Shown here: positions 1-64,000 of the stretch, piece after piece | Layout of the letters: every line of letters begins with the position of its first letter | How positions within the stretch are numbered: the stretch's first letter is position 1 | Assembly: GCF_011764425.1 (NCBI RefSeq) | Contig: NZ_BLPF01000003.1 | Location: forward strand, 1,364,001 to 1,428,000 | Length of the DNA stretch: 64,000 bases | Direction of reading: 5' to 3' | DNA from: Phytohabitans houttuyneae | GTDB lineage: Bacteria; Actinomycetota; Actinomycetes; Mycobacteriales; Micromonosporaceae | Notes under the pieces: model-generated | Told to the model about the DNA's origin: nothing | What the model saw: the letters and a program-made list of their open reading frames with translations, nothing else | Databases searched by the model: none | Translations under genes and position numbers: made by a program

Positions 1-1
1 C

Positions 2-832
2 ACACCCGCCGTCGACAAACTCAAGCTCACCCTCAAACCCACCGACCGCTACGACGCGCACATCACCTACCTGCGCGCCCACCCCGGCGTCCGCGACGTC
101 GTCGTATCCGGCGGCGACGTGGCCAACGTCCCCTGGCGCCACCTCGAGTCGTACCTCATGCGCCTGCTCGACATCGAGACCATCCGCGACATCCGCCTCG
201 CCACCAAGGCACTCATGGGCCTGCCGCAACACTGGCTCCAGCCCGACGTCGTCGAAGGCCTCGAACGCGTCGCCCGCACCGCCGCCCGCCGCGGCGTCAA
301 CCTCGCCATCCACACCCACGTCAACCACGCCAACTCACTCACCCCGCTGGTCGCCCGCGCCGCGCAGACCGCACTCGAAGTCGGCGTACGCGACGTACGC
401 AACCAGGGCGTCCTCATGCGCGGCGTCAACGCCACCACACCCGAGCTGCTCGACCTGTGCTTCGCGCTCCAGGGCGAGGCCGGCATCCTGCCGTACTACT
501 TCTACATGTGCGACATGATCCCCAACGCCGAACACTGGCGCGTGCCCGTGTGGCAGGCCCAGGAGCTCCAGCACGACATCATGGGCTACCTGCCCGGCTA
601 CGCCACGCCCCGCATCGTGTGCGACGTACCGCTGGTCGGCAAGCGCTGGGTACACATGGTCACCGAGTACGACCGCGAACACGGCATCTCGTACTGGACC
701 AAGAACTACCGCACCTCCATCGAGCAGGAGGACGACGAGGCGCTGGCCCGCCAGTACCCGTACTACGACCCGATCGACACCCTGCCCGACTCCGGCCAGA
801 AGTGGTGGCGCAAGCAGCAGCAGAACGCCTGA
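2..832 (+). CDS. kamA: KamA family radical SAM protein (lysine 2,3-aminomutase-like), C-terminal part
   Basis: This gene enters from the left edge, so its start and probably its CxxxCxxC cluster motif lie outside. About 276 residues are visible. The SGGD motif near base 110, the HTHVNH stretch, the NQGVLMRGVN stretch and the PYYFYMCDM segment are the usual landmarks of the PLP- and S-adenosylmethionine-dependent lysine 2,3-aminomutase family. Members move the alpha-amino group of lysine (or, in EF-P modification, make beta-lysine). The C-terminal part is slightly divergent from clostridial enzymes, so the exact substrate is not fixed by sequence. It ends in TGA and a strong hairpin follows 12 bases later. 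Family assignment is firm; reaction is inferred. Confidence 0.85.
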   Translation, partial: TPAVDKLKLTLKPTDRYDAHITYLRAHPGVRDVVVSGGDVANVPWRHLESYLMRLLDIETIRDIRLATKALMGLPQHWLQPDVVEGLERVARTAARRGVNLAIHTHVNHANSLTPLVARAAQTALEVGVRDVRNQGVLMRGVNATTPELLDLCFALQGEAGILPYYFYMCDMIPNAEHWRVPVWQAQELQHDIMGYLPGYATPRIVCDVPLVGKRWVHMVTEYDREHGISYWTKNYRTSIEQEDDEALARQYPYYDPIDTLPDSGQKWWRKQQQNA

Positions 833-843
833 CACACAACGCG

Positions 844-874
844 ACGCGGGACGTCCTGTGTGGACGTCCCGCGT
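844..874 (+). terminator. Hairpin terminator after the aminomutase gene
   Basis: A perfect 12-bp stem (CGCGGGACGTCC and its complement) with loop TGTGT, extended by one A-T pair, begins 12 bases after the stop codon. No T-run follows, as is common in actinomycetes. It also lies downstream of the convergent csbD-like gene and could stop both transcripts. Confidence 0.7.
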
Positions 875-903
875 GCGGCAGATGGGTTCGAGCTAAGCCA
901 AAG

Positions 904-1098
904 TCAGCCCCGGAACACGTCCCGGGCGTCGCGGCCGGCGTCCTTCACGTGCTCGCCGGCCTGCTTGGCCTTCGCGGCCGTACGCTCACTGGCGCCCTCG
1001 GCCTGCATGCGCTCGTTGTCGGTGGCGTCGCCGATGCGCTCCTTGACCGTGCCCTTCAGCTCTTCGGCCTTGTTCTTTGCCTTATCCGCGAAGCTCAT
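904..1098 (-). CDS. CsbD family stress protein
   Basis: A 64-residue, highly charged, Cys-free protein starting MSFADKAKNKAEELKG, with the KAEELKGTVKERIGDATDN pattern of the CsbD family (small, four-helix-type proteins named after a Bacillus SigB-controlled gene; molecular function unknown). The start is supported by a strong AGGAGG Shine-Dalgarno sequence 6-11 bases upstream. The gene is monocistronic. A SigB-type promoter candidate lies about 40 bases upstream, which fits general-stress control. Family call is firm from the whole-length pattern; role in stress is by family only. Confidence 0.85.
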   Translation of the reverse strand: MSFADKAKNKAEELKGTVKERIGDATDNERMQAEGASERTAAKAKQAGEHVKDAGRDARDVFRG

Positions 1099-1136
1099 CG
1101 CAAGGTCCTCCTAGGTAGTTCACCTCTGACCTTGAG

Positions 1137-1162
1137 GTGCCCGCTCCTCGGTCGGTGAAAAC
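1137..1162 (-). promoter_or_regulatory. SigB-like promoter candidate for the CsbD gene
   Basis: On the minus strand GTTT (1162-1159) is followed by a 16-base spacer and GGGCAC (1142-1137). This is close to the actinomycete SigB/SigH-type consensus GTTT-N14-16-GGGTAY. It would give a leader of about 30 bases before the start at 1098. The position and target family agree, but it is a single sequence match. Confidence 0.45.
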
Positions 1163-1196
1163 CCGCTCCCCTGTGCCGCATGGCACACCCCGTAAG

Positions 1197-1215
1197 GCGT
1201 CCTAGGAAGCTAGGT
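1197..1215 (+). repeat. 19-base direct repeat, copy 1
   Basis: GCGTCCTAGGAAGCTAGGT; it contains the inverted pair CCTAG-N4-CTAGG. It recurs at 1821-1839 with one change (A to G). The pair brackets the gene-poor stretch in the same orientation. Confidence 0.6.
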
Positions 1216-1341
1216 ATGCGTCCTCGAAAGACCCACCCCGAGCCATATGCGAGCTACCGCGATGTCCGCGGTGGTCCGGACCGTTGCTCCCGCGGCCTCA
1301 CCCTCCGCGGTCGCCCAGCTCAACCCAGGCGCCGAACCGGC

Positions 1342-1390
1342 AGATCTTGGCAAGTTAGCGTCGGAATAGCGCGCCAACTCACCAAGATCT
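1342..1390. repeat. Imperfect 49-base inverted repeat
   Basis: Left arm AGATCTTGGCAAGTTAGCG and right arm CGCCAACTCACCAAGATCT face each other across about 10 bases, with a few mismatches. Size and build resemble the other extragenic palindromes of this window (4596, 14295, 27795, 39285), although the sequence is different. Confidence 0.6.
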
Positions 1391-1557
1391 CGACTGCGGC
1401 GCCGCATGCGTCCGACGGATGGTCACTGACGGTAGTAAAGCCCTGCAGGACGGCGCCGCATCGTGGGCGGACGCGGGGCCGCGGTCCGTGACTGCCGGTC
1501 GCCCGCTGCAGGTCGAGCTGCGTGCGCTCGTCGGCGACGAAGGGCGGGCGTTCCCTG

Positions 1558-1581
1558 GGTCGCCCGGCATGCCGGGCGACC
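1558..1581. repeat. Perfect 24-base palindrome
   Basis: GGTCGCCCGGCA and its exact complement, centred on GCATGC with no spacer. It could form a cruciform, bind a dimeric protein, or end a transcript; nothing near it decides. Confidence 0.65.
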
Positions 1582-1820
1582 GTACCCGGCCCGGCCCGGC
1601 GTGGCGCGGTCACCGGTAATGCTCCGCTGCTGGCGGCTGGACTGGTTAACGGCGCCTGCGCCTCACCCTCTGGGTTCCTTCTGGTGCCTGCGCCTGCACC
1701 TGATCTGTACCCGAGCCAGGCTGCTGATCATCGCGGCTGCTGCGACCGTCCTACCGCGACCACACCTCACGCTCGGGCGAGCACCCGCCAACCGAACAGC
1801 CGAGCGCCACAACCCCTACA

Positions 1821-1839
1821 GCGTCCTAGGAGGCTAGGT
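1821..1839 (+). repeat. 19-base direct repeat, copy 2
   Basis: GCGTCCTAGGAGGCTAGGT, one mismatch from the copy at 1197-1215. It lies about 50 bases before the phosphatase start, so it could belong to the promoter region of that gene. Confidence 0.6.
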
Positions 1840-1886
1840 GTCTTGGGTGGAGGGCGAGGCGGCGCCGGCTCTGGTTGACTGGGCGC

Positions 1887-2453
1887 GTGGGGGAAGTCGT
1901 ACTCGTGCGCCACGGTCAGACCGAGTGGAGCGCCGCGCACCGGCACACGTCGTACACCGACATCGACCTGACGGCCGACGGCGAGCAACAGGCCCGCGCG
2001 ACCGGGCGCACCCTCGCCGGCCGGGCGTTCGTCGCGGTCTTCTGCAGCCCGCGCAAGCGGGCGCTGCGCACCGCGAAGCTGGCCGGCCTCGCGGTGTCCG
2101 AGGTGGACGCGGACCTGGTGGAGTGGGACTACGGGGAGTACGAGGGGATCACCACCGACGAGATCCACCGCACCCGCGATCCACACTGGAACCTCTGGAC
2201 CGACGGCTGCCCCGGCGGCGAGTCCCCCGACCAGGTGGGCGCGCGCCTCGACCGGGCGCTCGCCAAAGCGCGCGTGGCCGCCGAGCGGGGTGACGTGGCG
2301 CTGGTCGGGCACGGCCACGCGCTGCGGGTGGCCGGCGCGCGGTGGGTGGAGCTGCCGGCCAGCGGCGGCGGCAAGCTGCGGCTGGACACCGCCACGATCT
2401 CGGTCCTGGGCTACGAGCACCGCCGCCCGGTCATCCGCCAGTGGAACGCGTGA
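1887..2453 (+). CDS. Histidine phosphatase family protein
   Basis: 188 residues with the RHG motif at residues 8-10 (VLVRHGQTEWS) and the second catalytic histidine in GHGHALR near residue 140, plus the conserved acid in EWDYGEYEG. These define the phosphoglycerate-mutase-like phosphatases that use a phosphohistidine intermediate; the substrate cannot be told. The GTG start at 1887 puts VLVRHG at the usual distance from the N terminus; an in-frame TTG at 1875 is the alternative. The 3' end overlaps the convergent Lrp gene by 23 bases, so the two messages are antisense at their tails. Confidence 0.88.
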   Translation: MGEVVLVRHGQTEWSAAHRHTSYTDIDLTADGEQQARATGRTLAGRAFVAVFCSPRKRALRTAKLAGLAVSEVDADLVEWDYGEYEGITTDEIHRTRDPHWNLWTDGCPGGESPDQVGARLDRALAKARVAAERGDVALVGHGHALRVAGARWVELPASGGGKLRLDTATISVLGYEHRRPVIRQWNA

Positions 2454-2889
2454 TCCGCGGCGGCCGCCCCTCGTAGGGGGTGGAGAGGACGACGGTGGTG
2501 CGGGTGGTCACGTTCGCCGCGGTGCGGATCTGCTGCAGCAGGCGCTCCAGCTCGGCCGGGCTGGCCACGCGCACCAGCAGCATGTAGAAGTCCTCCCCCG
2601 CCACCGAGTAGCAGGAGTCGATCTCGGGCAGGTGGGCGAGCCGGTCGGGCGCGTCGTCGGGCTGCGACGGGTCGAGCGGGCGGATCGCGATGAACGCGCT
2701 CAACGGCAGGTCGAGCGCCTCGTACGAGACGCGCGCGCCGTACCCCTTGATGACGCCGCGCTGCTCCAGCCGCCGCACCCGCTGGTGCACCGCGGACACC
2801 GACAGCCCCACCCGCTCGGCCAGGTCCGTGTACGACAGGCGGCCGTCCGCGGTGAGCGCCGCGAGGATGGCGCGATCGATCTCCTCCAC
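2431..2889 (-). CDS. Lrp/AsnC family transcriptional regulator
   Basis: 152 residues. An N-terminal winged helix-turn-helix (DRAILAALTADGRLSYTDLA, then VHQRVRRLEQRGVIKGY) is followed by the alpha/beta ligand-binding RAM domain from about residue 65 (SAFIAIRPL to TTVVLSTPYEG). Members bind amino acids or related effectors and assemble as dimers to octamers. It is divergent from the YCII gene, with 94 bases between the starts, which is where an operator would be expected; I see no clear inverted repeat there. Target unknown. Confidence 0.9.
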   Translation of the reverse strand: MEEIDRAILAALTADGRLSYTDLAERVGLSVSAVHQRVRRLEQRGVIKGYGARVSYEALDLPLSAFIAIRPLDPSQPDDAPDRLAHLPEIDSCYSVAGEDFYMLLVRVASPAELERLLQQIRTAANVTTRTTVVLSTPYEGRPPRITRSTGG

Positions 2890-2983
2890 GCGAGAAAACT
2901 ACACGGCGGGAGATGTCGAGTGCGGCAGCGCGCGGTTCGTCATCCCGACAGAATCAGCGCCGGAGCGAGAGGGAGTTGAACCG

Positions 2984-3346
2984 ATGCGCTACGTCATGTT
3001 GATCTCGGTGGACGAGGAAGGCTGGGGCGCGGACGAGGAGAAGACCCAGTCCGTGTACCAGGAGATCTTCGCCTGGTACGACAAGTGGCACGCCGCCGGC
3101 AAGGTGGTCGACGGCGGCGCCCAGCTCGACTCGGTGCGCAAGGCCAAGACCATCAGCCGCGGCACCGACGGGCGACCGGTGGTGACCGACGGCCCGTTCC
3201 TGGAGCTCAAGGAGGTCATCGCCGGCATCATCAACCTCGACTGCGACGACCTCGACGAGGCGGTGGCGATCGCGTCGACGTGGCCGGCCATCGCGCCGTT
3301 CGACGAAAAGGTCGAGGTCCGCCCCATCATCCAACGCGAGGACTGA
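2984..3346 (+). CDS. YCII-related (DGPF) family protein
   Basis: 120 residues starting MRYVMLISVDEEG, with a GAGGGAG ribosome site 11-17 bases before the ATG and the TDGPFLELKEVIAG segment that gives the DGPF branch of the YCII family its name. These are small ferredoxin-fold proteins of unknown reaction. In many actinomycetes they are encoded next to ECF42-type sigma factors. The neighbour here is that sigma factor, but on the opposite strand, and the two stop codons overlap (20 bases). Confidence 0.88.
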   Translation: MRYVMLISVDEEGWGADEEKTQSVYQEIFAWYDKWHAAGKVVDGGAQLDSVRKAKTISRGTDGRPVVTDGPFLELKEVIAGIINLDCDDLDEAVAIASTWPAIAPFDEKVEVRPIIQRED

Positions 3347-4546
3347 GCGAGCCACTGCCGAGGCGGCGCGCGAGCAGCTCGCGCTCGGCCGGGTTGGTGG
3401 CCAGCGCGAGCGCCCGCCGCGTGGCCTCGGCCGCCTCCTCGTCGCGGCCCAGGTCACGCAGCAGCTCGGCGCGCGTGGAGTGCCACAGCCGGTACCCGGA
3501 CAGCCGCTGCGCCAGCTCGTCCACCTCGGCCAGCGCGGCGGCCGGCCCGTCCGTGTACCGGGTCGCCACCGCCCGCCCCAGCCGCACCACGGGCGTCGGC
3601 TGGACGAGGTAGAGCGTGTCGTAGAGGCCGCGGATGGCCGCCCAGTCCGTTCGCGCGTACGTGGGGGCGAGCGCGTGCTGTGCGGCGATCGCGGCCTGCA
3701 GCAGGTAAGGCCCGGGCCGGTCGAGGGTCACCGCCCGCCGCAGGCGCGCGGCCGCGGCCTCGATCGCACGCCGGTCCCATCGGGTACGGTCCTGCTCCTC
3801 CAGCAGCACCAACCGCCCCTCGGCGTCGAAGCGGGTGGCGGCACGCGCCTCGTTCAGCTCCAGGAGCGCGGCCAGCCCCGCCGCCTCCGGCTCCCCCGGC
3901 ATCAGCGCGGCGAGCTGGCGCGCCAGGTCGAGCGCCTCGCGGGTGAGGTCGCGCCGCTGCGGGGTGTCCCGGGCGCTGGCCAGGTACCCCTCGTTGAAGA
4001 CCAGGTACACGGTGGCGAGCACCGCGGGCAGCCGCAGCGGGTACTCCTCCGGCGGCGGCAGCTCGAACCGCACCCCGCCGGCGCGCAGCTGCCGCTTGGC
4101 CCGCACCAGCCGCTGCGCCATCGTCGGCGTCGGCACCAGGAACGCGGCCGCGATCGCCTCCGCCGCCAGCCCGCTCGCCGCGTGCAGCGTCAACGCCACC
4201 TGCAGCGGCTCGTTCAGCGACGGGTGGCAGCACGCGAAGATCAGCGCCAGCCGGTCGTCCCCGGTCGGCTCGGCCGGCGGCTCACCGGCGACGAGCGCGA
4301 GCTTCTCCGGCCGGCCCGCTCCCGCCGCAGCCGGTCGACCGCCTTGCGCCACGCCGCCGTGACCAACCACCCGGTGGGGCTGTCCGGCACGCCGTCGGCG
4401 GGCCAGCGCCGCAGCGCCTCACCGACCGCCTCCTGCAGCGCGTCCTCGGCGAGGTCGAGGTCGCCGAGGCGCCGGCTGAGCACGCCGAGCATGCTGCCCG
4501 CCTCGTCGCGCCACACCCGGTCGAGCAGCGCCTTCACCCCGCCCAC
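3327..4546 (-). pseudogene. ECF sigma factor with C-terminal extension (ECF42-like), frameshifted
   Basis: Two overlapping frames together make one sigma factor of about 406 residues. The first part carries sigma region 2 (LDLAEDALQEAVGEALRRWP, WLVTAAWRKAVDRLRRERAG); the second carries region 4 (LTLHAASGLAAEAIAAAF) and a ~200-residue helical repeat domain typical of the ECF42 group, which has no separate anti-sigma factor. The frame breaks near 4308, where one base is missing between RRERAGR and EKLALVAG. Restoring it joins the family sequence without loss. Many genes here show the same defect, so a sequencing error is more likely than decay. It converges on the YCII partner gene. Confidence 0.85.
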
Positions 4547-4595
4547 GCCGCCAGCCTAGAGACCCGGAGGACGGGTGCCGACAGTGGTCGGTGAC

Positions 4596-4645
4596 CGATC
4601 GTGGTACCTGACTGTTGCCCCCGCTACAGCCAGGTACCACGATCG
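4596..4645. repeat. 50-base palindromic element after the acyl-CoA dehydrogenase gene
   Basis: Perfect 15-base arms, CGATCGTGGTACCTG and its complement, with an inner CTGT/ACAG pair and a loop of about 10 bases. It begins 14 bases past the stop of the minus-strand dehydrogenase gene, so it may act as a terminator. Confidence 0.7.
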
Positions 4646-4659
4646 CGCCTAACCCCCCG

Positions 4660-5787
4660 TCACAACGACTTGGCGATCACCAGGCGTTGGATCTGGTTGG
4701 TGCCCTCGACGATCTGCAGCACCTTGGCCTCGCGCATGTACCGCTCCACCGGATGGTCCGCCACGTAGCCGTACCCGCCCAGCACCTGCACCGCGTCCGT
4801 CGTCACGCGCATCGCCATGTCCGTCGCGAAGAGCTTGGCCTTCGCGGCCTCGGCCGAGTACGGGCGGCCGGCGTCCTTGAGCCGCGCCGCGGCCAGCACC
4901 AGCGCCCGCGCCGCCGCGATGCCGGTCGCGGCGTCGGCGAGCATGAAGCGGATGCCCTGGAAGTCCAGGATGGAGCGGCCGAACTGCTCGCGCTCCCGGG
5001 CGTACCCCACCGCGTAGTCGAGCGCCGCCTGGGCGAGACCGACCGCGCAGGACGCGATGCCCAGGCGGCCCGAGTCGAGCGCCTCCATCGCGATCCGGAA
5101 GCCGGTGCCCTCGGCGCCCACGAGGCGGTCGGCGGGGACGCGGGCGCCGTCGAACGCGATCTGGGCGACCGGGGACGAGCGCAGCCCCATCGTCTTCTCC
5201 GGCGCCTGCGGCACGATGCCCGGCGTGGCCGCGTCGGCCAGCAGGCAGGAGATGCCGTGCGAGCCCTCCCCGCCGGTACGGCAGAAGATGTTGTAGAAGT
5301 CGGCCCGGCCGGCGTGCGTGATCCACGCCTTGGTGCCGGTGACCACGTACGCCTCGCCGTCCAGCACCGCCTTCGTGGCCAGGCTGGCGGCGTCGGAGCC
5401 ACCCTGCGGCTCGCTCAGGCAGTAGGCGCCCAGCAGCTCGCCGCCGAGCATGTCGGGCAGGAGCTTGCGCAGCTGCTCGCCGCCGTGTGCGTACACCGGA
5501 TAGCAGGACAGCGTGTGGACGCTGACCGCCTCCGCGACGGCCAGCCACCGACCGGCGAGGATCTCCACCACCTGCAGGTAGACCTCGTACGGCTGGCCGG
5601 CGCCGCCGAGGTCCTCCGGGTAGGGCAGGCCGAGCAGGCCGGCGCGGCCGATCGTGCGGATCACCTCGCGCGGGAACTCGCCGCGCGCCTCGAAGTCGTC
5701 CACCCGCGGGGCCAGCTCGCCATCGGCCAGCTCGCGGGCGAGGTCCAGCAGCTCGTACGCCTCGGGCGTGGGCAGGAGACGTTCCAT
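4660..5787 (-). CDS. Acyl-CoA dehydrogenase
   Basis: 375 residues, the normal length. FAD-dependent enzyme that puts the alpha-beta double bond into acyl-CoA. Visible landmarks are CLSEPQGGSDAASL (family signature 1), ITHAGRADFYNIF, REQFGRSILDFQGIRFMLAD, and the C-terminal VLGGYGYVADHPVERYMRE (signature 2) with the active-site acid in QIVEGTNQIQRLV. Chain length specificity cannot be read. The start is the ATG at 5787; the reading frame runs on upstream but lacks the family pattern. It lies 26 bases after the M24 peptidase gene, and a short palindrome in that gap could be its operator. Confidence 0.92.
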   Translation of the reverse strand: MERLLPTPEAYELLDLARELADGELAPRVDDFEARGEFPREVIRTIGRAGLLGLPYPEDLGGAGQPYEVYLQVVEILAGRWLAVAEAVSVHTLSCYPVYAHGGEQLRKLLPDMLGGELLGAYCLSEPQGGSDAASLATKAVLDGEAYVVTGTKAWITHAGRADFYNIFCRTGGEGSHGISCLLADAATPGIVPQAPEKTMGLRSSPVAQIAFDGARVPADRLVGAEGTGFRIAMEALDSGRLGIASCAVGLAQAALDYAVGYAREREQFGRSILDFQGIRFMLADAATGIAAARALVLAAARLKDAGRPYSAEAAKAKLFATDMAMRVTTDAVQVLGGYGYVADHPVERYMREAKVLQIVEGTNQIQRLVIAKSL

Positions 5788-5798
5788 GCCCACTAGCT

Positions 5799-5810
5799 TA
5801 ACGGTCGTTA
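5799..5810. promoter_or_regulatory. TetR-type operator candidate before the acyl-CoA dehydrogenase
   Basis: TAACG-GT-CGTTA is an inverted repeat with a 2-base spacer, 12 bases upstream of the ATG. TetR regulators of acyl-CoA genes often use such short ACGNNCGT-type palindromes. No dedicated regulator is adjacent, so the binding protein is unknown. Confidence 0.35.
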
Positions 5811-5813
5811 GGG

Positions 5814-6913
5814 TTACAGCTCCACCAACTCGGTGCCAAGCGTGTTGAGCCGCTCGACGCCGCCATCGGTGCACACCACGATGTCCTCGATCCGCGCGCC
5901 GTGGCGGCCGGCCAGGTAGATGCCCGGCTCGACGGAGAACGCCATCCCCGGCTCCAGCGGCAAATCGTTGCCCGTCACGATGTACGGGTCCTCGTGCCCG
6001 TCCAGCCCGATCCCGTGGCCGGTGCGGTGCACGAACGCCTCGCCGTAGCCGGCGTCCGCGATGGGCGAACGCGCGGCCGCGTCGACCGACGAGGCGCTCA
6101 CGCCGGGGCGCACCGCGGCCACGGCCGCCTTCTGCGCGGCGTGCAGCACCTCGTAGTACCCGGTGAACTCGCTCGGCGGCGTGCCCACGACGTAGGTCCT
6201 GGTCGAGTCGGAGCAGTAGCCCGACGGCATCGTGCCACCGATGTCGACGACGACCGGGTCGCCCGGCGCGATCACGCGGTCGGAGGTGGCGTGGTGCGGG
6301 CTGGCGCCGTTCGGCCCGGAGGCGACTATCACGAAGTCCACCGTCTCGTGGCCGGCCTCCCGGATCGCCCGCGCGATGTCCAGGCCGACCTCGGCCTCGG
6401 TCCGGCCGGCGCGCAGCCACTCGCCCATCCGCGCGTGCACCGCGTCGATCGCCGCGCCGGCCTCGCGCAGCGCCGCCACCTCCGCCGGCGTCTTGCGCAT
6501 CCGCAGCGGGGCGATGACCTCGCTGGCCAGGCGCTGCGCCGCGTCCGGCAGCGCCGCGCGCAGGGCCAGGACCTGCGCCGCCCACATCCGGTCCGCCAGG
6601 CCGACGGCACGTACGGGTCCGCCGAGCGCCTTCCGCACCAGGGGGTACGGGTCCTCACCGTCCACGTGGTCGATGACGGCGACCCCGGTGCCGGGTGCCG
6701 GCGACGCCTCGGCCGCGGGGCGCTCCAGGCGCGGCACGATGAGCGTCGCGGTCCCTCGGCGGGCAGGACCAGGCAGGTCAGGCGCTCGAGGGCGTGCGCG
6801 TTGTAGCCGGTCAGGTAGCGCAGGTCGGAGCCGGGTGTCAGCAGCAGCGCGTCGAGGCCCGCCGCAGTGATGGCCGTCTGTGCGTGCGCGAGGCGTTCCG
6901 GTGGGTAGAGCAC
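5814..6913 (-). pseudogene. M24 family Xaa-Pro peptidase, frameshifted
   Basis: About 366 residues in two frames. The N-terminal creatinase-like domain starts from GTG at 6913 (LYPPERLAHAQTAI, YLTGYNAHALERL). The catalytic pita-bread domain shows all five metal ligands in order: VVVDIGG, SDSTRTYVVG, the His in HRTGHGIGLDGHE, Glu in SVEPGIYLAG and Glu in ARIEDIVV. This is the set for a two-metal aminopeptidase P/prolidase acting on X-Pro bonds. The frame breaks at the CCC run 6753-6755, between LVLPAEG and TATLIVPRLE; adding one base restores it. No catalytic residue is lost, so the gene is probably intact in the organism. It is followed on the same strand by the acyl-CoA dehydrogenase. Confidence 0.85.
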
Positions 6914-7026
6914 GGGCCGAGCGTAATGTACGCTCCCCCATACGCATCACGTGAGCGCGGCCGGGCGGCGTCGCTCACACCGGTCTCGCACCGGTTTCGC
7001 CCGGTCCCCCTCGTAGGAGTTACGCG

Positions 7027-10000
7027 ATGCGCAAACCCCTAGCGGCGGCCGCCGTTGCCATACTCGCGGCCGCGCTGCTGGCCTCTCCCGCCAGCGCCGC
7101 TCAGACGATCGGCCTTCCCACCTTCTCCGGCCCCGCGGTCCCGCAGCCGCCGGTCGGCTACACCACCGCGAACATGATGCGGGCCATCTACGACGCCGAG
7201 GCGTCCGGCACCGACTTCTGGGTCGACCGCCTGCTGTCCCGCTCGGGCAGCGACCCGTCCGACGCGGACGGCGGCATCCTGATGACCCGCGGCCGCGGCG
7301 CGTTCATGAAGATCCACACGCCCGGGACCATCGGTTTCGCCGGCCGGGTGGCCTACTTCGAGAGCATCAGCGACCAGAGCGCGTACACGGTGGCGATCAC
7401 GCCCGGCACGTTCACCGAGCAGGCGGCGCAGCGCTGGCAGGCGCCCAGCCACTGGCGCAGCGTGCACACGTCCGGCTCGATCCGGGTCAACCAGACCAAG
7501 TTCATCACCGACAACAACGTGCTGGTGACCAACCTGTCGATCACCAACAGCGGCTCGGCGTCGACCACGCTGCAGCTGCGGGCCACCTCGCCGTACGCGA
7601 CCACCGCCAGCGGCAGCGAGCTGACCGGGCAGCGCGCCTCGTACAACAGCCTGACCACGCTCTTCCCGCGGCTGAGCGGTGACGGCGGGTTCGCCGTCAA
7701 CAGCGGCGGCCTCAACCGGTCGATCACCGTGGGCGCCGGGCAGACCGTCGAGGCCAAGGTGCAGATGGGCTTCGTCGTCAACGAGATCCCTGAGTCGCTG
7801 TCGGAGTACAACACGTACCGCGGCTTCAACAACGCGACCGCGTTCGCCACCCACGTGCGGGCGTACAACCGCTGGTGGGCCGAGAACGTCCCCTACATCG
7901 ACGTGCCCGAGGCCGCGATCAAGAAGAACATTTACTACCGCTGGTGGCTGATGCGCTTCAACAACTTCGACGGCGACATCCCCGGCCAGACCTTCCAGTT
8001 CCCGTCCTCTGTGGAGGGCGCGCTGGGCTACAACAACGCGATCGTGCTGACCCAGCCCATGCACATCGACGACCTGAAGTACCTGCGCGACCCGAAGTAC
8101 GCGTACGGCAACTGGCTCAACGTCGGCAGCGTCTCGCGCAACGGCCGGTACATGGACAACCCCGGTGACCCGGCCAACTGGTCCAACTCCTACACCCAGT
8201 ACATCTCCGAGGCCGGCTGGCGGGCGTACCAGATCCACGGTGGACAGCCGGCGATGCTGGGCAACTTCGCCCGCTACGCCGAGCAGGACGTCAAGGGGCA
8301 GCTCTCCTTCTACGACCACGACAACGACGGCGTGATCGAGTACGACTGGGGCGCGCTGACCGGCAACGACGCCGACGCGGTCTCGTTCCACTGGCGCGCG
8401 GGCTGGCTGGACCGGGCCGAGGGCGCGTACGTGTACAGCAACGCCCTCGCCGCCGTGCAGGCGTACACGCTGCTGGGCAACACCGCCAAGGCGAACGAGA
8501 TGCAGACGATCGCCAACCGGGTGCGCGACGGCATCATCAACCAGCTCTGGAACCCGTCCCGCAACCTGCTGGAGCACCGGCACGTCTCGACGAACACGCA
8601 CGTGCCGTGGAAGGAGATCAACAACTACTACCCCTACGCCGTCGGGCTGATGCCGAACACCGACCAGTACCGCCAGGCGCTGCGCCTGTTCGACAACCCC
8701 GCCGAGTACCCGATCTTCCCGTTCTACACGGCGAACCAGGTCGACAAGGCGGCGGCCGCCGCGGCCGGGCAGCCGGGCAGCAACAACTTCTCCACCATCA
8801 ACTCGACGGTGCAGTTCCGGCTGTACGGCTCGGCGCTGCGCAACTACCCGAACCAGTGGATGACCGCCGAAAACTACAAGCAGCTGCTCTACTGGAACGT
8901 CTGGGCGCAGTACGTCGGCGGCAACACCGCCTGGCCGGACGCCAACGAGTTCTGGGCGAACTGGAACGGCTCGTCCCGCAGCATCAACTACCGCTCGTGG
9001 ATCCACCACAACATCCTCGGCAGCAGCAACTGGACCGTCATCGAGGACGTCGCCGGGCTGCGGCCGCGCAACGACGCGCAGATCGAGCTGTGGCCGATCA
9101 ACATCGGGTGGTCGCACTTCGCGGTCAACAACCTGCGGTACCGCGACACCGACCTCTCCATCGTCTGGGACGACCCGAACGACGGCGTGACCCGGTACGC
9201 GGGCGTGCCGCAGGGCTACTCGGTGTTCGTCAACGGGCAGCGCGCGTTCACCGTCAACCAGCTGACCCGGGTGGTCTACAACCCGGCCACCGGCGCGGTG
9301 TCGCTGCCGGCCGGCGGCTCGGTCGCCTTCAACACCACCTCGCCGGTCAAGGCGCCGAACGCGGTGGCGCAGTCCTCGGCCCGCATGGTCGACATGTTCG
9401 CCAAGGCGGGCGTCGACCTCACCTCGACGCTGCCCAACCTGGCGCAGGGTGCGAGCGCGACCGCGTCGTTCACCGCCTCGGGCACGTCGACCGGCGCGGC
9501 GATCGACGGGTACACGATCAACGACCCGATCTGGGGCGCGGCGGGCTCGCCGAACACCCAGGACTGGTACGAGCTCAACTTCAACCAGTCGCGGACGGTG
9601 GACGAGCTGCGCCTGCACTTCCGGGACAGCCGCCCGCAGAACGCCACCTACCGGGCGCCGGCGTCGTACAACGTGCAGTACCTGTCCGGCAGCACCTGGA
9701 CGAACGTGTCGTCCCAGGTGAAGTCGCCGGCCACGCCGCAGGGCAACTACAACAACGTGCGCTTCGCGCCGGTCACCACCCAGCGCATCCGGGTTCAGCT
9801 GACCCACGCGTCCGGTTCCAAGGCGGGCCTGACCGAGGTCAAGGCGTACAACCGGGGCGGCACCATCCCCGACCCGGACCCGCCGACCGGCAACGTCGCG
9901 GGCTCGGCGACCCCGTCCGCGTCGTACACCTCCTCGTGGGAGAACGTGAACGCGATCAACGACGGGATCGACCCGCCGTCGTCGAACGACACCGTCAACC

Positions 10001-10317
10001 CCCGCTGGGGCACCTGGCCGAACGAGGGTGAGCAGTGGGCGCAGCTCACCTGGCCGTCGGCGGTCTCGCTCAACCGCGCCGAGGTGTACTTCTTCGACGA
10101 CGGGCAGGGCATCGACCTGCCGGCCTCCTGGCGGCTGCAGTACTGGAACGGCAGCACCTTCGTCGACGTGCCCGGCGCGGGCGGCTACCCGGTGGCGGCC
10201 GACCAGTACAACAACGTCACGTTCAACACGGTGAGCACGACGCAGCTGCGGGTGGTGCTGCAGAGCGCCGCGGACTCCGTCGGCCTGCTGGAGGTGAAGG
10301 CGTATCCGCCGACGTAG
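7027..10317 (+). CDS. Secreted large glycoside hydrolase (MGH1/GH63-like helical barrel) with two discoidin domains
   Basis: 1,096 residues. A Sec signal peptide (MRKPLAAAAVAILAAALLAS, cleavage after ASA near residue 24) precedes a beta-rich N-terminal region and, from about residue 285, a helical-barrel-like region with many Trp/Tyr/Asn clusters (YYRWWLMRFNNFDGD, FPSSVEGALGYNNA, WRAYQIHGG, TVQFRLYGSALRNYPNQW). Two F5/8 type C-like carbohydrate-binding domains follow (about 800-940 and 955-1095), split by a DPDPP linker. The barrel pattern resembles mannosylglycerate-hydrolase-like enzymes; the substrate is not known. TAGGAG lies 6-11 bases upstream of the ATG. It acts outside the cell. Confidence 0.75.
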   Translation: MRKPLAAAAVAILAAALLASPASAAQTIGLPTFSGPAVPQPPVGYTTANMMRAIYDAEASGTDFWVDRLLSRSGSDPSDADGGILMTRGRGAFMKIHTPGTIGFAGRVAYFESISDQSAYTVAITPGTFTEQAAQRWQAPSHWRSVHTSGSIRVNQTKFITDNNVLVTNLSITNSGSASTTLQLRATSPYATTASGSELTGQRASYNSLTTLFPRLSGDGGFAVNSGGLNRSITVGAGQTVEAKVQMGFVVNEIPESLSEYNTYRGFNNATAFATHVRAYNRWWAENVPYIDVPEAAIKKNIYYRWWLMRFNNFDGDIPGQTFQFPSSVEGALGYNNAIVLTQPMHIDDLKYLRDPKYAYGNWLNVGSVSRNGRYMDNPGDPANWSNSYTQYISEAGWRAYQIHGGQPAMLGNFARYAEQDVKGQLSFYDHDNDGVIEYDWGALTGNDADAVSFHWRAGWLDRAEGAYVYSNALAAVQAYTLLGNTAKANEMQTIANRVRDGIINQLWNPSRNLLEHRHVSTNTHVPWKEINNYYPYAVGLMPNTDQYRQALRLFDNPAEYPIFPFYTANQVDKAAAAAAGQPGSNNFSTINSTVQFRLYGSALRNYPNQWMTAENYKQLLYWNVWAQYVGGNTAWPDANEFWANWNGSSRSINYRSWIHHNILGSSNWTVIEDVAGLRPRNDAQIELWPINIGWSHFAVNNLRYRDTDLSIVWDDPNDGVTRYAGVPQGYSVFVNGQRAFTVNQLTRVVYNPATGAVSLPAGGSVAFNTTSPVKAPNAVAQSSARMVDMFAKAGVDLTSTLPNLAQGASATASFTASGTSTGAAIDGYTINDPIWGAAGSPNTQDWYELNFNQSRTVDELRLHFRDSRPQNATYRAPASYNVQYLSGSTWTNVSSQVKSPATPQGNYNNVRFAPVTTQRIRVQLTHASGSKAGLTEVKAYNRGGTIPDPDPPTGNVAGSATPSASYTSSWENVNAINDGIDPPSSNDTVNPRWGTWPNEGEQWAQLTWPSAVSLNRAEVYFFDDGQGIDLPASWRLQYWNGSTFVDVPGAGGYPVAADQYNNVTFNTVSTTQLRVVLQSAADSVGLLEVKAYPPT

Positions 10318-10331
10318 GCGATCGGCCCGCA

Positions 10332-10346
10332 TAGGGTAGGGGTATG
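10332..10346 (+). promoter_or_regulatory. Leaderless promoter for the aldo/keto reductase
   Basis: TAGGGT (10332-10337) lies exactly 6 bases before the ATG. In actinomycetes this TANNNT-N6/7-ATG layout marks transcripts that start at the A of the start codon. No well-spaced ribosome site competes with it. Confidence 0.55.
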
Positions 10347-11312
10347 GACTACGTACGACTCGGCTCGACCGGCCTCAAGGTCTCCCGGATCTGCCTCGGC
10401 ATGATGAGCTACGGCTCCACCCAGTGGCGGGAGTGGGTCCTGGACCAGGAGGCGGGCGAGCCGATCGTACGGCGCGCCGTCGAGCTCGGCGTCACCTTCT
10501 TCGACACCGCCGACGTGTACTCGGTGGGCGCCAGCGAGGAGGTGACCGGCAAGCTGCTGGACAGCCTCTTCGCCCGGCGCGAGGACTACGTGCTGGCCAC
10601 CAAGGTCTACAACCCGATGGGTGACGGCCCCAACGACCGCGGCCTGTCCCGCAAGCACATCATGGCCTCGATCGACAGCTCGCTGCGCCGGCTCGGCACC
10701 GACCACGTCGACCTGTACCAGATCCACCGGTGGGACTACGACACGCCCATCGAGGAGACGATGGAGGCGCTGCACGACGTGGTGAAGGCCGGCAAGGCCC
10801 GCTACATCGGCGCCTCCAGCATGTGGGCGTGGCAGTTCGCCAAGGCACAGCACGTGGCGAGCGCCAACGGCTGGACCCGGTTCGTCACCATGCAGAACCA
10901 CTACAACCTGATGTACCGCGAGGAGGAGCGGGAGATGCTCCCGCTCTGCCTCGACCAGGGCGTCGGCGTGATCCCGTGGAGCCCGCTCGCGCGCGGCCTG
11001 CTGGCCCGCGCCGGCAAGGGCGGCACCACCCGGGCCGGCAGCGACGCGTTCCTCAAGGAGCTGTACCAGGACTCGGACGTGGCCGTCGCCGAGGCGGTGG
11101 CCGCGCTCGCCGAGCGGCGCGGGGTGCCGAGCGCGCAGGTGGCGCTCGCCTGGCTGCTGCGCCAGCCGGCGGTGACCGCCCCGATCGTCGGCGCCACGAA
11201 GCTCCCGCACATCGAGGACGCGGTCGCCGCCACCGAGCTGTCGCTCACCGACGAGGAGGCGGCGGCACTCGAGGCGCCGTACGCGCCGCACGCCGTCTCC
11301 GGCCACGTGTGA
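10344..11312 (+). CDS. Aldo/keto reductase
   Basis: 322 residues, NADPH-dependent (alpha/beta)8 barrel reductase. The catalytic tetrad is visible as Asp in FFDTAD, Tyr in VYSVG, Lys in VLATKVYNP and His in QIHRWD. The C-terminal cofactor stretch PIVGATKLPHIEDAV is standard. It is closest in style to the YajO/Tas-like group that acts on small aldehydes and ketones; the natural substrate is unknown. It has its own leaderless promoter and ends at a strong shared terminator facing the chitinase gene. Confidence 0.92.
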   Translation: MDYVRLGSTGLKVSRICLGMMSYGSTQWREWVLDQEAGEPIVRRAVELGVTFFDTADVYSVGASEEVTGKLLDSLFARREDYVLATKVYNPMGDGPNDRGLSRKHIMASIDSSLRRLGTDHVDLYQIHRWDYDTPIEETMEALHDVVKAGKARYIGASSMWAWQFAKAQHVASANGWTRFVTMQNHYNLMYREEEREMLPLCLDQGVGVIPWSPLARGLLARAGKGGTTRAGSDAFLKELYQDSDVAVAEAVAALAERRGVPSAQVALAWLLRQPAVTAPIVGATKLPHIEDAVAATELSLTDEEAAALEAPYAPHAVSGHV

Positions 11313-11317
11313 CGGGT

Positions 11318-11356
11318 CGCGGGCCGCGCCCCACCGGTGAGGGGGCGCGGCCCGCG
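11318..11356. terminator. Bidirectional terminator between reductase and chitinase genes
   Basis: A perfect 15-bp GC stem (CGCGGGCCGCGCCCC and its complement) with a 9-base loop sits between two convergent stop codons, 6 bases from one and 14 from the other. Confidence 0.75.
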
Positions 11357-11369
11357 GTTTCCGACGGGA

Positions 11370-12752
11370 CTAGGGCAGGCGCCACTGCTGGTTGGCGCCG
11401 CCGAAGCAGTCCCAGATCTGCAGCCGCGTGCCGTCCGCCGAGCTGTTGCCGGTGGCGTCCAGGCACCTGCCCGACTGCGGGTTGCGCAGCGTCAGGTTCG
11501 ACTGCGCCTGCCACACCTGCGAGCCGGTGCCGTTGCAGTCGTAGAGCTGCACCTTCGTGCCGTTGGCCGTACCGGCCGCGGTGACGTCCATGCACTTGCC
11601 CAGCGCGCGGAGCGTGCCGTCGGAGCCGACCGTCCACTGTTGAGCGTTGGTGCCGTTGCACGCGTAGAGCTGGACCGCCGCGCCGTTCGCGGTGCTGGCG
11701 CCGGCGACGTCCACGCACTTGCTGGCGATGCCGAGGATCTGGCCGGTGCGGCCGCCCGGCGGCGGGGTGGTCGGCGGGTTCGGGTTGCCGCCCGTGGCCA
11801 CCTCGTAGATCGCGCTCACCAGCGAGTTGGCGCCGGTGGCGTCCTGGGACAGCTCCCAGTTCATCATGCCGCCGCCGTTGGCCATCATGTACTGCGTCTT
11901 GCGCTTCACCGTCGGGATGCCGTTGTAGCACTGCTGCGCGCCGCCGGCGGTGGTGCAGTCGCGGTTGGCGTTGGCGGGGTCCATCGAGACGAGGTTGGCG
12001 TACGTGTAGTAGCCCGGCCGGCTGTAGAACGGCACGCCCATCACGGTCTTGCTCGCCGGCAGGCCGCGCGCCTTCCACGCGTTGACGTTGCTGACCGCCC
12101 AGTCGTAGTTGGCGTGCGGGCTGCCGCCGTCGTACGTCATGATGTTGAGGAAGTCGACGTAGCCGAAGACGGCCGGCTGCACGCCGTTCGCCGTGGTGCC
12201 GCCGGAGACGACCGCGGCGGTGAGCAGCTTGCCCCGGCTGTGCATGGCGGTGCTGAGCTGCTGCATCAGCAGCGTGAAGTTGTTGCCCGACGCGCCCGGG
12301 TCCGGGTACTCCCAGTCGATGTCGACACCGTCCAGGTTGTACTGCGTGACGAAGTTGACCATCGTGTTGACGAACGTGGTGCGCCCGCCCGAGCTGGCCG
12401 CGAACGTCTCGAACGCCGAGTCGTTGCCGTCGTTCCACCCGCCGACCGCGATGAGCACCTTGACGTTGTTGGCGTGGCCGAGCGAGACGAGCTGCTGGAG
12501 CTTGGCGATGTTCTCCACCGGCTGGATGGTGCCGTTGGCGTTCGGCAGCGCGAACGAGTAGTTGATGTGGGTCAGCTTGCTGTACTGGATGGTGCTGACG
12601 TTGCCGGACCAGGACGGCATGTAACCGACGCTCTTGAAGCCGTTCGGCAGCACGGCGGCGCTGGACGTGGCCGGGTTGAGCACCGCGACGAGCGCGGCGG
12701 CCGCGACGGTCGCGGCCGCGCCGACCAGCGCGGTGAGGGCCCTTCGTGACAT
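11370..12752 (-). CDS. Secreted GH18 chitinase with C-terminal ricin-type lectin domain
   Basis: 460 residues. A signal peptide (about 1-33, ending SSAA) leads into a GH18 barrel (about 36-320). The catalytic DGVDIDWEYP (DxxDxDxE) is near residues 139-148, with the glutamate as proton donor, and the QYMMANGGGMMNWELSQD strand is also typical. After a PNPPTTPPPGG linker comes a beta-trefoil ricin B domain (about 333-460) with QxW repeats (NAQQWTV, GSQVWQA, ANQQWRL). It would cut chitin outside the cell. An AAAGGA ribosome site supports the start. The gene lies beside a ROK regulator and an LPMO gene, a chitin-use cluster. Confidence 0.93.
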   Translation of the reverse strand: MSRRALTALVGAAATVAAAALVAVLNPATSSAAVLPNGFKSVGYMPSWSGNVSTIQYSKLTHINYSFALPNANGTIQPVENIAKLQQLVSLGHANNVKVLIAVGGWNDGNDSAFETFAASSGGRTTFVNTMVNFVTQYNLDGVDIDWEYPDPGASGNNFTLLMQQLSTAMHSRGKLLTAAVVSGGTTANGVQPAVFGYVDFLNIMTYDGGSPHANYDWAVSNVNAWKARGLPASKTVMGVPFYSRPGYYTYANLVSMDPANANRDCTTAGGAQQCYNGIPTVKRKTQYMMANGGGMMNWELSQDATGANSLVSAIYEVATGGNPNPPTTPPPGGRTGQILGIASKCVDVAGASTANGAAVQLYACNGTNAQQWTVGSDGTLRALGKCMDVTAAGTANGTKVQLYDCNGTGSQVWQAQSNLTLRNPQSGRCLDATGNSSADGTRLQIWDCFGGANQQWRLP

Positions 12753-12822
12753 CGACGATCCTTTCGGTAGTCGTCCGGTCGCGGGGCCGCCCGCCGACAG
12801 CGGAACCGCGCAGGTGTCACAA

Positions 12823-12852
12823 AGGTTAGGAAGCTTTACTATTAATAGTCAA
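12823..12852 (-). promoter_or_regulatory. Chitinase promoter with a 12-base palindrome in the spacer
   Basis: On the minus strand TTGACT (12852-12847) and TAACCT (12828-12823) are spaced by 18 bases, giving a leader of about 65 bases. Overlapping the -35 side is the perfect palindrome ACTATTAATAGT (12838-12849), a likely operator. The stretch is strikingly AT-rich for this genome. Confidence 0.5.
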
Positions 12853-12860
12853 TACAAGCA

Positions 12861-12870
12861 TTGAAATAAG
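12861..12870 (+). promoter_or_regulatory. Possible ROK half-site upstream of the chitinase
   Basis: TTGAAATAAG occurs here, about 110 bases before the chitinase start, and again at 14233-14242 before the ROK gene, in the same orientation to its gene. GAAATAA is one arm of the TTATTTC-N6-GAAATAA site used by the ROK proteins Mlc and NagC. Only a half-site is seen. Confidence 0.35.
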
Positions 12871-12912
12871 TTGTTGCCCGTTCCCGTGCGCCTGGTGCGG
12901 TGACCACTGACG

Positions 12913-12996
12913 TTTCCGGGTCCGCCCGCGCAGCGGGCGGACCCGGAAACCCTGCGCCCGGCAGGGCCTGGTTCGCCGGGTTCCCCGGCGAACCAG
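12913..12996. terminator. Hairpin array downstream of the ROK gene
   Basis: Two perfect stems follow the ROK stop codon: 13 bp with a 3-base loop (12968-12996) and 17 bp with a 3-base loop (12913-12949), with a smaller CCCTGC/GCAGGG hairpin between. Stacked like this they are probably a tandem terminator that shields the chitinase promoter. Confidence 0.75.
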
Positions 12997-13009
12997 AGTG
13001 GTCGACGCA

Positions 13010-14209
13010 CTAGCGGGCGCCGCCGGAGGTCAGCAGCCGGGCGACCGGCAGCGTCGCCGCGCCCACCGACACCGCGTCCGGGCCGAGCCGGCACAGCTCG
13101 ATGGACGCCTGCCCGTACGGGTGGCGCAGCGCGTGCGCGGCCGCCACCTCGCGGATGCGCGGCAGCAGGGCGCCGCCGAGCGCGAGCCCCGCCCAGCCGC
13201 CGAGCACGATCCGCTCCGGGTTGAACAGGTTGATCAGGTTGGCGATGCCGGCGCCCAGGTACCCGGCGGTCTCCTCCAGCACGCGGGCCGCGGACTCGCC
13301 ACGCTCGGCGCCGGCGACCAGTGCCGCGATCCCGCTCTCCTCGTCCGGCCCGGGGACCGCGCGGCCGCGCCGGGCCACCCGCCAGCGGTCGAGCACCGCC
13401 TCGGCGCCCACGTACGCCTCCAGGCAGCCGTCCGCGCCGCAGCGGCACCGGCGCCCGCCGTACACGATCGTGGTGTGCCCCCACTCGCTGGCGCTGCTGC
13501 TGACCCCGCGGTAGCTGACGCCGTCCGTGAGCACGGCGGCACCGACGCCGGAGCCGACCAGGGCGATCACCACGTGGCGCGCGCCGCGCCCGGCGCCGAA
13601 CCACATCTCCGCGCGGCCGAGCGTCTTGGCCCCGTTGTCGAAGTACAGCCGGGCGTCGGTCCCCTCGCGGAGCATCGCCTCGAGCGGCACGCCCTCCCAG
13701 CCGAGCGTCTGCGCGTGCACCGTCGCCGACTCGCCCTGCTCGACCACGCCGGGCACCCCGACGCCGACGCCGAGGAGCGACTCGTGCGGGATGCCGGCGG
13801 CGGCGGTCACGGACGCCAGGCCCGAAAGGATGTGCCGCACCACCGTCTCCGGCGCCGGCCGGGCCGACTCGATCGGGTGGTCCGCCTTGGCGAGGCCGGT
13901 CATCGACAGGTCGAAGAGCTCCACCTGTACGCGCGTCTCGCCCACGTCGACGCCGACCAGGTAGCCGTAGCCGGGGCGCACGCGCAGCAGCGTGCGCGGC
14001 CGTCCGCCGTCGGAGTCGACCGCGCCGGCCTCCTCGACGAGCCCCTGCTCCAGCATCTCGCCGACCAGGTTGCTGACGCTGGCCGCGCTGAGCCCGGTGG
14101 CGCCGGTGAGCTCCTGCCGGCTCAGCGGCCCGTCGTGGTAGAGCCTCGACAGCAGCACCGCCCGGTTGCGGCGGCGCATGTCCCGTACGGTCGCTCGCTT
14201 CGCGTCCAC
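13010..14209 (-). CDS. ROK family transcriptional regulator
   Basis: 399 residues. The N-terminal winged helix-turn-helix (about 10-70; SRQELTGATGLSAASVSNLV) is fused to a sugar-kinase-like ROK domain (about 80-390). That domain has the DNGAKTLGRAEMWFG stretch, the HTTIVYGGRRCRCGADGCLE zinc signature near residue 255 and the GGWAGLALGG C-terminal loop. Members sense sugars, often N-acetylglucosamine or xylose. The place between a chitinase and a chitin-active LPMO suggests control of chitin use, which is an inference. A GAAATAA motif near its own promoter recurs before the chitinase. Confidence 0.92.
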   Translation of the reverse strand: MDAKRATVRDMRRRNRAVLLSRLYHDGPLSRQELTGATGLSAASVSNLVGEMLEQGLVEEAGAVDSDGGRPRTLLRVRPGYGYLVGVDVGETRVQVELFDLSMTGLAKADHPIESARPAPETVVRHILSGLASVTAAAGIPHESLLGVGVGVPGVVEQGESATVHAQTLGWEGVPLEAMLREGTDARLYFDNGAKTLGRAEMWFGAGRGARHVVIALVGSGVGAAVLTDGVSYRGVSSSASEWGHTTIVYGGRRCRCGADGCLEAYVGAEAVLDRWRVARRGRAVPGPDEESGIAALVAGAERGESAARVLEETAGYLGAGIANLINLFNPERIVLGGWAGLALGGALLPRIREVAAAHALRHPYGQASIELCRLGPDAVSVGAATLPVARLLTSGGAR

Positions 14210-14232
14210 CGACCCCGCACTTCCGCCACGTG

Positions 14233-14242
14233 TTGAAATAAG
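14233..14242 (+). promoter_or_regulatory. Possible ROK half-site upstream of the ROK gene
   Basis: TTGAAATAAG, 24 bases before the ROK start codon, identical to the copy upstream of the chitinase. This fits autoregulation by the ROK protein, but no second arm is visible. Confidence 0.35.
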
Positions 14243-14294
14243 GGGTCCAACCTACCGTGCGGCCGGGAGCGCGCCCACGCCCCCCGCCCTCCCA

Positions 14295-14356
14295 GTTGAT
14301 CAGGGAGTTGGTGGGCGTGTCGGCCGGCGATCCGCCCCACGAACTCCCTGGTCAAC
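14295..14356. repeat. 62-bp palindromic element, copy 1
   Basis: Outer arms GTTGATCAGGGAGTT and AACTCCCTGGTCAAC. It ends 7 bases past the stop of the minus-strand DUF305 gene. Exactly the same length as the copies at 27795 and 39285, and its GAGTT/AACTC stem differs from GACTT/AAGTC in copy 2 in a paired way. Confidence 0.75.
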
Positions 14357-14363
14357 CGCGAAG

Positions 14364-14956
14364 CTAGCGGGGGGTGGCGTCGAGGAGCTTCTGCATCTGT
14401 TCGATCTGGGCGGTGCGGGACTGCTCGATCCGCCGCGCCAGGTCGACGAGGCGCTGGTAGGCGCCGCTGGCCGCCTCCATCTTGGCGAGCTGGATGGCGT
14501 CGCCCTGGTGGGCCATCATCGTGTTCAGGAAGCGGCGCTCGAACTCCGCCCCCGTCGACTCGCGCAGCGCGGTGACCTGCTGCTCGCTCGTGCCGGGCAG
14601 CCCGCCGTGCGCGGCGTGCGGGTCCTCACCTCCCGCCGGGGCCGGCGCCGACTCGGGCGCGCCGGAGCCGGCGAGGATGCCGGCCATCAGCTCGACCTCG
14701 TCCTCCTGGGTCACCTCGATCGCGGCGGCCAGCTCCACAAGCTCGGCGCGGCCGGCCTTGGCGTGGCCGAGCCCGGCCAGCTCCACGCCCTGCCGGTGAT
14801 GCGGCAGGATCATCTGCAGGAACATGACGTCGGTGTTGTTGAGCCCCCGACCCGCGTGTCCGGTGTGGACGGCACGGGCGCCGGCGGGCTCCCGGCGGTG
14901 CCGGTGCAGCCGGCGAGCAGCAGCACCGCGACCAGGGCGACCACGCGACGTGACAT
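14364..14956 (-). CDS. DUF305 family lipoprotein (one-base frameshift)
   Basis: About 197 residues when repaired. The first frame gives a lipoprotein signal (MSRRVVALVAVLLLAGC, lipobox LAGC at residues 14-17). The second frame gives a ferritin-like DUF305 protein with its two marker blocks, NNTDVMFLQMILPHHRQGVELA and RRFLNTMMAHQGDAIQLAKME. The frames meet at a run of five C (14844-14848, + strand); a sixth would join them. Members are exported, often His/Met-rich and linked to metals or copper; no function is proven. It is transcribed away from the LPMO gene, from a shared AT-rich region. Confidence 0.82.
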
Positions 14957-14980
14957 CGACACTCCCAACCGTAAAGAAGA

Positions 14981-15042
14981 TTAAGAGTAAGGCGCGCATC
15001 TTCTCTTAACAATATTTACAGATCGTGTCACGCCGATGTAAC
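14981..15042. promoter_or_regulatory. AT-rich divergent promoter region of the LPMO and DUF305 genes
   Basis: TTAAGAG (14981-14987) and CTCTTAA (15003-15009) form a 7-base inverted repeat across 15 bases. To the right TTTACA (15015) and TGTAAC (15037), 16 bases apart, could serve the LPMO gene with a leader of about 50 bases. The inverted repeat is placed as an operator would be. Confidence 0.4.
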
Positions 15043-15096
15043 CTCTCGCTACCCACGGCCGGATTCCCCTGTTTCCCCCCACAAGGAGAGAGCTGG

Positions 15097-15834
15097 ATGA
15101 ACCTACGACGAAAGGTCGCGGCGTTCGCCGGTGGCATCGCGGCCCTGCCGCTGGTGCTCATCGCACTGCCGTCGAGCCCGGCCAGCGGGCACGGGTGGAT
15201 CACCTCGCCACCCAGCCGCCAGGACATGTGCGCCACCGGCAGGGTGGCCAACTGCGGCCCGATCCAGTACGAGCCGCAGAGCGTCGAGGGCCCCAAGGGC
15301 CTGCGCAGCTGCAACGGCGGGCTGGCCCAGTTCGCGGTGCTCAACGACAGCTCCCGCTTCCCGGCGACGAGCACCGGCAGCACCGTCACGTTCAACTGGC
15401 GGCTGACCGCGGCACACCGGACGACTACCTGGGAGTACTGGGTGGGCAGCCGGCTGCTCGCGTCGTTCAGCCAGAACAACCAGCAGCCGCCGTTCTCGCT
15501 GTCACACACGGTCAGCGGGATCCCCAGCGGCCGCCAGACGGTGCTCGCCATCTGGAACATCGCCGACACCCCGATGGCGTTCTACGCCTGCGTCGACCTG
15601 CAGGTCGGAGGCGGCGGCACCAACCCCACCACCCCGCCGCCCAACCCCACCACGCCACCGCCGAACCCGACCACACCCCCGCCGTCCCAGGGCGGCACGT
15701 GGGCGGCCGGCACGGCGTACGCGGTGGGCGCGCGCGTCACCTACGGCGGCAGGACGTACCAGTGCCTGCAGGCCCACACCGCGCTCGCCGGATGGGAACC
15801 CCCGAACGTCCCCGCCCTCTGGCGCGCGGTCTGA
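15097..15834 (+). CDS. AA10 lytic polysaccharide monooxygenase with CBM5/12
   Basis: 245 residues. The signal peptide ends just before His32, which becomes the N-terminal His of the copper brace (HGWITSPPSRQ). A second conserved His is in LTAAHRTTTWEYW and the axial aromatic region is AIWNIADTPMAFYACVDL. The catalytic domain (about 32-170) is short, like chitin-active AA10 enzymes. A Pro/Thr linker of three NPTTPPP repeats leads to a C-terminal CBM5/12 chitin-binding domain (about 197-243, WAAGTAYAVGARVTYGG). It oxidatively cleaves crystalline chitin and would help the nearby GH18 chitinase. AAGGAGAG supports the start. Confidence 0.93.
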   Translation: MNLRRKVAAFAGGIAALPLVLIALPSSPASGHGWITSPPSRQDMCATGRVANCGPIQYEPQSVEGPKGLRSCNGGLAQFAVLNDSSRFPATSTGSTVTFNWRLTAAHRTTTWEYWVGSRLLASFSQNNQQPPFSLSHTVSGIPSGRQTVLAIWNIADTPMAFYACVDLQVGGGGTNPTTPPPNPTTPPPNPTTPPPSQGGTWAAGTAYAVGARVTYGGRTYQCLQAHTALAGWEPPNVPALWRAV

Positions 15835-15850
15835 CGCCGCGCTGAGACCC

Positions 15851-15891
15851 GGGCCGGCACCGGCGGCGATGGCCCCCGGCGGTGCCGGCCC
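15851..15891 (+). terminator. First hairpin after the LPMO gene
   Basis: A 12-bp stem (GGGCCGGCACCG and complement) 17 bases past the stop codon, without a T-run. Confidence 0.6.
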
Positions 15892-15905
15892 GCCCCACGT
15901 CCCAC

Positions 15906-15943
15906 GGCCCGGCCGGAGGGTTCCGGCCGGGCCAAAGGATTTT
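15906..15943. terminator. Rho-independent terminator between LPMO and ABC permease genes
   Basis: A perfect 12-bp stem (GGCCCGGCCGGA and complement) with a 4-base loop is followed by AAAGGATTTT on the + strand. It lies between convergent genes and probably serves both. Confidence 0.75.
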
Positions 15944-15962
15944 CCAGAACACGGCCTGACCG

Positions 15963-17174
15963 TCAGGGTGCGGACAGTGCCTCCGTCGGTGGGAGGCGGG
16001 CGGCCCGGATCGCCGGGTACAGGCCGGCGATGGCGCCGATCACCAGCGTCGCGCCGATGCCGCCGGCCGCCGCCCACGGCGGGATGACCGCCGGCCAGTC
16101 CTGCGTCGTGGCGTAGAAGGCGGTCACGGCCGTACCCAGTACCACGCCGCCGGCGCCGCCCAGCGCGGACAGCAGCAGCGACTCGGACAGGAACTGCACG
16201 CGGACCTGGCCGCGGGTCGCGCCCAGCGAGCGGCGCAGCCCGATCTCGGCGCGGCGTTCGAGCACCGAGATGACCATCGTGTTCGCCACGCCCACCCCGC
16301 CGACGAGCAGCGCCACCGCGCCCAGCCCGAGCAGCAGGCCGGTGAACGCGCGGTCCGCCGCCTGCTTGGCCGCCAGGGCGTCGGACGGGCGGGACACGTC
16401 GACCTCGCTCGGCGTCTCCGGGTTGGCGGTCGCGGCGAGCACGTCGCGGACGTCCGTGACGTACTCCTCGTCGGCCCGCGTGTAGACGGTGGTCGGGTGG
16501 CTGTCGAAGTCCAAATAGGACTCCGCGGCCGCCCAGCCGACCAGCGCGGCCGAGTCCAGCTCCGGCGCGAGCGGGGCCGGGTGGAGCACGCCGACCACGG
16601 TGAACCACTCGCCGCCGATGTACACCCGCACGTCCTGGCCGGCCGCGCCGATGCCCAGGCGGTCGGCCGCCGCGCTGCCCAGCACCACCGCGGGGTAGCG
16701 GGCGGTGGCCTCGTTGAGCCACGTGCCGCTCTCCAGCGTCGCGCTCACGGTCTCCAGCAGGTCGAGCCGGGCGGCGAGGCAGAGCAGGCCGTTGGTCTCG
16801 ATCTCCGGGATGCGGTCGGAGCGGTACACCTTCGCGTCGGGCACCTTGCCCACCGCGGACACCGCCGTCACCGGCCCGATCCGGCGGATCATCTCGACCG
16901 ACTCGTCGGGCAGGGTGGCCGCGGCGCCGAAGAGGTCGTTGCCGGGCCCCGCCGTGAGCAGGTTGGTGCCCAGCCGGTCGAGCGTCTGCTGCAGGTCGGC
17001 GCGGCTGGACGTGGAGACGCCCACGACCGCGACCATCGCGGCGATGCCGATGGCGATGCCCAGCGCGGACAGGAACGCGCGCAGCGGCCGCGTCCGCAGT
17101 CCCGCTCCGCCGACGATCAGGACGTCGGATGCCCGCATTCGCGCGGGCGCCAGCCGGTGGCCGATGGCACTCAT
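15963..17174 (-). CDS. ABC transporter permease, MacB/FtsX type
   Basis: 403 residues. One membrane segment near residue 35, a large extracytoplasmic MacB_PCD-like domain (about 60-275), and a C-terminal FtsX core with three more membrane segments (about 290-400; [32 protein letters not shown] is the family signature). Such permeases work with a MacB-type ATPase and a HlyD-like adaptor in export or mechanotransmission, not import. It is the last gene of a four-gene operon and its ATG overlaps the stop of the ATPase gene (ATGA). Confidence 0.9.
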
Positions 17175-17863
17175 ACCGTCACCGCCGCCTCCACCTCGGC
17201 CGCCTCCACCTGGCCGTCGCGCATGCGCACCTGCCGGGGCACGCTGGCCGCGATCTCCAGGTCGTGGGTGATGACCACGATGGTGGTACCGGCCGCGTGC
17301 AGCTCGCGCAGCAGCGCCATCACCGCCGTGCCGGACGCGGTGTCCAGGTTGCCGGTGGGCTCGTCGGCGAGCAGCAGCGCGGGCTCCCCCACGACCGCGC
17401 GGGCGATGGCCACGCGCTGCCGTTCGCCGCCGGACAGCTCGTGCGGGCGGTGGTCGAGGCGGTGGCCGAGACCGACGCGTTCCAGCGCGGCCGCCGCCCG
17501 CCTGCGCCGCTCCCGGCGGGAGACGCCGGCGTAGAGCAGGCCGTCCGCGACGTTGTCCACCGCGCGCACGCCGGCCGCCAGGTGGAACTGCTGGAACACG
17601 AACCCGATCCGGGTGGCCCGCAGCGCGGACAGCTCCCGGTCCGAGAGCCGGGCCACGTCGAACCCGTCCACCCGTACGGTGCCGTTGGTGGGGCGGTCGA
17701 GTGTGCCGATCAGGTGGAGCATCGTCGACTTTCCGGAGCCGGAGGGGCCGACGATCGCCACCATCTCGCCGCGGGCCACGGCCAGCGACACGCCGCGCAC
17801 GGCCGCGACGCCGCCGGGGTACGTCTTCGTCACCCCCTCGAGCTCCAGGACGAGCGCGGTCAT
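17171..17863 (-). CDS. ABC transporter ATP-binding protein, MacB/LolD type
   Basis: 230 residues, the standard size. Walker [10 protein letters not shown] near residue 40, Q-loop FVFQQFHL, signature [14 protein letters not shown], Walker [13 protein letters not shown] and the H-loop in VVITHD are all intact. The [13 protein letters not shown] stretch is typical of the MacB/LolD group that powers FtsX-type permeases. Start and stop codons overlap those of both neighbours by 4 bases, so the three membrane components are translationally coupled. Confidence 0.95.
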
Positions 17864-18918
17864 GAGGCCACGCCCACGGTCACGCCCTCGGACAGCTCGC
17901 CGGTGACCTCGACCCGCCCGCCGGAGAACATGCCGATCTCCACCGGCACGATGCGGGTCGCGGTGCCCTCGACGACCTGCACGCCGTACCCGCCCTCCGC
18001 GAGCGCGAGCAGGGCGGCGACCGGCACGCTGAGCACGCCCTCCCGCTTCTCGGCGGTGAACGACACGTCCACGGCGGCCCGGTCGAGCGTGCCCAGCCCC
18101 TTCTGGTCGGCGACCGAGACGGTGACCTCGAGCTTGGTCTCCGGCTCCTGGTTCTGGCCGTCGCCCAGCTCGATGACGGTCTCGACGGCGGCGACCTCGC
18201 CCTGGACGGTGCGCCCGTCGGGCAGCGTGACGCTCACCGCCGCGCCCTTGCCGGCCAGCCGCTGCTGGTCCACGTCGAGGTCGGCGGTGACCACCCGCGT
18301 GGTACCCGTGTAGGAGAGCACCGCCTGCCCGCCCGCCGGGTCGCCGACCTGGCCGCGCACCTCGTAGATCCGCACGTCGCCGGCGGCGTACGCGACCCGG
18401 CCCACCTCGACCGCGCCGGTCTCCGGGGCGCCGAGGTCCTCCTGCCACTCGCGCACGGCGTCGGCGGTGGAGTCGGTGTACTCCTCGTCGACCGTGAAGC
18501 CGTCGTAGCCGAGCGCCGCGAGGTTCTGCTCGAACTGCTTCACGTCCGCGCCCTCGACGCCCGGCGTGAGGGGCCGGTACAGCGGGAGCGTGCCGCGCAG
18601 CAGCACCACCGGGGTGTCGTCGACCCCGTAGAGGCGGCCGCCGCGCTTGACCGTCGCCCCGGCCGCGGGCAGCCACGTGACGGTGCCGCGCAGGCGGGGC
18701 GTGACGGCGGTCTCGGTGCCGTACCCGAGCGTGCCGTCGACCGTCTCCGCGTCCACCAGCGTGGAGCGCTGCACCTGGGCCGTGGCCGGCGGCAGGGTGC
18801 TGCCGCCGGCCGTCCCGCTCGCGCCGCGGTCGAGGGTGACCGCGGCGGCCGTACCGCCCGCCGCGGCGACCGCCACCCCCGCGGCCAGGAACACGCGCCC
18901 GCGACGACGCCGCTTCAT
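17860..18918 (-). CDS. HlyD/MacA-type adaptor with peptidoglycan-binding domain
   Basis: 352 residues with an N-terminal membrane anchor or signal (about 8-27). Lipoyl-like half motifs surround a peptidoglycan-binding domain 1 (about 115-160; [34 protein letters not shown]). The C-terminal half ([31 protein letters not shown]) is the barrel and membrane-proximal part of efflux adaptors. In monoderm actinomycetes such proteins link a MacB-type pump to the cell wall. It overlaps the ATPase gene by 4 bases, and its ATG overlaps the lipoprotein stop. Confidence 0.87.
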
Positions 18919-19454
18919 CCGCCGCTCCCGGGCGGGACCGGGCGCAGCTTCTCGCAGGTCTTCTGCGCGGCCTGGAACGTCGGGTCGTTCGGGTCCAGGC
19001 CGCTGCCCGGCGCGGCGCGCAGCATGATGCCGCCGGTCTCCGGGTCGGGGTCGGGGAAGGCGGCCACCCCGTTGTCGCGCATGCACTTGGAGTACTGGCG
19101 GGCCTTCTCGATCCGATCCGGGTCGGCCTTCTGCAGCTCGCCGCCGTTCGGCATCAGGTGGCGGCACTTGGCCATCGCGGCCTCGGTCTTGGCCGGGTCG
19201 CTGCCGCGCAGCCGCAGCTGTACGCCGGCGCCGGGCTGGGGGTCGTCCATCTCGATGCCCTCGCCGCGCATGCACTCGGTGAACTCGAGCATCGCCTCGT
19301 AGTTGTCCTTGCTCGCCGACGGGCTGGCCCCCGGCGCCGCGCTGGCCGTACCTCCCGCGGAGGCGATGCCGCCGTTGCCGCCGTCGTCCCCGCCGCAGCC
19401 GGCGAGCGCGAAGGCGAACACCGCCGCCACGACCGCCCAAACCGTCCTTCTCAT
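18915..19454 (-). CDS. Secreted lipoprotein with paired CM motifs
   Basis: 179 residues with a lipoprotein signal ([20 protein letters not shown], lipobox LAGC) and a Gly/Ala/Ser-rich tether. The mature part has four spaced cysteines in [23 protein letters not shown] and TCEKLRP, likely forming two disulfides outside the cell. I know this pattern only as an actinomycete partner of MacB-like exporters; the function is unknown. It is the first gene of the lipoprotein-adaptor-ATPase-permease operon and is divergent from a two-component system, which is its likely regulator. Confidence 0.8.
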
Positions 19455-19537
19455 GGTGTCTCCCGAAACGGCCGGCCCCAGCGGCCGGCGAACGGCTGAG
19501 AGTCAACGCGGCGGCCCGTTACCCGGCGGTTTCCGCG

Positions 19538-19549
19538 GGCGTTAACGCC
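19538..19549. promoter_or_regulatory. Palindrome in the divergent region between exporter operon and response regulator
   Basis: GGCGTTAACGCC is a perfect 12-base palindrome 32 bases before the response regulator start. Its place suggests a binding site, perhaps for the regulator itself; response regulators of this type more often use direct repeats, so the call is weak. Confidence 0.3.
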
Positions 19550-19581
19550 GAACGAACACGCCCATCGGCAATCATGGGGCG

Positions 19582-20237
19582 ATGCGTGTACTGGTCGTCG
19601 AGGACGAGCGGCTGCTCGCCGACCTGATCGCCCGCTGGCTGCGGGGTGAGGCCCACGCGGTGGACGTCGCGTACGACGGCGACGCCGCGCTGGAACGGCT
19701 GGGCGTCAACGACTACGACGTGGTGGTGCTCGACCGCGACCTGCCGGTGGTGCACGGCGACGACGTGTGCCGGGCGCTGGTCGACTCGGGGCGCAGACGC
19801 GGGTGCTGATGCTCACCGCGGCGGCCGAGATCGGCGACCGGGTGGCCGGGCTCTCCCTCGGCGCGGACGACTACCTGCCCAAGCCGTTCGCCTTCGCCGA
19901 GCTCGCCGCCCGCGTGCTGGCCCTCGGCCGGCGGGCCCGCCCGGCCGCGCCCCCGGTGCTCAACCGCGCCGGCATCACCGTCGACCTGCCGCGGCGCGAG
20001 GTGTACCGCAATGGACGCTATGTGGCGCTTTCCCGGAAGGAGTTCGCGACGTTGGCCGAGCTGATGCGGGCGGACGGCGCGGTGGTCAGCGCCGAGCACC
20101 TGCTGGAGAAGGTGTGGGACGAGCACGCCGACCCGTTCACGGCCGCGGTGCGGGTGACGATCCTCAAGCTGCGCCGCAAGCTCGGCGACCCGCCGGTCGT
20201 GGAGACCGTGCCCGGCGACGGGTACGTGATCCGGTGA
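19582..20237 (+). pseudogene. OmpR/PhoB family response regulator, frameshifted
   Basis: About 219 residues in two frames. The receiver domain has VVEDERLLADL and the phosphoacceptor Asp in DVVVLDRDLP (about residue 52), then, after the break, LMLTAAAEIGDRV and the Lys in DDYLPKPF. The C-terminal winged helix (about 125-218) ends in VRVTILKLRRKLGDPP and VPGDGYVIR. The frame breaks at GGGG 19788-19791; a fifth G restores LVDSGAQTRVLML. All key residues survive, so the protein is probably functional. It overlaps the kinase gene by GTGA. Confidence 0.87.
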
Positions 20238-21396
20238 GGCGCCTGACGATCCGCGCGCGGCTGACGGTGCTCTACGGCGGGCTGCTGCTCGTGGCCGGCG
20301 CGGTGCTTGTCGCGGTCATGTACGTGCTGGTCGGCCAGCGCCTGCCCACCACGATGAAGCTGCTGACCCGGACCGGCCCGCCCGGCCAGGCGCCGACCGA
20401 CGTCGACCAGCTCTACGCCGCGGAGCTGCCCGCCAAGCTGCGCGACGCCGCCCTCGACGACATGCTCACCACCGGCATCGTCGCGCTGGTACTCGTCACG
20501 ACCGTGGCGGTCGCGTTCGGGTGGCTGCTGGCCGGGCGGGCGCTGCAGCCGCTGCACCGGATCACCGAGACCGCGCACCGCATCGCCGCCGCGCCCGCCG
20601 CCGACCGGGGCTGCACGAGCGGATCGCGCTGGCCGGGCCGACCGACGAGATCAAAGAGCTGGCCGACACGTTCGACACGATGCTGGAACGGCTGGACCGC
20701 TCCTTCGACGGCCAGCGCCGCTTCGTCGCCAACGCCTCGCACGAGCTGCGCACCCCGCTCACGCTGAGCCGGGCCGTGCTGGAGTACGCCGCACACCGCG
20801 ACGCGCTCACGCCCGAGGTGCGGCAGCTGACCGAGCTGCTGCTCGACATCAACCTGCGGCACGAGCGGCTCATCAACGGGCTGCTGCTGCTCGCCCGCAC
20901 CGACAACGAGATGCTCGACAAGAGCCCCGTCGACCTCGCCGACGTCGTCGCGCACACGGTCACCCACCTGACGCCGGAGGCGGACAAGGCGGACGTCCGG
21001 GTCGGCGGCGAGCCCTCGCCCGCGCCCACGCTCGGCGACCCCGTCCTGCTGGAACGTCTCGTGCAGAACCTGGTCGAAAACGGCATCCGCCACAACGCCC
21101 CGCCGGACGGCTGGGTGCGGGTGGCCTGCCGCACGCTCCCCGGCGGCGTCGTGGAGCTCACCGTGAGCAACTCCGGACCGGTCATCCCCCGCTACGAGAT
21201 CCCGGGGCTGTTCGAGCCGTTCCGCCGGTACGGCACCGAACGCGTCGACCGCGACCGCGGCGCCGGCCTGGGCCTGTCGATCGTGCGGTCGGTCGCCCGC
21301 GCGCACGGCGGCGACGTGACGGCCGAGCCCCGCGACGGCGGTGGCCTGCTCGTTCGCGTGACTCTTCCGCTCGCCCCTGACCAGGCCGTGGCATGA
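20234..21396 (+). pseudogene. Sensor histidine kinase, frameshifted
   Basis: About 387 residues in two frames. Two membrane segments (about 13-33 and 78-100) flank a short extracellular loop, then a HAMP linker, the H-box NASHELRTPLTLSRA with the phosphorylated His, the N-box LVQNLVENGIRHN and the G-box GAGLGLSIVRSVARAHGG. The frame breaks in GGGG 20607-20610 inside the HAMP (ADRG-LHERIALAGP); one more G repairs it. It pairs with the preceding regulator. The divergent exporter operon is the best guess for its target, as for many BceS/CseC-like pairs, but this is inference. Confidence 0.87.
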
Positions 21397-21403
21397 TCGG
21401 TAG

Positions 21404-22477
21404 ATGCCGGCCACTGTGGACAGCGCCGTCGACGGTCAGCCCCTCGACCTCTTCGCGGCCGGCATCGTGTACCTCGACATCATCTTCACCGGTCTCCCGG
21501 CCCTGCCCGCGCCGGGCACCGAGGTGTGGACGCTCGGCATGGGCTCCAGCCCCGGCGGCATCGCCAACCTCGCCGTCGCGGCCAGCCGCCTCGGCGTCCG
21601 CACGGGGCTGAGCTCGCCGATCAGCTCCGACGCGTACGGCGACTTCTGCTGGCAGATCCTCTGCGGCGAGGAGAACGTCGACCTGACCGCCTCCCGCCGC
21701 TTCGACGACTGGCACTCGCCCGTGACGGTCTCGCTCGCCTACGAGCGCGACCGCAGCATGATCACGCACGGTCACCCCGCGCCGGCGACCGTGGAGGGCC
21801 TGGTCGGCGACCTGCCCGCGGCCCGCACCGCGTACGTCAGCCTGGGCCTGGAACCCATGCCCTGGGTACGCCGTGCCCACGCCGCCGGCACGCTGGTCTT
21901 CGCCGACGCCGGCTGGGACGCGACCGGCACCTGGTCGGCCGAGGCGCTGTCGGTGCTGGACCACTGCCACGCCTTCGTGCCCAACGCCGTCGAGGCGATG
22001 CGCTACACCCACACCGACACTCCCGAGGCCGCGCTGCGCGCCCTGGCCGAGCGGGTGCCGGTGGCCGTGGTGACGTGCGGCCCGGCCGGCGCGCTCGCGC
22101 TCGACGCGGGCACCGGCGAGCAGGCGTCCGTGCCCGGCATCCCGGTCGAGGCGCTGGACCCCACGGGCGCCGGCGACGTCTTCGGCGCCGGGTTCATCGC
22201 CGGCACCCTGGCCGGCTGGCCACTGGCCGACCGCCTGGCGTTCGCCAACCTCGTGGCCGCCCTCTCGGTCCAGCACTTCGGCGGCTCGCTGTCCGCGCCC
22301 GGCTGGGGCGACATCGGCGACTGGTGGCGCGCCACCAAGGACCGCACGCGCGCCGGCACCCCCGACGCCGAGATGGCCCGCCGCTACGCCTTCCTCGACG
22401 ACGCCATCCCCACCGGCGAGATCCGCACCGTCCGCCGCGCCACGGCCACGATCGCCAAGCTCTCCGACGCCCAGTAG
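21404..22477 (+). CDS. PfkB family carbohydrate kinase
   Basis: 357 residues of the ribokinase fold. The N-terminal GMGSSPGGIANLAVAASRLG (substrate-binding GG) and the C-terminal signature DPTGAGDVFGAGFIAG with the catalytic Asp are both present, and ATP-binding VVTCGPAGALAL precedes it. It phosphorylates a sugar or nucleoside, but the identity cannot be read. It begins 8 bases after the kinase gene, so it may be read from the same transcript, although the functions do not obviously connect. Confidence 0.9.
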   Translation: MPATVDSAVDGQPLDLFAAGIVYLDIIFTGLPALPAPGTEVWTLGMGSSPGGIANLAVAASRLGVRTGLSSPISSDAYGDFCWQILCGEENVDLTASRRFDDWHSPVTVSLAYERDRSMITHGHPAPATVEGLVGDLPAARTAYVSLGLEPMPWVRRAHAAGTLVFADAGWDATGTWSAEALSVLDHCHAFVPNAVEAMRYTHTDTPEAALRALAERVPVAVVTCGPAGALALDAGTGEQASVPGIPVEALDPTGAGDVFGAGFIAGTLAGWPLADRLAFANLVAALSVQHFGGSLSAPGWGDIGDWWRATKDRTRAGTPDAEMARRYAFLDDAIPTGEIRTVRRATATIAKLSDAQ

Positions 22478-22497
22478 CGGCGTTCCGAGGCCGGGGG

Positions 22498-25053
22498 TCA
22501 GGGCGCGCGGAGCACGAGCGTGCCGGTGGCCTCGCGGCGGATGGTGTCCGGGTCCCAGCGCATCGGCAGCAGCTCGCCGCGCCGCCACGGGTCGGACTGG
22601 TCGGCGTAGTGCGCGCTGAACGCGTGTCCGGAGTTGCCGGCCGGCTGGACCCACCGCGAGCCGTCGAGGTTGCCGAGGTCGACCACCATGCGCATCGACG
22701 GCAGGGCGTCCACCTCGTAGCCGGAGGCGGCGTCCCAGCTGGTGGCGTTCACAATGGACGATCCGCCCGGCACCGCCTCGGGGCCCCGGTTGAACAGCCA
22801 CTCCACGGGCGCGATGCCGGACTCGCCGAAGCTCTGGTTGCGCAGTTCGAGCGTATGCAGGTCGCCCCAGCGCCAGGCGCGCGGGTCGTCGCCCAACCGG
22901 TCGGTCAGCTCGGCGCCGGCGTCGGCGAGCGCGGCGGACAGGATCTGGTCCATCGTCTCCGCCGCGGGCGTGGCCCGGTCGTCCCACCACGGCGACGCCG
23001 GCTTTTCCAGCAGGGCGCGCACGACCTCCCACCAGCGGTCGCCGCCGTCGGGCTCGTAGTCGGCGGGCAGCTCGTCGAAGGTCCGCGCGAGCAGCGCCCG
23101 CCACACGGCGTTGAAGTACGCGGCCGCGGCCGAGTCGACCGGCTGCTGGTAGTCCCAGCCGCGCAGCAGGTCGACCGCGCCCGTGGCGGACGGTACGCGC
23201 AGCAGGTGGGGCACGAGCAGCGGCGCGAGCGCGTTGTACGCGTCCGTCTGCATCCGCCCCACGTCCTCGACGGTGACCATGCGCCCGGCCCGCTCGATCA
23301 GCTCGTTGATGCGTTCGGAGCGGTATCCGTACGACCAGTCGTGGGTGAGCAGGTACGGGTAGCCGGGGCCGACCACCGCCTGGTTGGCCGTCACGATGTA
23401 GCCCTGCGCCGGGTTGAGCACGCTCGGCAGCTCGTCGAACGGGATGTACGAGCGCCACCCGTACCCCGTGTCCCACCCCGGCGCCGGCACCCGCCCGTCA
23501 CCCTTGCCCCGCACCGGGATGCGGCCCGGCGCCTGGTAGCCGATGTTGCCGGCCACGTCCGCGTACACGAGGTTCTGCGCGGGCACCTCGAACAGGGCGG
23601 CCGCCGCCCGGAAGTCCGCCCAGTCGCGGGCGCGGTTGAGCGCGAAGAGCGCGTCGATCGTGCGGCCGGGGTCGAGGGCGGTCCAGCGCAGCGCGACCGC
23701 GTGGCGGCCGCCGACGTCGCGCAGCTCCTCGGACGCGTCGGACAGCAGCGGCCCGTTCCGGCTGGTGCGGACGGTGATCGTGACGGGCCCGCCGCCGGCC
23801 ACCTTGATCGTCTCGGTCCGCTTCTCCAGGTCCTGCCAGCCGCCGCCGACGCGCACCTTGTCGCCGGCGACCTCCTCCAGGTAGAGGTCGGTCACGTCCG
23901 GTCCCAGGTTGGTGAAGCCCCACGCGACCGCGTCGTTGTGGCCGATCACCACGCCCGGCACCCCGGCGAACGTGAACCCGGACAGGTTGAACCCGCATTC
24001 GCAGTGCAGCCCGGCCTGGAACCAGATGCCGGGCATGCTCGGCGCGAGGTGCGGGTCGTTGGCGAGCAGCGGCTTGCCGCTGGAGGTGCGGCTGCCGGCG
24101 ATCACCCACGAGTTGGAGCCGAGGCCGGTGCCCTGGCGGCCGAGGAGGGCGGGCAGGTCCGCCAGCCCGTCGCGCACCGCGGTGAGCGCCGGCACCCACC
24201 CGCCTCCGGCACCGCCGGCCTCCGCGGCCACGAAAGCGCCGCCGGCCACCCGCCCGCCGTCGACGATCGGCCTGTTTCGATCCATCGGGTACGGCGGGAA
24301 CAGCTCGTCGACCGCCGGACGGGTGAGCCCAGCGCCGAGCAGGACGGCGCGCTCGATCTCGTCGCTCATGTTGCCGCGCAGGTCCCAGGCCATCGCCTTG
24401 AGCCAGGCGAGGCTGTCGACGGGGCTCCACCGTTCGATCCGGTAGTCGCGGTTGGTCAGGCCCAGCACCGTGTACTCGAGGCTCACGTCGCCGCTCGGCT
24501 CGCCGCCGCCGTGCTGGTCGAGCCAGGCGTTGACGCCGTCCGCGTACGCCTGCAGGAAGCCGCGGCTCTCCTCGGAGACGATCCCCCACTCCCGCTCGGC
24601 GACCCGCCGCCAGCCGAGCGTGCGCAGGTAGGTGTCGGTCTCCAGCTGGTCGCGGCCGAACAGCTCGCTGAGCCGGCCGGCGGTCACGTGGCGGCGGAAG
24701 TCCATCTCCCAGAACCGTTCCTGGGCGTGCACGTACCCCTGCGCGCGGAACAGGTCACCGGCGGTGCGCGCGTAGATCTGCGGCACCCCGTACCCGTCGC
24801 GGTGCACGGTCACCTCGGCGGAGAGTCCGGGCAGGGTGCGCTCTCCGGCGTACTCCGCGAAGGAGCGGCGCACCGCCCACACCGCGAGCACGCCCGCCAC
24901 GAGCGCGAGCGCCGTCAGCCCGGCCAGGGCCACCAGCGCGACCCGCCGCAGCACCCGCCACCGGCGCCGCCGCACCCGCGCCACCGGTTGCGCACCGGCA
25001 GGGGCCGGACCCGCGCCCGCCGTGTCCGCTGACCCGTCGCTCAGCTCGCCCAT
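22498..25053 (-). CDS. Penicillin acylase family (S45) Ntn hydrolase, membrane-anchored
   Basis: 851 residues. A basic N terminus and one membrane segment (about 38-60) anchor the protein outside. The alpha-chain region (VTVHRDGYGVPQIYARTAGDLFRAQGYVHAQERFWEMDF) is followed by a spacer and the autoprocessing site GSNSWVIAGSRTSSGKPLLANDPHL near residue 312, where the Ser becomes the N-terminal nucleophile of the beta chain. Relatives cleave amides such as penicillins, acyl-homoserine lactones or cyclic lipopeptides; the substrate here is open. The full length and all landmarks are present. Confidence 0.92.
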   Translation of the reverse strand: MGELSDGSADTAGAGPAPAGAQPVARVRRRRWRVLRRVALVALAGLTALALVAGVLAVWAVRRSFAEYAGERTLPGLSAEVTVHRDGYGVPQIYARTAGDLFRAQGYVHAQERFWEMDFRRHVTAGRLSELFGRDQLETDTYLRTLGWRRVAEREWGIVSEESRGFLQAYADGVNAWLDQHGGGEPSGDVSLEYTVLGLTNRDYRIERWSPVDSLAWLKAMAWDLRGNMSDEIERAVLLGAGLTRPAVDELFPPYPMDRNRPIVDGGRVAGGAFVAAEAGGAGGGWVPALTAVRDGLADLPALLGRQGTGLGSNSWVIAGSRTSSGKPLLANDPHLAPSMPGIWFQAGLHCECGFNLSGFTFAGVPGVVIGHNDAVAWGFTNLGPDVTDLYLEEVAGDKVRVGGGWQDLEKRTETIKVAGGGPVTITVRTSRNGPLLSDASEELRDVGGRHAVALRWTALDPGRTIDALFALNRARDWADFRAAAALFEVPAQNLVYADVAGNIGYQAPGRIPVRGKGDGRVPAPGWDTGYGWRSYIPFDELPSVLNPAQGYIVTANQAVVGPGYPYLLTHDWSYGYRSERINELIERAGRMVTVEDVGRMQTDAYNALAPLLVPHLLRVPSATGAVDLLRGWDYQQPVDSAAAAYFNAVWRALLARTFDELPADYEPDGGDRWWEVVRALLEKPASPWWDDRATPAAETMDQILSAALADAGAELTDRLGDDPRAWRWGDLHTLELRNQSFGESGIAPVEWLFNRGPEAVPGGSSIVNATSWDAASGYEVDALPSMRMVVDLGNLDGSRWVQPAGNSGHAFSAHYADQSDPWRRGELLPMRWDPDTIRREATGTLVLRAP

Positions 25054-25161
25054 GGCGCCGCATCCTATGCCCGGCTCAGCCCGCCGTGATCGACCGCACG
25101 GCCGCGAGCAGGTCGTCCGGCGTGGGCGGCCGCCGCCCGGCTGGCAGCGCCGCGACGGCGA

Positions 25162-26592
25162 TCAGTCGGCGTGGCCACCCGGCTTTCCGGTGAGCAGGTC
25201 GGCGACCGCCGCGACGCCGCGCTCGATGGCGGGCTCGCCGAGGTTGCCGAAGCCGATGACCAGCTGCCCGGGCGTGGTGCCGCCGGACATCCGGAAGTCG
25301 CTCATGCCGTACAGCCCGACCGACCGCTCCCGCGCGGCGGCGACGACGTCCGCCTCGCGCACGCCCTCCGGCAGGTGGAGCACCGCGTGGAAGCCGGCGG
25401 CGAGCCCGGTCAGCCGCAGGCCGGGCGCGTGCCGGGCGAGCGCGCCGGCCAGCGCCTCCCGGCGGCCCGCGTAGACGCCGCGCATGCGGCGCAGGTGGCG
25501 GTCGTACCGGCCGGACTCGATCAGGCGGGCGAGCGCCAGCTGGTCCAGGCCGGGCGAGCCGCGGTCGCTGAGCCGCTTCTCCTCCACGATCGCCTCGGTC
25601 AGGTGCGGCGGGCACACCACCCAGCCGAGCCGCATCGCCGGGGCCAGCGACTTGCTGACCGTGCCGAGCAGCACGACGCGGCCGGCGGCGATGCCCTGGA
25701 GGGTGCCGACGGGCTCGCGGTCGTACCGGAACTCGGCGTCGTAGTCGTCCTCGACGACGACCGCGTCCCGGTCGGCGGCCCACGCCGCGAGCGCGTGCCG
25801 GCGGTCGGGCGCGAGCACCACCCCGGTCGGCGACTGGTGGGCCGGCGTGAGCACCACGGCCGCCACGCCGGTGCGGGCGAGCGCGGCCACGTCGACGCCG
25901 CCCTCGTCGACCGGTACCGGCACCGCCTCGATGCCCAGCCGGGTGACCGCGGCGAGGGTCTCGCCCTGCCCGTACCCCGGATCCTCGAACCCGACGGCGC
26001 GCACCCCGGACCGGGACAGCGCCCGCAGGACCAGCCCGAGCCCCTGCGCGAAGCCCGTGCAGACCACGATGTCGGCCGGCTCGGCGACGGCGGCCCGCAC
26101 GCGGCGCAGGTAGCCGGCCAGCACCCGGCGGAGGGTGCGGTCGCCGCGCGGGTCGCCGTAGTGGAGGTCGGCGTTGGCGACCGTGCGACACGCCTCGCGG
26201 ACCGCCCACGCCCAGTCGGCACGCGGGAAGCCGGCCAGGTCGGGCACACCGGACGCGAAGTCGACGTCGAGGCGCGCCGCGGCGGGACGCTCGGCCGGGG
26301 CGGGCGCGGGGCGGGCGGGCGCGGTCGCCGCCACCCGCGTGGCCGAGCCGACCCGCGCGGTCAGGTACCCCTCGGCGTAGAGCTGGCCGTAGCAGTCCTG
26401 CACGAGGCCGCGGGAGACGCCGAGCTGGCGGGCCAGCTCGCGGGAGGAGGGCAGGCGCTCGCCGGCCCGCAGGCGCCCGGCGCGGATCGCCTCGCGCAGG
26501 CCGCCCTCGAGCTGGGCGCGCAGCGGCTCCGGCCCGTCGCGGTCCAGCCGCAGCAGCACCTCCGGTCCCAAACCGGCCCACTCGATCGACAC
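25162..26592 (-). CDS. MocR/PdxR-type regulator (GntR helix-turn-helix fused to aminotransferase)
   Basis: 476 residues. A GntR winged helix (about 22-85; LRAGERLPSSRELARQLGVSRGLVQDCY) is linked to a fold-type I aminotransferase domain (about 110-470) with PLP features: SRSGVRAVGFEDPGYGQG, TPAHQSPTGV, VVEDDYDAEFRYD and the Schiff-base Lys in TVSKSLAPAMRLG near residue 314. PLP is used as effector or cofactor. It is divergent from an MFS gene with only 46 bases between, so it very likely controls that exporter. Vitamin B6 control cannot be claimed because no pdx genes are adjacent. Confidence 0.92.
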   Translation of the reverse strand: MSIEWAGLGPEVLLRLDRDGPEPLRAQLEGGLREAIRAGRLRAGERLPSSRELARQLGVSRGLVQDCYGQLYAEGYLTARVGSATRVAATAPARPAPAPAERPAAARLDVDFASGVPDLAGFPRADWAWAVREACRTVANADLHYGDPRGDRTLRRVLAGYLRRVRAAVAEPADIVVCTGFAQGLGLVLRALSRSGVRAVGFEDPGYGQGETLAAVTRLGIEAVPVPVDEGGVDVAALARTGVAAVVLTPAHQSPTGVVLAPDRRHALAAWAADRDAVVVEDDYDAEFRYDREPVGTLQGIAAGRVVLLGTVSKSLAPAMRLGWVVCPPHLTEAIVEEKRLSDRGSPGLDQLALARLIESGRYDRHLRRMRGVYAGRREALAGALARHAPGLRLTGLAAGFHAVLHLPEGVREADVVAAARERSVGLYGMSDFRMSGGTTPGQLVIGFGNLGEPAIERGVAAVADLLTGKPGGHAD

Positions 26593-26626
26593 AGAATTGG
26601 AGCTTAGCGTGGGCCGGCTGGGTTCG

Positions 26627-26641
26627 TACGTTCAGGACATG
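26627..26641 (+). promoter_or_regulatory. Leaderless promoter for the MFS gene
   Basis: TACGTT (26627-26632) sits 6 bases before the ATG, the same layout as at the aldo/keto reductase. The whole 46-base MocR-MFS gap must hold both promoters and the MocR operator. Confidence 0.5.
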
Positions 26642-27799
26642 ACGACGATCGCCCTGGCCGCACCCGCACCCGCGCCCCGCCTGCTGTCCCGCCCGCTCGC
26701 GCTGGTCATGCTGGCCGACTTCGCCGGGCTGTTCGGCTTCTACCTGCTGCTGTCGGTGGTACCCGCGCATCTGACCGCGGCCGGCGCCGGCGGCTTCGCG
26801 GCGGGCCTGGCCACCGGCGTGCTGATGCTGTCGTCGGTGGCCGGGGAGCTGGCCATCCCCCGCCTCGCCGCCCGGTACGGCTACCGCGCCATCCTCGCCG
26901 CCGGCCTCGCCCTGCTGGCCCTGCCGGCGCTGGCGCTGCTCGCCTCGTCCGCGCTGCCGGTGGTGGTCGTGGTGTGCGTGCTGCGCGGCCTCGGGCTCGC
27001 GGTCATCTTCGTCGTGTGCGGCGCGTGGGCCGCCGAGATGATCCCCGCCGGGCGGCGTGGCGAGGGCCTCGGCGTCCTCGGGATCGTCGCCGGCCTGCCC
27101 GCCGTCATCGCCACCCCGCTCGGCGTGTGGCTGATGGACCGCGCGGGCGCCGAGGCGGTGTTCGTGCTCGGCGCCCTGGCCGCGCTCGCCGGCCTCGGCG
27201 CGGTGCTCGGCCTGCCCGCCGGCCGCACGGCGGTCGCGCCCGGCGCCGGCCTGCGCGAGCCGGCGCTGGTCCGCCCCGCGGTCGTCTTCGCGGGCACGGC
27301 GACGGCCGCCGGCATCGTGGTGACCTTCGTGCCGGCGGTGGCGCACGCCGGCAGCCTGGCCGCCGTCGCGCTGCTGGCCCAGGCCGTCGCGACGACCGCC
27401 GCCCGCTGGTGGGCCGGGCGCTTCGGCGACCGCCACGGCGCCGCACGGCTGCTGGTGCCGGGCGCGCTGCTCGCCGCCGCCGGCGTCCTCGCGCTGGTGC
27501 TGGCCGCCGGGAGCGCTGTCGCGCTGCTGGGCGGGATGCTCGCCTTCGGCGCCGGCTTCGGCGTCGTGCAGAACGCCAGCCTCGCGATGATGTACGCCCG
27601 CGTCTCCACCGCCGCGTACGGCACGGCCACCGCGATCTGGAGCGTCGCCTACGACACCGGGTACGGCCTCGGCGCGCTCGGCTTCGGCGTGGTGGCGGGC
27701 GCCGCCGGCTACCCGATCAGCTTCGCCCTGACAGCCGCCGCGATGCTCGCCCTGACGGCGGCCGCCACCGCCCGCCCTCGCCCCACCCCTCGCGGTTGA
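26639..27799 (+). CDS. MFS transporter
   Basis: 386 residues, nearly all hydrophobic, fitting twelve membrane helices. The loop between helices 2 and 3 reads RLAARYGYRAIL, near the usual G-x-L-a-D-r-x-G-r pattern, and the matching loop in the second half is WWAGRFGDRHGAARLL. The style is that of small-molecule exporters (sugar-efflux/DHA1-like). Start at the ATG 26639 is favoured by the leaderless promoter; an in-frame ATG at 26597 would overlap the MocR operator region. The stop codon lies inside a 62-bp palindromic element. Confidence 0.88.
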   Translation: MTTIALAAPAPAPRLLSRPLALVMLADFAGLFGFYLLLSVVPAHLTAAGAGGFAAGLATGVLMLSSVAGELAIPRLAARYGYRAILAAGLALLALPALALLASSALPVVVVVCVLRGLGLAVIFVVCGAWAAEMIPAGRRGEGLGVLGIVAGLPAVIATPLGVWLMDRAGAEAVFVLGALAALAGLGAVLGLPAGRTAVAPGAGLREPALVRPAVVFAGTATAAGIVVTFVPAVAHAGSLAAVALLAQAVATTAARWWAGRFGDRHGAARLLVPGALLAAAGVLALVLAAGSAVALLGGMLAFGAGFGVVQNASLAMMYARVSTAAYGTATAIWSVAYDTGYGLGALGFGVVAGAAGYPISFALTAAAMLALTAAATARPRPTPRG

Positions 27800-27856
27800 T
27801 CAGGGACTTGGTCGGGCGTGTCCGCCGGCGTGTCCCGCACCAAGTCCCTGATCAAC
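27795..27856. repeat. 62-bp palindromic element, copy 2 (likely bidirectional terminator)
   Basis: Arms GTTGATCAGGGACTTGGT and ACCAAGTCCCTGATCAAC pair perfectly over 18 bp. The first TGA of the element is the stop codon of the MFS gene, and its far end is 3 bases from the stop of the convergent hydrolase gene. Confidence 0.8.
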
Positions 27857-27859
27857 CAC

Positions 27860-28726
27860 TCAGGCCGCGCGCAGGACGTCGTCGAGGCGGCGCGCGAACA
27901 GGGCGGTCTCCAGCCCGAACCCGCCGTGGTCACCGGGGAACGTCGCCACCGGCACGCCCAGCAGCGCGCCCACCGCGTGCGCGGCCCGTGCCGGCGGCTC
28001 CCCCTCGGACGCCGCGCCGGCCGCCGGCACGACCCGCGTGCTGCCGCTCTTGAGCGCGTGGCCGTCCGGGACGTACCGGGCGAACGGCGGCACCTCGAAC
28101 TCCAGGAAGAACTCGTTGTTCGCCGCGAACCGCGCGAGCATCGCGGCCGTCTGCGGGTCCAGCTCCGGCGGCGCCTCGGCACCGCCCGGCACCCGGTCCT
28201 CGCCCTCGTCGCCGGACGGCGCCCCGCTCATCCCCAGCGCGGCGCCGAGCACCTGCCCGGCCGCCGCCGACCCGCCGTCGCGGTACGCGGCCTCCACCTC
28301 GCGCATCACGTCCCGCCAGTGCTCCCGCTCCGGCAGCAGCTCGAACAGCGGCGGCTCGTGCGCCACCAGCACCCGCACCAGCTCCGGGTGCCGCGCGGCC
28401 AGCTCGAGGCCGATGATCGCGCCCGAGCTGTTGCCGAACACGTACGCCGGGGCCGCCCCGGACACCCCGACCGCCGCCAGCACCCGGTACGCGTCGTCGC
28501 CGTGCTCCTCGATCGCCTGCGGACCGGGCGCCCCGTCGAGCCGGCTGCGCGAGTTGCCCCGCCGGTCGTACGTCACGACCGTGTACCGGTCCGCGAGCTC
28601 CTGCGCGAGCGGCGCGAACGCGGCCGCGTCGTACACGCCCCCGCAGATCAGCAGCAGCACCGGCCCGGCACCGCGCACCTCGTAGTGCAGGCTCGCCCCC
28701 GGCACGGAAAGCGTCTTCGTCTCCAT
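27860..28726 (-). CDS. Alpha/beta hydrolase
   Basis: 288 residues. The oxyanion region VLLLICGGVYDAAAF, the nucleophile elbow FGNSSGAIIGLEL (GxSxG, Ser near residue 98), and the C-terminal His in FPGDHGGFG are present, giving a complete catalytic triad framework. The substrate is unknown. The ATG at 28726 is chosen because METKTLSVPGASLHYEV is the normal family beginning and GGAGTG lies upstream. It is monocistronic and ends at the 62-bp palindrome. Confidence 0.88.
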   Translation of the reverse strand: METKTLSVPGASLHYEVRGAGPVLLLICGGVYDAAAFAPLAQELADRYTVVTYDRRGNSRSRLDGAPGPQAIEEHGDDAYRVLAAVGVSGAAPAYVFGNSSGAIIGLELAARHPELVRVLVAHEPPLFELLPEREHWRDVMREVEAAYRDGGSAAAGQVLGAALGMSGAPSGDEGEDRVPGGAEAPPELDPQTAAMLARFAANNEFFLEFEVPPFARYVPDGHALKSGSTRVVPAAGAASEGEPPARAAHAVGALLGVPVATFPGDHGGFGLETALFARRLDDVLRAA

Positions 28727-28846
28727 GACCCACTCCTTCGTCGGATGTCGGACTCCGAGGGGAGTCGGAGCCGCCCGCCGGTTCTCGACGTGCCGCTGGC
28801 CCTTCCACCCACCGGAATCACACACGACCCCGCACCCGGCAGCGGC

Positions 28847-28862
28847 CATAATCGTGATCATG
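28847..28862 (+). promoter_or_regulatory. Leaderless promoter for the flavin-family gene
   Basis: CATAAT (28847-28852) lies 7 bases before the ATG, and no ribosome site is present, again fitting a leaderless message. Confidence 0.5.
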
Positions 28863-29456
28863 GGGAAGGTTCACGAGCGCATCGACGGGCGGCTGCGGGA
28901 GTTCATCGAGGCGCAGCCGATGTTCTTCACCGCGACCGCGCCGCTGGCCGGCGACGGCACGATCAACCTCTCGCCGAAAGGGCTGCGCGGCTCGCTCGCG
29001 GTCATCGACGAGCTGACCGTCGCCTACCTCGACTTCGCGGGCAGCAACGCCGAGACGGTCGCCCACCTGCGGGAAAACGGCCGGATCACGCTCATGTGGT
29101 GCGCCTTCCAGGGGCCGCCCAACATCGTGCGGGTGCACGGTCGGGGCGAGCCCGTCTTCCGCGACGACCCGCGCTGGGGCGAGCTGTTCGCCCACTTCCC
29201 GGACATCGACGCGAGCATCCACGGACTGCGCGCGATCGTCGTCGTGCGGGCCGAGCTGATCCGGGACACCTGCGGCTACGCGGTGCCGTTCATGGCGTAC
29301 CAGGAGGACCGCGACCTGCACGGCAAGCGGTTCGCGCGGGAGGACGACGCGTCGCTGAGCGCCTACTTCGAGAAGAAGGAGCACATCGCGGCAAGCATCG
29401 ACGGCCTGCCGGGTCTGCCGCTCCCCCTGCCGCCGACGCCGGCTACCACCGCCTAG
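28860..29456 (+). CDS. Pyridoxamine 5'-phosphate oxidase family protein
   Basis: 198 residues with the split-barrel FMN-binding pattern: FFTATAPLAGDGTINLSPKG, VAYLDFAGSNAETVAHLRENGRITLMWCAF and VRVHGRGEPVF. These match the group of actinomycete FMN- or F420-type proteins and not true PdxH, since the PNP-binding C-terminal motif is missing. The reaction is unknown. The stop codon overlaps that of the convergent TetR gene by 4 bases. Confidence 0.88.
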   Translation: MGKVHERIDGRLREFIEAQPMFFTATAPLAGDGTINLSPKGLRGSLAVIDELTVAYLDFAGSNAETVAHLRENGRITLMWCAFQGPPNIVRVHGRGEPVFRDDPRWGELFAHFPDIDASIHGLRAIVVVRAELIRDTCGYAVPFMAYQEDRDLHGKRFAREDDASLSAYFEKKEHIAASIDGLPGLPLPLPPTPATTA

Positions 29457-30171
29457 GTCACCGGCAGGCCCGCCGCCTCCGCCGCCAGGCGGAGCTGGCC
29501 GAGAAACAGCGCGTCCCGCGCCTCCTCGTCCATCCAGGCGAAGTGGCCGTTGGCCTCCAGCGACGTGAACCCGTGCAGCGACGCCCAGGCGTGCAGCATC
29601 GCCTGGAAATGCGCCGGGTCGACGCCGATCTCGTGCTTTTCGTGCTTGGCCTGGGCGCACAGCTCCACCGCCGGGTCCACCTCGGTGATCCGCGGCGGCG
29701 CCAGCCGTCCCAACTGCAGCGCCTCGACGAACAGTGACGACAGCTGCGCCATCGCGCGGCCGGCCGCCTCGCTGGTGCTGCCGTCCTCCGGCGCCGCGTA
29801 GTCGGGCAGCGGCATGCCCAGGATCAGCGCGAACTGCTGCGGCTCCTCGTGCGCCCACCGCCGGTACGCCTGGCAGGCCGCGACGAAAGCGGCCGCGACG
29901 TCGCCCGGCGGCACCTGCGCGCGGGCCTTGGCGACGGCGGTGCCGAGCGCCTCGTACGCGTCCGAGATCAACGCGCTGACCAGTTCGTCCCGGTCGGCGA
30001 AGTACCGGTACAGCGCGGGCGGTGTCATGTCCATCACGCGGGCGATGTCGGTGAAGCGCACGTCGACCGTCCCCCGCTCCCGCATGAGGGCGAACGCGGT
30101 CTGCTTGATCTCGTCGATCGTCGCTGCCCGCGCCCGTTCGCGGCGGGGGCGGTCCGCGGGGTCGGGCTCAT
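29453..30171 (-). CDS. TetR/AcrR family regulator (probable one-base frameshift near the start)
   Basis: About 240 residues. The helix-turn-helix is RFTDIARVMDMTPPALYRYFADRDELV, then a TetR_C-like ligand domain (AAFVAACQAYRRWAHEEPQQFALILG). Most likely it starts at the ATG 30171 (MSPTPRTAP), whose ATGA overlaps a short upstream frame. That start is one base out of phase with the rest; an extra base in the G-run 30145-30149 would give MSPTPRTAPRRERARAATIDEI, a natural TetR beginning. Taken literally, the open frame runs to 30211. It is divergent from the MMPL exporter gene, its probable target. Confidence 0.87.
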
Positions 30172-30251
30172 GGCCGTCCTCGCTTCGCTGCGGGCGACCA
30201 TGAGGCACCACAGGCGCTGAGCCCGATGATTCGCTCGCTCCGCTCGCTCAT
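30168..30251 (-). CDS. Short upstream frame coupled to the TetR gene, overlapping a dispersed GAGCG-type repeat
   Basis: 27 codons (MSERSERIIGLSACGASW...) with a strong GGAGGAAAC ribosome site, ending in an ATGA overlap with the inferred TetR start. The DNA consists of two GAGCGNAGCGA blocks about 40 bases apart and resembles the 99-bp repeats in the injection-system genes (SERSER, EERSDE). It may be a leader peptide or simply a repeat that landed here and supplied a start site. Confidence 0.4.
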   Translation of the reverse strand: MSERSERIIGLSACGASWSPAAKRGRP

Positions 30252-30272
30252 GTTTCCTCCATGTCAAACGTT

Positions 30273-30346
30273 CCGTTAAGCATCGTTACAGACGTGAAGG
30301 CGCTTGACAAGTGACGTTCCATCGTGTTTGTTATGGACCTTAACGG
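30273..30346. promoter_or_regulatory. MMPL promoter framed by inverted CCGTTAAG/CTTAACGG sites
   Basis: TTGACA (30304-30309) with a weaker TGTTAT-type -10 (30329-30334) points to the MMPL gene. CCGTTAAG (30273-30280) and its exact complement CTTAACGG (30339-30346) flank the promoter. Two such sites in a TetR-exporter gap are the expected layout of a TetR operator pair. Confidence 0.5.
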
Positions 30347-30376
30347 ATCTGACATCACTTCACTGGGGGAACGGAC

Positions 30377-30400
30377 ATGAACGGCGGGGAACGGCGATGA
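30377..30400 (+). CDS. Seven-residue leader frame before the MMPL gene
   Basis: ATG AAC GGC GGG GAA CGG CGA TGA (MNGGERR) follows a GGGGGA ribosome site and its TGA overlaps the MMPL ATG (ATGA). It could couple translation of the exporter. Very short, so chance is possible. Confidence 0.3.
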   Translation: MNGGERR

Positions 30401-32622
30401 GCAACGCAGGACCGCTGGGCCGGCTGGCCCGGCTCACCTACCGCAACCGCGGCCGCACCGTACTGCTGTGGCTGGCCGCACTCATGCTCGCCGCCGGCCT
30501 CTCGGCGGCCTTCGGCGGCGAGTTCTCCGCCGACTACTCGGCGCCCGGCTCGGACTCCAAGGCGGCGCAGGACCTGCTCCAGGAGAAGTTCCCGGCGCAG
30601 GCCGGCGAGGTCGTCGACGTGGTGGTCCGGGTCGACGGCGGGGTCACCACCGCCCGCGGCGACGTGCAGGCGCTGCTCGACGAGCTCAAGGTCGTGCCGC
30701 ACGTGGCGGGCGTGGACGACCCCTTCAGCGTCCCGGGCGGCATCTCGCCGGACGGCGGCACGCTCGTCGCGCACCTGCGCCTCGACGTGACCAACCCCAA
30801 CGACATGCCGCACGCGGACACCGAGCGGCTCCTCGACATCGCGAAGGGCGCCGACCGGCCCGGCCTCGACGTCGCGCTCGGCGGCCAGACGGTCAACCTG
30901 GCCGAGCAGGGCGAGATCGGCTCGGAGGGCATCGGCCTGCTCGCGGCCGCGGTGATCCTGCTGCTCACGTTCGGCTCGGTGGTCGCCGCCGGCCTGCCGA
31001 TCCTCACCGCGGTCGCCGGCCTCGCGGTCAGCAGCACGCTCACCGGCCTGGTGCTGCGCTTCGTCGACGCGCCGGACTGGTCCACGTCGCTCGCCACGAT
31101 GATGGGCATCGGCATCGGCATCGACTACGTGCTGCTCATGGTCACCCGCTTCCGCGAGTGGCGGGCCGCCGGGCTGGAGCCCGAGGCGGCGACCGTGGCC
31201 ACGCTGGACACCGCCGGCCGCGCGGTGATGGTCGCCGGCAGCACGGTCGTGGTCAGCATGCTCGGCCTGTTCGCGATGGGGCTGTCCTTCATGCGCGGCG
31301 CCGCCGTGGTCACGATCATCGGCGTCTTCGTCGTGATGGCCGCCAGCGCCACCCTCTTCCCCGCCCTGCTCGGCTACCTCGGCCGCCACGTCGACCGGCT
31401 GCGCCTGCCGCTGGGCCGGCGCCGCCCGGTCGAGGTCGCGGTCGGCGGGCACGTCGAGCCGGGGCGCGGCTGGCTGGCGTGGAGCCGCCTCGTGCAGCGC
31501 CACCGCGTCGTCGCGGCGCTGGCCGGCGTGGCCATCCTGCTCGCGCTCGCCGCGCCGTTCCTCGGCGTCCGCTACGGCTACCCGGACGCGGGCAACGACC
31601 GCGCGGAGACCTCCACGCGGCAGGCGTACGACATGCAGGCGGCCGCGTTCGGCGCCGGCGCCAACGGCCCGCTGGTGCTGGCCGCGGAGCTGGCCCGGCC
31701 GGGCGACGCGTCCGCGCTGGACGGCCTGCGCGCGGCGGTCGCGGCGACACCGGGGGTCGCCCTGGTCACGGCACCCCGGCTCAACCCCGCCGGCGACACC
31801 GCGGTGCTCACCGTGCTGCCGGCCACCGGGCCGCAGGACGCGCAGACCGAAGATCTGGTACACCGCCTGCGCGACGAAACAATCCCCTCCGCCGTCGACG
31901 ACTCCGCCGCCACGGTGCGGGTGGGGGGCGTGACGGCCACCGCGATCGACAGCAACGAAAACGTGGCCCGCCGCATCCCGCTGCTCATCGGCGGCGTGGT
32001 GCTGCTGTCGATGCTGCTGCTGCTCGCCTCGTTCCGCAGCGTGGCCGTGGCGGTCAAGGCCGCGGCGATGAACCTGCTGTCCGTGGCGGCCGCCTACGGC
32101 GTGGTCGCCCTGGTCCTGCAGGGCGGCTGGGCCGGCCAGCTGATCGGCATCGACACCGAGACGCCGCTGCCGTCGTTCGTGCCGGTGCTGATGTTCGCCG
32201 TCCTGTTCGGACTGTCGATGGACTACGAGGTGTTCCTGGTCTCGCGGATGCGCGAGGCGTGGACCCGGACCCGCGACAACGGCCGCGCCATCACCGAAGG
32301 GCTCGCCGGCACCGGCCGGGTCATCACGGCCGCCGCGGCCATCATGATCGCGGTCTTCGCGGCCTTCGTGCCCAGCTCGAACCTGGTGCTCAAGATGATC
32401 GGCATCGGCATGGCCGCGGCGATCCTCGTCGACGCGACGGTGGTGCGCATGCTGCTGGTGCCGGCGGTCATGCACCTGCTCGGCCGCGCCAACTGGTGGA
32501 TGCCGGCGTGGCTCGGCCGGCTCCTTCCCGAGCTGCACGTCGAGGGCCAGCCGGAGCGGCACCTGCCGGTCCCGCCGGAGCCCGCGCCGGAGGCGGAGCT
32601 GGCCGGCGCCGGTAGCCGCTAG
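30397..32622 (+). CDS. MMPL/RND family transporter
   Basis: 741 residues in two similar halves. Each half has one membrane helix, a large extracellular domain and about five more helices. Visible family blocks include [22 protein letters not shown] in the first half and [25 protein letters not shown] in the second, with the buried Asp-Tyr pairs that relay protons. MMPL proteins export lipids or hydrophobic compounds. A GGGGA ribosome site precedes the ATG. The divergent TetR gene and paired operator-like sites suggest ligand-induced expression. A strong terminator follows. Confidence 0.93.
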
Positions 32623-32633
32623 CCGCTCTCCGG

Positions 32634-32678
32634 GGACGGGAGGCGCTCCATAATCGGGGCGCCTCCCGTCCTGTTTTT
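32634..32678 (+). terminator. Rho-independent terminator after the MMPL gene
   Basis: A perfect 13-bp stem (GGACGGGAGGCGC and complement) with a 12-base loop is followed by TGTTTTTT. This is the clearest classical terminator of the window. Confidence 0.9.
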
Positions 32679-32734
32679 TCGAGTTTCATCGAAGTTCTTG
32701 CATCCATGAGTTCACTCTTTGTACCGTCCACGCC

Positions 32735-35700
32735 ATGGGCACCCACCCCCTCCCCTCGCCCGGCGCTGGCTGGCCGTCGCGGCCGGCGCCGCCTTGATCG
32801 CCGGTACGCTCGCCGTCGTGCCCGGACTCCACCCGGCCGCCGCGGCGGCGAACCCCGCGCTCGCCCTGTGGTACGACGAGCCGGCCACCGACTGGGAGAC
32901 GCAGTCGCTGCCGATCGGCAACGGCGCGCTCGGCGCGAGCGTCTTCGGCGGCGTACAGACCGAGCGCCTGCAGTACAACGAGAAGACCTTGTGGAACGGC
33001 GGCCCGGGCGACGGCCAGTACCACAACGGCAACTGGACCTCGCCCCGCCCCACCGCCATCGACGACGTGCAGGCGCAGCTCGACCGCGACCAGCGGATGG
33101 CACCGTCCACTGTGGCGAGCCGGCTGGGCGGGCCGCGGGCCGGCTTCGGCGCGTACCAGAACTTCGGCGACGCCTACCTCGACATGACCGGGACACCCGG
33201 CGCCGTCAACGGGTACCGCCGCGAGCTCGACATCGCCGAGGCCACCGCGCGGGTCGGCTACGAGCACGGCGGGGTGACGTACCGGCGGGAGTACATCGCC
33301 AGCCACCCCCGCAACGCGATCGTCGCCCGCCTCACCGCCAGCCAGGCCGGCCGCGTCTCCTTCGTGCTGCGGCACACGTCGCCGCACGCCGGCGCCGCCC
33401 TCACCGTCTCCGGCGACCGGATCACCGTGCGGGGCACGCTGCCCAACAACGGGATCGTGTACGAGTCCCAGTTCCGCGTGATCACCGACGGCGGTACCCG
33501 CACCAGTGGCGGCGACCGCATCACCGTCGCGGGCGCCAACAGCGCGACGATCGTCTTCTCCGCCGGCACCAACTACGCGCAGGCGTACCCGAGCTACCGC
33601 GGCGCCGACCCCCACGCCCGCGTGACGGCGGCGGTGGACGCAGCGGCGGCTCAGTCGTGGGACGCGCTCTGGGCCCAGCACGTGGCCGACTACAAAGGAC
33701 TGTTCGACCGGGTGAGCCTCGACATCGGGCAGCAGATGCCGGACATACCGACCGACAACCTCCGCTCGGCGTACACCGGCGGGAGCGGCGCCGCCGACCG
33801 GGCGCTGGAGGCGCTGTTCTTCCAGTACGGCCGGTACCTGCTCATCGCCTCCTCCCGCGCCGGCTCGCTGCCGGCCAACCTGCAGGGCGTGTGGAACAAC
33901 TCGACAAGCCCGCCGTGGGCCGCCGACTACCACGTCAACATCAACCTGCAGATGAACTACTGGCCCGCCGAGATCACCAACCTCGGCGAGACCACCGCGC
34001 CGCTGTTCGACTTCGTCGACGGGCTGCGGCCGCCGGGGCGGGTGACCGCGCAGTCGATGTTCGGCGCGCCCGGGTGGGTGGTGCACAACGAGACGACCCC
34101 CTTCGGGTACACCGGTGTGCACGACTGGCCCACCTCGTTCTGGTTTCCCGAAGCGGCCGCCTGGCTGTGCCAGCACCTGTACGACCACTACCGCTTCTCG
34201 GGCGACACCGCGTTCCTGCGCGACCGGGCGTACCCGGCGATGAGGGAGGTCGCCGACTTCTGGGTGGCCAGCCTGCACACCGACCCGCGCGACGGCCGGC
34301 TCGTGGTCTCGCCCAGCTACTCGCCGGAAAACGGCGACTTCACCGCCGGCGCCTCGATGTCCCAGCAGATCGTGTGGGAGCTGCTGAGCAACACGGTCGC
34401 GGCCAGCGCCACGCTCGGCCTCGACGCCACCGCCCGGGCGCAGTGGCAGTCCACGCTGGACCGCCTCGACCCAGGGCTGCGGATCGGTTCGTGGGGCAGC
34501 TGCAGGAGTGGAAGGGCGACTGGGACAACCCCGGCGACACCCACCGGCACGTCTCGCACCTGTTCGGCCTGCACCCCGGCCGGCAGATCTCCCCGCTGAC
34601 CACCGCCGCCTACGCCAACGCCGCGCGGGTCTCGCTCAACGCCCGCGGCGACGGCGGTACCGGCTGGAGCAAGGCATGGAAGATCAACTTCTGGGCCCGG
34701 CTGCGCGACGGCGACCGCGCGCACAAGCTCCTGCGCGAGCAGCTGACCGGCAGCACCCTGGCCAACCTGTGGGACACCCACCCGCCGTTCCAGATCGACG
34801 GCAACTTCGGCGCCACGTCCGGCATCGCCGAGATGCTGTTGCAGAGCCAGACCGGCGTCGTCGACGTGCTCCCGGCGCTGCCCGCCGCGTGGTCCACCGG
34901 CGCGGTCACCGGCCTGCGCGCCCGCGGCAACGCCACCGTGGACGTGGCGTGGAGCGGCGGCGCGGCCACCCGCATCACGGTCGCCGCCGGCAGCAGCGGC
35001 GAGCTGACCGTCCGCAACCCGCTGCTGGCCACCGCCGGCGTGGTCGACCTCACGACCGGGCAGGCGGTCGCCGTCACCCGGAACGGTCCACAGGCGACGT
35101 TCGCGGCGGTCGCCGGGCACCGGTACCAGACGGTGTCGTCGTCCACGCCGACCACTGCCCCGCCGACCACCGCCCCGCCCACCACGCAGCCGCAGCGGGT
35201 GGAGGCCGAGTCGTACACGTCCCAGTCCGGGACGCAGAACGTCGCCGACGGCAACGCGCACGGCGGCACCCGCGTCGGGTACATCGACAACGGCGACTGG
35301 CTCGCGTACGCGGCGGTCAGCCCGGCCGGCCGCACCGGCATCACCGCCCGCGTCGCGTCCGGCGGCACCGGCGGCACGGTCCAGGTCCGCACCGGCTCCC
35401 CGACCGGCCCGCTGCTGGGCACGCTGGCGGTGCCGAACACCGGCGGCTACGGCACGTTCACCGACGTCAGCACGGCCCTGAGCGCCGGCTCAGGCCCGCT
35501 TTACCTGGTCTTCGGCGGCACCGGTACCGGCGGCCTGTTCGACGTGGACGACTTCACGCTGACCGGCGGCGCAGGCGAGCCGCCCGCGCCGGTCAACCTC
35601 GCGCTGGGCAAGGCGGCCACCGCCGACAGCTCCTGCGCCGCCGACGAGGGCCCGGAGAAGGCGGTCAACGGCAGCGTCAGCGGCGGCAACGCCGACAAGT

Positions 35701-36014
35701 GGTGCTCGGTGAGCGGCTCCAGGTGGTGGCGCGTCGACCTGGGCGCGGCGTCGCCGGTGTCCCGCTTCGTGGTGCGGCACGCCGGCGCGGGCGGCGAGAA
35801 CACCGCCTGGAACACCCGCGACTTCGACATCCAGACCAGTGTGGACGGTGCGACGTGGACGACGCGGGTACAGGCCCGCGCCAACACCGCCAGCGTCACC
35901 ACCCACACCATCAGCACCGTCAACGCGCGCTACATCCGGCTCAACATCCTGACTCCGACAAGCAACACCGACACCGCCGCCCGCGTCTACGAGTTCGAGG
36001 CGTATTCCCCATAG
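32735..36014 (+). pseudogene. GH95 alpha-L-fucosidase with CBM6 and discoidin domains, frameshifted
   Basis: About 1,094 residues when repaired. A signal peptide precedes a GH95 beta domain ([35 protein letters not shown]) and a helical catalytic domain ([49 protein letters not shown], then [21 protein letters not shown] and [22 protein letters not shown]). A Thr/Pro linker, a CBM6 (about 820-940) and an F5/8 type C domain (about 955-1093) follow. The frame breaks at GGGG 34493-34496; one G restores [15 protein letters not shown] second missing base in CCCCC 32746-32750 would join ATG 32735 to the signal peptide; otherwise a TTG at 32719 must serve. It would remove fucose from glycans outside the cell. 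Confidence 0.85.
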
Positions 36015-36076
36015 GAGTATGCGGTCCGCAGCTGAAGCGGACGCGGGCAAAGGCCTGTCACGCAATGGTGCTCGCG

Positions 36077-36952
36077 TTACAGGTTGATCGCCTGGCCGTC
36101 TTCGGCGACTTCGGCGCCGTAGGCGGCCAGGGTGTCGCGCTCGGGAGCGTCGGGGGCGCAGAGCGGGTTGGTGTTGTTCAGGTGGGTGTAGAGCACGCGC
36201 GCGCCGGCCGTCGCCAGGTCCCGCAGCGACGCGCTCACCGGCAGGTGGCCCATCGCGGTGGCGGTGCGGCCGCCGCCGGTGGCGCGGGCCATCTCGTCGT
36301 CGTAGAGGAACGTGCCGTCGACGACGACCACGCGCGCCCCGGCGACCGCGGTCCGGAACGGGCCGGCGACAGCCGGTAGGCAGGGCGCGTAGACGAGGAC
36401 GCCGCCGGTGCGCGGGTCGGCGATCCGCCACGCCACCACCCAGTCCCCTGCGGACGGTGTGGCGACGTAGCGGGGGCGCTTGGCGCCGACGGTGACCGCC
36501 GTCGCGGTGAGGCCGCCGGGCAGGGTGATCGGTTCGCCGGCGGCGATCGGGGTCCAGGTGAGCGAGGTGTACGCGGCGAGGATGTCGCGCACGGGGAACG
36601 GGCCGGACAGCGCGCCGAGCACGGCGGCGGTGCCGTACACGGTGATGCGTTCCGCCTCGCGCAGAGCGAGCAGGCCGAGCGTGTGGTCGAGCTCGGCGGT
36701 GCACAGCAGCACCCCGCGCACCGGTGTCTGCCTCGGTCCCGGCCCGGGTGCCAGCTCCGGTGCGGCGACGAGCTGTGCGCGCAGGTCGGGTGAGGCGTTG
36801 AGCAGGTACCAGGTGCGCCCGTCGCCGGTCACCGCGACGCAGTCCTGGGTGCGCACGGTGCCGGCCTTGCGGGCGCGGCGGCAGGCGGTGCACGCGCAGT
36901 TCCACTGTGGAACACCTCCGCCGGCGGCGGTGCCGAGCAGCCGTACCCTCAT
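36077..36952 (-). CDS. pqqB: Pyrroloquinoline quinone biosynthesis protein PqqB
   Basis: 291 residues, metallo-beta-lactamase-like fold. It begins with the PqqB hallmark MRVRLLGTAAGGGVPQWNC with the zinc-binding CACTAC-type cysteines after it, and contains LNASPDLRAQL, LLCTAELDHTLGLLALRE, VVVDGTFLYDDE and the C-terminal VLYTHLNNTNP. PqqB hydroxylates the Glu-Tyr-derived intermediate in PQQ assembly. The start codon overlaps the pqqDE stop (ATGA). It is the last gene of the minus-strand pqqA-C-DE-B operon. Confidence 0.95.
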   Translation of the reverse strand: MRVRLLGTAAGGGVPQWNCACTACRRARKAGTVRTQDCVAVTGDGRTWYLLNASPDLRAQLVAAPELAPGPGPRQTPVRGVLLCTAELDHTLGLLALREAERITVYGTAAVLGALSGPFPVRDILAAYTSLTWTPIAAGEPITLPGGLTATAVTVGAKRPRYVATPSAGDWVVAWRIADPRTGGVLVYAPCLPAVAGPFRTAVAGARVVVVDGTFLYDDEMARATGGGRTATAMGHLPVSASLRDLATAGARVLYTHLNNTNPLCAPDAPERDTLAAYGAEVAEDGQAINL

Positions 36953-38337
36953 CGCGGCAGCCTCCTCGGCACGGCCGCGACCCGCTCGGCCCGCGCGGCG
37001 AGGCCGGCCAGGACGCCGTGGTGCGGCGACAGGTCGCAGGCCGGGTCGGTGAGGGCGGCGTCGCCGAGCAGCTGGTACGCCTGGCAGCGGCAGCCGCCGA
37101 AGTCCACCTCGCGCAGCGCGCAGTCGCGGCACGGCGCGGGCATCCAGGCGGTGCCGCGGAAACGGTTGAACGCCGGCGAGTCGTACCAGATCCAGGCCAG
37201 GTCGGCGGCGCGTACGTCGACCACGTCGAGCCCGGGCAGCTGGGCGGCGGACAGGCACGGCAGCACGCCGCCGTCCGGCGCGACCACCAGCTGCCGGCGG
37301 CCCCAGCCCCGCATGCAGGGCTTGGGGCGGGTGGCGTGGTAGTCGGCGGCCACGTACACGATCTCGACCCGGTCGCCGTGCCGCTCCTTGACGCCGGCGG
37401 CCGCCTCGTCGGCGCGGGCGAGCTGGTCGGCGGTGGGCAGCAGCGCGGCCCGGTTGCGCCACGCCCACCCGTAGAACTGGGTGTGCGCCAGCTCCAGCCG
37501 GTCGGCGCCGAGCCCCACCGCCAGGTCGGCTATCTCGGCGAGCCGGTCGACGTTGCCGGCGTGCAGCACGACGTTGACGGTCAGCGGCAGCCCGTACCGC
37601 CGCACGAGCGCGGCCGCCTCCCGCTTGCGCGCGTGCGCGCGCAGCCCGGCCACGGCGTCGCCGGCGGCCGGGTCGGCGTCCTGGATGGACAGTTGCACGT
37701 GGTCGAGGCCGGCGGCGGCGAGCGAGCCGATCGCGGCGTCGCTCATCGGGATGCCGCTGGTGATGAGGTTGCTGTAGAGGCCGAGGCGGTGCGCGCGGGC
37801 CACGAGCGCGGTCAGGTCGGTGCGCAGCAGCGGCTCGCCGCCGGAAAAGTGGACCTGGAGCACGCCGAGGTCCCGCGCCTGGTCCAGCACGCGCAGCCAG
37901 TCCTCGGTGAACAGTTCACCGCCGGAGGGCGCGAGCGGGTTGGAGCAGTACGTGCAGTGCAGCGGGCAGCGGTAGGTCAGCTCGGCGAGCATCCCGGCCG
38001 GTACCGGCTCGCGCGGCTCCGTCCACCCGCCGGGCGGATCGGCCGGCGGGGGCGCCGGGCGCCCGTCGCCGACGACCGTGACGAGCCGGCGCCGCACCAG
38101 GTCGTCCAGCAGCGCGGCGACGTCGCCGGCCGGCACGCCGTCGTACTCCTGGGCGAGCCGGGCCGCGATCTCACCGACCGTGGCACCGTCGCACAGGCCG
38201 AGGACGTCGGCGGCGGTCTCGTTGAGCAGCAGCACGCCTTCGGGGTACAGCAGCGCGTGCCGGTCACGCACCGGGTCGTAGGTCAGCCGGACACCGGTAC
38301 GCAGGCCGGGGCGGTCGGCGGCGGTGACCTGGCTCAT
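36949..38337 (-). CDS. pqqE: PqqD-PqqE fusion (peptide chaperone plus radical SAM enzyme)
   Basis: 462 residues. The first ~90 residues are a complete PqqD-type chaperone (RLTYDPVRDRHALLYPEGVLLLNETAADVLGLCDGATV), which binds the PqqA peptide. After a Pro/Gly linker comes PqqE with the radical SAM cluster CPLHCTYC near residue 125, the SAM-binding GGEPLL, and auxiliary iron-sulfur cysteines near the C terminus (PCLSAAQLPG, CRDCALREVDFGGCRC). PqqE links the Glu and Tyr side chains of PqqA. Separate genes are usual in proteobacteria; a fusion keeps chaperone and enzyme together. It overlaps pqqC and pqqB by ATGA. Confidence 0.95.
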   Translation of the reverse strand: MSQVTAADRPGLRTGVRLTYDPVRDRHALLYPEGVLLLNETAADVLGLCDGATVGEIAARLAQEYDGVPAGDVAALLDDLVRRRLVTVVGDGRPAPPPADPPGGWTEPREPVPAGMLAELTYRCPLHCTYCSNPLAPSGGELFTEDWLRVLDQARDLGVLQVHFSGGEPLLRTDLTALVARAHRLGLYSNLITSGIPMSDAAIGSLAAAGLDHVQLSIQDADPAAGDAVAGLRAHARKREAAALVRRYGLPLTVNVVLHAGNVDRLAEIADLAVGLGADRLELAHTQFYGWAWRNRAALLPTADQLARADEAAAGVKERHGDRVEIVYVAADYHATRPKPCMRGWGRRQLVVAPDGGVLPCLSAAQLPGLDVVDVRAADLAWIWYDSPAFNRFRGTAWMPAPCRDCALREVDFGGCRCQAYQLLGDAALTDPACDLSPHHGVLAGLAARAERVAAVPRRLPR

Positions 38338-39032
38338 CGCCGCCCGCCGTGGTAGTCGACGGCGTCGAGCATGGCGCCCAGCACGTCGCATTTGAACGCC
38401 AGCGCCGCGAGCGCCGCGTCCTGCCGCCGCCGGGTGTCGCAGTGGTTGAGGACAAGATCCAGCGTGTACGCCGAGTCGGCCCGCACCACCGGGATGCGGC
38501 TCTCGAAGTAGGCGAAGCCGGCGGGGTCGATCCAGCCGTAGTGGCGGCGCCACGCGGTGATCCGGGCGGCCATGTGACCGGGCGAGAACAGCTCGGTCAG
38601 CGCCGCGGCCACCCCCTCCCACCAGGTGTGGGTGCGGCAGAAGGTGACGTACGCGTCGACGGCGAAGCGCACGCCGCGCACCACGTGCCGCTCGTCGAGC
38701 ATCGCGGACCGGTCCAGCCCGACGGCGTCGGCGAGCGCGAGCCAGTCGCCGAGCCCGCCCTCGCCCCCGTCGCGGCCGTCCTGGAACACGATCCGCTCGA
38801 CCCACCGGCGCCGCACGTCGGGCAGCGGGCAGTTGGCGATGATGGCCGCGTTCTTCTGGGAGAGGCTGCGCTGGTAGTACCAGCGGTTGGCCACCCACGA
38901 CCGCACCTCGTCCGGCTCGCACTTGCCGGTGTGCAGCCGCAGGTGGAAGGGGTGGCGATCCCAGTAGCGGTCGCCGAGGCCGCGAAGGGCCCCGGCGAAC
39001 TCGTCCCGGCCGCGCGGCCGGGCTACAGCCAC
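38334..39032 (-). CDS. pqqC: Pyrroloquinoline-quinone synthase PqqC
   Basis: 232 residues, all-helical heme-oxygenase-like fold. It catalyses the last ring closure and oxidation to PQQ without a cofactor. Diagnostic blocks are DRYWDRHPFHLRLHTGK, WVANRWYYQRSLSQKNAAIIANC, FQDGRDGGEGGLGDWLALA, HTWWEGVAAALTELFSP and the C-terminal LDLVLNHCDTRRRQDAALAAL. The GTG at 39032 gives the normal length and overlaps the end of pqqA by 10 bases; upstream in-frame codons do not look like PqqC. Confidence 0.93.
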   Translation of the reverse strand: MAVARPRGRDEFAGALRGLGDRYWDRHPFHLRLHTGKCEPDEVRSWVANRWYYQRSLSQKNAAIIANCPLPDVRRRWVERIVFQDGRDGGEGGLGDWLALADAVGLDRSAMLDERHVVRGVRFAVDAYVTFCRTHTWWEGVAAALTELFSPGHMAARITAWRRHYGWIDPAGFAYFESRIPVVRADSAYTLDLVLNHCDTRRRQDAALAALAFKCDVLGAMLDAVDYHGGRR

Positions 39033-39169
39033 GGTCCGGTGTCGCCGGAGTACGCGGTCACCTCTGGGCGGGTCTCCAGGCAGCGAACCTCGGGGCGGGT
39101 CCACGCACGGCGCGCACGCCGCGGCGCGACACGACCGCGCCCGCCGCTCCGGCTGGTGGTAACGGCCAT
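39023..39169 (-). CDS. pqqA: PQQ precursor peptide PqqA
   Basis: 48 residues. The C-terminal part reads WTRPEVRCLETRPEVTAYSGDTGPWL; the Glu and Tyr in EVTAY have the E-x3-Y spacing that becomes the PQQ skeleton, and the upstream W-x-P-E pattern is typical. GGAGG lies 9-13 bases before the ATG. PqqA peptides are usually 22-40 residues, so the Arg/Ser-rich leader is somewhat long. Its position directly before pqqC and the correct motif make the call strong. Confidence 0.88.
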   Translation of the reverse strand: MAVTTSRSGGRGRVAPRRARRAWTRPEVRCLETRPEVTAYSGDTGPWL

Positions 39170-39284
39170 GACAACCTCCGTGGTGGTGATGATGGTGAGA
39201 TCGAGATCCATCAATCCCAATGTCCCGATCCTACGACGGCGGCGTGACTTTGGGTATACACGCGCGGTCCCCGCCCCCGGCGCG

Positions 39285-39346
39285 GTTGATCAGGGAGTTG
39301 GTGGGCGTGCCTGCCGGCGTGTCACCCCACGAAGTCCCTGATCAAC
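39285..39346. repeat. 62-bp palindromic element, copy 3
   Basis: Arms GTTGATCAGGGAGTTGGT and GAAGTCCCTGATCAAC, with two mismatches in the stem. It lies about 100 bases past the inferred stop of geosmin synthase and upstream of the PQQ operon, and so may separate the two transcripts. Confidence 0.75.
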
Positions 39347-39443
39347 AGGCGCGGAGGCCCTGCGCGGCACACCGCCCAGCGCGGCGCCACGCTGGGCGGT
39401 GTACCGCGACGCCGGCTGGGGCGTCGCGGCGCGAGTGGAGAGT

Positions 39444-42087
<2,644 letters not shown>

Positions 42088-42138
42088 TCACATCAGTCCG
42101 TTACGCCCCGAGTCACCCTGAAACACCCGATTGGGTGC

Positions 42139-42579
42139 CTACATGGGCGGCGGGACGGAACGGTAGCTGTCGGTGTAGTAGGTGCCGACCCGCTCCCGGT
42201 ACTCCGGCGAGTCGAACGTGTCCTTGTCGTACTCCGGCGAGTCCTTGATCTGCTCCTTGGTGCGGTCGACGTAGACCTTGCGCTCGTCGTGGTCCACGTG
42301 CTGCACGGTGCCGGCCGGCAGCAGCACCTTGCGGCCGAAGATCCACGGTCCGGTGTCCACGACCAGGTGGGCTCCGTCGACCTCGTTGCTTGCCTCGTCG
42401 ATCGAGCCGATGCCGCCGTCGGTGGCCTCGACGTCGTAGCCGGCCAGGTTGGCGTGCGCCCGCTCGTCGGCCTCGATGCTCTCGTCGCGCTGCTCGGCCG
42501 CCGCGGGGTCCTGCGCGGTGAGCCAGGACGGGTCGCGCCAGACCCACGGTGCGAACGGTGGGATGAAGGGTTGCATCAT
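42139..42579 (-). CDS. PRC-barrel domain protein
   Basis: 146 residues. The middle (about 48-110; LAGYDVEATDGGIGSIDEAS, VVDTGPWIFGRKVLLPAGTVQHVD) is a PRC-barrel, a small beta fold found in photosynthetic reaction-centre H subunits and RNA-processing proteins. The N terminus is rich in Pro/Trp and the C terminus in Tyr/Asp/Lys. GGAGG before the ATG supports the start. It lies between geosmin synthase and the injection-system operon; a role in either is not shown. Such proteins are often stress-related in actinomycetes. Confidence 0.8.
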   Translation of the reverse strand: MMQPFIPPFAPWVWRDPSWLTAQDPAAAEQRDESIEADERAHANLAGYDVEATDGGIGSIDEASNEVDGAHLVVDTGPWIFGRKVLLPAGTVQHVDHDERKVYVDRTKEQIKDSPEYDKDTFDSPEYRERVGTYYTDSYRSVPPPM

Positions 42580-42621
42580 GACGACCTCCTCAACTTCCCT
42601 TTCGGGGTACCCGCCGCCGCG

Positions 42622-43362
42622 TCACCCCAACCGCTCGGCGTAGCGCACCTCGCCGCGCTCGACGACCGCGAAGCGCCGCGGTCCGGGCAGGCCGAGGTAC
42701 GGGCAGCCGTCCACACCCTTGCGCAGGGTCGCCGACTCGTCCCCAGGGGTTATCCACAGCAGCGCGCCCGTCCCCACCCACGGCTCCAGGTCGAAGTCGT
42801 ACCGCTCCACCCCGGCCTCCTCCCGCTCCCACCCTGTCCACAGGCCGCCCTCGACGGGGTACGAGGCGGTGCCCCACAGGTTCACCAGCCGGGTGCCGGG
42901 TGCCGGCCGCCCGAAGTAGCTGATCGCCCAGCCGGTGTGCCGCCCGACCGCGACCTGGGCGATCACGCCCCGCACCTCCGGCGCCGCACCCAGCACGCGC
43001 GGCACGACGAACGGCACGCCCGGCCCCGGCACCACCGCGAACGGCGTGTGCTCCACCGGCGCGGCCAGCCGCATCGCGCCGGTCATCGCGAGCCACGACG
43101 GCGGACGCGGGCGGGGGTGGCGGCGGGCCGCGCTCGGGTACTCCCAGAACCACCCGTCCAGCCCGGCCGTGTCGACCGGCCACCACACCGGCGCGTCGGT
43201 GAACGGGCAGCGGGCGACCGGCACCTCCGGCAGCAGCTCCCGGTACCGCTCGGCCACCTTCTCGAAGGCGCGCCACAGCGGGGCGGCGTCCGCGGCCGGG
43301 CGGGCCCGCGCCTCGGCACGCAGCCGCTCGCCCTCCTGGAGCAGGAGCTCGCGTTCGCGCAC
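42622..43362 (-). CDS. Hypothetical protein downstream of the injection-system ATPase
   Basis: 246 residues, not recognised. It starts from GTG at 43362 with an acidic helix (RERELLLQEGERLRAEARAR) followed by a mixed region rich in Trp, Pro and Gly (CPFTDAPVWWPVDTAGLDGWFWEYP, AISYFGRPAPGTRLVNLWGT). No signal or membrane segment is seen. It lies on the same strand, 49 bases after the AAA+ ATPase gene, so it could be the last gene of the injection-system operon, for example an accessory or a cargo protein; this is position only. Confidence 0.6.
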   Translation of the reverse strand: MRERELLLQEGERLRAEARARPAADAAPLWRAFEKVAERYRELLPEVPVARCPFTDAPVWWPVDTAGLDGWFWEYPSAARRHPRPRPPSWLAMTGAMRLAAPVEHTPFAVVPGPGVPFVVPRVLGAAPEVRGVIAQVAVGRHTGWAISYFGRPAPGTRLVNLWGTASYPVEGGLWTGWEREEAGVERYDFDLEPWVGTGALLWITPGDESATLRKGVDGCPYLGLPGPRRFAVVERGEVRYAERLG

Positions 43363-43411
43363 GGGGCACAGCCTGGCAGAACGCGCCCTCCGCGTACATC
43401 GACCGTGATGG

Positions 43412-45529
43412 CTAGCCCGAGGGTTCAACGGGCGCGAGCAGAGCCGCGTGCGCGCCCAGCTCGGCCGGGCGGAGCAGGCGCGCCTCGCGCTGGTACTGCC
43501 GGGCCACGCCGGCCACCACCGCGCGCATCGGGATCGTCCCGCCGCCGCTCTCGGCGGCGATGAGCGCGGCGCTGCGCGCGGCCGCGGCGATGGCCGCACC
43601 GGTCATGTCGAGCCTGGACAGCGCCGCGAGGTCCACATCGGAGGCGAGCGGCGCGGCGGGCGGGAAGGCGAGGCGCCACAGCCGGCGGCGCTCGGCCGGG
43701 CCGGGGCGGGTGAAGTGGACGACGAACGTGAAGCGGCGGGTGAACGCGGCGTCGATGTTCTCCCGCAGGTTGCTGGCGAGGATGACCAGCACGTCGCTGG
43801 ACTCCAGCCGCTGCAGCAGGTAGCCGATCTCCAGGTTCGCGTACCGGTCGGTGCCGTGCCGCACGTCGCCGCGCTTGCCGAACAGCGAGTCGGCCTCGTC
43901 GAAGAACAGGACCGCCCGGCTCTCCTCGGCCTGGCGGAACGCGGCGTCCAGGTTCTTCTCCGTCTCGCCGACCCACTTGGAGACCACCTGGGACAGGTCG
44001 ACGGTGAGCAGGTCGACACCGAGCGTGCCGGCGAGGATCTCGGCGCAGAGCGTCTTGCCGGTGCCCGGCTCGCCGCTGAAGAGCACCTTCACGCCGGCGT
44101 CGCCCGGGTGCCGGCCGAAGCCCCACGCCTCGGCGACCCTCGGCCACGCCCGGAACGCGGCGGCGATCTCGGTGATGTGGCGCAGCTGCTCCGGCGGCAG
44201 CACGAGGTCGTCGAGGGTGCGGCGGGGCGTGACCGCGCGCAGGTACCCGCTGGTGCGGCCCCGTGTCACGGCCGCGACCGCCGGGCGGACGTGGTCGGCG
44301 ATCGGCGCCGGGCGGCCGTTGCCGGCGAACCGGGCGCCCGCCCCGGCGACCGCGGCCACCGCGCGCAACTCGTCGCCGCCGAGCCGGTAGCGGGCCGCGA
44401 GCTCGTCCAGCAGCGGGCCGGAAAGGCCGGGCAGCGCGGTGGACCAGCTCTCGTGCCGCTCGCGGAAGCCGGGGGCGGGCAGGTCCCATTCCGCGTACGC
44501 CCGGGCGGCCAGCAGCGGCACCGGACGCCAGGGTGAGTCGCCGCTCAGGATGACCGGCAGCCGGGCACGGACCAGCAGGTCCACTGTGGACGGCGATTCG
44601 GCCGGCTCGCCGGTGGGCAGCCACAGCACGGCGCCGAGGGCCGCCGCCAGCCGCACCGCCTCGGCCGGGTCGGCACCGGGCAGGACGGTCCGAAGTGGAC
44701 GGCCGCTGTGCGCGGCGACGGCGACGGCGGCGTCGCGCCGGGCGGACGGCGTGGCGCCCCACAGGCCGAGCAGGTCGACCTGCCCGGTGGCGAGCGCGCG
44801 CCCGAGCCGGGCGGTGCGGGCCGGGTCGACCGCGGGCGGCGCGTACCCGGGCGGTGTGGCGACCTCGCCCGGATCGTGCCCCACCAGTCCGGCGTCGGGC
44901 TCGCCGAGCAGCAGGTCGGTGACGCCCGGGGCGGGCACGAGCTCGCGGGCCAGCTCGACGCCGGTGCCGGGCAGCACGTCGACGAGCCCGTACCGGCGCA
45001 GCCGCCCCGCCGGGCCGAGCATCCGCCGCACCGCCAGCCGCCGCCGCGCGCCGGGCCCGCCCAGGGTGGCGGCGACCAGCTCCACCGAGGGCAGGCGGCG
45101 GTGGAGGTTGTCCACGATGTACGCGTAGACCCGCTCGTACGCGGGGTCCAGCTCGGGTCCGGCGACCAGCAGCAGGATGTCCTGCTCGGTCCGGTCCAGC
45201 CCGCAGCGGGCGGCGAGCGCGTCCAGCGGCAGCACGATCCCGGCACCTTCCGCCTCCCGCCGCAGCTCCCGCTCCTGCTCGTCCCCGTCCCCGGGCGGAC
45301 CCGTCTCACCGGTGGAGGACGGACCCGGCGCGGACCAGGCGTCGAGGCGTTCCAGCAGCAGCGCGGCCTGCTCGTCGGTCACGCAGTACGGGGTGAGGTC
45401 GGGGCGGAGAAGGCGAGCGGCCAGCTCCGCCTGCCGGGTGGCCGCCGCGCGCAGCGCCCGGTGCGGGCCGGCCAGCCGCAGCCGCAGGTGGGCCAGGGCG
45501 AGGTCGGCGCGGGTGGGCACGGCGCTCAC
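43412..45529 (-). CDS. eCIS AAA+ ATPase (Afp15/Cis15-like)
   Basis: 705 residues. The N-terminal half is a winged-helix/helical region typical of eCIS ATPases. The C-terminal AAA+ module has Walker A GEPGTGKT (near residue 490), VVSKWVGETEKNLDAAFR, Walker B AVLFFDEADSLFGKRGD, sensor 1 VILASNLRENID and the arginine-finger region AFTRRFTFVVHF. This type of ATPase is conserved in contractile injection loci and is thought to help assembly. It overlaps the tape-measure-like gene by GTGA. Confidence 0.92.
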   Translation of the reverse strand: MSAVPTRADLALAHLRLRLAGPHRALRAAATRQAELAARLLRPDLTPYCVTDEQAALLLERLDAWSAPGPSSTGETGPPGDGDEQERELRREAEGAGIVLPLDALAARCGLDRTEQDILLLVAGPELDPAYERVYAYIVDNLHRRLPSVELVAATLGGPGARRRLAVRRMLGPAGRLRRYGLVDVLPGTGVELARELVPAPGVTDLLLGEPDAGLVGHDPGEVATPPGYAPPAVDPARTARLGRALATGQVDLLGLWGATPSARRDAAVAVAAHSGRPLRTVLPGADPAEAVRLAAALGAVLWLPTGEPAESPSTVDLLVRARLPVILSGDSPWRPVPLLAARAYAEWDLPAPGFRERHESWSTALPGLSGPLLDELAARYRLGGDELRAVAAVAGAGARFAGNGRPAPIADHVRPAVAAVTRGRTSGYLRAVTPRRTLDDLVLPPEQLRHITEIAAAFRAWPRVAEAWGFGRHPGDAGVKVLFSGEPGTGKTLCAEILAGTLGVDLLTVDLSQVVSKWVGETEKNLDAAFRQAEESRAVLFFDEADSLFGKRGDVRHGTDRYANLEIGYLLQRLESSDVLVILASNLRENIDAAFTRRFTFVVHFTRPGPAERRRLWRLAFPPAAPLASDVDLAALSRLDMTGAAIAAAARSAALIAAESGGGTIPMRAVVAGVARQYQREARLLRPAELGAHAALLAPVEPSG

Positions 45530-47088
45530 CCGCGCCCGAACGTGAGCGTGCGGCCGTCGAGCCAGGCCACGGCGGGCACGTCGGCGAGCAGGCCGTGCGC
45601 GGCGAGGTCGTCGTGGCGGCGGCCGTACGGCAGGCGTACCCGCACCTCGTCCTCCCCGAAGCGGACCAGGCCGCCGAGGTCGGCGAGGCGGGCGAGGGCG
45701 AGCTGGGGCTCGGTCGGTTCGCGGTCGCGCCACAGCAGCCAGGCGATCGTGCCGAGGCCGGTCGCGGCCATCAGGGTGAGCGTGCGTTCCAGTCCGGGGC
45801 GGGGCGCGCGGGGCACCGCGCGGCGGGCGGCCATCGCGGCCAGCAGCTCGTCGACCGCCCCGACCGGTCCGGTGAGGTCGGCGGCCGCCGCGCGCGGCAC
45901 GAGGCGCCGGTCCGACCAGCTGTCCGCGGGCCCGGCGACCCAGCGCCGCCCGGCGCCCGGCAGCCGCCGCCACGGCTCACCCCGGGCCGGCGGTGTCGCG
46001 GTCACGAGCGGTACGCCGGCCGCGGCCAGCTCGTCCACCGGCACCCCGCCCGCGGCGACCACGAGCGGGCGGCCGCACGCCTCCCAGAACGGCACCAGAG
46101 GTGTCCCGGCGTCGGCCCACGCGACCGGAAACAGCCCGTCCGGCTCGACCAGCAGCAGCCCGCCCTCCGCCCGGGTGACCAGCAGCGGCCGGTCCGCCTC
46201 GTGGCCGCGGCAGACGGCGAGGCCGGCGAGGCCGTCCAGCAGCGGCAGCCCGGGCACGTCACGGCGGGCGAGGTCGGCCAGCACGTCGTCCGCCACGGCG
46301 CCGCGCACGCCGGCGAACGCGGCGGCGGCCTCGACGTCCGATGTGGAACGCCGCCAGCCGCGCCCGGGCGGGGACAGCACCTTGTAGGCGAGACCGGCGG
46401 CGAACGCGCGCACGTCCCCGCCCAGCGCCGGCGCGACCGGCGCCAGCAGGTCGACCTTGTGGAGGGCGGCCGCGACGAGGAACGGCAGCACGGAGCCGAC
46501 CTCGACCTCGCCCATCCGCGGACCGGCCGCGCGGTCGGTTTCCCTCGGCTGCGCCGTCGCCGCGGCCGCGGCGGCCGGCTCCGCGCCCGGCACACCCAGC
46601 GACGCGGCGTAGGCGGCGAGCGCCGCGGGCGGCAGCGCGGCGAGGAGGCGGCCGAGCTCGCCCCGCTCGGCGAGGGCCGACAGCACGGGCGCCAGGCCCG
46701 AGGGCAGCGGCGGCCGCGGGTACCGCGCCTCCCGCGCGCCGGCGGGCGCGGCCTCGCCATCCCGCTGGGCGTCGGGTGGCGGCGCGGCGGCGCCACCGGT
46801 GGCGGGCCCGGGCGCGGCGGGGCCCGGGACGAGGCCGGCCGCCAGGTCGGCGAGGGAGAGCGGTACCACCACGCGCACCGGCTCGGTGATCTCCACGTCG
46901 CCGTCCACGGCGGCCGCCAGGGCGGCGGCGAGCCGCTCGTCCCGTTCCAGCTGGGCGTGGATGAGCGCGGGCAGCGCCTCCACGACCCGCCGCACCAGCT
47001 CGCCGGGGGCCGGGCCCCAGCTCCAGCCGCCGCCGCGGACCACTGTCACGTCGCAGCGGCGTACGACGACATCGGGCTCCTCGCTCAC
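45526..47088 (-). CDS. eCIS tape-measure-like protein (Afp14/CIS_TMP-type, tentative)
   Basis: 520 residues, Ala/Leu/Pro-rich. The N-terminal 80 residues (VVRRCDVTVVRGGGWSWGPAPGELVRRVVEALPALIHAQL, then VEITEPVRVVVPLSLADL) match in outline the start of CIS tape-measure proteins, in which a beta strand, helices and an I-D-x-L-x-V-D-L-like strand occur. A helical middle with Pro/Ala linkers follows. Position directly before the ATPase gene equals that of Afp14. It would set tube length. The family call is by outline and position, not by a strong motif. Confidence 0.55.
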   Translation of the reverse strand: MSEEPDVVVRRCDVTVVRGGGWSWGPAPGELVRRVVEALPALIHAQLERDERLAAALAAAVDGDVEITEPVRVVVPLSLADLAAGLVPGPAAPGPATGGAAAPPPDAQRDGEAAPAGAREARYPRPPLPSGLAPVLSALAERGELGRLLAALPPAALAAYAASLGVPGAEPAAAAAATAQPRETDRAAGPRMGEVEVGSVLPFLVAAALHKVDLLAPVAPALGGDVRAFAAGLAYKVLSPPGRGWRRSTSDVEAAAAFAGVRGAVADDVLADLARRDVPGLPLLDGLAGLAVCRGHEADRPLLVTRAEGGLLLVEPDGLFPVAWADAGTPLVPFWEACGRPLVVAAGGVPVDELAAAGVPLVTATPPARGEPWRRLPGAGRRWVAGPADSWSDRRLVPRAAAADLTGPVGAVDELLAAMAARRAVPRAPRPGLERTLTLMAATGLGTIAWLLWRDREPTEPQLALARLADLGGLVRFGEDEVRVRLPYGRRHDDLAAHGLLADVPAVAWLDGRTLTFGRG

Positions 47089-47588
47089 CCGGACTCCGCC
47101 AGCGACACGCGTTCCAGCCGGCCCACCCAGCCGGAGACGAGGACCAGCACGCCGTGATCGCCCGGCGCGAGGCGGACGCCCAGCGTGGTCTCCCGCTCCC
47201 CCTCCGCGATCTGCCCGGCCAGCGGCGGCCCGCCGGCGACCACGACGAGCACCGCCGCGGCCGCGGGCACCGCCCGGGACACCGTGACCGTCAGCCCGTC
47301 CGCGGCGGCCGTGATCCCGCCGGTCCAGGGCGCGAGCGGGCGCAGCGCGGTACGGCCGGCCTCCACGCCCCAGTCGCGCGGCGCGGCCAGCGCACCGGGT
47401 TCGTCGTCCACCGCCGCCACGCCCAGCCGCGCCGCCGGCACGGTCAGGCTGGCGGTCCCGCCGCCGGGCAGCGGCACCCACAGCGGGATGCCCGCCCCGT
47501 ACAGGTCACCGGCCGCCACCGGGCCGGACACCGCGAGCGCGCCGAGCACGTGCCCGGTCTCCTTCGCGTACGCCACCGTGAGGCTCAC
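47085..47588 (-). CDS. Small eCIS operon protein, unknown
   Basis: 167 residues, beta-rich, with no Cys, signal or membrane segment (MSLTVAYAKETGHVLGALAV, GIPLWVPLPGGGTASLTVPA, LVLVSGWVGRLERVSLAESG). Not recognised. The GTG start overlaps the preceding gene's repaired stop by 4 bases and its own stop overlaps the next start by GTGA, so it is made together with baseplate and tape-measure proteins and is probably structural. Confidence 0.65.
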   Translation of the reverse strand: MSLTVAYAKETGHVLGALAVSGPVAAGDLYGAGIPLWVPLPGGGTASLTVPAARLGVAAVDDEPGALAAPRDWGVEAGRTALRPLAPWTGGITAAADGLTVTVSRAVPAAAAVLVVVAGGPPLAGQIAEGERETTLGVRLAPGDHGVLVLVSGWVGRLERVSLAESG

Positions 47589-48735
47589 GTGCCACTCCCC
47601 CGCTCGCCGCGGGCCCCGGCGCCGGTACGGCCGCGGCGAGGACCAGGAAGTCGACCGGCACCGCGTGGTCGCGCACCTCGCGGTCGCCGTCCGCGCGCAT
47701 GCTGCGCATCCGGCTGCGCACCCGCCGCTCGCCGTCCACAGTGCACTCGACCGGGCCGCTCAGCCACACGCCGTCCAATGTGGGCGGCCGCGGCGCGAGC
47801 ATCGTGTGCAGGACCACCCGGCCCTGCGCCACCTCGTCCGCGCTCACGCCCGCGGGCAGCGGCAGCAGCACCCCGTCGGTGGCCACGCCGGAGACCGCCG
47901 CGACCGCGCCGCCGGTGGTGCCGATCGACAGCTTCCCGCGTACCGTGACGTCGCCCCGAGGGGAGACGGCGAGCACCTCGTCGACGGAGCCGTCGGCGCG
48001 GTACAGGCCGAACGCCAGCCCAGCCTGCCGGTCGAGCGTCACGACCGGCCCGCCCTCGGCCGCCGCCGGCGCGGTGCGCAGCGCGAGGCGGCCGGCGCGT
48101 GCGGCGACCGTGTCGGCGCGCACCCCCGCGTACCGGGGACGCACGCCACCGGCCTCGGGCAGCACCGCGCGGAACCGCCCGCCGGCCCACGTGAGGTACC
48201 CGAGCAGGATGAGCCACGGCGTGGTGCCGTCGCCCGGTCCGTCGCCCGGGGCCGGCGGGCGCTGGTCGGCGACGAGCCGCTCGTCGCCCAACCGTCCGAA
48301 GAGGATCTGGTACGACTCGTCCACCCGGCTCGCCCCGCCGGGGTCGCCGCAGCCGTCGGGCACGAGCGCGCCGCCGGCCGGTTCGCGGTCGAGGCCGGCG
48401 AGGAAGACGGGGTACGCGTCGCCGCTGTCCGGGTCGGCGCCGTTGACCTCCTCGAAGAGCGCCTCCCGCAGCGCGACCGGCTCGGGCACCACCACCTCGC
48501 GGCCGGTACCGTCGACGGCGACGCCCGGCTGCAGCGTCACCTCCACGTACCGGCTGCCGTCGTCCGGGTCGGTCTGCCCCTCCCCGGTCAGCGCGAGCCC
48601 CTCGGCGATGCCCCACTCGTGCAGGTACCGGTCGTGCCGTGCGGCCCGGCCCCGCCCGTGGTCGACCGTGCCCGCCAGGTCCGCCGCCGCCAGGATCTGC
48701 CCTTCGAAGAACGCCGGCCTTTGTAGCTCGGTCAT
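47585..48735 (-). CDS. eCIS FFxGQLL-family protein 1 (one-base break at the end)
   Basis: About 383 residues when repaired. The N-terminal ~100 residues (PAFFEGQILAAADL, then GIAEGLAL and VTLQPGVAVDGTGREVVVP) are shared with the next two genes. The middle holds beta-rich repeats (DGSVDEVLAVSPRGDVTVRGKLSIGTT) like phage fibre or carbohydrate-contact regions. Read literally, the frame overruns to 47506 through the next gene; one more base in CCCCC 47597-47601 gives ...AASGGSGT and a stop at 47585 in a GTGA overlap, the pattern of the whole operon. Probably a baseplate or fibre component; unproven. Confidence 0.7.
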
Positions 48736-48739
48736 GCTC

Positions 48740-50725
48740 TTACCCCTCCTGCCCGCCGGTCCGCCGGGTGCGGGTCGCCTTGCGCGGCGGCGCCTTCGCC
48801 GGTGGCTGCGCCTTCGGCCGGGCGGCCGGCGCCTTCCGCGCGGGTGCCGGTTCGGGCTCCTCCGCCGGCTCCTCCTCGGCGGGTGCCTCCTCCGCGGGTG
48901 CGTCGTCCACCGTGGAGTCCGGGGCCGGCTCGGCGGCCGGTGCGGGTGCGGATCGCACGGCCGCGGCGAGCGAGCCCACCAGCGCGCGCAGCTCCGCCAC
49001 CTCCCGCCGCAGGTCAGCGCCGGCGTCCTCGGTCGCCGCCGGCGTGGACGTGGCCTGCGTGGACGTGGCCCCGGTCAGCAGCGCCAGCAGCTCGTCCAGG
49101 TCGGTCGGGCCGGGCGCGGCCTCGAACAGCCCGTGCACCCACCCGAGCGCCACCGGTCCGCCCTCGGCGGGCGGCGGCGGTTCGGCCGGCGTGGGCACCG
49201 GCGCGCAGCACAGCGACGCGGCCAGCTCCCGCGCCCGGTCGAGCACCGGCGCCCAGGCCGCGTAGCCCGGCCCGCCCGGCAGCCACTGTGGACGCCCGGC
49301 CGCACAGGCCCGCAGCACCTCGCAGTCGTCGAGCTCCAGGCGGGCCAGCAGCACCCCGCCGTCGCCGGCCGGGGCGGCGCAGGGCGGCAGGACGCTCGCG
49401 CAGGCCGCGTCGGTCACGTACCGGGTCAGCGCCGTCGAGAGCCGCCCGGCCGCCGCCGCGGCGAGGCTCAGCTCGGTCGCGCCGGCCACCTCGCGGCCCG
49501 GCGGCGGCTCCGGCGGCAGCGCGGGCGGCAGGGTGGCGCCGGCCACGCTCGCCCGGATGCCGCAGTCGGCCAGGTCCCGGTCCCGGTCGAGCCGGCCGAG
49601 CAGCCAGTGCCGGGTCCGGGCCAGGTCGCCGGCGAGCGCGGCCCGCATGCCGTAGCTGAGCGGTGCGCCCTGCGCCAGCATCCGCGCTTCGAGGGAGGCG
49701 CCGTCCCGCTGCTCCACCACCCGTGCCCGCGCCTCGGCCAGCACGGCCTGGGCGAGCGGGCGGTGCGCCGGCGTGGGCCAGACCGCCGCCGGGTCCATCG
49801 CCTCCAATGTGGACACCGTGGAGCCGAGCAGCGCGCGGGCGGCCTCGACGTCGAGGTCGTACCGGTCGGCGAGCGACGCCCGGCCCTGCTCGTCGTGCGT
49901 GTCGAGGGCGGCCACCGCGCCGGCGAGCGTACGCACGTGCTCCGTCGCCGCGCGCGCCTGCTCCGGCGTCGACGGCTGCTGCGCGAGGTCGGCTGCCGCC
50001 GCCTTCCACCGGCCCGCCGTCTCCTCGGTGAACAGCACCGGCGCGCCGGCGGCCCGCACCGCGCCGGCGAGCGGCCCGCCGTACGCGGCGAGCAGCCGTG
50101 CCCTGGCCCGCTCGGCGGCCAGCCGCTCGCGGTCGCCGAGGCGCGCGTCGAGCGCCGTCGCCGGCGTGTACCGGGCGTCGCCGTCGCCGTCGCCGTCGAG
50201 GCAGCGCACGGCGAAGCGGTACGTCTCGCGGATCCGGGTCGGCGTGCACCCTTCAGGCGGGCACGACTCGTCCGTCGGGTACGCCGCGACCGGCTCGGCG
50301 GCCTCCTCGGTGTAGTGCAGGTAGAGGCCGTAGACCCGGTCGTCGGCGCACGGGTCGCCGCAGTCCGCGCCGAGCGCGCTCACCCGCAGGTCGCGGACGA
50401 GCGCGAGCACGTCGACCTTCTCCGCGCAGCCGACCACGACGTCGTTGCCGCACGGGTCGATCGCGTACCCCGGGCGGACCGTGACCACCCCGCCGCCGCA
50501 CGGGTCGCAGGCCACGTGCAGCCCGCAGACGACGCCGGGCCCGAACAGCAGCCGGTTGCGCAGCCGGTCCTTGCCGGTCACGTACGCGGTCAGCGCCTGC
50601 AGATCGTCCTCGGTGAGCAGCTGGCCGGCGAAGAACCGCGGCCGTGTGAAGCCGGTCGACGGGTGCGTGGCCGCGGCGCCGCAGCCGCACCCGCAGCCCG
50701 TCCGGGCCGGAGCCGTGACAGTCAT
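48740..50725 (-). CDS. eCIS FFxGQLL-family protein 2, Cys-rich with charged C-terminal tail
   Basis: 661 residues. It opens with a cysteine-rich start (CGCGCGAAA), then the shared domain PRFFAGQLLTEDDLQALTAY ... VVCGLHV ... VTVRPGYAIDPCGNDVVV. More Cys pairs follow (DCGDPCADD, ESCPPEGCTP), then a long helical region (about 170-560) and a tail that is first acidic (EEAPAEEEPAEEPEP) and then Lys/Arg/Ala/Pro-rich, histone-H1-like (ARKAPAARPKAQPPAKAP). The role is unknown; it lies between two relatives and 2 bases after the third. It could form fibres or bind cargo. Confidence 0.72.
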   Translation of the reverse strand: MTVTAPARTGCGCGCGAAATHPSTGFTRPRFFAGQLLTEDDLQALTAYVTGKDRLRNRLLFGPGVVCGLHVACDPCGGGVVTVRPGYAIDPCGNDVVVGCAEKVDVLALVRDLRVSALGADCGDPCADDRVYGLYLHYTEEAAEPVAAYPTDESCPPEGCTPTRIRETYRFAVRCLDGDGDGDARYTPATALDARLGDRERLAAERARARLLAAYGGPLAGAVRAAGAPVLFTEETAGRWKAAAADLAQQPSTPEQARAATEHVRTLAGAVAALDTHDEQGRASLADRYDLDVEAARALLGSTVSTLEAMDPAAVWPTPAHRPLAQAVLAEARARVVEQRDGASLEARMLAQGAPLSYGMRAALAGDLARTRHWLLGRLDRDRDLADCGIRASVAGATLPPALPPEPPPGREVAGATELSLAAAAAGRLSTALTRYVTDAACASVLPPCAAPAGDGGVLLARLELDDCEVLRACAAGRPQWLPGGPGYAAWAPVLDRARELAASLCCAPVPTPAEPPPPAEGGPVALGWVHGLFEAAPGPTDLDELLALLTGATSTQATSTPAATEDAGADLRREVAELRALVGSLAAAVRSAPAPAAEPAPDSTVDDAPAEEAPAEEEPAEEPEPAPARKAPAARPKAQPPAKAPPRKATRTRRTGGQEG

Positions 50726-50727
50726 CC

Positions 50728-51939
50728 TCAGCCTTCCCTCACGAAGAACCAGCTCTCGAACACGTCGCCGCCCAGGCCGACGCCGGACGTCCACGGCCCG
50801 ACGCCGGAGGGCGGCAGGGCGCAGCCGCCGTCGGTCGCGGCCGAGAGGTCCGCCTCGGCGTCCGCGTCCTTTCCGGACCCGGTCCGCAGGTACGGGACCT
50901 TGCCGCCGACGTGCGTGCCGTCGACCGGCCGGCAGCAGCGGTCCAGCAGGAACGCCGAACGTATTGTGATGAGCACCCGGTCGTCGTCCTGCAGCGTCTC
51001 CCGGGTGGTCTGCCGGAAGCGGAACTCGCGGGTGAACTCGGTCTTCGGCAGCGCCGCGAACTCGCCACCCATGAACCAGGACTCGGCGTTCTTGCCCGCG
51101 CCGCCCTCGACGACCTGGATGTCGACCACGCCGCGGCGCAACGAGTCGACCCGGATGTCGTCGGAGAAGCGGACCACCAGGCCGCCCTTGTCGTTGACGG
51201 TGCCGAGCAGCTCCTTGGCCTCGCTCACCGTGTACGTGTGGCCGTGCCGCCAGTTGATACCGGTGATGACCGTGGGCACCCGCCGGCCGAACGGGCGCCG
51301 GATGCTCTGGTCGATCTGCGACGCGCGCAGCGGCTTGTGCCAGTCGACGCCGTCGATCCGGGCCAGCCACAGCACCCCGCTGCCCTCGCCGTGCAGGTCG
51401 CCGCAGGTGTCGCAGCGGCGGTCGGCCTCGGGGCGGTCGGCGGTGACCCGGATCGTGTACGTCTCCTTCGTCCAGCCGAACTCGCAGTCCGAGGTGTCGC
51501 CGCAGTCGGACGTGAAGATGGTGCGGGTCGGGTCGACCGGCGTCTCCTTGTACTCCACGCCCACCCAGACCGTCTTCGGGTCGGTGGTCGTGGTGTGCGC
51601 CGAACCCGACAGCGCCTCCCACAGGTCCACCACGCAGGCGTCCCGCACGACGATCTCGTTGCCGTACGCGTCGACGCCGAGCCCCGGCGCGATGCGCACC
51701 TTCGCCACGCGGGGCGTGGTCTTCTCCTCCCCGCCGCCGTGGTCCGCCGGTGCGGCCACCGGCTCGACCAGCAGTCCACACGCGACGCCGTACCCGAGCA
51801 GGTACCGCATGCGCAGCTTCAGCCGCTCCCGGAAGTAGTCCTGCTCGCGCTGCAGGTCGCGGGCCCCGAGGAGCCGGCCGTGGAAGTACCGCAGCCGCCG
51901 CAGCTCGGGCACGTCGAACCCGGTTCGTGTCTCCGTCAT
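50728..51939 (-). CDS. eCIS FFxGQLL-family protein 3
   Basis: 403 residues. The shared N-terminal domain reads LRYFHGRLLGARDLQREQDYFRERLKLRMRYLLGYGVACGLLV, with VRIAPGLGVDAYGNEIVV. Then come beta-rich segments with a CxxC-like cluster (RRCDTCGDLHGEG) and TVITGINWRHGHTYTVSEAKELL. No signal or membrane segment. It follows the tail protein gene by 17 bases. Family members of this form accompany actinomycete contractile systems, but I know no proven function. A baseplate-attached part is the likeliest reading. Confidence 0.72.
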   Translation of the reverse strand: MTETRTGFDVPELRRLRYFHGRLLGARDLQREQDYFRERLKLRMRYLLGYGVACGLLVEPVAAPADHGGGEEKTTPRVAKVRIAPGLGVDAYGNEIVVRDACVVDLWEALSGSAHTTTTDPKTVWVGVEYKETPVDPTRTIFTSDCGDTSDCEFGWTKETYTIRVTADRPEADRRCDTCGDLHGEGSGVLWLARIDGVDWHKPLRASQIDQSIRRPFGRRVPTVITGINWRHGHTYTVSEAKELLGTVNDKGGLVVRFSDDIRVDSLRRGVVDIQVVEGGAGKNAESWFMGGEFAALPKTEFTREFRFRQTTRETLQDDDRVLITIRSAFLLDRCCRPVDGTHVGGKVPYLRTGSGKDADAEADLSAATDGGCALPPSGVGPWTSGVGLGGDVFESWFFVREG

Positions 51940-51956
51940 CTCGTCCCTCCCGAATG

Positions 51957-53861
51957 TCACCACGCCACCGTCTCCGTCCCGACCGACGCCCGCTCGCCGA
52001 CCGCGATCGCGCGGTGGGCGCCGCGGCGGCTGGTCGCCACGACACTGGCCCGCCCGAGCCGCACCGTGCGGCCCAGCACGGGCGCGGGCGGCGTCGTGAA
52101 CGCCGTGTCCACACCCACCGCCGACCACACGCCCACCACCCAGCCCTGCCCGCCGCGCCGCACGCTCCCGGCCGTGTGCGCGGGCGCCTGCGCGGCCACG
52201 AGCCGGCGCAGCGCCGCGTCGTCCACAGTGGATGGCGCGTGCGGCGGCAGCGCCACCCGGAAGCGGTACGCGTGCGCGGACAGCGGGTCGGTGTGTGTGT
52301 CGCCGCCGCCGCGCACCGGCGCGCCGGAGAGCCCGGACGTGCCGACCCGGAAGCGGGCCGCCGACCGCCCGAACAGCCGCGCGCCTCCCACGTACCCGTC
52401 CCCGCGCGGCCCCGTGTCCCGGGCGGAGCCGAGGCGCAGCCACGCCCGCTCCGCGGCCAGCTCGGTCACCACCGGCTCGACCCCGGTCACGATGCGCACC
52501 ACCTCGCGCAGCGCCCAGGGGGTGCCGCGGCGGCGGTACAGCGCGGGCGCGGCGGCCAGCAGCTCCCGCCGGGTCGCCGCGCTCCACCCGGCCTCGAACG
52601 CGAGGCCGAGCAGGCCGCCGAGCCAGGGCAGCGCCCCGTCGGGTACGCCGCGCACGTCCAGCAGCGCCGGGTAGCGCTCGATGACCCGGTCGATGCCGCC
52701 GAGGGTGGCGTCGAACAGCGACAGGAAGCGTTCGGTGAAGTCGTCGGCCGCCGGGTCCGCGCGGAAGGCGGTGGGCAGCAGCTCGGCGCTCGTGGCGCGG
52801 GGGAAGTCGAGCCGGGCCCGGCGGACCACCGGGGTGGCGGTGCCGTCGCCGGTGAGCGTGAGGCGCAGGAACAGGTACCGGCCGGGCGGCTGGTCGACGA
52901 GGACGTCGCGCGCGCCGGCCGGTGCGGCCTGCCAGTCGCCCTCCTCGGGCGCGGTGTCGCGGTCCTCGCCGACGGCCAGGGACAGCCCCACGGCGGTGCC
53001 GTCCGGCACGTCGGCGTCGAGCGCGACCCGGTGCCAGCGGCAGCGGGACAGTCCACTGTCGATCGCGGTGGTCGCGAGCCGGCCCTCGGTGCCGAGCCCG
53101 CCGGCGGGCGGCGGTGGCCCGTCCAGCGGCCGGCCCTCCCAGTCGAAGGACTCGCCGCCGAGCCGGAAGCCGCCGTCCCAGGTGGCCGTCAGGGCGCTGC
53201 GCGGAAACTCGCTGGCCAGCTGCGCCAGCGTCGCCGGCTGCCCGTCCACCCAGATCCGCGCGGCGCCGCCGTCGCCGGTGGTGAGGACCCACAGCCGGCG
53301 GTCCCGCCCGACCCGCAGCCCGTCGACGCGGCCGGGCAACCCGGTGTGCAGCACCTCGAAGGCCGACGCGCCGGCCCGGCAGAACAGCACGTCCGTCGCA
53401 CCGTCCCGGGCGGCGTACACGTCGCCGCGGCCGGTCACGGCGACCACCCGCGCCGGGCCCGGCACCTCGGTCACGACCTGCTCGCCCTCGCGCCACCACA
53501 CCCGGACCGGGCCGCGCCGGCCGGCCGTCGCGAGCCAGTGCCCCGCCGCGGCGAGCGCCGCCGTCCGCCCGGGCGGCGCGCAGTGCGGCGGCCACACCGG
53601 CAGCCACGGGCAGCCGGGGCCCTCCCGGCGCAGGACGGCCGCCGGGGTCGCCAGGAACCAGCTACCGGCGCGGCAGCCGGGCGCGAGCCGCGGGTCGGGA
53701 AACCACGGCAGCAGCTCCTGCCGGTCGGGCCGGCCGCCGGTGCGGGCCAGCCGCAGTCCGGCCGGGTCGTCGAGGCCGTCGACGCCGCTGACGGTGTCCT
53801 GGTCCCAGCCCACGTACGCGTCGAGGAGCCGGAAGCTCGCCGTCGCCGGTCCGCACGTCAT
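51957..53861 (-). CDS. eCIS phage tail protein (P2 gpI/TIGR02242-like)
   Basis: 634 residues. The N-terminal half has WD/NHL-like beta repeats (VVAVTGRGDVYAARDG, VDGLRVGRDRRLWVLTTGDG). The C-terminal half has the tail-protein domain (about 365-480): FTERFLSLFDATLGGIDRVIERYPALLDVRGVPDGALPWLGGLLGLAFEAGW, then LYRRRGTPWALREVVRIVTG. This domain sits at the baseplate periphery and links to fibres. The ATG overlaps the stop of the baseplate gene (ATGA). Confidence 0.87.
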   Translation of the reverse strand: MTCGPATASFRLLDAYVGWDQDTVSGVDGLDDPAGLRLARTGGRPDRQELLPWFPDPRLAPGCRAGSWFLATPAAVLRREGPGCPWLPVWPPHCAPPGRTAALAAAGHWLATAGRRGPVRVWWREGEQVVTEVPGPARVVAVTGRGDVYAARDGATDVLFCRAGASAFEVLHTGLPGRVDGLRVGRDRRLWVLTTGDGGAARIWVDGQPATLAQLASEFPRSALTATWDGGFRLGGESFDWEGRPLDGPPPPAGGLGTEGRLATTAIDSGLSRCRWHRVALDADVPDGTAVGLSLAVGEDRDTAPEEGDWQAAPAGARDVLVDQPPGRYLFLRLTLTGDGTATPVVRRARLDFPRATSAELLPTAFRADPAADDFTERFLSLFDATLGGIDRVIERYPALLDVRGVPDGALPWLGGLLGLAFEAGWSAATRRELLAAAPALYRRRGTPWALREVVRIVTGVEPVVTELAAERAWLRLGSARDTGPRGDGYVGGARLFGRSAARFRVGTSGLSGAPVRGGGDTHTDPLSAHAYRFRVALPPHAPSTVDDAALRRLVAAQAPAHTAGSVRRGGQGWVVGVWSAVGVDTAFTTPPAPVLGRTVRLGRASVVATSRRGAHRAIAVGERASVGTETVAW

Positions 53862-55876
53862 GCCGTACCTCCGGGGCTCACCGGGACGAGCAGCGGCCGG
53901 GCCGGCCAGGGCAGCGCGTGGGGGCGCAGCGGCTGGTCGGCGCACGGCGGTGCGGCGACGCCGTCGACGACGAGGCGGAGCCTCGGCACGGCGCGTACCC
54001 CCGGGACGGCGAGCAGGCGCCGCACCAGCGTCACGTAGCGGATCGGGGCGCCGAACGGGTGGTCGCCGCGCACCGGGTGCAGGTAGGTGGTCAGGTCGTC
54101 GGCGGCGCGGGCGAGCACGCCGGCGCGTTCGCGGGCCGGGTCGAGCACGAGCCACGCCTCGACGGCCACCCGCTGGTACCGCGGCGCCCCGGCGGCGACC
54201 CGCACCCCGGCGGGCGCGGCGACGGCGGTGAGGTGGTCGGCGACCGCGCGGAGCGTGCGCTGGTCCGGCACCGGCGGCTGGTCGGACTCCGTGGCGGCCG
54301 GCCCGCCGGGCACGACGAGCACGCCGACGACGCCGGGCTGCGGGACGCCGAGGCGGGCGGGGTCGAGTCCGGGTACCCCGTGTGCGCGGGCGACCAGCGC
54401 GCCGGGCGCGCGGAGGGCGAGCAGCGCGTAGTCCGCCGGGGTGACGGCCCGGCCGCGGGCGGCGAGCTGCTCGGGGCCGCGGCGCAGGGTCTCGGCGACC
54501 GGCTCGGCGTCGGCGCCCGGATCGGCCGGAAACGGGTTTGTCACGCCGGTCACGAAGGCCAGCGAGGTGACCAGCGACGTCACCTGCCCGGCGCGGACAC
54601 CGCCGGCCGCGCCGCCGCCGACGCGGTAGCTCTCGGCCATGACGTTGCGGAAGCCGAGCGGGACCCGGGCGCCGTTGACGCCGTCGCCGAAGGTGAGCTC
54701 GCCGGTCGCGTGCGCCACCGTGAAGACGCGCTCGTCCAGCCCGCACCCGGCCAGGCTCGGCACCTCCCGCCACCGGGTCGGCGCCAGGGTGGTCGTGCCG
54801 AACACGTCGCCTTCGGCGTCTCCCTCGACCGCGACGACGACGCTGCCCGGCACGATCGGGACCTGGGTGAGGCGCATCCGGGTACGGCCGTCGGCGGGTC
54901 CACCTTGGACGGTCTGGGGCACCTCGTCGCGGACCGTGCGCACGGCGGTGGAGGGCACCAGGTTGAGCCGCACGGACGCCACCAGCGGCGGCACCGCGAA
55001 GGCGCCGTGCGCGACGGTCACCCGCAGCCACCGCAGCTCGGGCAGCGGGCGCGGGCCCGGCGGGCGGGCCGGGCGCCACGTGCGCGGCAGCCGCAGCTCG
55101 ACGACGCCGGAGGCGGTCAGCCCTCCGGTGCCGTCGCGGGAGACCTCGGCGGGCAGGTAGCGGCCGCCGTCCAGGATCTCCCACCGCAGCAGGGGCGCGG
55201 GCGGCGCGCCGGGTCCGGCGAGGACCAGGCCGATGGAGAGCAGCGGGTACGGTGCGGCGCCGCCGGCCAGCCCGATCCACAGCGCGTTGCCGGGGCGGGG
55301 ACGGGCGCCGAACGCGGCGAACGGCCGGCCCTGCCCGCTCGCGGCGCCGGGTACCAGGGCGAGCCGGTCCGACTCGGCGACGGCGACCGCGCCGAGCGTT
55401 GCCGGCGTGGCGTAAAGGTCCCGCTCGGTCTCGAAGACGACCTGCTCGCCGGGGGCGCTCGCGGTACCCGGCGCGGGTGCGGCGCTGGCCTGGAAGCCGG
55501 CCGGCACGAGCACCGACTCGCCGCCGGGCGGGGTCACGGTGAACTGGAGCAGCGCGGTCGCGGGCGTGGCCGGCAGCGGTCGTACGCCGGCGATGCCGAG
55601 GTGCGCGGCGAGCAGCTTCTCCGGCAGCCGGTTGAGGCGGCGCAGCACCGGCTCGGCCTGCGCGCCGAAGAGGCGCACGAGCGCGACGCCGGCGTCGGCG
55701 CGGTCCGGGTTGGTCCAGTCCGGCGTGTACGCGGGCAGCCGCCGCGCGATCTCCGCCCGCACCCGCTCGCGGGTCGCCTCGACGAGCTCCGGCTGCCCGC
55801 CGCTCGGCCCCGGCCCGGGCACGCCGCGGGCCTCCCCGCCCGCGGCGGCCCGCTCCCACCACACCGCGTCGCTCAT
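53858..55876 (-). CDS. eCIS baseplate J-like protein (Afp12-like)
   Basis: 672 residues. The opening PAYTPDWTNPDRADAGVALVRLFGAQAEPVLRRLNRLPEK and the middle GELTFGDGVNGARVPLGFRNVMAESYRVGGGAAGGV are standard for baseplate J-like wedge proteins of contractile systems. AVTPADYALLALRAPG and the C-terminal VRYVTLVRRLLAVPGVRAV-like strand complete the pattern. With the next gene it probably makes the two wedge subunits that form the baseplate ring. ATGA overlaps occur on both sides. Confidence 0.9.
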   Translation of the reverse strand: MSDAVWWERAAAGGEARGVPGPGPSGGQPELVEATRERVRAEIARRLPAYTPDWTNPDRADAGVALVRLFGAQAEPVLRRLNRLPEKLLAAHLGIAGVRPLPATPATALLQFTVTPPGGESVLVPAGFQASAAPAPGTASAPGEQVVFETERDLYATPATLGAVAVAESDRLALVPGAASGQGRPFAAFGARPRPGNALWIGLAGGAAPYPLLSIGLVLAGPGAPPAPLLRWEILDGGRYLPAEVSRDGTGGLTASGVVELRLPRTWRPARPPGPRPLPELRWLRVTVAHGAFAVPPLVASVRLNLVPSTAVRTVRDEVPQTVQGGPADGRTRMRLTQVPIVPGSVVVAVEGDAEGDVFGTTTLAPTRWREVPSLAGCGLDERVFTVAHATGELTFGDGVNGARVPLGFRNVMAESYRVGGGAAGGVRAGQVTSLVTSLAFVTGVTNPFPADPGADAEPVAETLRRGPEQLAARGRAVTPADYALLALRAPGALVARAHGVPGLDPARLGVPQPGVVGVLVVPGGPAATESDQPPVPDQRTLRAVADHLTAVAAPAGVRVAAGAPRYQRVAVEAWLVLDPARERAGVLARAADDLTTYLHPVRGDHPFGAPIRYVTLVRRLLAVPGVRAVPRLRLVVDGVAAPPCADQPLRPHALPWPARPLLVPVSPGGTA

Positions 55877-57819
55877 GTCCCCACCCCGATCGTGACCCCG
55901 GACAGTGCGGGCAGTTCGCCGCGGCGCAGCGGGACGTCCGCGCAGTCGACGGCGGGCGGCGCGCCGTCCAGCCCGACCGCGACCGCGGCGACCCGCGCCG
56001 TGTCGCCGGCCGCCGCCTGCGCCACCCGCAGCAGCGCGGACGGGTGCAGCGGGCCGCCGAACGGCCACCCGTCCCCGTCGTCGCCGCCGGTGAGCGGGTC
56101 GAGGTAGCCGCGCAGCGCCTCCTCCAGTGCGGACCGGACGCGGCCCGGGTCGCTCGGCTTGTCGGCGAGGTCGACGCGGAGGGCGGCGGTGCGGTAGCGG
56201 GGGCGGCACACGTACAGCTCGGTGCCGATGAGCCGGGCCCGCTCCAGGTGCCGGCGCACGGCGGCGAGCATTCCCGGGTCGGGCCGCGGGGCGGGCACAC
56301 CGGTCACCGCCGGCACCACCCGCACGACGACGGCGCCGGGGACGGTGGTGCCCGGGTAGCCGGGGTGCTCGCCGATGCCCACATAGGACCGTCCGACGGC
56401 GACACCGGGCGTACCGGCGGCCAGCTCGGCGAAGTCGGCCGCGGTGACCGCGCGGGTCACCCGGGTCAGCTCCTCGGCCGCGCGGCGGCGGGCCTCGTCG
56501 ACGGTCTCCGCGTCGCGACCGCCCGCCGCCGGTACGACGTTCGCCGCGCCGGCGCCGCCGGCCGGTCGCCCGGCCACCCACCAGTTGTCCGTGCGCCCGC
56601 CGTTGCCCGCCGCTCCCCCACCGCGCCGGTACTCCACCTCGACGACGGGCCCGGGGCTCATCTTGTCGCGCTCGCTTCGCTCGCTGAAGGCCCCGGGCAG
56701 CCGCCGCCATCCGGCCTCGTCGCTGCGCTCCTCGGACCGGATCCCGACGGCCCCGGGACCGTCGAGGTCGTCGTGCACGGGGACGGCGCCGGTGAGGCCG
56801 TCGCCGAAGCGGAGCGCGCCCTCGGCGCGGTCGAGCACGAACACCGGGTCGCCGGGGCCGGCGAACGTCAGGTCCGGCGCCGCCGACCACACCTGTACCG
56901 CGCCGCGCCGGCGCAGCCGCAGCTCGGCGTCGAGCAGCACGCCCCGCGCGCCGGGCAGGTCGAGGTGCTGGCCGGGCAGGCGCAGCCACCGGGTGAGCTG
57001 GTCGCGCAGGTCGGCGTCGGTGACGGTGCGGGTCTCCCGCTGCCGCGCGATGCCGGTGTTGGGCACGAGCTGGCGCAGCACGGGCGGCGCCGCGTACGTC
57101 GAGGCGCGGGTGGCGACGGTGAGCGGGCCCTCGGCGGGCAGCTCCAGCCGGACGATCCCGGACCGGCGCAGCCCGGCCGTGCCGTCGTCCACAAGGGACC
57201 ACGACCACGACAGGTCGGCCGGCGGCCGCACGCCGCGGACCGCGTCGGGGCTCCACTGTGGCGGGACGCCGGCGGGCGTGTCGAGGTCGAACAGCAGCGA
57301 CACCACCGTGCCGGGCGGCGGCGCGGCGCCGTCGAAGGCGACGTCCACCCGGAACGAGGCGGCGTCGCCACCGGCCGGCAGCAGCGGCACGCCGCGCCCG
57401 GCGCGCAGGTCGGCGCCGCGGTCCCGGCCGCCAGCCCACACGGTCACGTCCCGCACCGGCGCGACGGTCACGTCCTCGTCGAGCGTGAACGTGAGCTGTT
57501 CGAGCGGGTCGCGGGTGAACACGGTGCCGGCCGGCGCCGAGCCGGTGAGCCGCAGCACCGTGGCCGCCGGTACGGCCGGGGCGGGACCGGGCACGCCGAG
57601 CAGCCGCAGCACCGCGACCACCAGCGCGTCCGGCACCTGGTCCAGGCGGTACAGGCGCTGTTCGAGCAGGTACGCGAGCAGCTCCAGGACGGTCACGCCG
57701 GGGTCGGCGGGCGCGTGCAGCGTCCACGCCCCGCCCGACTCGGCGGGGATCCGCTGCCGGGTCGCCGTCATCAGCGCGTCCCAGGTCAGGTCGTCCAGGC
57801 GGGGCAGCGGCACCGTCAC
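55873..57819 (-). CDS. eCIS baseplate J-like protein (Afp11-like) with an inserted 33-codon repeat
   Basis: 648 residues. Wedge features are WTLHAPADPGVTVLELLAYLLEQRLYRLDQVPD at the start, GALRFGDGLTGAVPVHDDL in the middle, and AVTAADFAELAAGTPGVAVGRSYV and LRGYLDPLTGGDDGDGWPFGG later. Residues 354-386 (GPGAVGIRSEERSDEAG ... SERSERDK) are encoded by a 99-bp repeat that also lies in the neighbouring gp25 gene, where it is read in another frame. It sits between DDLD and MSPGPVVEVEYR, in the loop after the conserved block. Start GTG overlaps the gp25 stop (GTGA). Confidence 0.9.
   Translation of the reverse strand: MTVPLPRLDDLTWDALMTATRQRIPAESGGAWTLHAPADPGVTVLELLAYLLEQRLYRLDQVPDALVVAVLRLLGVPGPAPAVPAATVLRLTGSAPAGTVFTRDPLEQLTFTLDEDVTVAPVRDVTVWAGGRDRGADLRAGRGVPLLPAGGDAASFRVDVAFDGAAPPPGTVVSLLFDLDTPAGVPPQWSPDAVRGVRPPADLSWSWSLVDDGTAGLRRSGIVRLELPAEGPLTVATRASTYAAPPVLRQLVPNTGIARQRETRTVTDADLRDQLTRWLRLPGQHLDLPGARGVLLDAELRLRRRGAVQVWSAAPDLTFAGPGDPVFVLDRAEGALRFGDGLTGAVPVHDDLDGPGAVGIRSEERSDEAGWRRLPGAFSERSERDKMSPGPVVEVEYRRGGGAAGNGGRTDNWWVAGRPAGGAGAANVVPAAGGRDAETVDEARRRAAEELTRVTRAVTAADFAELAAGTPGVAVGRSYVGIGEHPGYPGTTVPGAVVVRVVPAVTGVPAPRPDPGMLAAVRRHLERARLIGTELYVCRPRYRTAALRVDLADKPSDPGRVRSALEEALRGYLDPLTGGDDGDGWPFGGPLHPSALLRVAQAAAGDTARVAAVAVGLDGAPPAVDCADVPLRRGELPALSGVTIGVGT
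56662..56760 (-). repeat. 99-bp intragenic repeat, copy A
   Basis: Aligns without gaps to 57937-58035 over 99 bases with about 14-15 differences. Both copies contain GCTCGCTNCGCTCGCTGAAGG and GTCGCTNCGCTCCTCGGAC. It is exactly 33 codons here, in the frame that gives EERSDE and SERSER. Confidence 0.8.
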
Positions 57820-58322
57820 GAGACACCCCTCACGAGACCGAGGTAGTACGGGAAGACGAGGTTGGCGCGGGTGTTGGTGCGCCGGATCCGGTACGTGACG
57901 GAGACCGTGACCACGCCCTCCTCGCCGGGTGCTCCGCTTGTTGCGCTCGCTCCGCTCGCTGAAGGCTCCGGGAGACCGGCGCCATCCGACCTCGTCGCTA
58001 CGCTCCTCGGACTGGATCCCGCCGGTCCCGGGGCCACCTCGGCGCGCACCTCGTCCAGCTCGACCCGCGGCTCGAACTGGCGCACCGCGTCCCGGATCGA
58101 GTCCTCCAGGTCGTGCAGGTTCTGCACGCTGTCCGGGGCGAAGACGAGGTCGGGGGCGCGGGTGCCGAAGTCGGGGCGCATGACCCGCTCGCCGAGCCCG
58201 GTCAGCAGCAGGGCGCGCAGGCAGTGGGCGATGCTCTCCTCGCCGCTGGCGTAGGGCAGCCGCCCGGCCTCGTCCGGCAGGATCGGGAAGCGCCAGCCGG
58301 TACCCAGAAAGTCGTCGTTCAC
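57816..58322 (-). CDS. eCIS gp25-like baseplate protein (Afp9-like) with an inserted 33-codon repeat
   Basis: 168 residues, while gp25/GPW proteins are normally about 130-140. The family core is GTGWRFPILPDEAGRLPYASGEESIAHCLRALLLTGLGERVMRPDFGT, then the C-terminal VTVSVTYRIRRTNTRANLVFPYYL. Between EVRAEV and GEEGVVTVSV lies a Ser/Ala/Pro/Gly-rich stretch (about 95-130) encoded mostly by the 99-bp repeat; removing 33 codons gives the normal length. gp25 joins the sheath to the baseplate wedges. GTG start; overlaps by GTGA on both sides. Confidence 0.9.
   Translation of the reverse strand: MNDDFLGTGWRFPILPDEAGRLPYASGEESIAHCLRALLLTGLGERVMRPDFGTRAPDLVFAPDSVQNLHDLEDSIRDAVRQFEPRVELDEVRAEVAPGPAGSSPRSVATRSDGAGLPEPSASGASATSGAPGEEGVVTVSVTYRIRRTNTRANLVFPYYLGLVRGVS
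57937..58035 (-). repeat. 99-bp intragenic repeat, copy B
   Basis: Second copy of the element at 56662-56760, same orientation, same length. Here it is read one base out of phase from copy A, as GPAGSSPRSVATRSDG ... SASGASAT. Confidence 0.8.
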
Positions 58323-59017
58323 GCAGTCTTCACCACCCCGGAGACGAACGGCGGCGCCGGCGGCGTCGGCGGTCCGCTGGTGGCCGTACCGACCGGGTGG
58401 ACGTGGCTGGCGAACGCCCGGGTGAGGGTGCCGCCGAGCACGGCCGGGTCGGTGGTGGGGTCGCCGAGGTTGACGGCCGGCGCCTTGAGCGTGATCGCGG
58501 TGCCGGACTCCAGCGTGATCGCCCCGTCCGCCTGGATGGAGACGCTTCCGCCCTCGGCGGCCCGTACCCGGATGGCCTTGCCGGCGTCGTCGAGCTCGAC
58601 CACGTGCCCGGCCGCCGACGTGACCCGCACGGCCGCCCGCGACCGCTGGTCGTCGAAGACCAGCTCGTGGCCGTGCCGGGTGCGGATCATCTTGCGGTCC
58701 TGGCCGTCGCGGCGGCTGGTGGGCGGCTTGTCCGCGCCGTTGTAGAGGCCGCCGAGCACGATCGGGAAGCGCATGTCGCCGTGCACGAACGCGACCAGCA
58801 CCTCGTCGCCCTTCTCGGGCACGAACACCGACCCGTACCCGTTGCCGGCGTAGAGCTGGCTGACCCGGCACCAGCCGGTGACCGTGCCGTCGTCGAACCA
58901 CGGGAAGCGCAGCCGCACCCGCGCCTCGTCGTCGCCGTCGACCTCCTCGACAAGCGCCTCGACGACGCCGTAGTACCGCTGGTCGGTGCTGCGCGAACGC
59001 GGCTCCACGCGGCTCAT
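58319..59017 (-). CDS. eCIS spike protein, phage baseplate assembly protein V/VgrG OB-fold
   Basis: 232 residues. The OB-fold gp5/gpV domain (YYGVVEALVEEVDGDDEARVRLRFPWFDD, GYGSVFVPEKGDEVLVAFVHGDMRFPIVLGGLYNG) is followed by beta-helix repeats of the spike (VELDDAGKAIRVRAAEGGSVSIQADGAITLESG), ending with ASHVHPVGTATSGPP. It forms the trimeric membrane-piercing tip below the hub. In Afp8/PVC8 hub and spike are one chain; here they are two genes with an ATGA overlap. Confidence 0.92.
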   Translation of the reverse strand: MSRVEPRSRSTDQRYYGVVEALVEEVDGDDEARVRLRFPWFDDGTVTGWCRVSQLYAGNGYGSVFVPEKGDEVLVAFVHGDMRFPIVLGGLYNGADKPPTSRRDGQDRKMIRTRHGHELVFDDQRSRAAVRVTSAAGHVVELDDAGKAIRVRAAEGGSVSIQADGAITLESGTAITLKAPAVNLGDPTTDPAVLGGTLTRAFASHVHPVGTATSGPPTPPAPPFVSGVVKTA

Positions 59018-60204
59018 CGGGTACCTCCGTCGTGGATGCGCCGGGCCGTGAAGTCGGTGAAGAAGCCGCCGGAGTCGAGCGTGTGGTCGACCCGCTTGAC
59101 GAAGTAGCCGCCGGAGAAGCGGCGGCCGAGGCCGTAGATCTCCAGGTTGTCGCCGGGCCGCAGCTCGGGCAGCCCGGCGACCCGGCCGGTGGCGGTGACG
59201 AACTCGTACGCCCGCTCGCGCAGCAGGCTCACCGCCAGCTCGCGGGCCTCCTCGTCGCTGGCGACCGGCGCGTCCACGACCACGTCCTGCCGGCCGCCCA
59301 TGGTCGAGTCGGCGGCGGCCGGGCCGTTCTCCCCGCCCGCGTCGGAGCCGGCGGCGGGCACGTGCGAGGCGTCGGCGGTGAAGCTGATCGCCTGCTTGGT
59401 CCGCGGGTCCCAGCCGCGCACGGTCACCTTGCCGACCTGGCCGGAGACGGTGAGGGTGGGCGTGAACGTGATCAGGTTGGGCACCAGCCCGGCCGGCTGG
59501 TCGCCGGGTCCGGTGGCGAGGCCGGGCGCGTACGCGAGGCGGTACACCCGCACCGGCCGGCCGTCGCGCCCGTCCGTGGGGCGGATGAAGTAGAGCGTGT
59601 CCTGGCCGCTGTCCTGGTCGGGCAGCAGGTAGCAGTCGAAGTCGACCCGCTTGGCGCGCTCCATCAGGAACGTGGCGTCGTCCTGGTTCTTCTGCACCAC
59701 CAGCGGGTGCGTCGGGCCGCTCTCGGTGACCACGACGCGGAGCTTGTTGCGCTGCCCGATCTCCTGGGCGATCTGCCAGTCGGTCTTTCCCACGTACTGC
59801 TTCGGCTCGGTGCCGGCCGGCTTGCGGTCCTTGAGCCGGACGAGCCCGTCGACGCCGCTGACCGCCACGGTCGGCGACGCCGCGTCCGGGAACGTCGGGT
59901 TGATCGTGGTGATCGCGCCGGTGGCGACCGTGAGCAGCGTGCCGCCGTACCCGAGCTGGACGACGACGCGCCGGCCGAGCGTGAAGCGCGGCGAGTCGCT
60001 GTGCTTGAAGCGCAGCAGCGTGTCGTCCCAGTTGTTGAGGGTCAGCTCGAAGCCGGACATCTCCTCCAGGTCGCGGTGGACCTTGATGTCGATGATGTCG
60101 TTGCGGGTGGTGGGGTCCAGCTCCAGCCCTTCGATCTCCACCCGGAAGTCCGGCGCGTACCGGTCCGGCGACGCGACCTCGACGAGGTTGGCCGGCGACG
60201 TCAC
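59014..60204 (-). CDS. eCIS hub protein, phage late control D (gp27-like)
   Basis: 396 residues. The DFRVEIEGLELDPTTRNDIIDIKVHRDLEEMSGFELTLNNWD opening, YVGKTDWQIAQEIGQRNKLRVVV, FLMERAKRVDFDCYLL and the C-terminal DNLEIYGLGRRFSGGYFVKRVDHTLDSGGF are the usual marks of the gpD/gp27 hub that adapts sixfold tube to threefold spike. GTG start overlapping the LysM gene stop; ATGA overlap into the spike gene. Confidence 0.92.
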   Translation of the reverse strand: MTSPANLVEVASPDRYAPDFRVEIEGLELDPTTRNDIIDIKVHRDLEEMSGFELTLNNWDDTLLRFKHSDSPRFTLGRRVVVQLGYGGTLLTVATGAITTINPTFPDAASPTVAVSGVDGLVRLKDRKPAGTEPKQYVGKTDWQIAQEIGQRNKLRVVVTESGPTHPLVVQKNQDDATFLMERAKRVDFDCYLLPDQDSGQDTLYFIRPTDGRDGRPVRVYRLAYAPGLATGPGDQPAGLVPNLITFTPTLTVSGQVGKVTVRGWDPRTKQAISFTADASHVPAAGSDAGGENGPAAADSTMGGRQDVVVDAPVASDEEARELAVSLLRERAYEFVTATGRVAGLPELRPGDNLEIYGLGRRFSGGYFVKRVDHTLDSGGFFTDFTARRIHDGGTR

Positions 60205-60869
60205 GGCAGCCTCGGGACGGTCAGCACCTGGCCGGGGCGCAGGTCGCGGGGGTCGGTGATGCCGTTGGCGCGGGCCAGCTCCCGCCACGCGTCCGGCCGG
60301 CGGTAGAGGGCGGCGGCGATGCTGCTGAGCGTGTCGCCGCGGCGCACCAGGTAGCTCTTCTCCACCGTCGGCGAGGAGCGCGGCGGGTCCATCGCCTGCA
60401 CGGCCGCCGGCCGGTACTCCTTGAGGCCCAGCTCCAGCTTCGCCCGCAGCGGGGTGCCGTCGGGCAGGAAGAGCTGGTACGTGATGTCGAGCTTCTCCAT
60501 GACGCCGGTGAAGACCGAGCGGCCCCACACGAACCGGACGATCGGCGGTGCGTGCTCGCGGCTGTCCGGTGTCATCAGGCCGCGCAGCCGCTCGACGTAC
60601 TTGGCGCGCACGTCCTCGACCGTGTCCGAGGTGTCCACGAGCGCCTCGACGGTGAGGGTCTCGCTGCCGCCGCGCACGTACTGGATCGGCGGCGACTCCA
60701 GCCCCGGGATGGCGATCTCGGCGAACGTGTTGCTCTTGCTGAGCTTGTAGTCGGTGGGGTTGAAGCGCAGCGGGACGCGGCGGGCCCGCTCGTCGGCGAT
60801 CACCGGCCGCACGATCTCCAGCCGGGCGAGGGCGGCGCCCCGGCCGGCGGCGGAGACCGGCGCGGTCAC
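60201..60869 (-). CDS. eCIS LysM-domain tube-initiator/adaptor (Afp7-like)
   Basis: 222 residues. The N-terminal ~160 residues (VPLRFNPTDYKLSKSNTFAEIAIPGLESPPIQYVRGGSETLTVEALVDT) are the CIS tube-adaptor domain; the C-terminal LysM (about 172-220) reads YLVRRGDTLSSIAAALYRRPDAWRELARANGI. In Afp and PVC this protein caps the inner tube above the hub. The GTG at 60869 is chosen because the upstream frame lacks the family pattern and the codon gives the operon's usual 4-base overlap. Confidence 0.92.
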   Translation of the reverse strand: MTAPVSAAGRGAALARLEIVRPVIADERARRVPLRFNPTDYKLSKSNTFAEIAIPGLESPPIQYVRGGSETLTVEALVDTSDTVEDVRAKYVERLRGLMTPDSREHAPPIVRFVWGRSVFTGVMEKLDITYQLFLPDGTPLRAKLELGLKEYRPAAVQAMDPPRSSPTVEKSYLVRRGDTLSSIAAALYRRPDAWRELARANGITDPRDLRPGQVLTVPRLP

Positions 60870-61054
60870 CGCCTCACCCCGCGGTCGCCGAGGCCGCGTT
60901 CCATGGCGGCGCGCTTGTCCCGGGCGCACTGCTCCTCGTAGGCGCGGCACCACGCGTTGATGTGCCGCTCGAAGAGCCGGGTGAAGACGGCCTGGTCGCC
61001 GTCGCCGCTGACCTGGAAGCGCACCTCCAGGTGGTGGATGGTCACGGTCGGCAT
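60866..61054 (-). CDS. Small eCIS protein in the Afp6 position
   Basis: 62 residues (MPTVTIHHLEVRFQVSGDGD, then FTRLFERHINAW). It has a strand-strand-helix look and no signal. Small proteins of about 55-65 residues lie between the second tube gene and the LysM gene in Afp and PVC loci, so position and size support the same role. Overlaps the LysM gene by GTGA and follows the tube gene by 8 bases. Confidence 0.75.
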   Translation of the reverse strand: MPTVTIHHLEVRFQVSGDGDQAVFTRLFERHINAWCRAYEEQCARDKRAAMERGLGDRGVRR

Positions 61055-61062
61055 CGGGCTCC

Positions 61063-61548
61063 TCACCTCACCTGGTCCACGTGGGTCAGCCCCTCGTGGG
61101 CGATCTCGAGCGCCTCGACGGCGACGCCGTTCTGCTCGGCGTGCAGGTCGGGGCCGGACCACTTGGCCGCCAGCCCGCCGCGGAAGGCCCAGGCCAGCGC
61201 GGGCGCGCCGGACGGGGACAGCAGGATCACCGCGCCGTCGCGGCGGGCGCCGAGGGAGTCGGCGAGCCCGGCCGCGTACCAGGCGAACAGGCTCGTGTCG
61301 CGGGCAACGCCGCGCTTGAGCGTGAGCCGGTTCCAGGAGTGGCGGACCGGCAGCTGGAGGGTGGAGTCGTTGCGGCCCCCCTCCGCGTACGCGAGCACCT
61401 CCAGCTGCCCGCCGAGCCCGGCCACCTCCTGGAAGGCGCCGGCCGCGACCATCGGCAGCAGCCGCGCCTGCGCCGGCGGCAGGTACGCGTCGCCGGGGTC
61501 GAGGGTGACCAGGAACCGGTACTTGAGCAGCGGGTCGGGGGACGTCAC
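61063..61548 (-). CDS. eCIS tube protein 2 (gp19-like)
   Basis: 161 residues of the tail-tube fold: YRFLVTLDPGDAYLPPAQARL, FQEVAGLGGQLEVLAYAEGGRND, LKRGVARDTSLFAWYAAGL and the final VEALEIAHEGLTHVD strand. It differs from tube protein 1 by an insertion near the start, like Afp5 compared with Afp1, so it is probably the ring at the baseplate end. GTG start overlapping the sheath gene stop. Confidence 0.9.
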   Translation of the reverse strand: MTSPDPLLKYRFLVTLDPGDAYLPPAQARLLPMVAAGAFQEVAGLGGQLEVLAYAEGGRNDSTLQLPVRHSWNRLTLKRGVARDTSLFAWYAAGLADSLGARRDGAVILLSPSGAPALAWAFRGGLAAKWSGPDLHAEQNGVAVEALEIAHEGLTHVDQVR

Positions 61549-63089
61549 GCCTCGATCACCTCCAGGCCGCGGTCCTGGCCGAGCACGAGGCGCAGCCGGA
61601 TGAACTCCATCGGCGTCGCCGGCGCCACCTCGACGTCGCAGACCACGAGCGCGACGTCCTGGCCCGGCGGGTTGGTGGTGTCGTCGCAGGTGACCCGGAA
61701 CGCCTCGGCGGCGCGGGCGCCGGCCAGCGCGCCGGACCGGAACGCCTCCAGCAGCACCGAGGTCACCCCGCGTACGAGGGCGAGGCGCAGCTCGGGTCCG
61801 TTGACGTCGAACACGAGCGGGTCGGCGACCCGGCGCAGCGCCCGGACCAGCAGGTGCACGAGGCGGCGGTGGGCGACGTAGCGGCGGCCCGGCGCGGTGG
61901 CGAGCGTGCGCCCGCCCCACACGCGCAGGCCACGGCCGGGCGCGCAGCGCAGCAGGTTGACGCCGGCGTCGAAGAGCCGGGCCTGCCGCGGCTCGGGCAG
62001 CGCGACCGCGAGGTCGACGGCGTCGAGCAGGACGGCGTTCGCGGGGGTGTGGTGGGCGCCGCGCTCGGCGTCGAGCCGGGCGACGAGGCCGAGGACGTGG
62101 CCGCTGGCCGGCACCGCGCGGGTGGGTGCGCCGGGCCCGCCGGCCGGGTCGGGCACGACAAGCCGCGGGTGGTAGACGGCGGCCGCGCCGAGCAGGGCCG
62201 GGTCGCCGGCCGCGGCCAGATCGTCCACCCAGGACAGTGCGGCGTCCGCGTCGTCCTCCGGCACGTCGAGTACCACGAGGCGGTCGGCCAGCGCCGCGAC
62301 CGTGGCCAGGCATTCGAGCACCACCGCGGTGCGGACCGGTTCGCCGAGGTCGCCGGCGAGGTCGGGCAGCGCGACGAGGGCCGGCTCGGGCAGGTCGGCC
62401 ATCGCCTCGACGGCGCGGCGGTAGTCGTCCGGCCCGGGCGGGGCGTCGCTACCCTGCTCCGCGCCGGCGCCGAGCACCACCTCCCAGCTCGCGGAGAGCG
62501 GGCCGGTGGGCGAGGTCGCTCCGGGCGGCAGCGGCGGCCCGTCCGGCTCCAGCCGGACCAGCCGGGACGCGGCGAGGGCCTCGACGAGGTCGGCGGGGCG
62601 GACGCCGGTGAACGTCTCGGCCGGCTCGCCCGGCGGCGCCACCCGCACGGTCAGCGCGGGCGGGCCGGCGATGCTGCTGGCCCGGAAGCGGATCGACACG
62701 CGGGTGTTGTTGGCCCAGGCGCCCGGGCTGGCGGCGGCGACCCGGTAGCGGGCGTACCGGAACCCGGCCCGCGCCGGCCAGTCGACCCCGCCCGGCTCGC
62801 CGACCGTCCACATCGCACCCGCGGTGCCGCCCGGCCCGGCCACCCGGACCACCCAGGCGGTGCGGCCGCCGTTCTCGAAGAAGCCGTGCAGCGCGTACGG
62901 TGTGGCCGCGCCGCCGTCCAGCGGGCCGAGGACGCGCTGCGCGTCCGGCCAGCTCTCCACGCGCACCGGCACGCCGACCGGGCCGCGCCGGGTGCGTCCG
63001 AGCAGGGCGGCCACGTCGGTGCGCAGCGGTTCCGGCTCGGTGCGGCGGGGCGCGGCGGTCAGCGACAGGCCGGGCAGGGCGGCGGTCAT
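61545..63089 (-). CDS. eCIS sheath protein 2
   Basis: 514 residues. N-terminal domain with VAALLGRTRRGPVGVPVRVESW and YALHGFFENGGRTAWVVRVAG; central variable region; C-terminal sheath core with VNLLRCAPGRGLRVWGGRTLATAPGRRYVAHRRLVHLLVRALRRV and the strand-exchange end TPMEFIRLRLVLGQD. The core is that of contractile phage sheath proteins. It is the second sheath type of the locus and may cap or start the main sheath. Downstream tube gene overlaps by GTGA. Confidence 0.92.
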   Translation of the reverse strand: MTAALPGLSLTAAPRRTEPEPLRTDVAALLGRTRRGPVGVPVRVESWPDAQRVLGPLDGGAATPYALHGFFENGGRTAWVVRVAGPGGTAGAMWTVGEPGGVDWPARAGFRYARYRVAAASPGAWANNTRVSIRFRASSIAGPPALTVRVAPPGEPAETFTGVRPADLVEALAASRLVRLEPDGPPLPPGATSPTGPLSASWEVVLGAGAEQGSDAPPGPDDYRRAVEAMADLPEPALVALPDLAGDLGEPVRTAVVLECLATVAALADRLVVLDVPEDDADAALSWVDDLAAAGDPALLGAAAVYHPRLVVPDPAGGPGAPTRAVPASGHVLGLVARLDAERGAHHTPANAVLLDAVDLAVALPEPRQARLFDAGVNLLRCAPGRGLRVWGGRTLATAPGRRYVAHRRLVHLLVRALRRVADPLVFDVNGPELRLALVRGVTSVLLEAFRSGALAGARAAEAFRVTCDDTTNPPGQDVALVVCDVEVAPATPMEFIRLRLVLGQDRGLEVIEA

Positions 63090-63092
63090 CGG

Positions 63093-63548
63093 CTACTGCG
63101 CGATCGCGAGCCGCTCGACGGCGAGCACGAGGGTCTCGATGGCGACCTCGTTCTTGCCGGCGGACAGCGTCGGCCCGGTGTACTTGGTGGGCCAGCCGCG
63201 GTCGAAGTTCCAGCGCATGGCCTCCTGCCGGTTTTCGTCCAGCATGACGATCGAGCCGGAGGTACGCCGGACGCGGCCGTTGAGGGCCTCGACGATCCAC
63301 TGCCAGAAGCCGACGTGGCCGGTGATCCCGCGCTTGAGCGTGATGTTCGTGTACTTGACCAGCCCGGTGAGCTTGCGCATCGTGACGTCCTCGGACCCGG
63401 TGCGGTACTCGATCGGGGCTATCTCCAGCTCCAGCCCGCTGACCTCGTTGAAGGAGCCGCTGACCGCGACCCCGTCGTCGCTGACGTTGGTGACGATGAC
63501 CTGGAAGTTGTAGACGGCGTACGGGTCGTCCCGGATGACGGGCGGCAT
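63093..63548 (-). CDS. eCIS tube protein 1 (gp19/Hcp-like)
   Basis: 151 residues, the main inner-tube subunit: DPYAVYNFQVIVTNVSDDGV, FNEVSGLELEIAPIEYRTGSED, MRKLTGLVKYTNITLKRGITGHVGFWQWI and AIETLVLAVERLAIA are all typical. It follows the first sheath gene by 24 bases and sheath gene 2 follows after 3 bases. GAGG-type ribosome site before the ATG. Confidence 0.93.
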   Translation of the reverse strand: MPPVIRDDPYAVYNFQVIVTNVSDDGVAVSGSFNEVSGLELEIAPIEYRTGSEDVTMRKLTGLVKYTNITLKRGITGHVGFWQWIVEALNGRVRRTSGSIVMLDENRQEAMRWNFDRGWPTKYTGPTLSAGKNEVAIETLVLAVERLAIAQ

Positions 63549-63572
63549 CGGCGGTACCTCTCCTCACGTGGG

Positions 63573-64000
63573 TCAGGCGAGCTGGGTTTCCCGGGTCTTC
63601 TGCTGGATCCGGAAGACCACGAACTCGGCCGGGTAGACGGGCGCGACACCGACGACGCAGATCAGCCGGCCGTTGGCCAGGTCGTCCTCGGTCATCGTGG
63701 TGCGGTCGCAGGCGACGAAGAACGCCTCGTCGGGCGTGGTGCCGGCCAGCGCGCCGGAGCGCCACACGGTGCCGAGGAAGTTCTCCACGGTCTGCTTGAC
63801 CAGCGCCCACAGCGGCTCGGCGTTGGGCTCGAAGACCACCCACTGGGTGCCCTCGTCGATGGACTCCTCGATGAAGAGGAAGAGCCGCCGCACGTTGACG
63901 TACTTCCACGCGCTGTCCGAGGAGAGCGTGCGGGCGCCCCAGACCCGGTGGCCGGCGCCGGGGAAGAACCGCAGCGCGTTGATCCCGCGCGGGTTGAGCA
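63573..64000 (-). CDS. eCIS sheath protein 1, C-terminal part (gene continues beyond the window)
   Basis: The last ~142 residues of a main sheath protein. LNPRGINALRFFPGAGHRVWGARTLSSDSAWKYVNVRRLFLFIEESID is the most conserved block of contractile sheaths, followed by the ATPase-like core strands and the C-terminal VYPAEFVVFRIQQKTRE arm that inserts into a neighbour subunit. The start is outside the window, so the rest of the locus begins there. Confidence 0.92.
   Translation of the reverse strand, partial: LNPRGINALRFFPGAGHRVWGARTLSSDSAWKYVNVRRLFLFIEESIDEGTQWVVFEPNAEPLWALVKQTVENFLGTVWRSGALAGTTPDEAFFVACDRTTMTEDDLANGRLICVVGVAPVYPAEFVVFRIQQKTRETQLA

Follow-up and report, generated by a model that had tools for sequence, protein, structure and literature searches.

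A 102-bp repeat is dispersed through the genomes of Phytohabitans, and we consider it very probably a mobile element of small size, non-autonomous and able to form a hairpin, whose copies have spread across the genus and come to lie both in and between genes. Two of its copies lie on the minus strand within adjacent injection-system genes of the window, the stretch of 64,000 nt that was analyzed. Their hosts, both encoded on the minus strand, are a Baseplate J-like protein (55873..57819, 648 aa; Baseplate_J, PF04865, E 3.5e-15) and a gp25-like baseplate wedge protein (57816..58322, 168 aa; GPW_gp25, PF04965, E 1.4e-20). The segments 56662-56760 and 57937-58035, described in the initial annotation as a 99-bp gap-free repeat of about 85% identity, do align without gaps and share 86 of 99 bases. 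The alignment extends to 56649-56760 and 57924-58035 (95 of 112 bases identical), and copy 2 matches copy 1 at E 4.2e-28 in a DNA search of their own genome. The core pattern CCTCGTCGCTNCGCTCCTCGGA, with at most three mismatches, occurs twice in the window against an expectation of 0.01. The GC content of the window matches is 0.76 and 0.74.

The natural unit of the repeat is 102 bp, or 34 codons; its length is a multiple of three, as originally claimed, at one codon more than the 33 (99 bp) then given. Copy 1 (56658..56759; model match (R1) 56648-56766, 116 bits) is read in frame +0 (...GIRSEERSDEAGWRRLPGAFSERSERDK...), and copy 2 (57933..58034; model match (R1) 57923-58041, 113 bits) in frame +1 (...SSPRSVATRSDGAGLPEPSASGASAT...). 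The two frames are one base apart, again as first described, with EERSDE...SERSER in the Baseplate J copy and SSPRSVATRSDGAG in the gp25 copy. On its 3' side each copy is accompanied by a direct repeat on the same strand that is a candidate decayed target duplication: GCCCCGGGC at 56649..56657, alike at 7 of 9 positions with the first nine bases of copy 1 (GTCCCGGGG), and GCACCCGGC, to be compared with GCCCCGGGA, at 57924..57932. A GCTCGCTNCGCTCGCT block had also been reported at 30231. The block is present (30233-30248), where it encodes the N-terminus (MSERSERI) of a minus-strand ORF; it is not a copy of the element, the model of which gives 15.1 bits and E 0.47 there.

The initial annotation had taken the gp25-like protein to be longer than its family through an insertion, and this holds, with 34 extra residues in place of the 33 proposed: three of its closest homologues have 134 residues, and the excess corresponds to the element. 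When homologues were aligned, as had been suggested, the stretch was missing from all 10 gp25 homologues and from all 7 actinobacterial J homologues, and an eighth J homologue, from Paraburkholderia, has unrelated sequence at the element position. Four further family genomes with a J homologue were compared: two (G110 and G163) show a clean gap at the element position, a third (G149) lacks the element, and the fourth (G123) has approximately 900 nt of different sequence between the same residues, with no element match. No J homologue was found at E ≤ 1e-40 in the five congeners, which suggests that both window insertions took place in this lineage; by the same reasoning, the injection-system cluster was probably gained or kept in this lineage alone. 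Each window copy is closer to another genomic copy (0.889 and 0.870) than the two are to each other (0.844). This is the pattern expected of independent insertions, and we infer from these identities that the gp25 and J copies were inserted independently. In the AlphaFold model of the gp25-like protein (mean pLDDT 76.5), strands 87-97 and 137-146 are connected by the insert, which takes the form of a loop modelled at low confidence.

The repeat is a dispersed element. A DNA search with the 99-mer, in which the best 40 of 181 first-look candidates were scored so that copies may be missed, returned at least 48 matches in its own genome (E up to 10), of which six form a tandem array of period 101. 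The initial annotation had held that a lack of further copies would speak for ordinary coding sequence; many were found. A covariance model built from 22 copies was used for genome searches, with 150 candidates per genus genome and, under stricter filters, 18 per family genome, so that copies may again be missed. It gave at least 42, 3, 49, 14, 42 and 37 matches in the six Phytohabitans genomes (E up to 0.1, near which weak matches may be chance). Among 61 genomes searched at the DNA level (its own and 60 relatives), long matches occur in the six genus genomes only, and 11 genomes from outside the genus have nothing beyond short matches of 22 to 60 nt. With the covariance model, 200 family genomes yielded the six genus genomes and at least one of the 194 others, G071, where two of the four model matches stand in tandem. 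The period is 99 to 101 in some of the tandem arrays. No element match was obtained in plasmid and phage records, the window copies (searched as 56400-58300) have no match in Rfam 15 at E up to 10, and searches of open-licence literature turned up no description of the element and no paper with its own sequence strings.

By comparing filled sites with their counterparts in congeners, we found the copy of one species missing in congeners at six sites. Host genes with in-phase elements include pyrD, pheT, ligD, aftD-like, panB-like, NRPS, P450, aminotransferase, GH9 and transporter genes; of these, the first five, chosen as recognizable, were traced in congeners, and each has at least one empty counterpart. 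The pyrD, pheT and ligD copies are each present in one genome and their sites are empty in five congeners, the aftD-like gene has two close empty homologues, and the panB-like gene has one. The sixth site is intergenic, upstream of pheT, and is empty in five congeners, in which the flanking sequence is 75-96% identical. In 21 of 23 filled-versus-empty comparisons the net gain is exactly 102 nt (ligD 5/5, pyrD 5/5, pheT 4/5, aftD-like 2/2, panB-like 1/1 and the intergenic site 4/5; the last three derived from alignment positions, and the aftD-like count leaving out a third homologue, in G004, that is 46% identical). The exceptions are 97 nt at pheT against G002, whose pheT is locally divergent, and 105 nt at the intergenic site against G004. 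As 102 nt are 34 codons, a receiving gene keeps its frame, whichever frame that is.

Codon usage was analyzed around part of the matches, at loci of four of the six genomes (G000, G002, G003 and G005). After removal of duplicates and of elements near locus ends, 157 profile hits gave 113 elements, which merge into 93 sites when arrays are counted once. A codon model trained on GC3 alone assigned wrong frames (341 of 500) and was abandoned. After retraining, 494 of 500 pieces were placed right, which is not an independent test since the pieces came from ORFs of the training set. Same-strand coding was called on both flanks of 39 elements and is in phase across 28 of them, 25 sense and 3 antisense (among them, locus L202 is counted twice, and the frame of L213 stops at the element). 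Sense in-phase elements are read in frame +0 (12), +1 (12) and +2 (1); frames +0 and +1 are mostly stop-free, and both are in use within genes. In 8 of the 11 out-of-phase elements, a possible start codon lies no more than 4 nt from the upstream stop (in one case the stop is at 129 and an ATG at 128), and to judge by these candidate starts the sites resemble a gene junction. The MIRU, small actinobacterial units that are often tandem and gene-oriented, occur at such stop/start junctions, mainly there and not inside conserved domains; in this respect the Phytohabitans element has similar sites.

The same rule was applied to both strands in asking how genes run at the 93 sites. A gene runs through the element and beyond at 31 sense versus 4 antisense sites (p 3.5e-6), and under a stricter rule, with both flanks in phase, at 23 versus 3 (p 8.8e-5). 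Thus, 26 of 93 sites have both flanks coding in phase, and 18 have no called coding flank. Copies containing stops are similarly numerous in both orientations (antisense -1, 10 and -2, 17; sense +0, 12 and +1, 13; of 113), so stop codons are not the cause of the sense bias, which could come from peptide selection, mRNA selection or transcription-coupled insertion. Removal of the insert by RNA splicing, or its bypass by ribosomes, was considered and appears unlikely, as genic copies are in phase and open.

The element folds into two hairpins in succession, a long one with a GNA mini-hairpin as its tip and then another GNA hairpin. The structure was drawn by hand from folds of aligned copies and evaluated on a MAFFT alignment (A2) of 64 copies picked by score and completeness. 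Paired bases occupy 89.7% of cells, against 83.7% in shuffled alignments (none of 500 as high) and at most 43% when the structure is slid along the alignment. Changes on both sides of a pair number 102 against 32.7 (again 0/500), a signal that can be inflated by the relatedness lost in shuffles. The pairing of the hairpin is supported by covariation. Folding of single copies was better than that of shuffled sequence in 1 of 6 only. Both the tip GGAGCGNAGCGAC and the second hairpin GCGAGCGNAGCGAGC contain G-A mismatches and close with a GNA loop, a kind of loop that is unusually stable. In copy 1 they lie on the minus strand at 56719..56731 (GGAGCGCAGCGAC, helix 3, the tip of the long stem) and 56670..56684 (GCGAGCGAAGCGAGC, helix 4), and in copy 2, as placed by alignment and covariation analysis, at 57994..58006 and 57945..57959 on the same strand. 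Across the 64 copies 99.5% of cells are paired in helix 3 and 96.5% in helix 4, with both-side changes in neither; being nearly invariant, the two hairpins give no covariation.

The outer left arm of the hairpin, at the insertion side, varies with the site and pairs with an internal right arm (minus strand, 56687..56699 in copy 1 and, by alignment and arm comparison, 57962..57974 in copy 2). Pairing between the arms occupies 80.5% of cells against 72.2% after shuffling (0/500), with 41 both-side changes against 14.9 (0/500); the number of pairs showing such changes, 7 against 5.6, is not unusual (112/500). Between copies that share at least 95% of their bases in the inner stem and the GNA modules (75 non-independent pairs), identity is 0.64 in the right arm (columns 69-76), 0.63 in the insertion-side arm and 0.67 at the right end. 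The modules are 0.94-0.98 identical, but the pairs had been selected on them, and a fair reference is given by stem columns outside that selection (12-16, 0.85; 17-19, 0.83; 57-63, 0.91; 8-11, 0.90). The tail (columns 97-105) is also variable, at 0.54. Among 63 copies, one of a pair sharing a site having been dropped, similarity of right arms tracks that of left arms (partial Spearman 0.234, 0/300) more than that of bodies (0.078). In G071 the outer arm of the copies is very unlike that of the others (GCACCGAGGC), and its exact complement lies inside the element. Ranked by fit to a copy's left end, the right arm of that same copy comes among the top five in 23 of 63 cases (median rank 9), and several copies with near-consensus bodies mispair between the arms. 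Hairpin selection, or the mutational perfection of palindromes, would leave a similar arm signal. Tentatively, and at rather low confidence, the arm statistics raise the idea that the internal arm of each copy is tailored to its own site, either as a guide that chooses the target or as a copy made from the target upon insertion. In the latter case the order along the DNA would be target, hairpin, inverted target copy, tail and target. If true, a target-pairing or target-copying element that adds whole codons would be a new non-disruptive route into genes.

The ends of the element point to a possible target duplication that is clean at one site and statistical elsewhere. At the intergenic site, the 9-bp sequence GACCCGGGG occurs once in each of the empty congeners, of which there are five, and the filled genome has it on either side of the element. 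At the pheT site, the empty congener G005 has GACCCGGGGCT at the position where the element starts; targets can therefore resemble the element end. For the statistical analysis 45 single copies of the 64 in A2 were used, leaving out arrays and rows gapped at the right end, and a column test was preferred to longest-common-substring tests, which were swamped by tandem arrays. Left columns 2-10 match the right-end columns at 242 of 405 positions against 216.1 after shuffling (0/5000). The preceding window gives a slight excess (130 against 120.7; 387/5000), the following one none, and among 12 other offsets only 109 stood out (17/1000). The excess sits at columns 2 and 4-8, chiefly 4 and 7, and identity of the two ends within an element is 0.60-0.71 at columns 3-8. 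We read this end matching as a putative target duplication of approximately 5 to 9 bp that has decayed in many copies. We do not propose a 9-bp duplication for every copy, since the excess over other copies all but vanishes at column 9 and beyond. The left end is unlike the right end in ligD and pyrD, and across copies the similarity of left ends is unrelated to that of right ends (Spearman 0.01). The A2 consensus has weak terminal inverted repeats, GCTGGC/GCCAGC (about 6 bp).

These ends bear on how the element moves. It may be a classical MITE mobilized by a DDE transposase of the same genomes with a target duplication of approximately 5 to 9 bp, a serious possibility that we nonetheless rate below even: the duplication at the cleanest site, the excess across copies and the short consensus ends agree with it, but inverted ends of about 6 bp are short, the left and right ends in ligD and pyrD are unequal, and an unsystematic look brought no parent insertion sequence to light. 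Enzyme-free spread by replication template switching, between the hairpin repeats and GC-rich targets that resemble their ends, appears unlikely without being far-fetched. Such switching would account for the end-like targets at the pheT and intergenic sites, for head-to-tail arrays and for an internal arm complementary to the site-specific arm, but the near-constant 102 nt and the target duplication would fit an enzyme better. A palindrome of the REP/BIME type, mobilized by a RAYT (Y1 tyrosine transposase), is a highly improbable reading despite the dispersed hairpins and tandem pairs: the Y1 transposase domain PF01797 was found in none of the six genus genomes (the positive control was found in 5 of 14 named genomes), and the unit of about 102 bp is larger than the 20-40 bp given for REPs (PMC3733652). 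Finally, ordinary coding sequence inherited by two related baseplate proteins, a reading suggested by a stretch that is open in both genes of one cluster, can practically be dismissed, as the frames and the protein families are different, homologues lack the stretch, and it recurs in many unrelated genes and intergenically; the initial annotation was right to prefer insertion to common protein ancestry, and the empty sites of congeners in other genes point the same way.

Under the preferred reading of a small mobile hairpin, mobilization would depend on an enzyme whose gene lies elsewhere and which, in cutting GC-rich targets, duplicates a short target stretch. Each inserted copy would be translated into a loop of 34 residues that a protein tolerates at a turn, the situation modelled for gp25, and genic copies that shift the frame, stop the gene or lie antisense would mostly have been purged by selection.

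Palindromic elements that add codons were reportedly described in Rickettsia in 2000, and to our knowledge how these Rickettsia palindromic elements (RPEs) move is still open, partly because Rickettsia orthologues hold inserts at the same loci. The RPEs and their Wolbachia counterparts (WPEs) are described as stem-loops of 100-150 bp that occur in exposed regions of proteins, in genes without breaking the frame, and between genes (PMC2229807, PMC10969869, PMC3767692). The Phytohabitans element resembles them in its size class, a 102-bp unit with covarying pairs, and in being inserted both in frame within genes (the 26 in-phase sites and the empty counterparts) and intergenically; pheT hosts both this element and, in the table of PMC3767692, RPE-7. 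The likeness drawn in the initial annotation is hence well founded as to in-frame insertion, as one of behavior and not of membership, in a GC-rich actinomycete. Whereas Rickettsia orthologues are described as carrying inserts at the same loci (PMC3767692), Phytohabitans congeners have empty sites, and the constant 102 nt (21 of 23 comparisons), the two GNA mini-hairpins, the variable site-matching arm and the tandem arrays are further differences from RPEs.

Genic repeats read in different frames are not new to the phylum, as exemplified by Cod-2 of Corynebacterium diphtheriae, described from one genome as a 32-bp repeat in various genes that gives frame-dependent peptides (PMC2267715). Compared by description, Cod-2 is likewise an actinobacterial genic repeat in several frames, at 32 bp against 102 bp. 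ERIC (RU-1) and NEMIS/Correia elements, of approximately 100-130 bp, are also described as having open frames that fuse to genes; unlike the Phytohabitans element, they have terminal inverted repeats and TA ends, and belong to other phyla (PMC2229807). What is new is that an actinomycete genus has a frame-neutral mobile palindrome whose sites are empty in congeners; a site-tailored arm is possibly an added feature.

With filled and empty sites available across six congeners (in pheT, pyrD and other genes), the net length and the target of such an element become measurable. Its copies constitute a natural series of 34-residue insertions into unrelated proteins, and, since the same peptides recur in these proteins, they may mislead annotation. 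Finally, that its length is frame-neutral suggests how an element of this kind can survive in a genome packed with genes.

At eight loci (L008, L003, L004, L020, L171, L207, L192 and L150), the element lies directly before the stop codon of the upstream gene, and the following gene has a candidate start codon no more than 4 nt from that stop. An array of six head-to-tail copies with a period of 101 is present in the Phytohabitans genome G000 (locus L157, G000:C1:1208842-1209437). In the copy at L014/L158, the inter-hairpin segment is itself duplicated (CCTCAGCGAGCGGGG twice).

The initial annotation had also pointed to a recurring block at window position 30231. The likeness holds for the GNA hairpin motif, which is the sole feature that the block at 30231-30248 has in common with the element; otherwise this block is the N-terminal start of an open reading frame on the minus strand (ATGAGCGAGCGGAGCGAGCG, MSERSERI).

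Among the homologues of host genes, pheT of the Phytohabitans genome G002 (L230) contains a locally divergent stretch with a spacing of 89 nt. Its open frames are split into 246 and 676 aa, which is a frameshift or sequencing error. The homologue of the Baseplate J-like gene in G123, another genome of the family (L255), carries ∼900 nt of other sequence at the position occupied by the element in the J-like gene of the window.

Tandem copies of the element are also present in G071, which belongs to another genus of the same family (L249 and L250). The outer arms of these copies differ from the Phytohabitans arms, yet they are perfectly complementary to each other.
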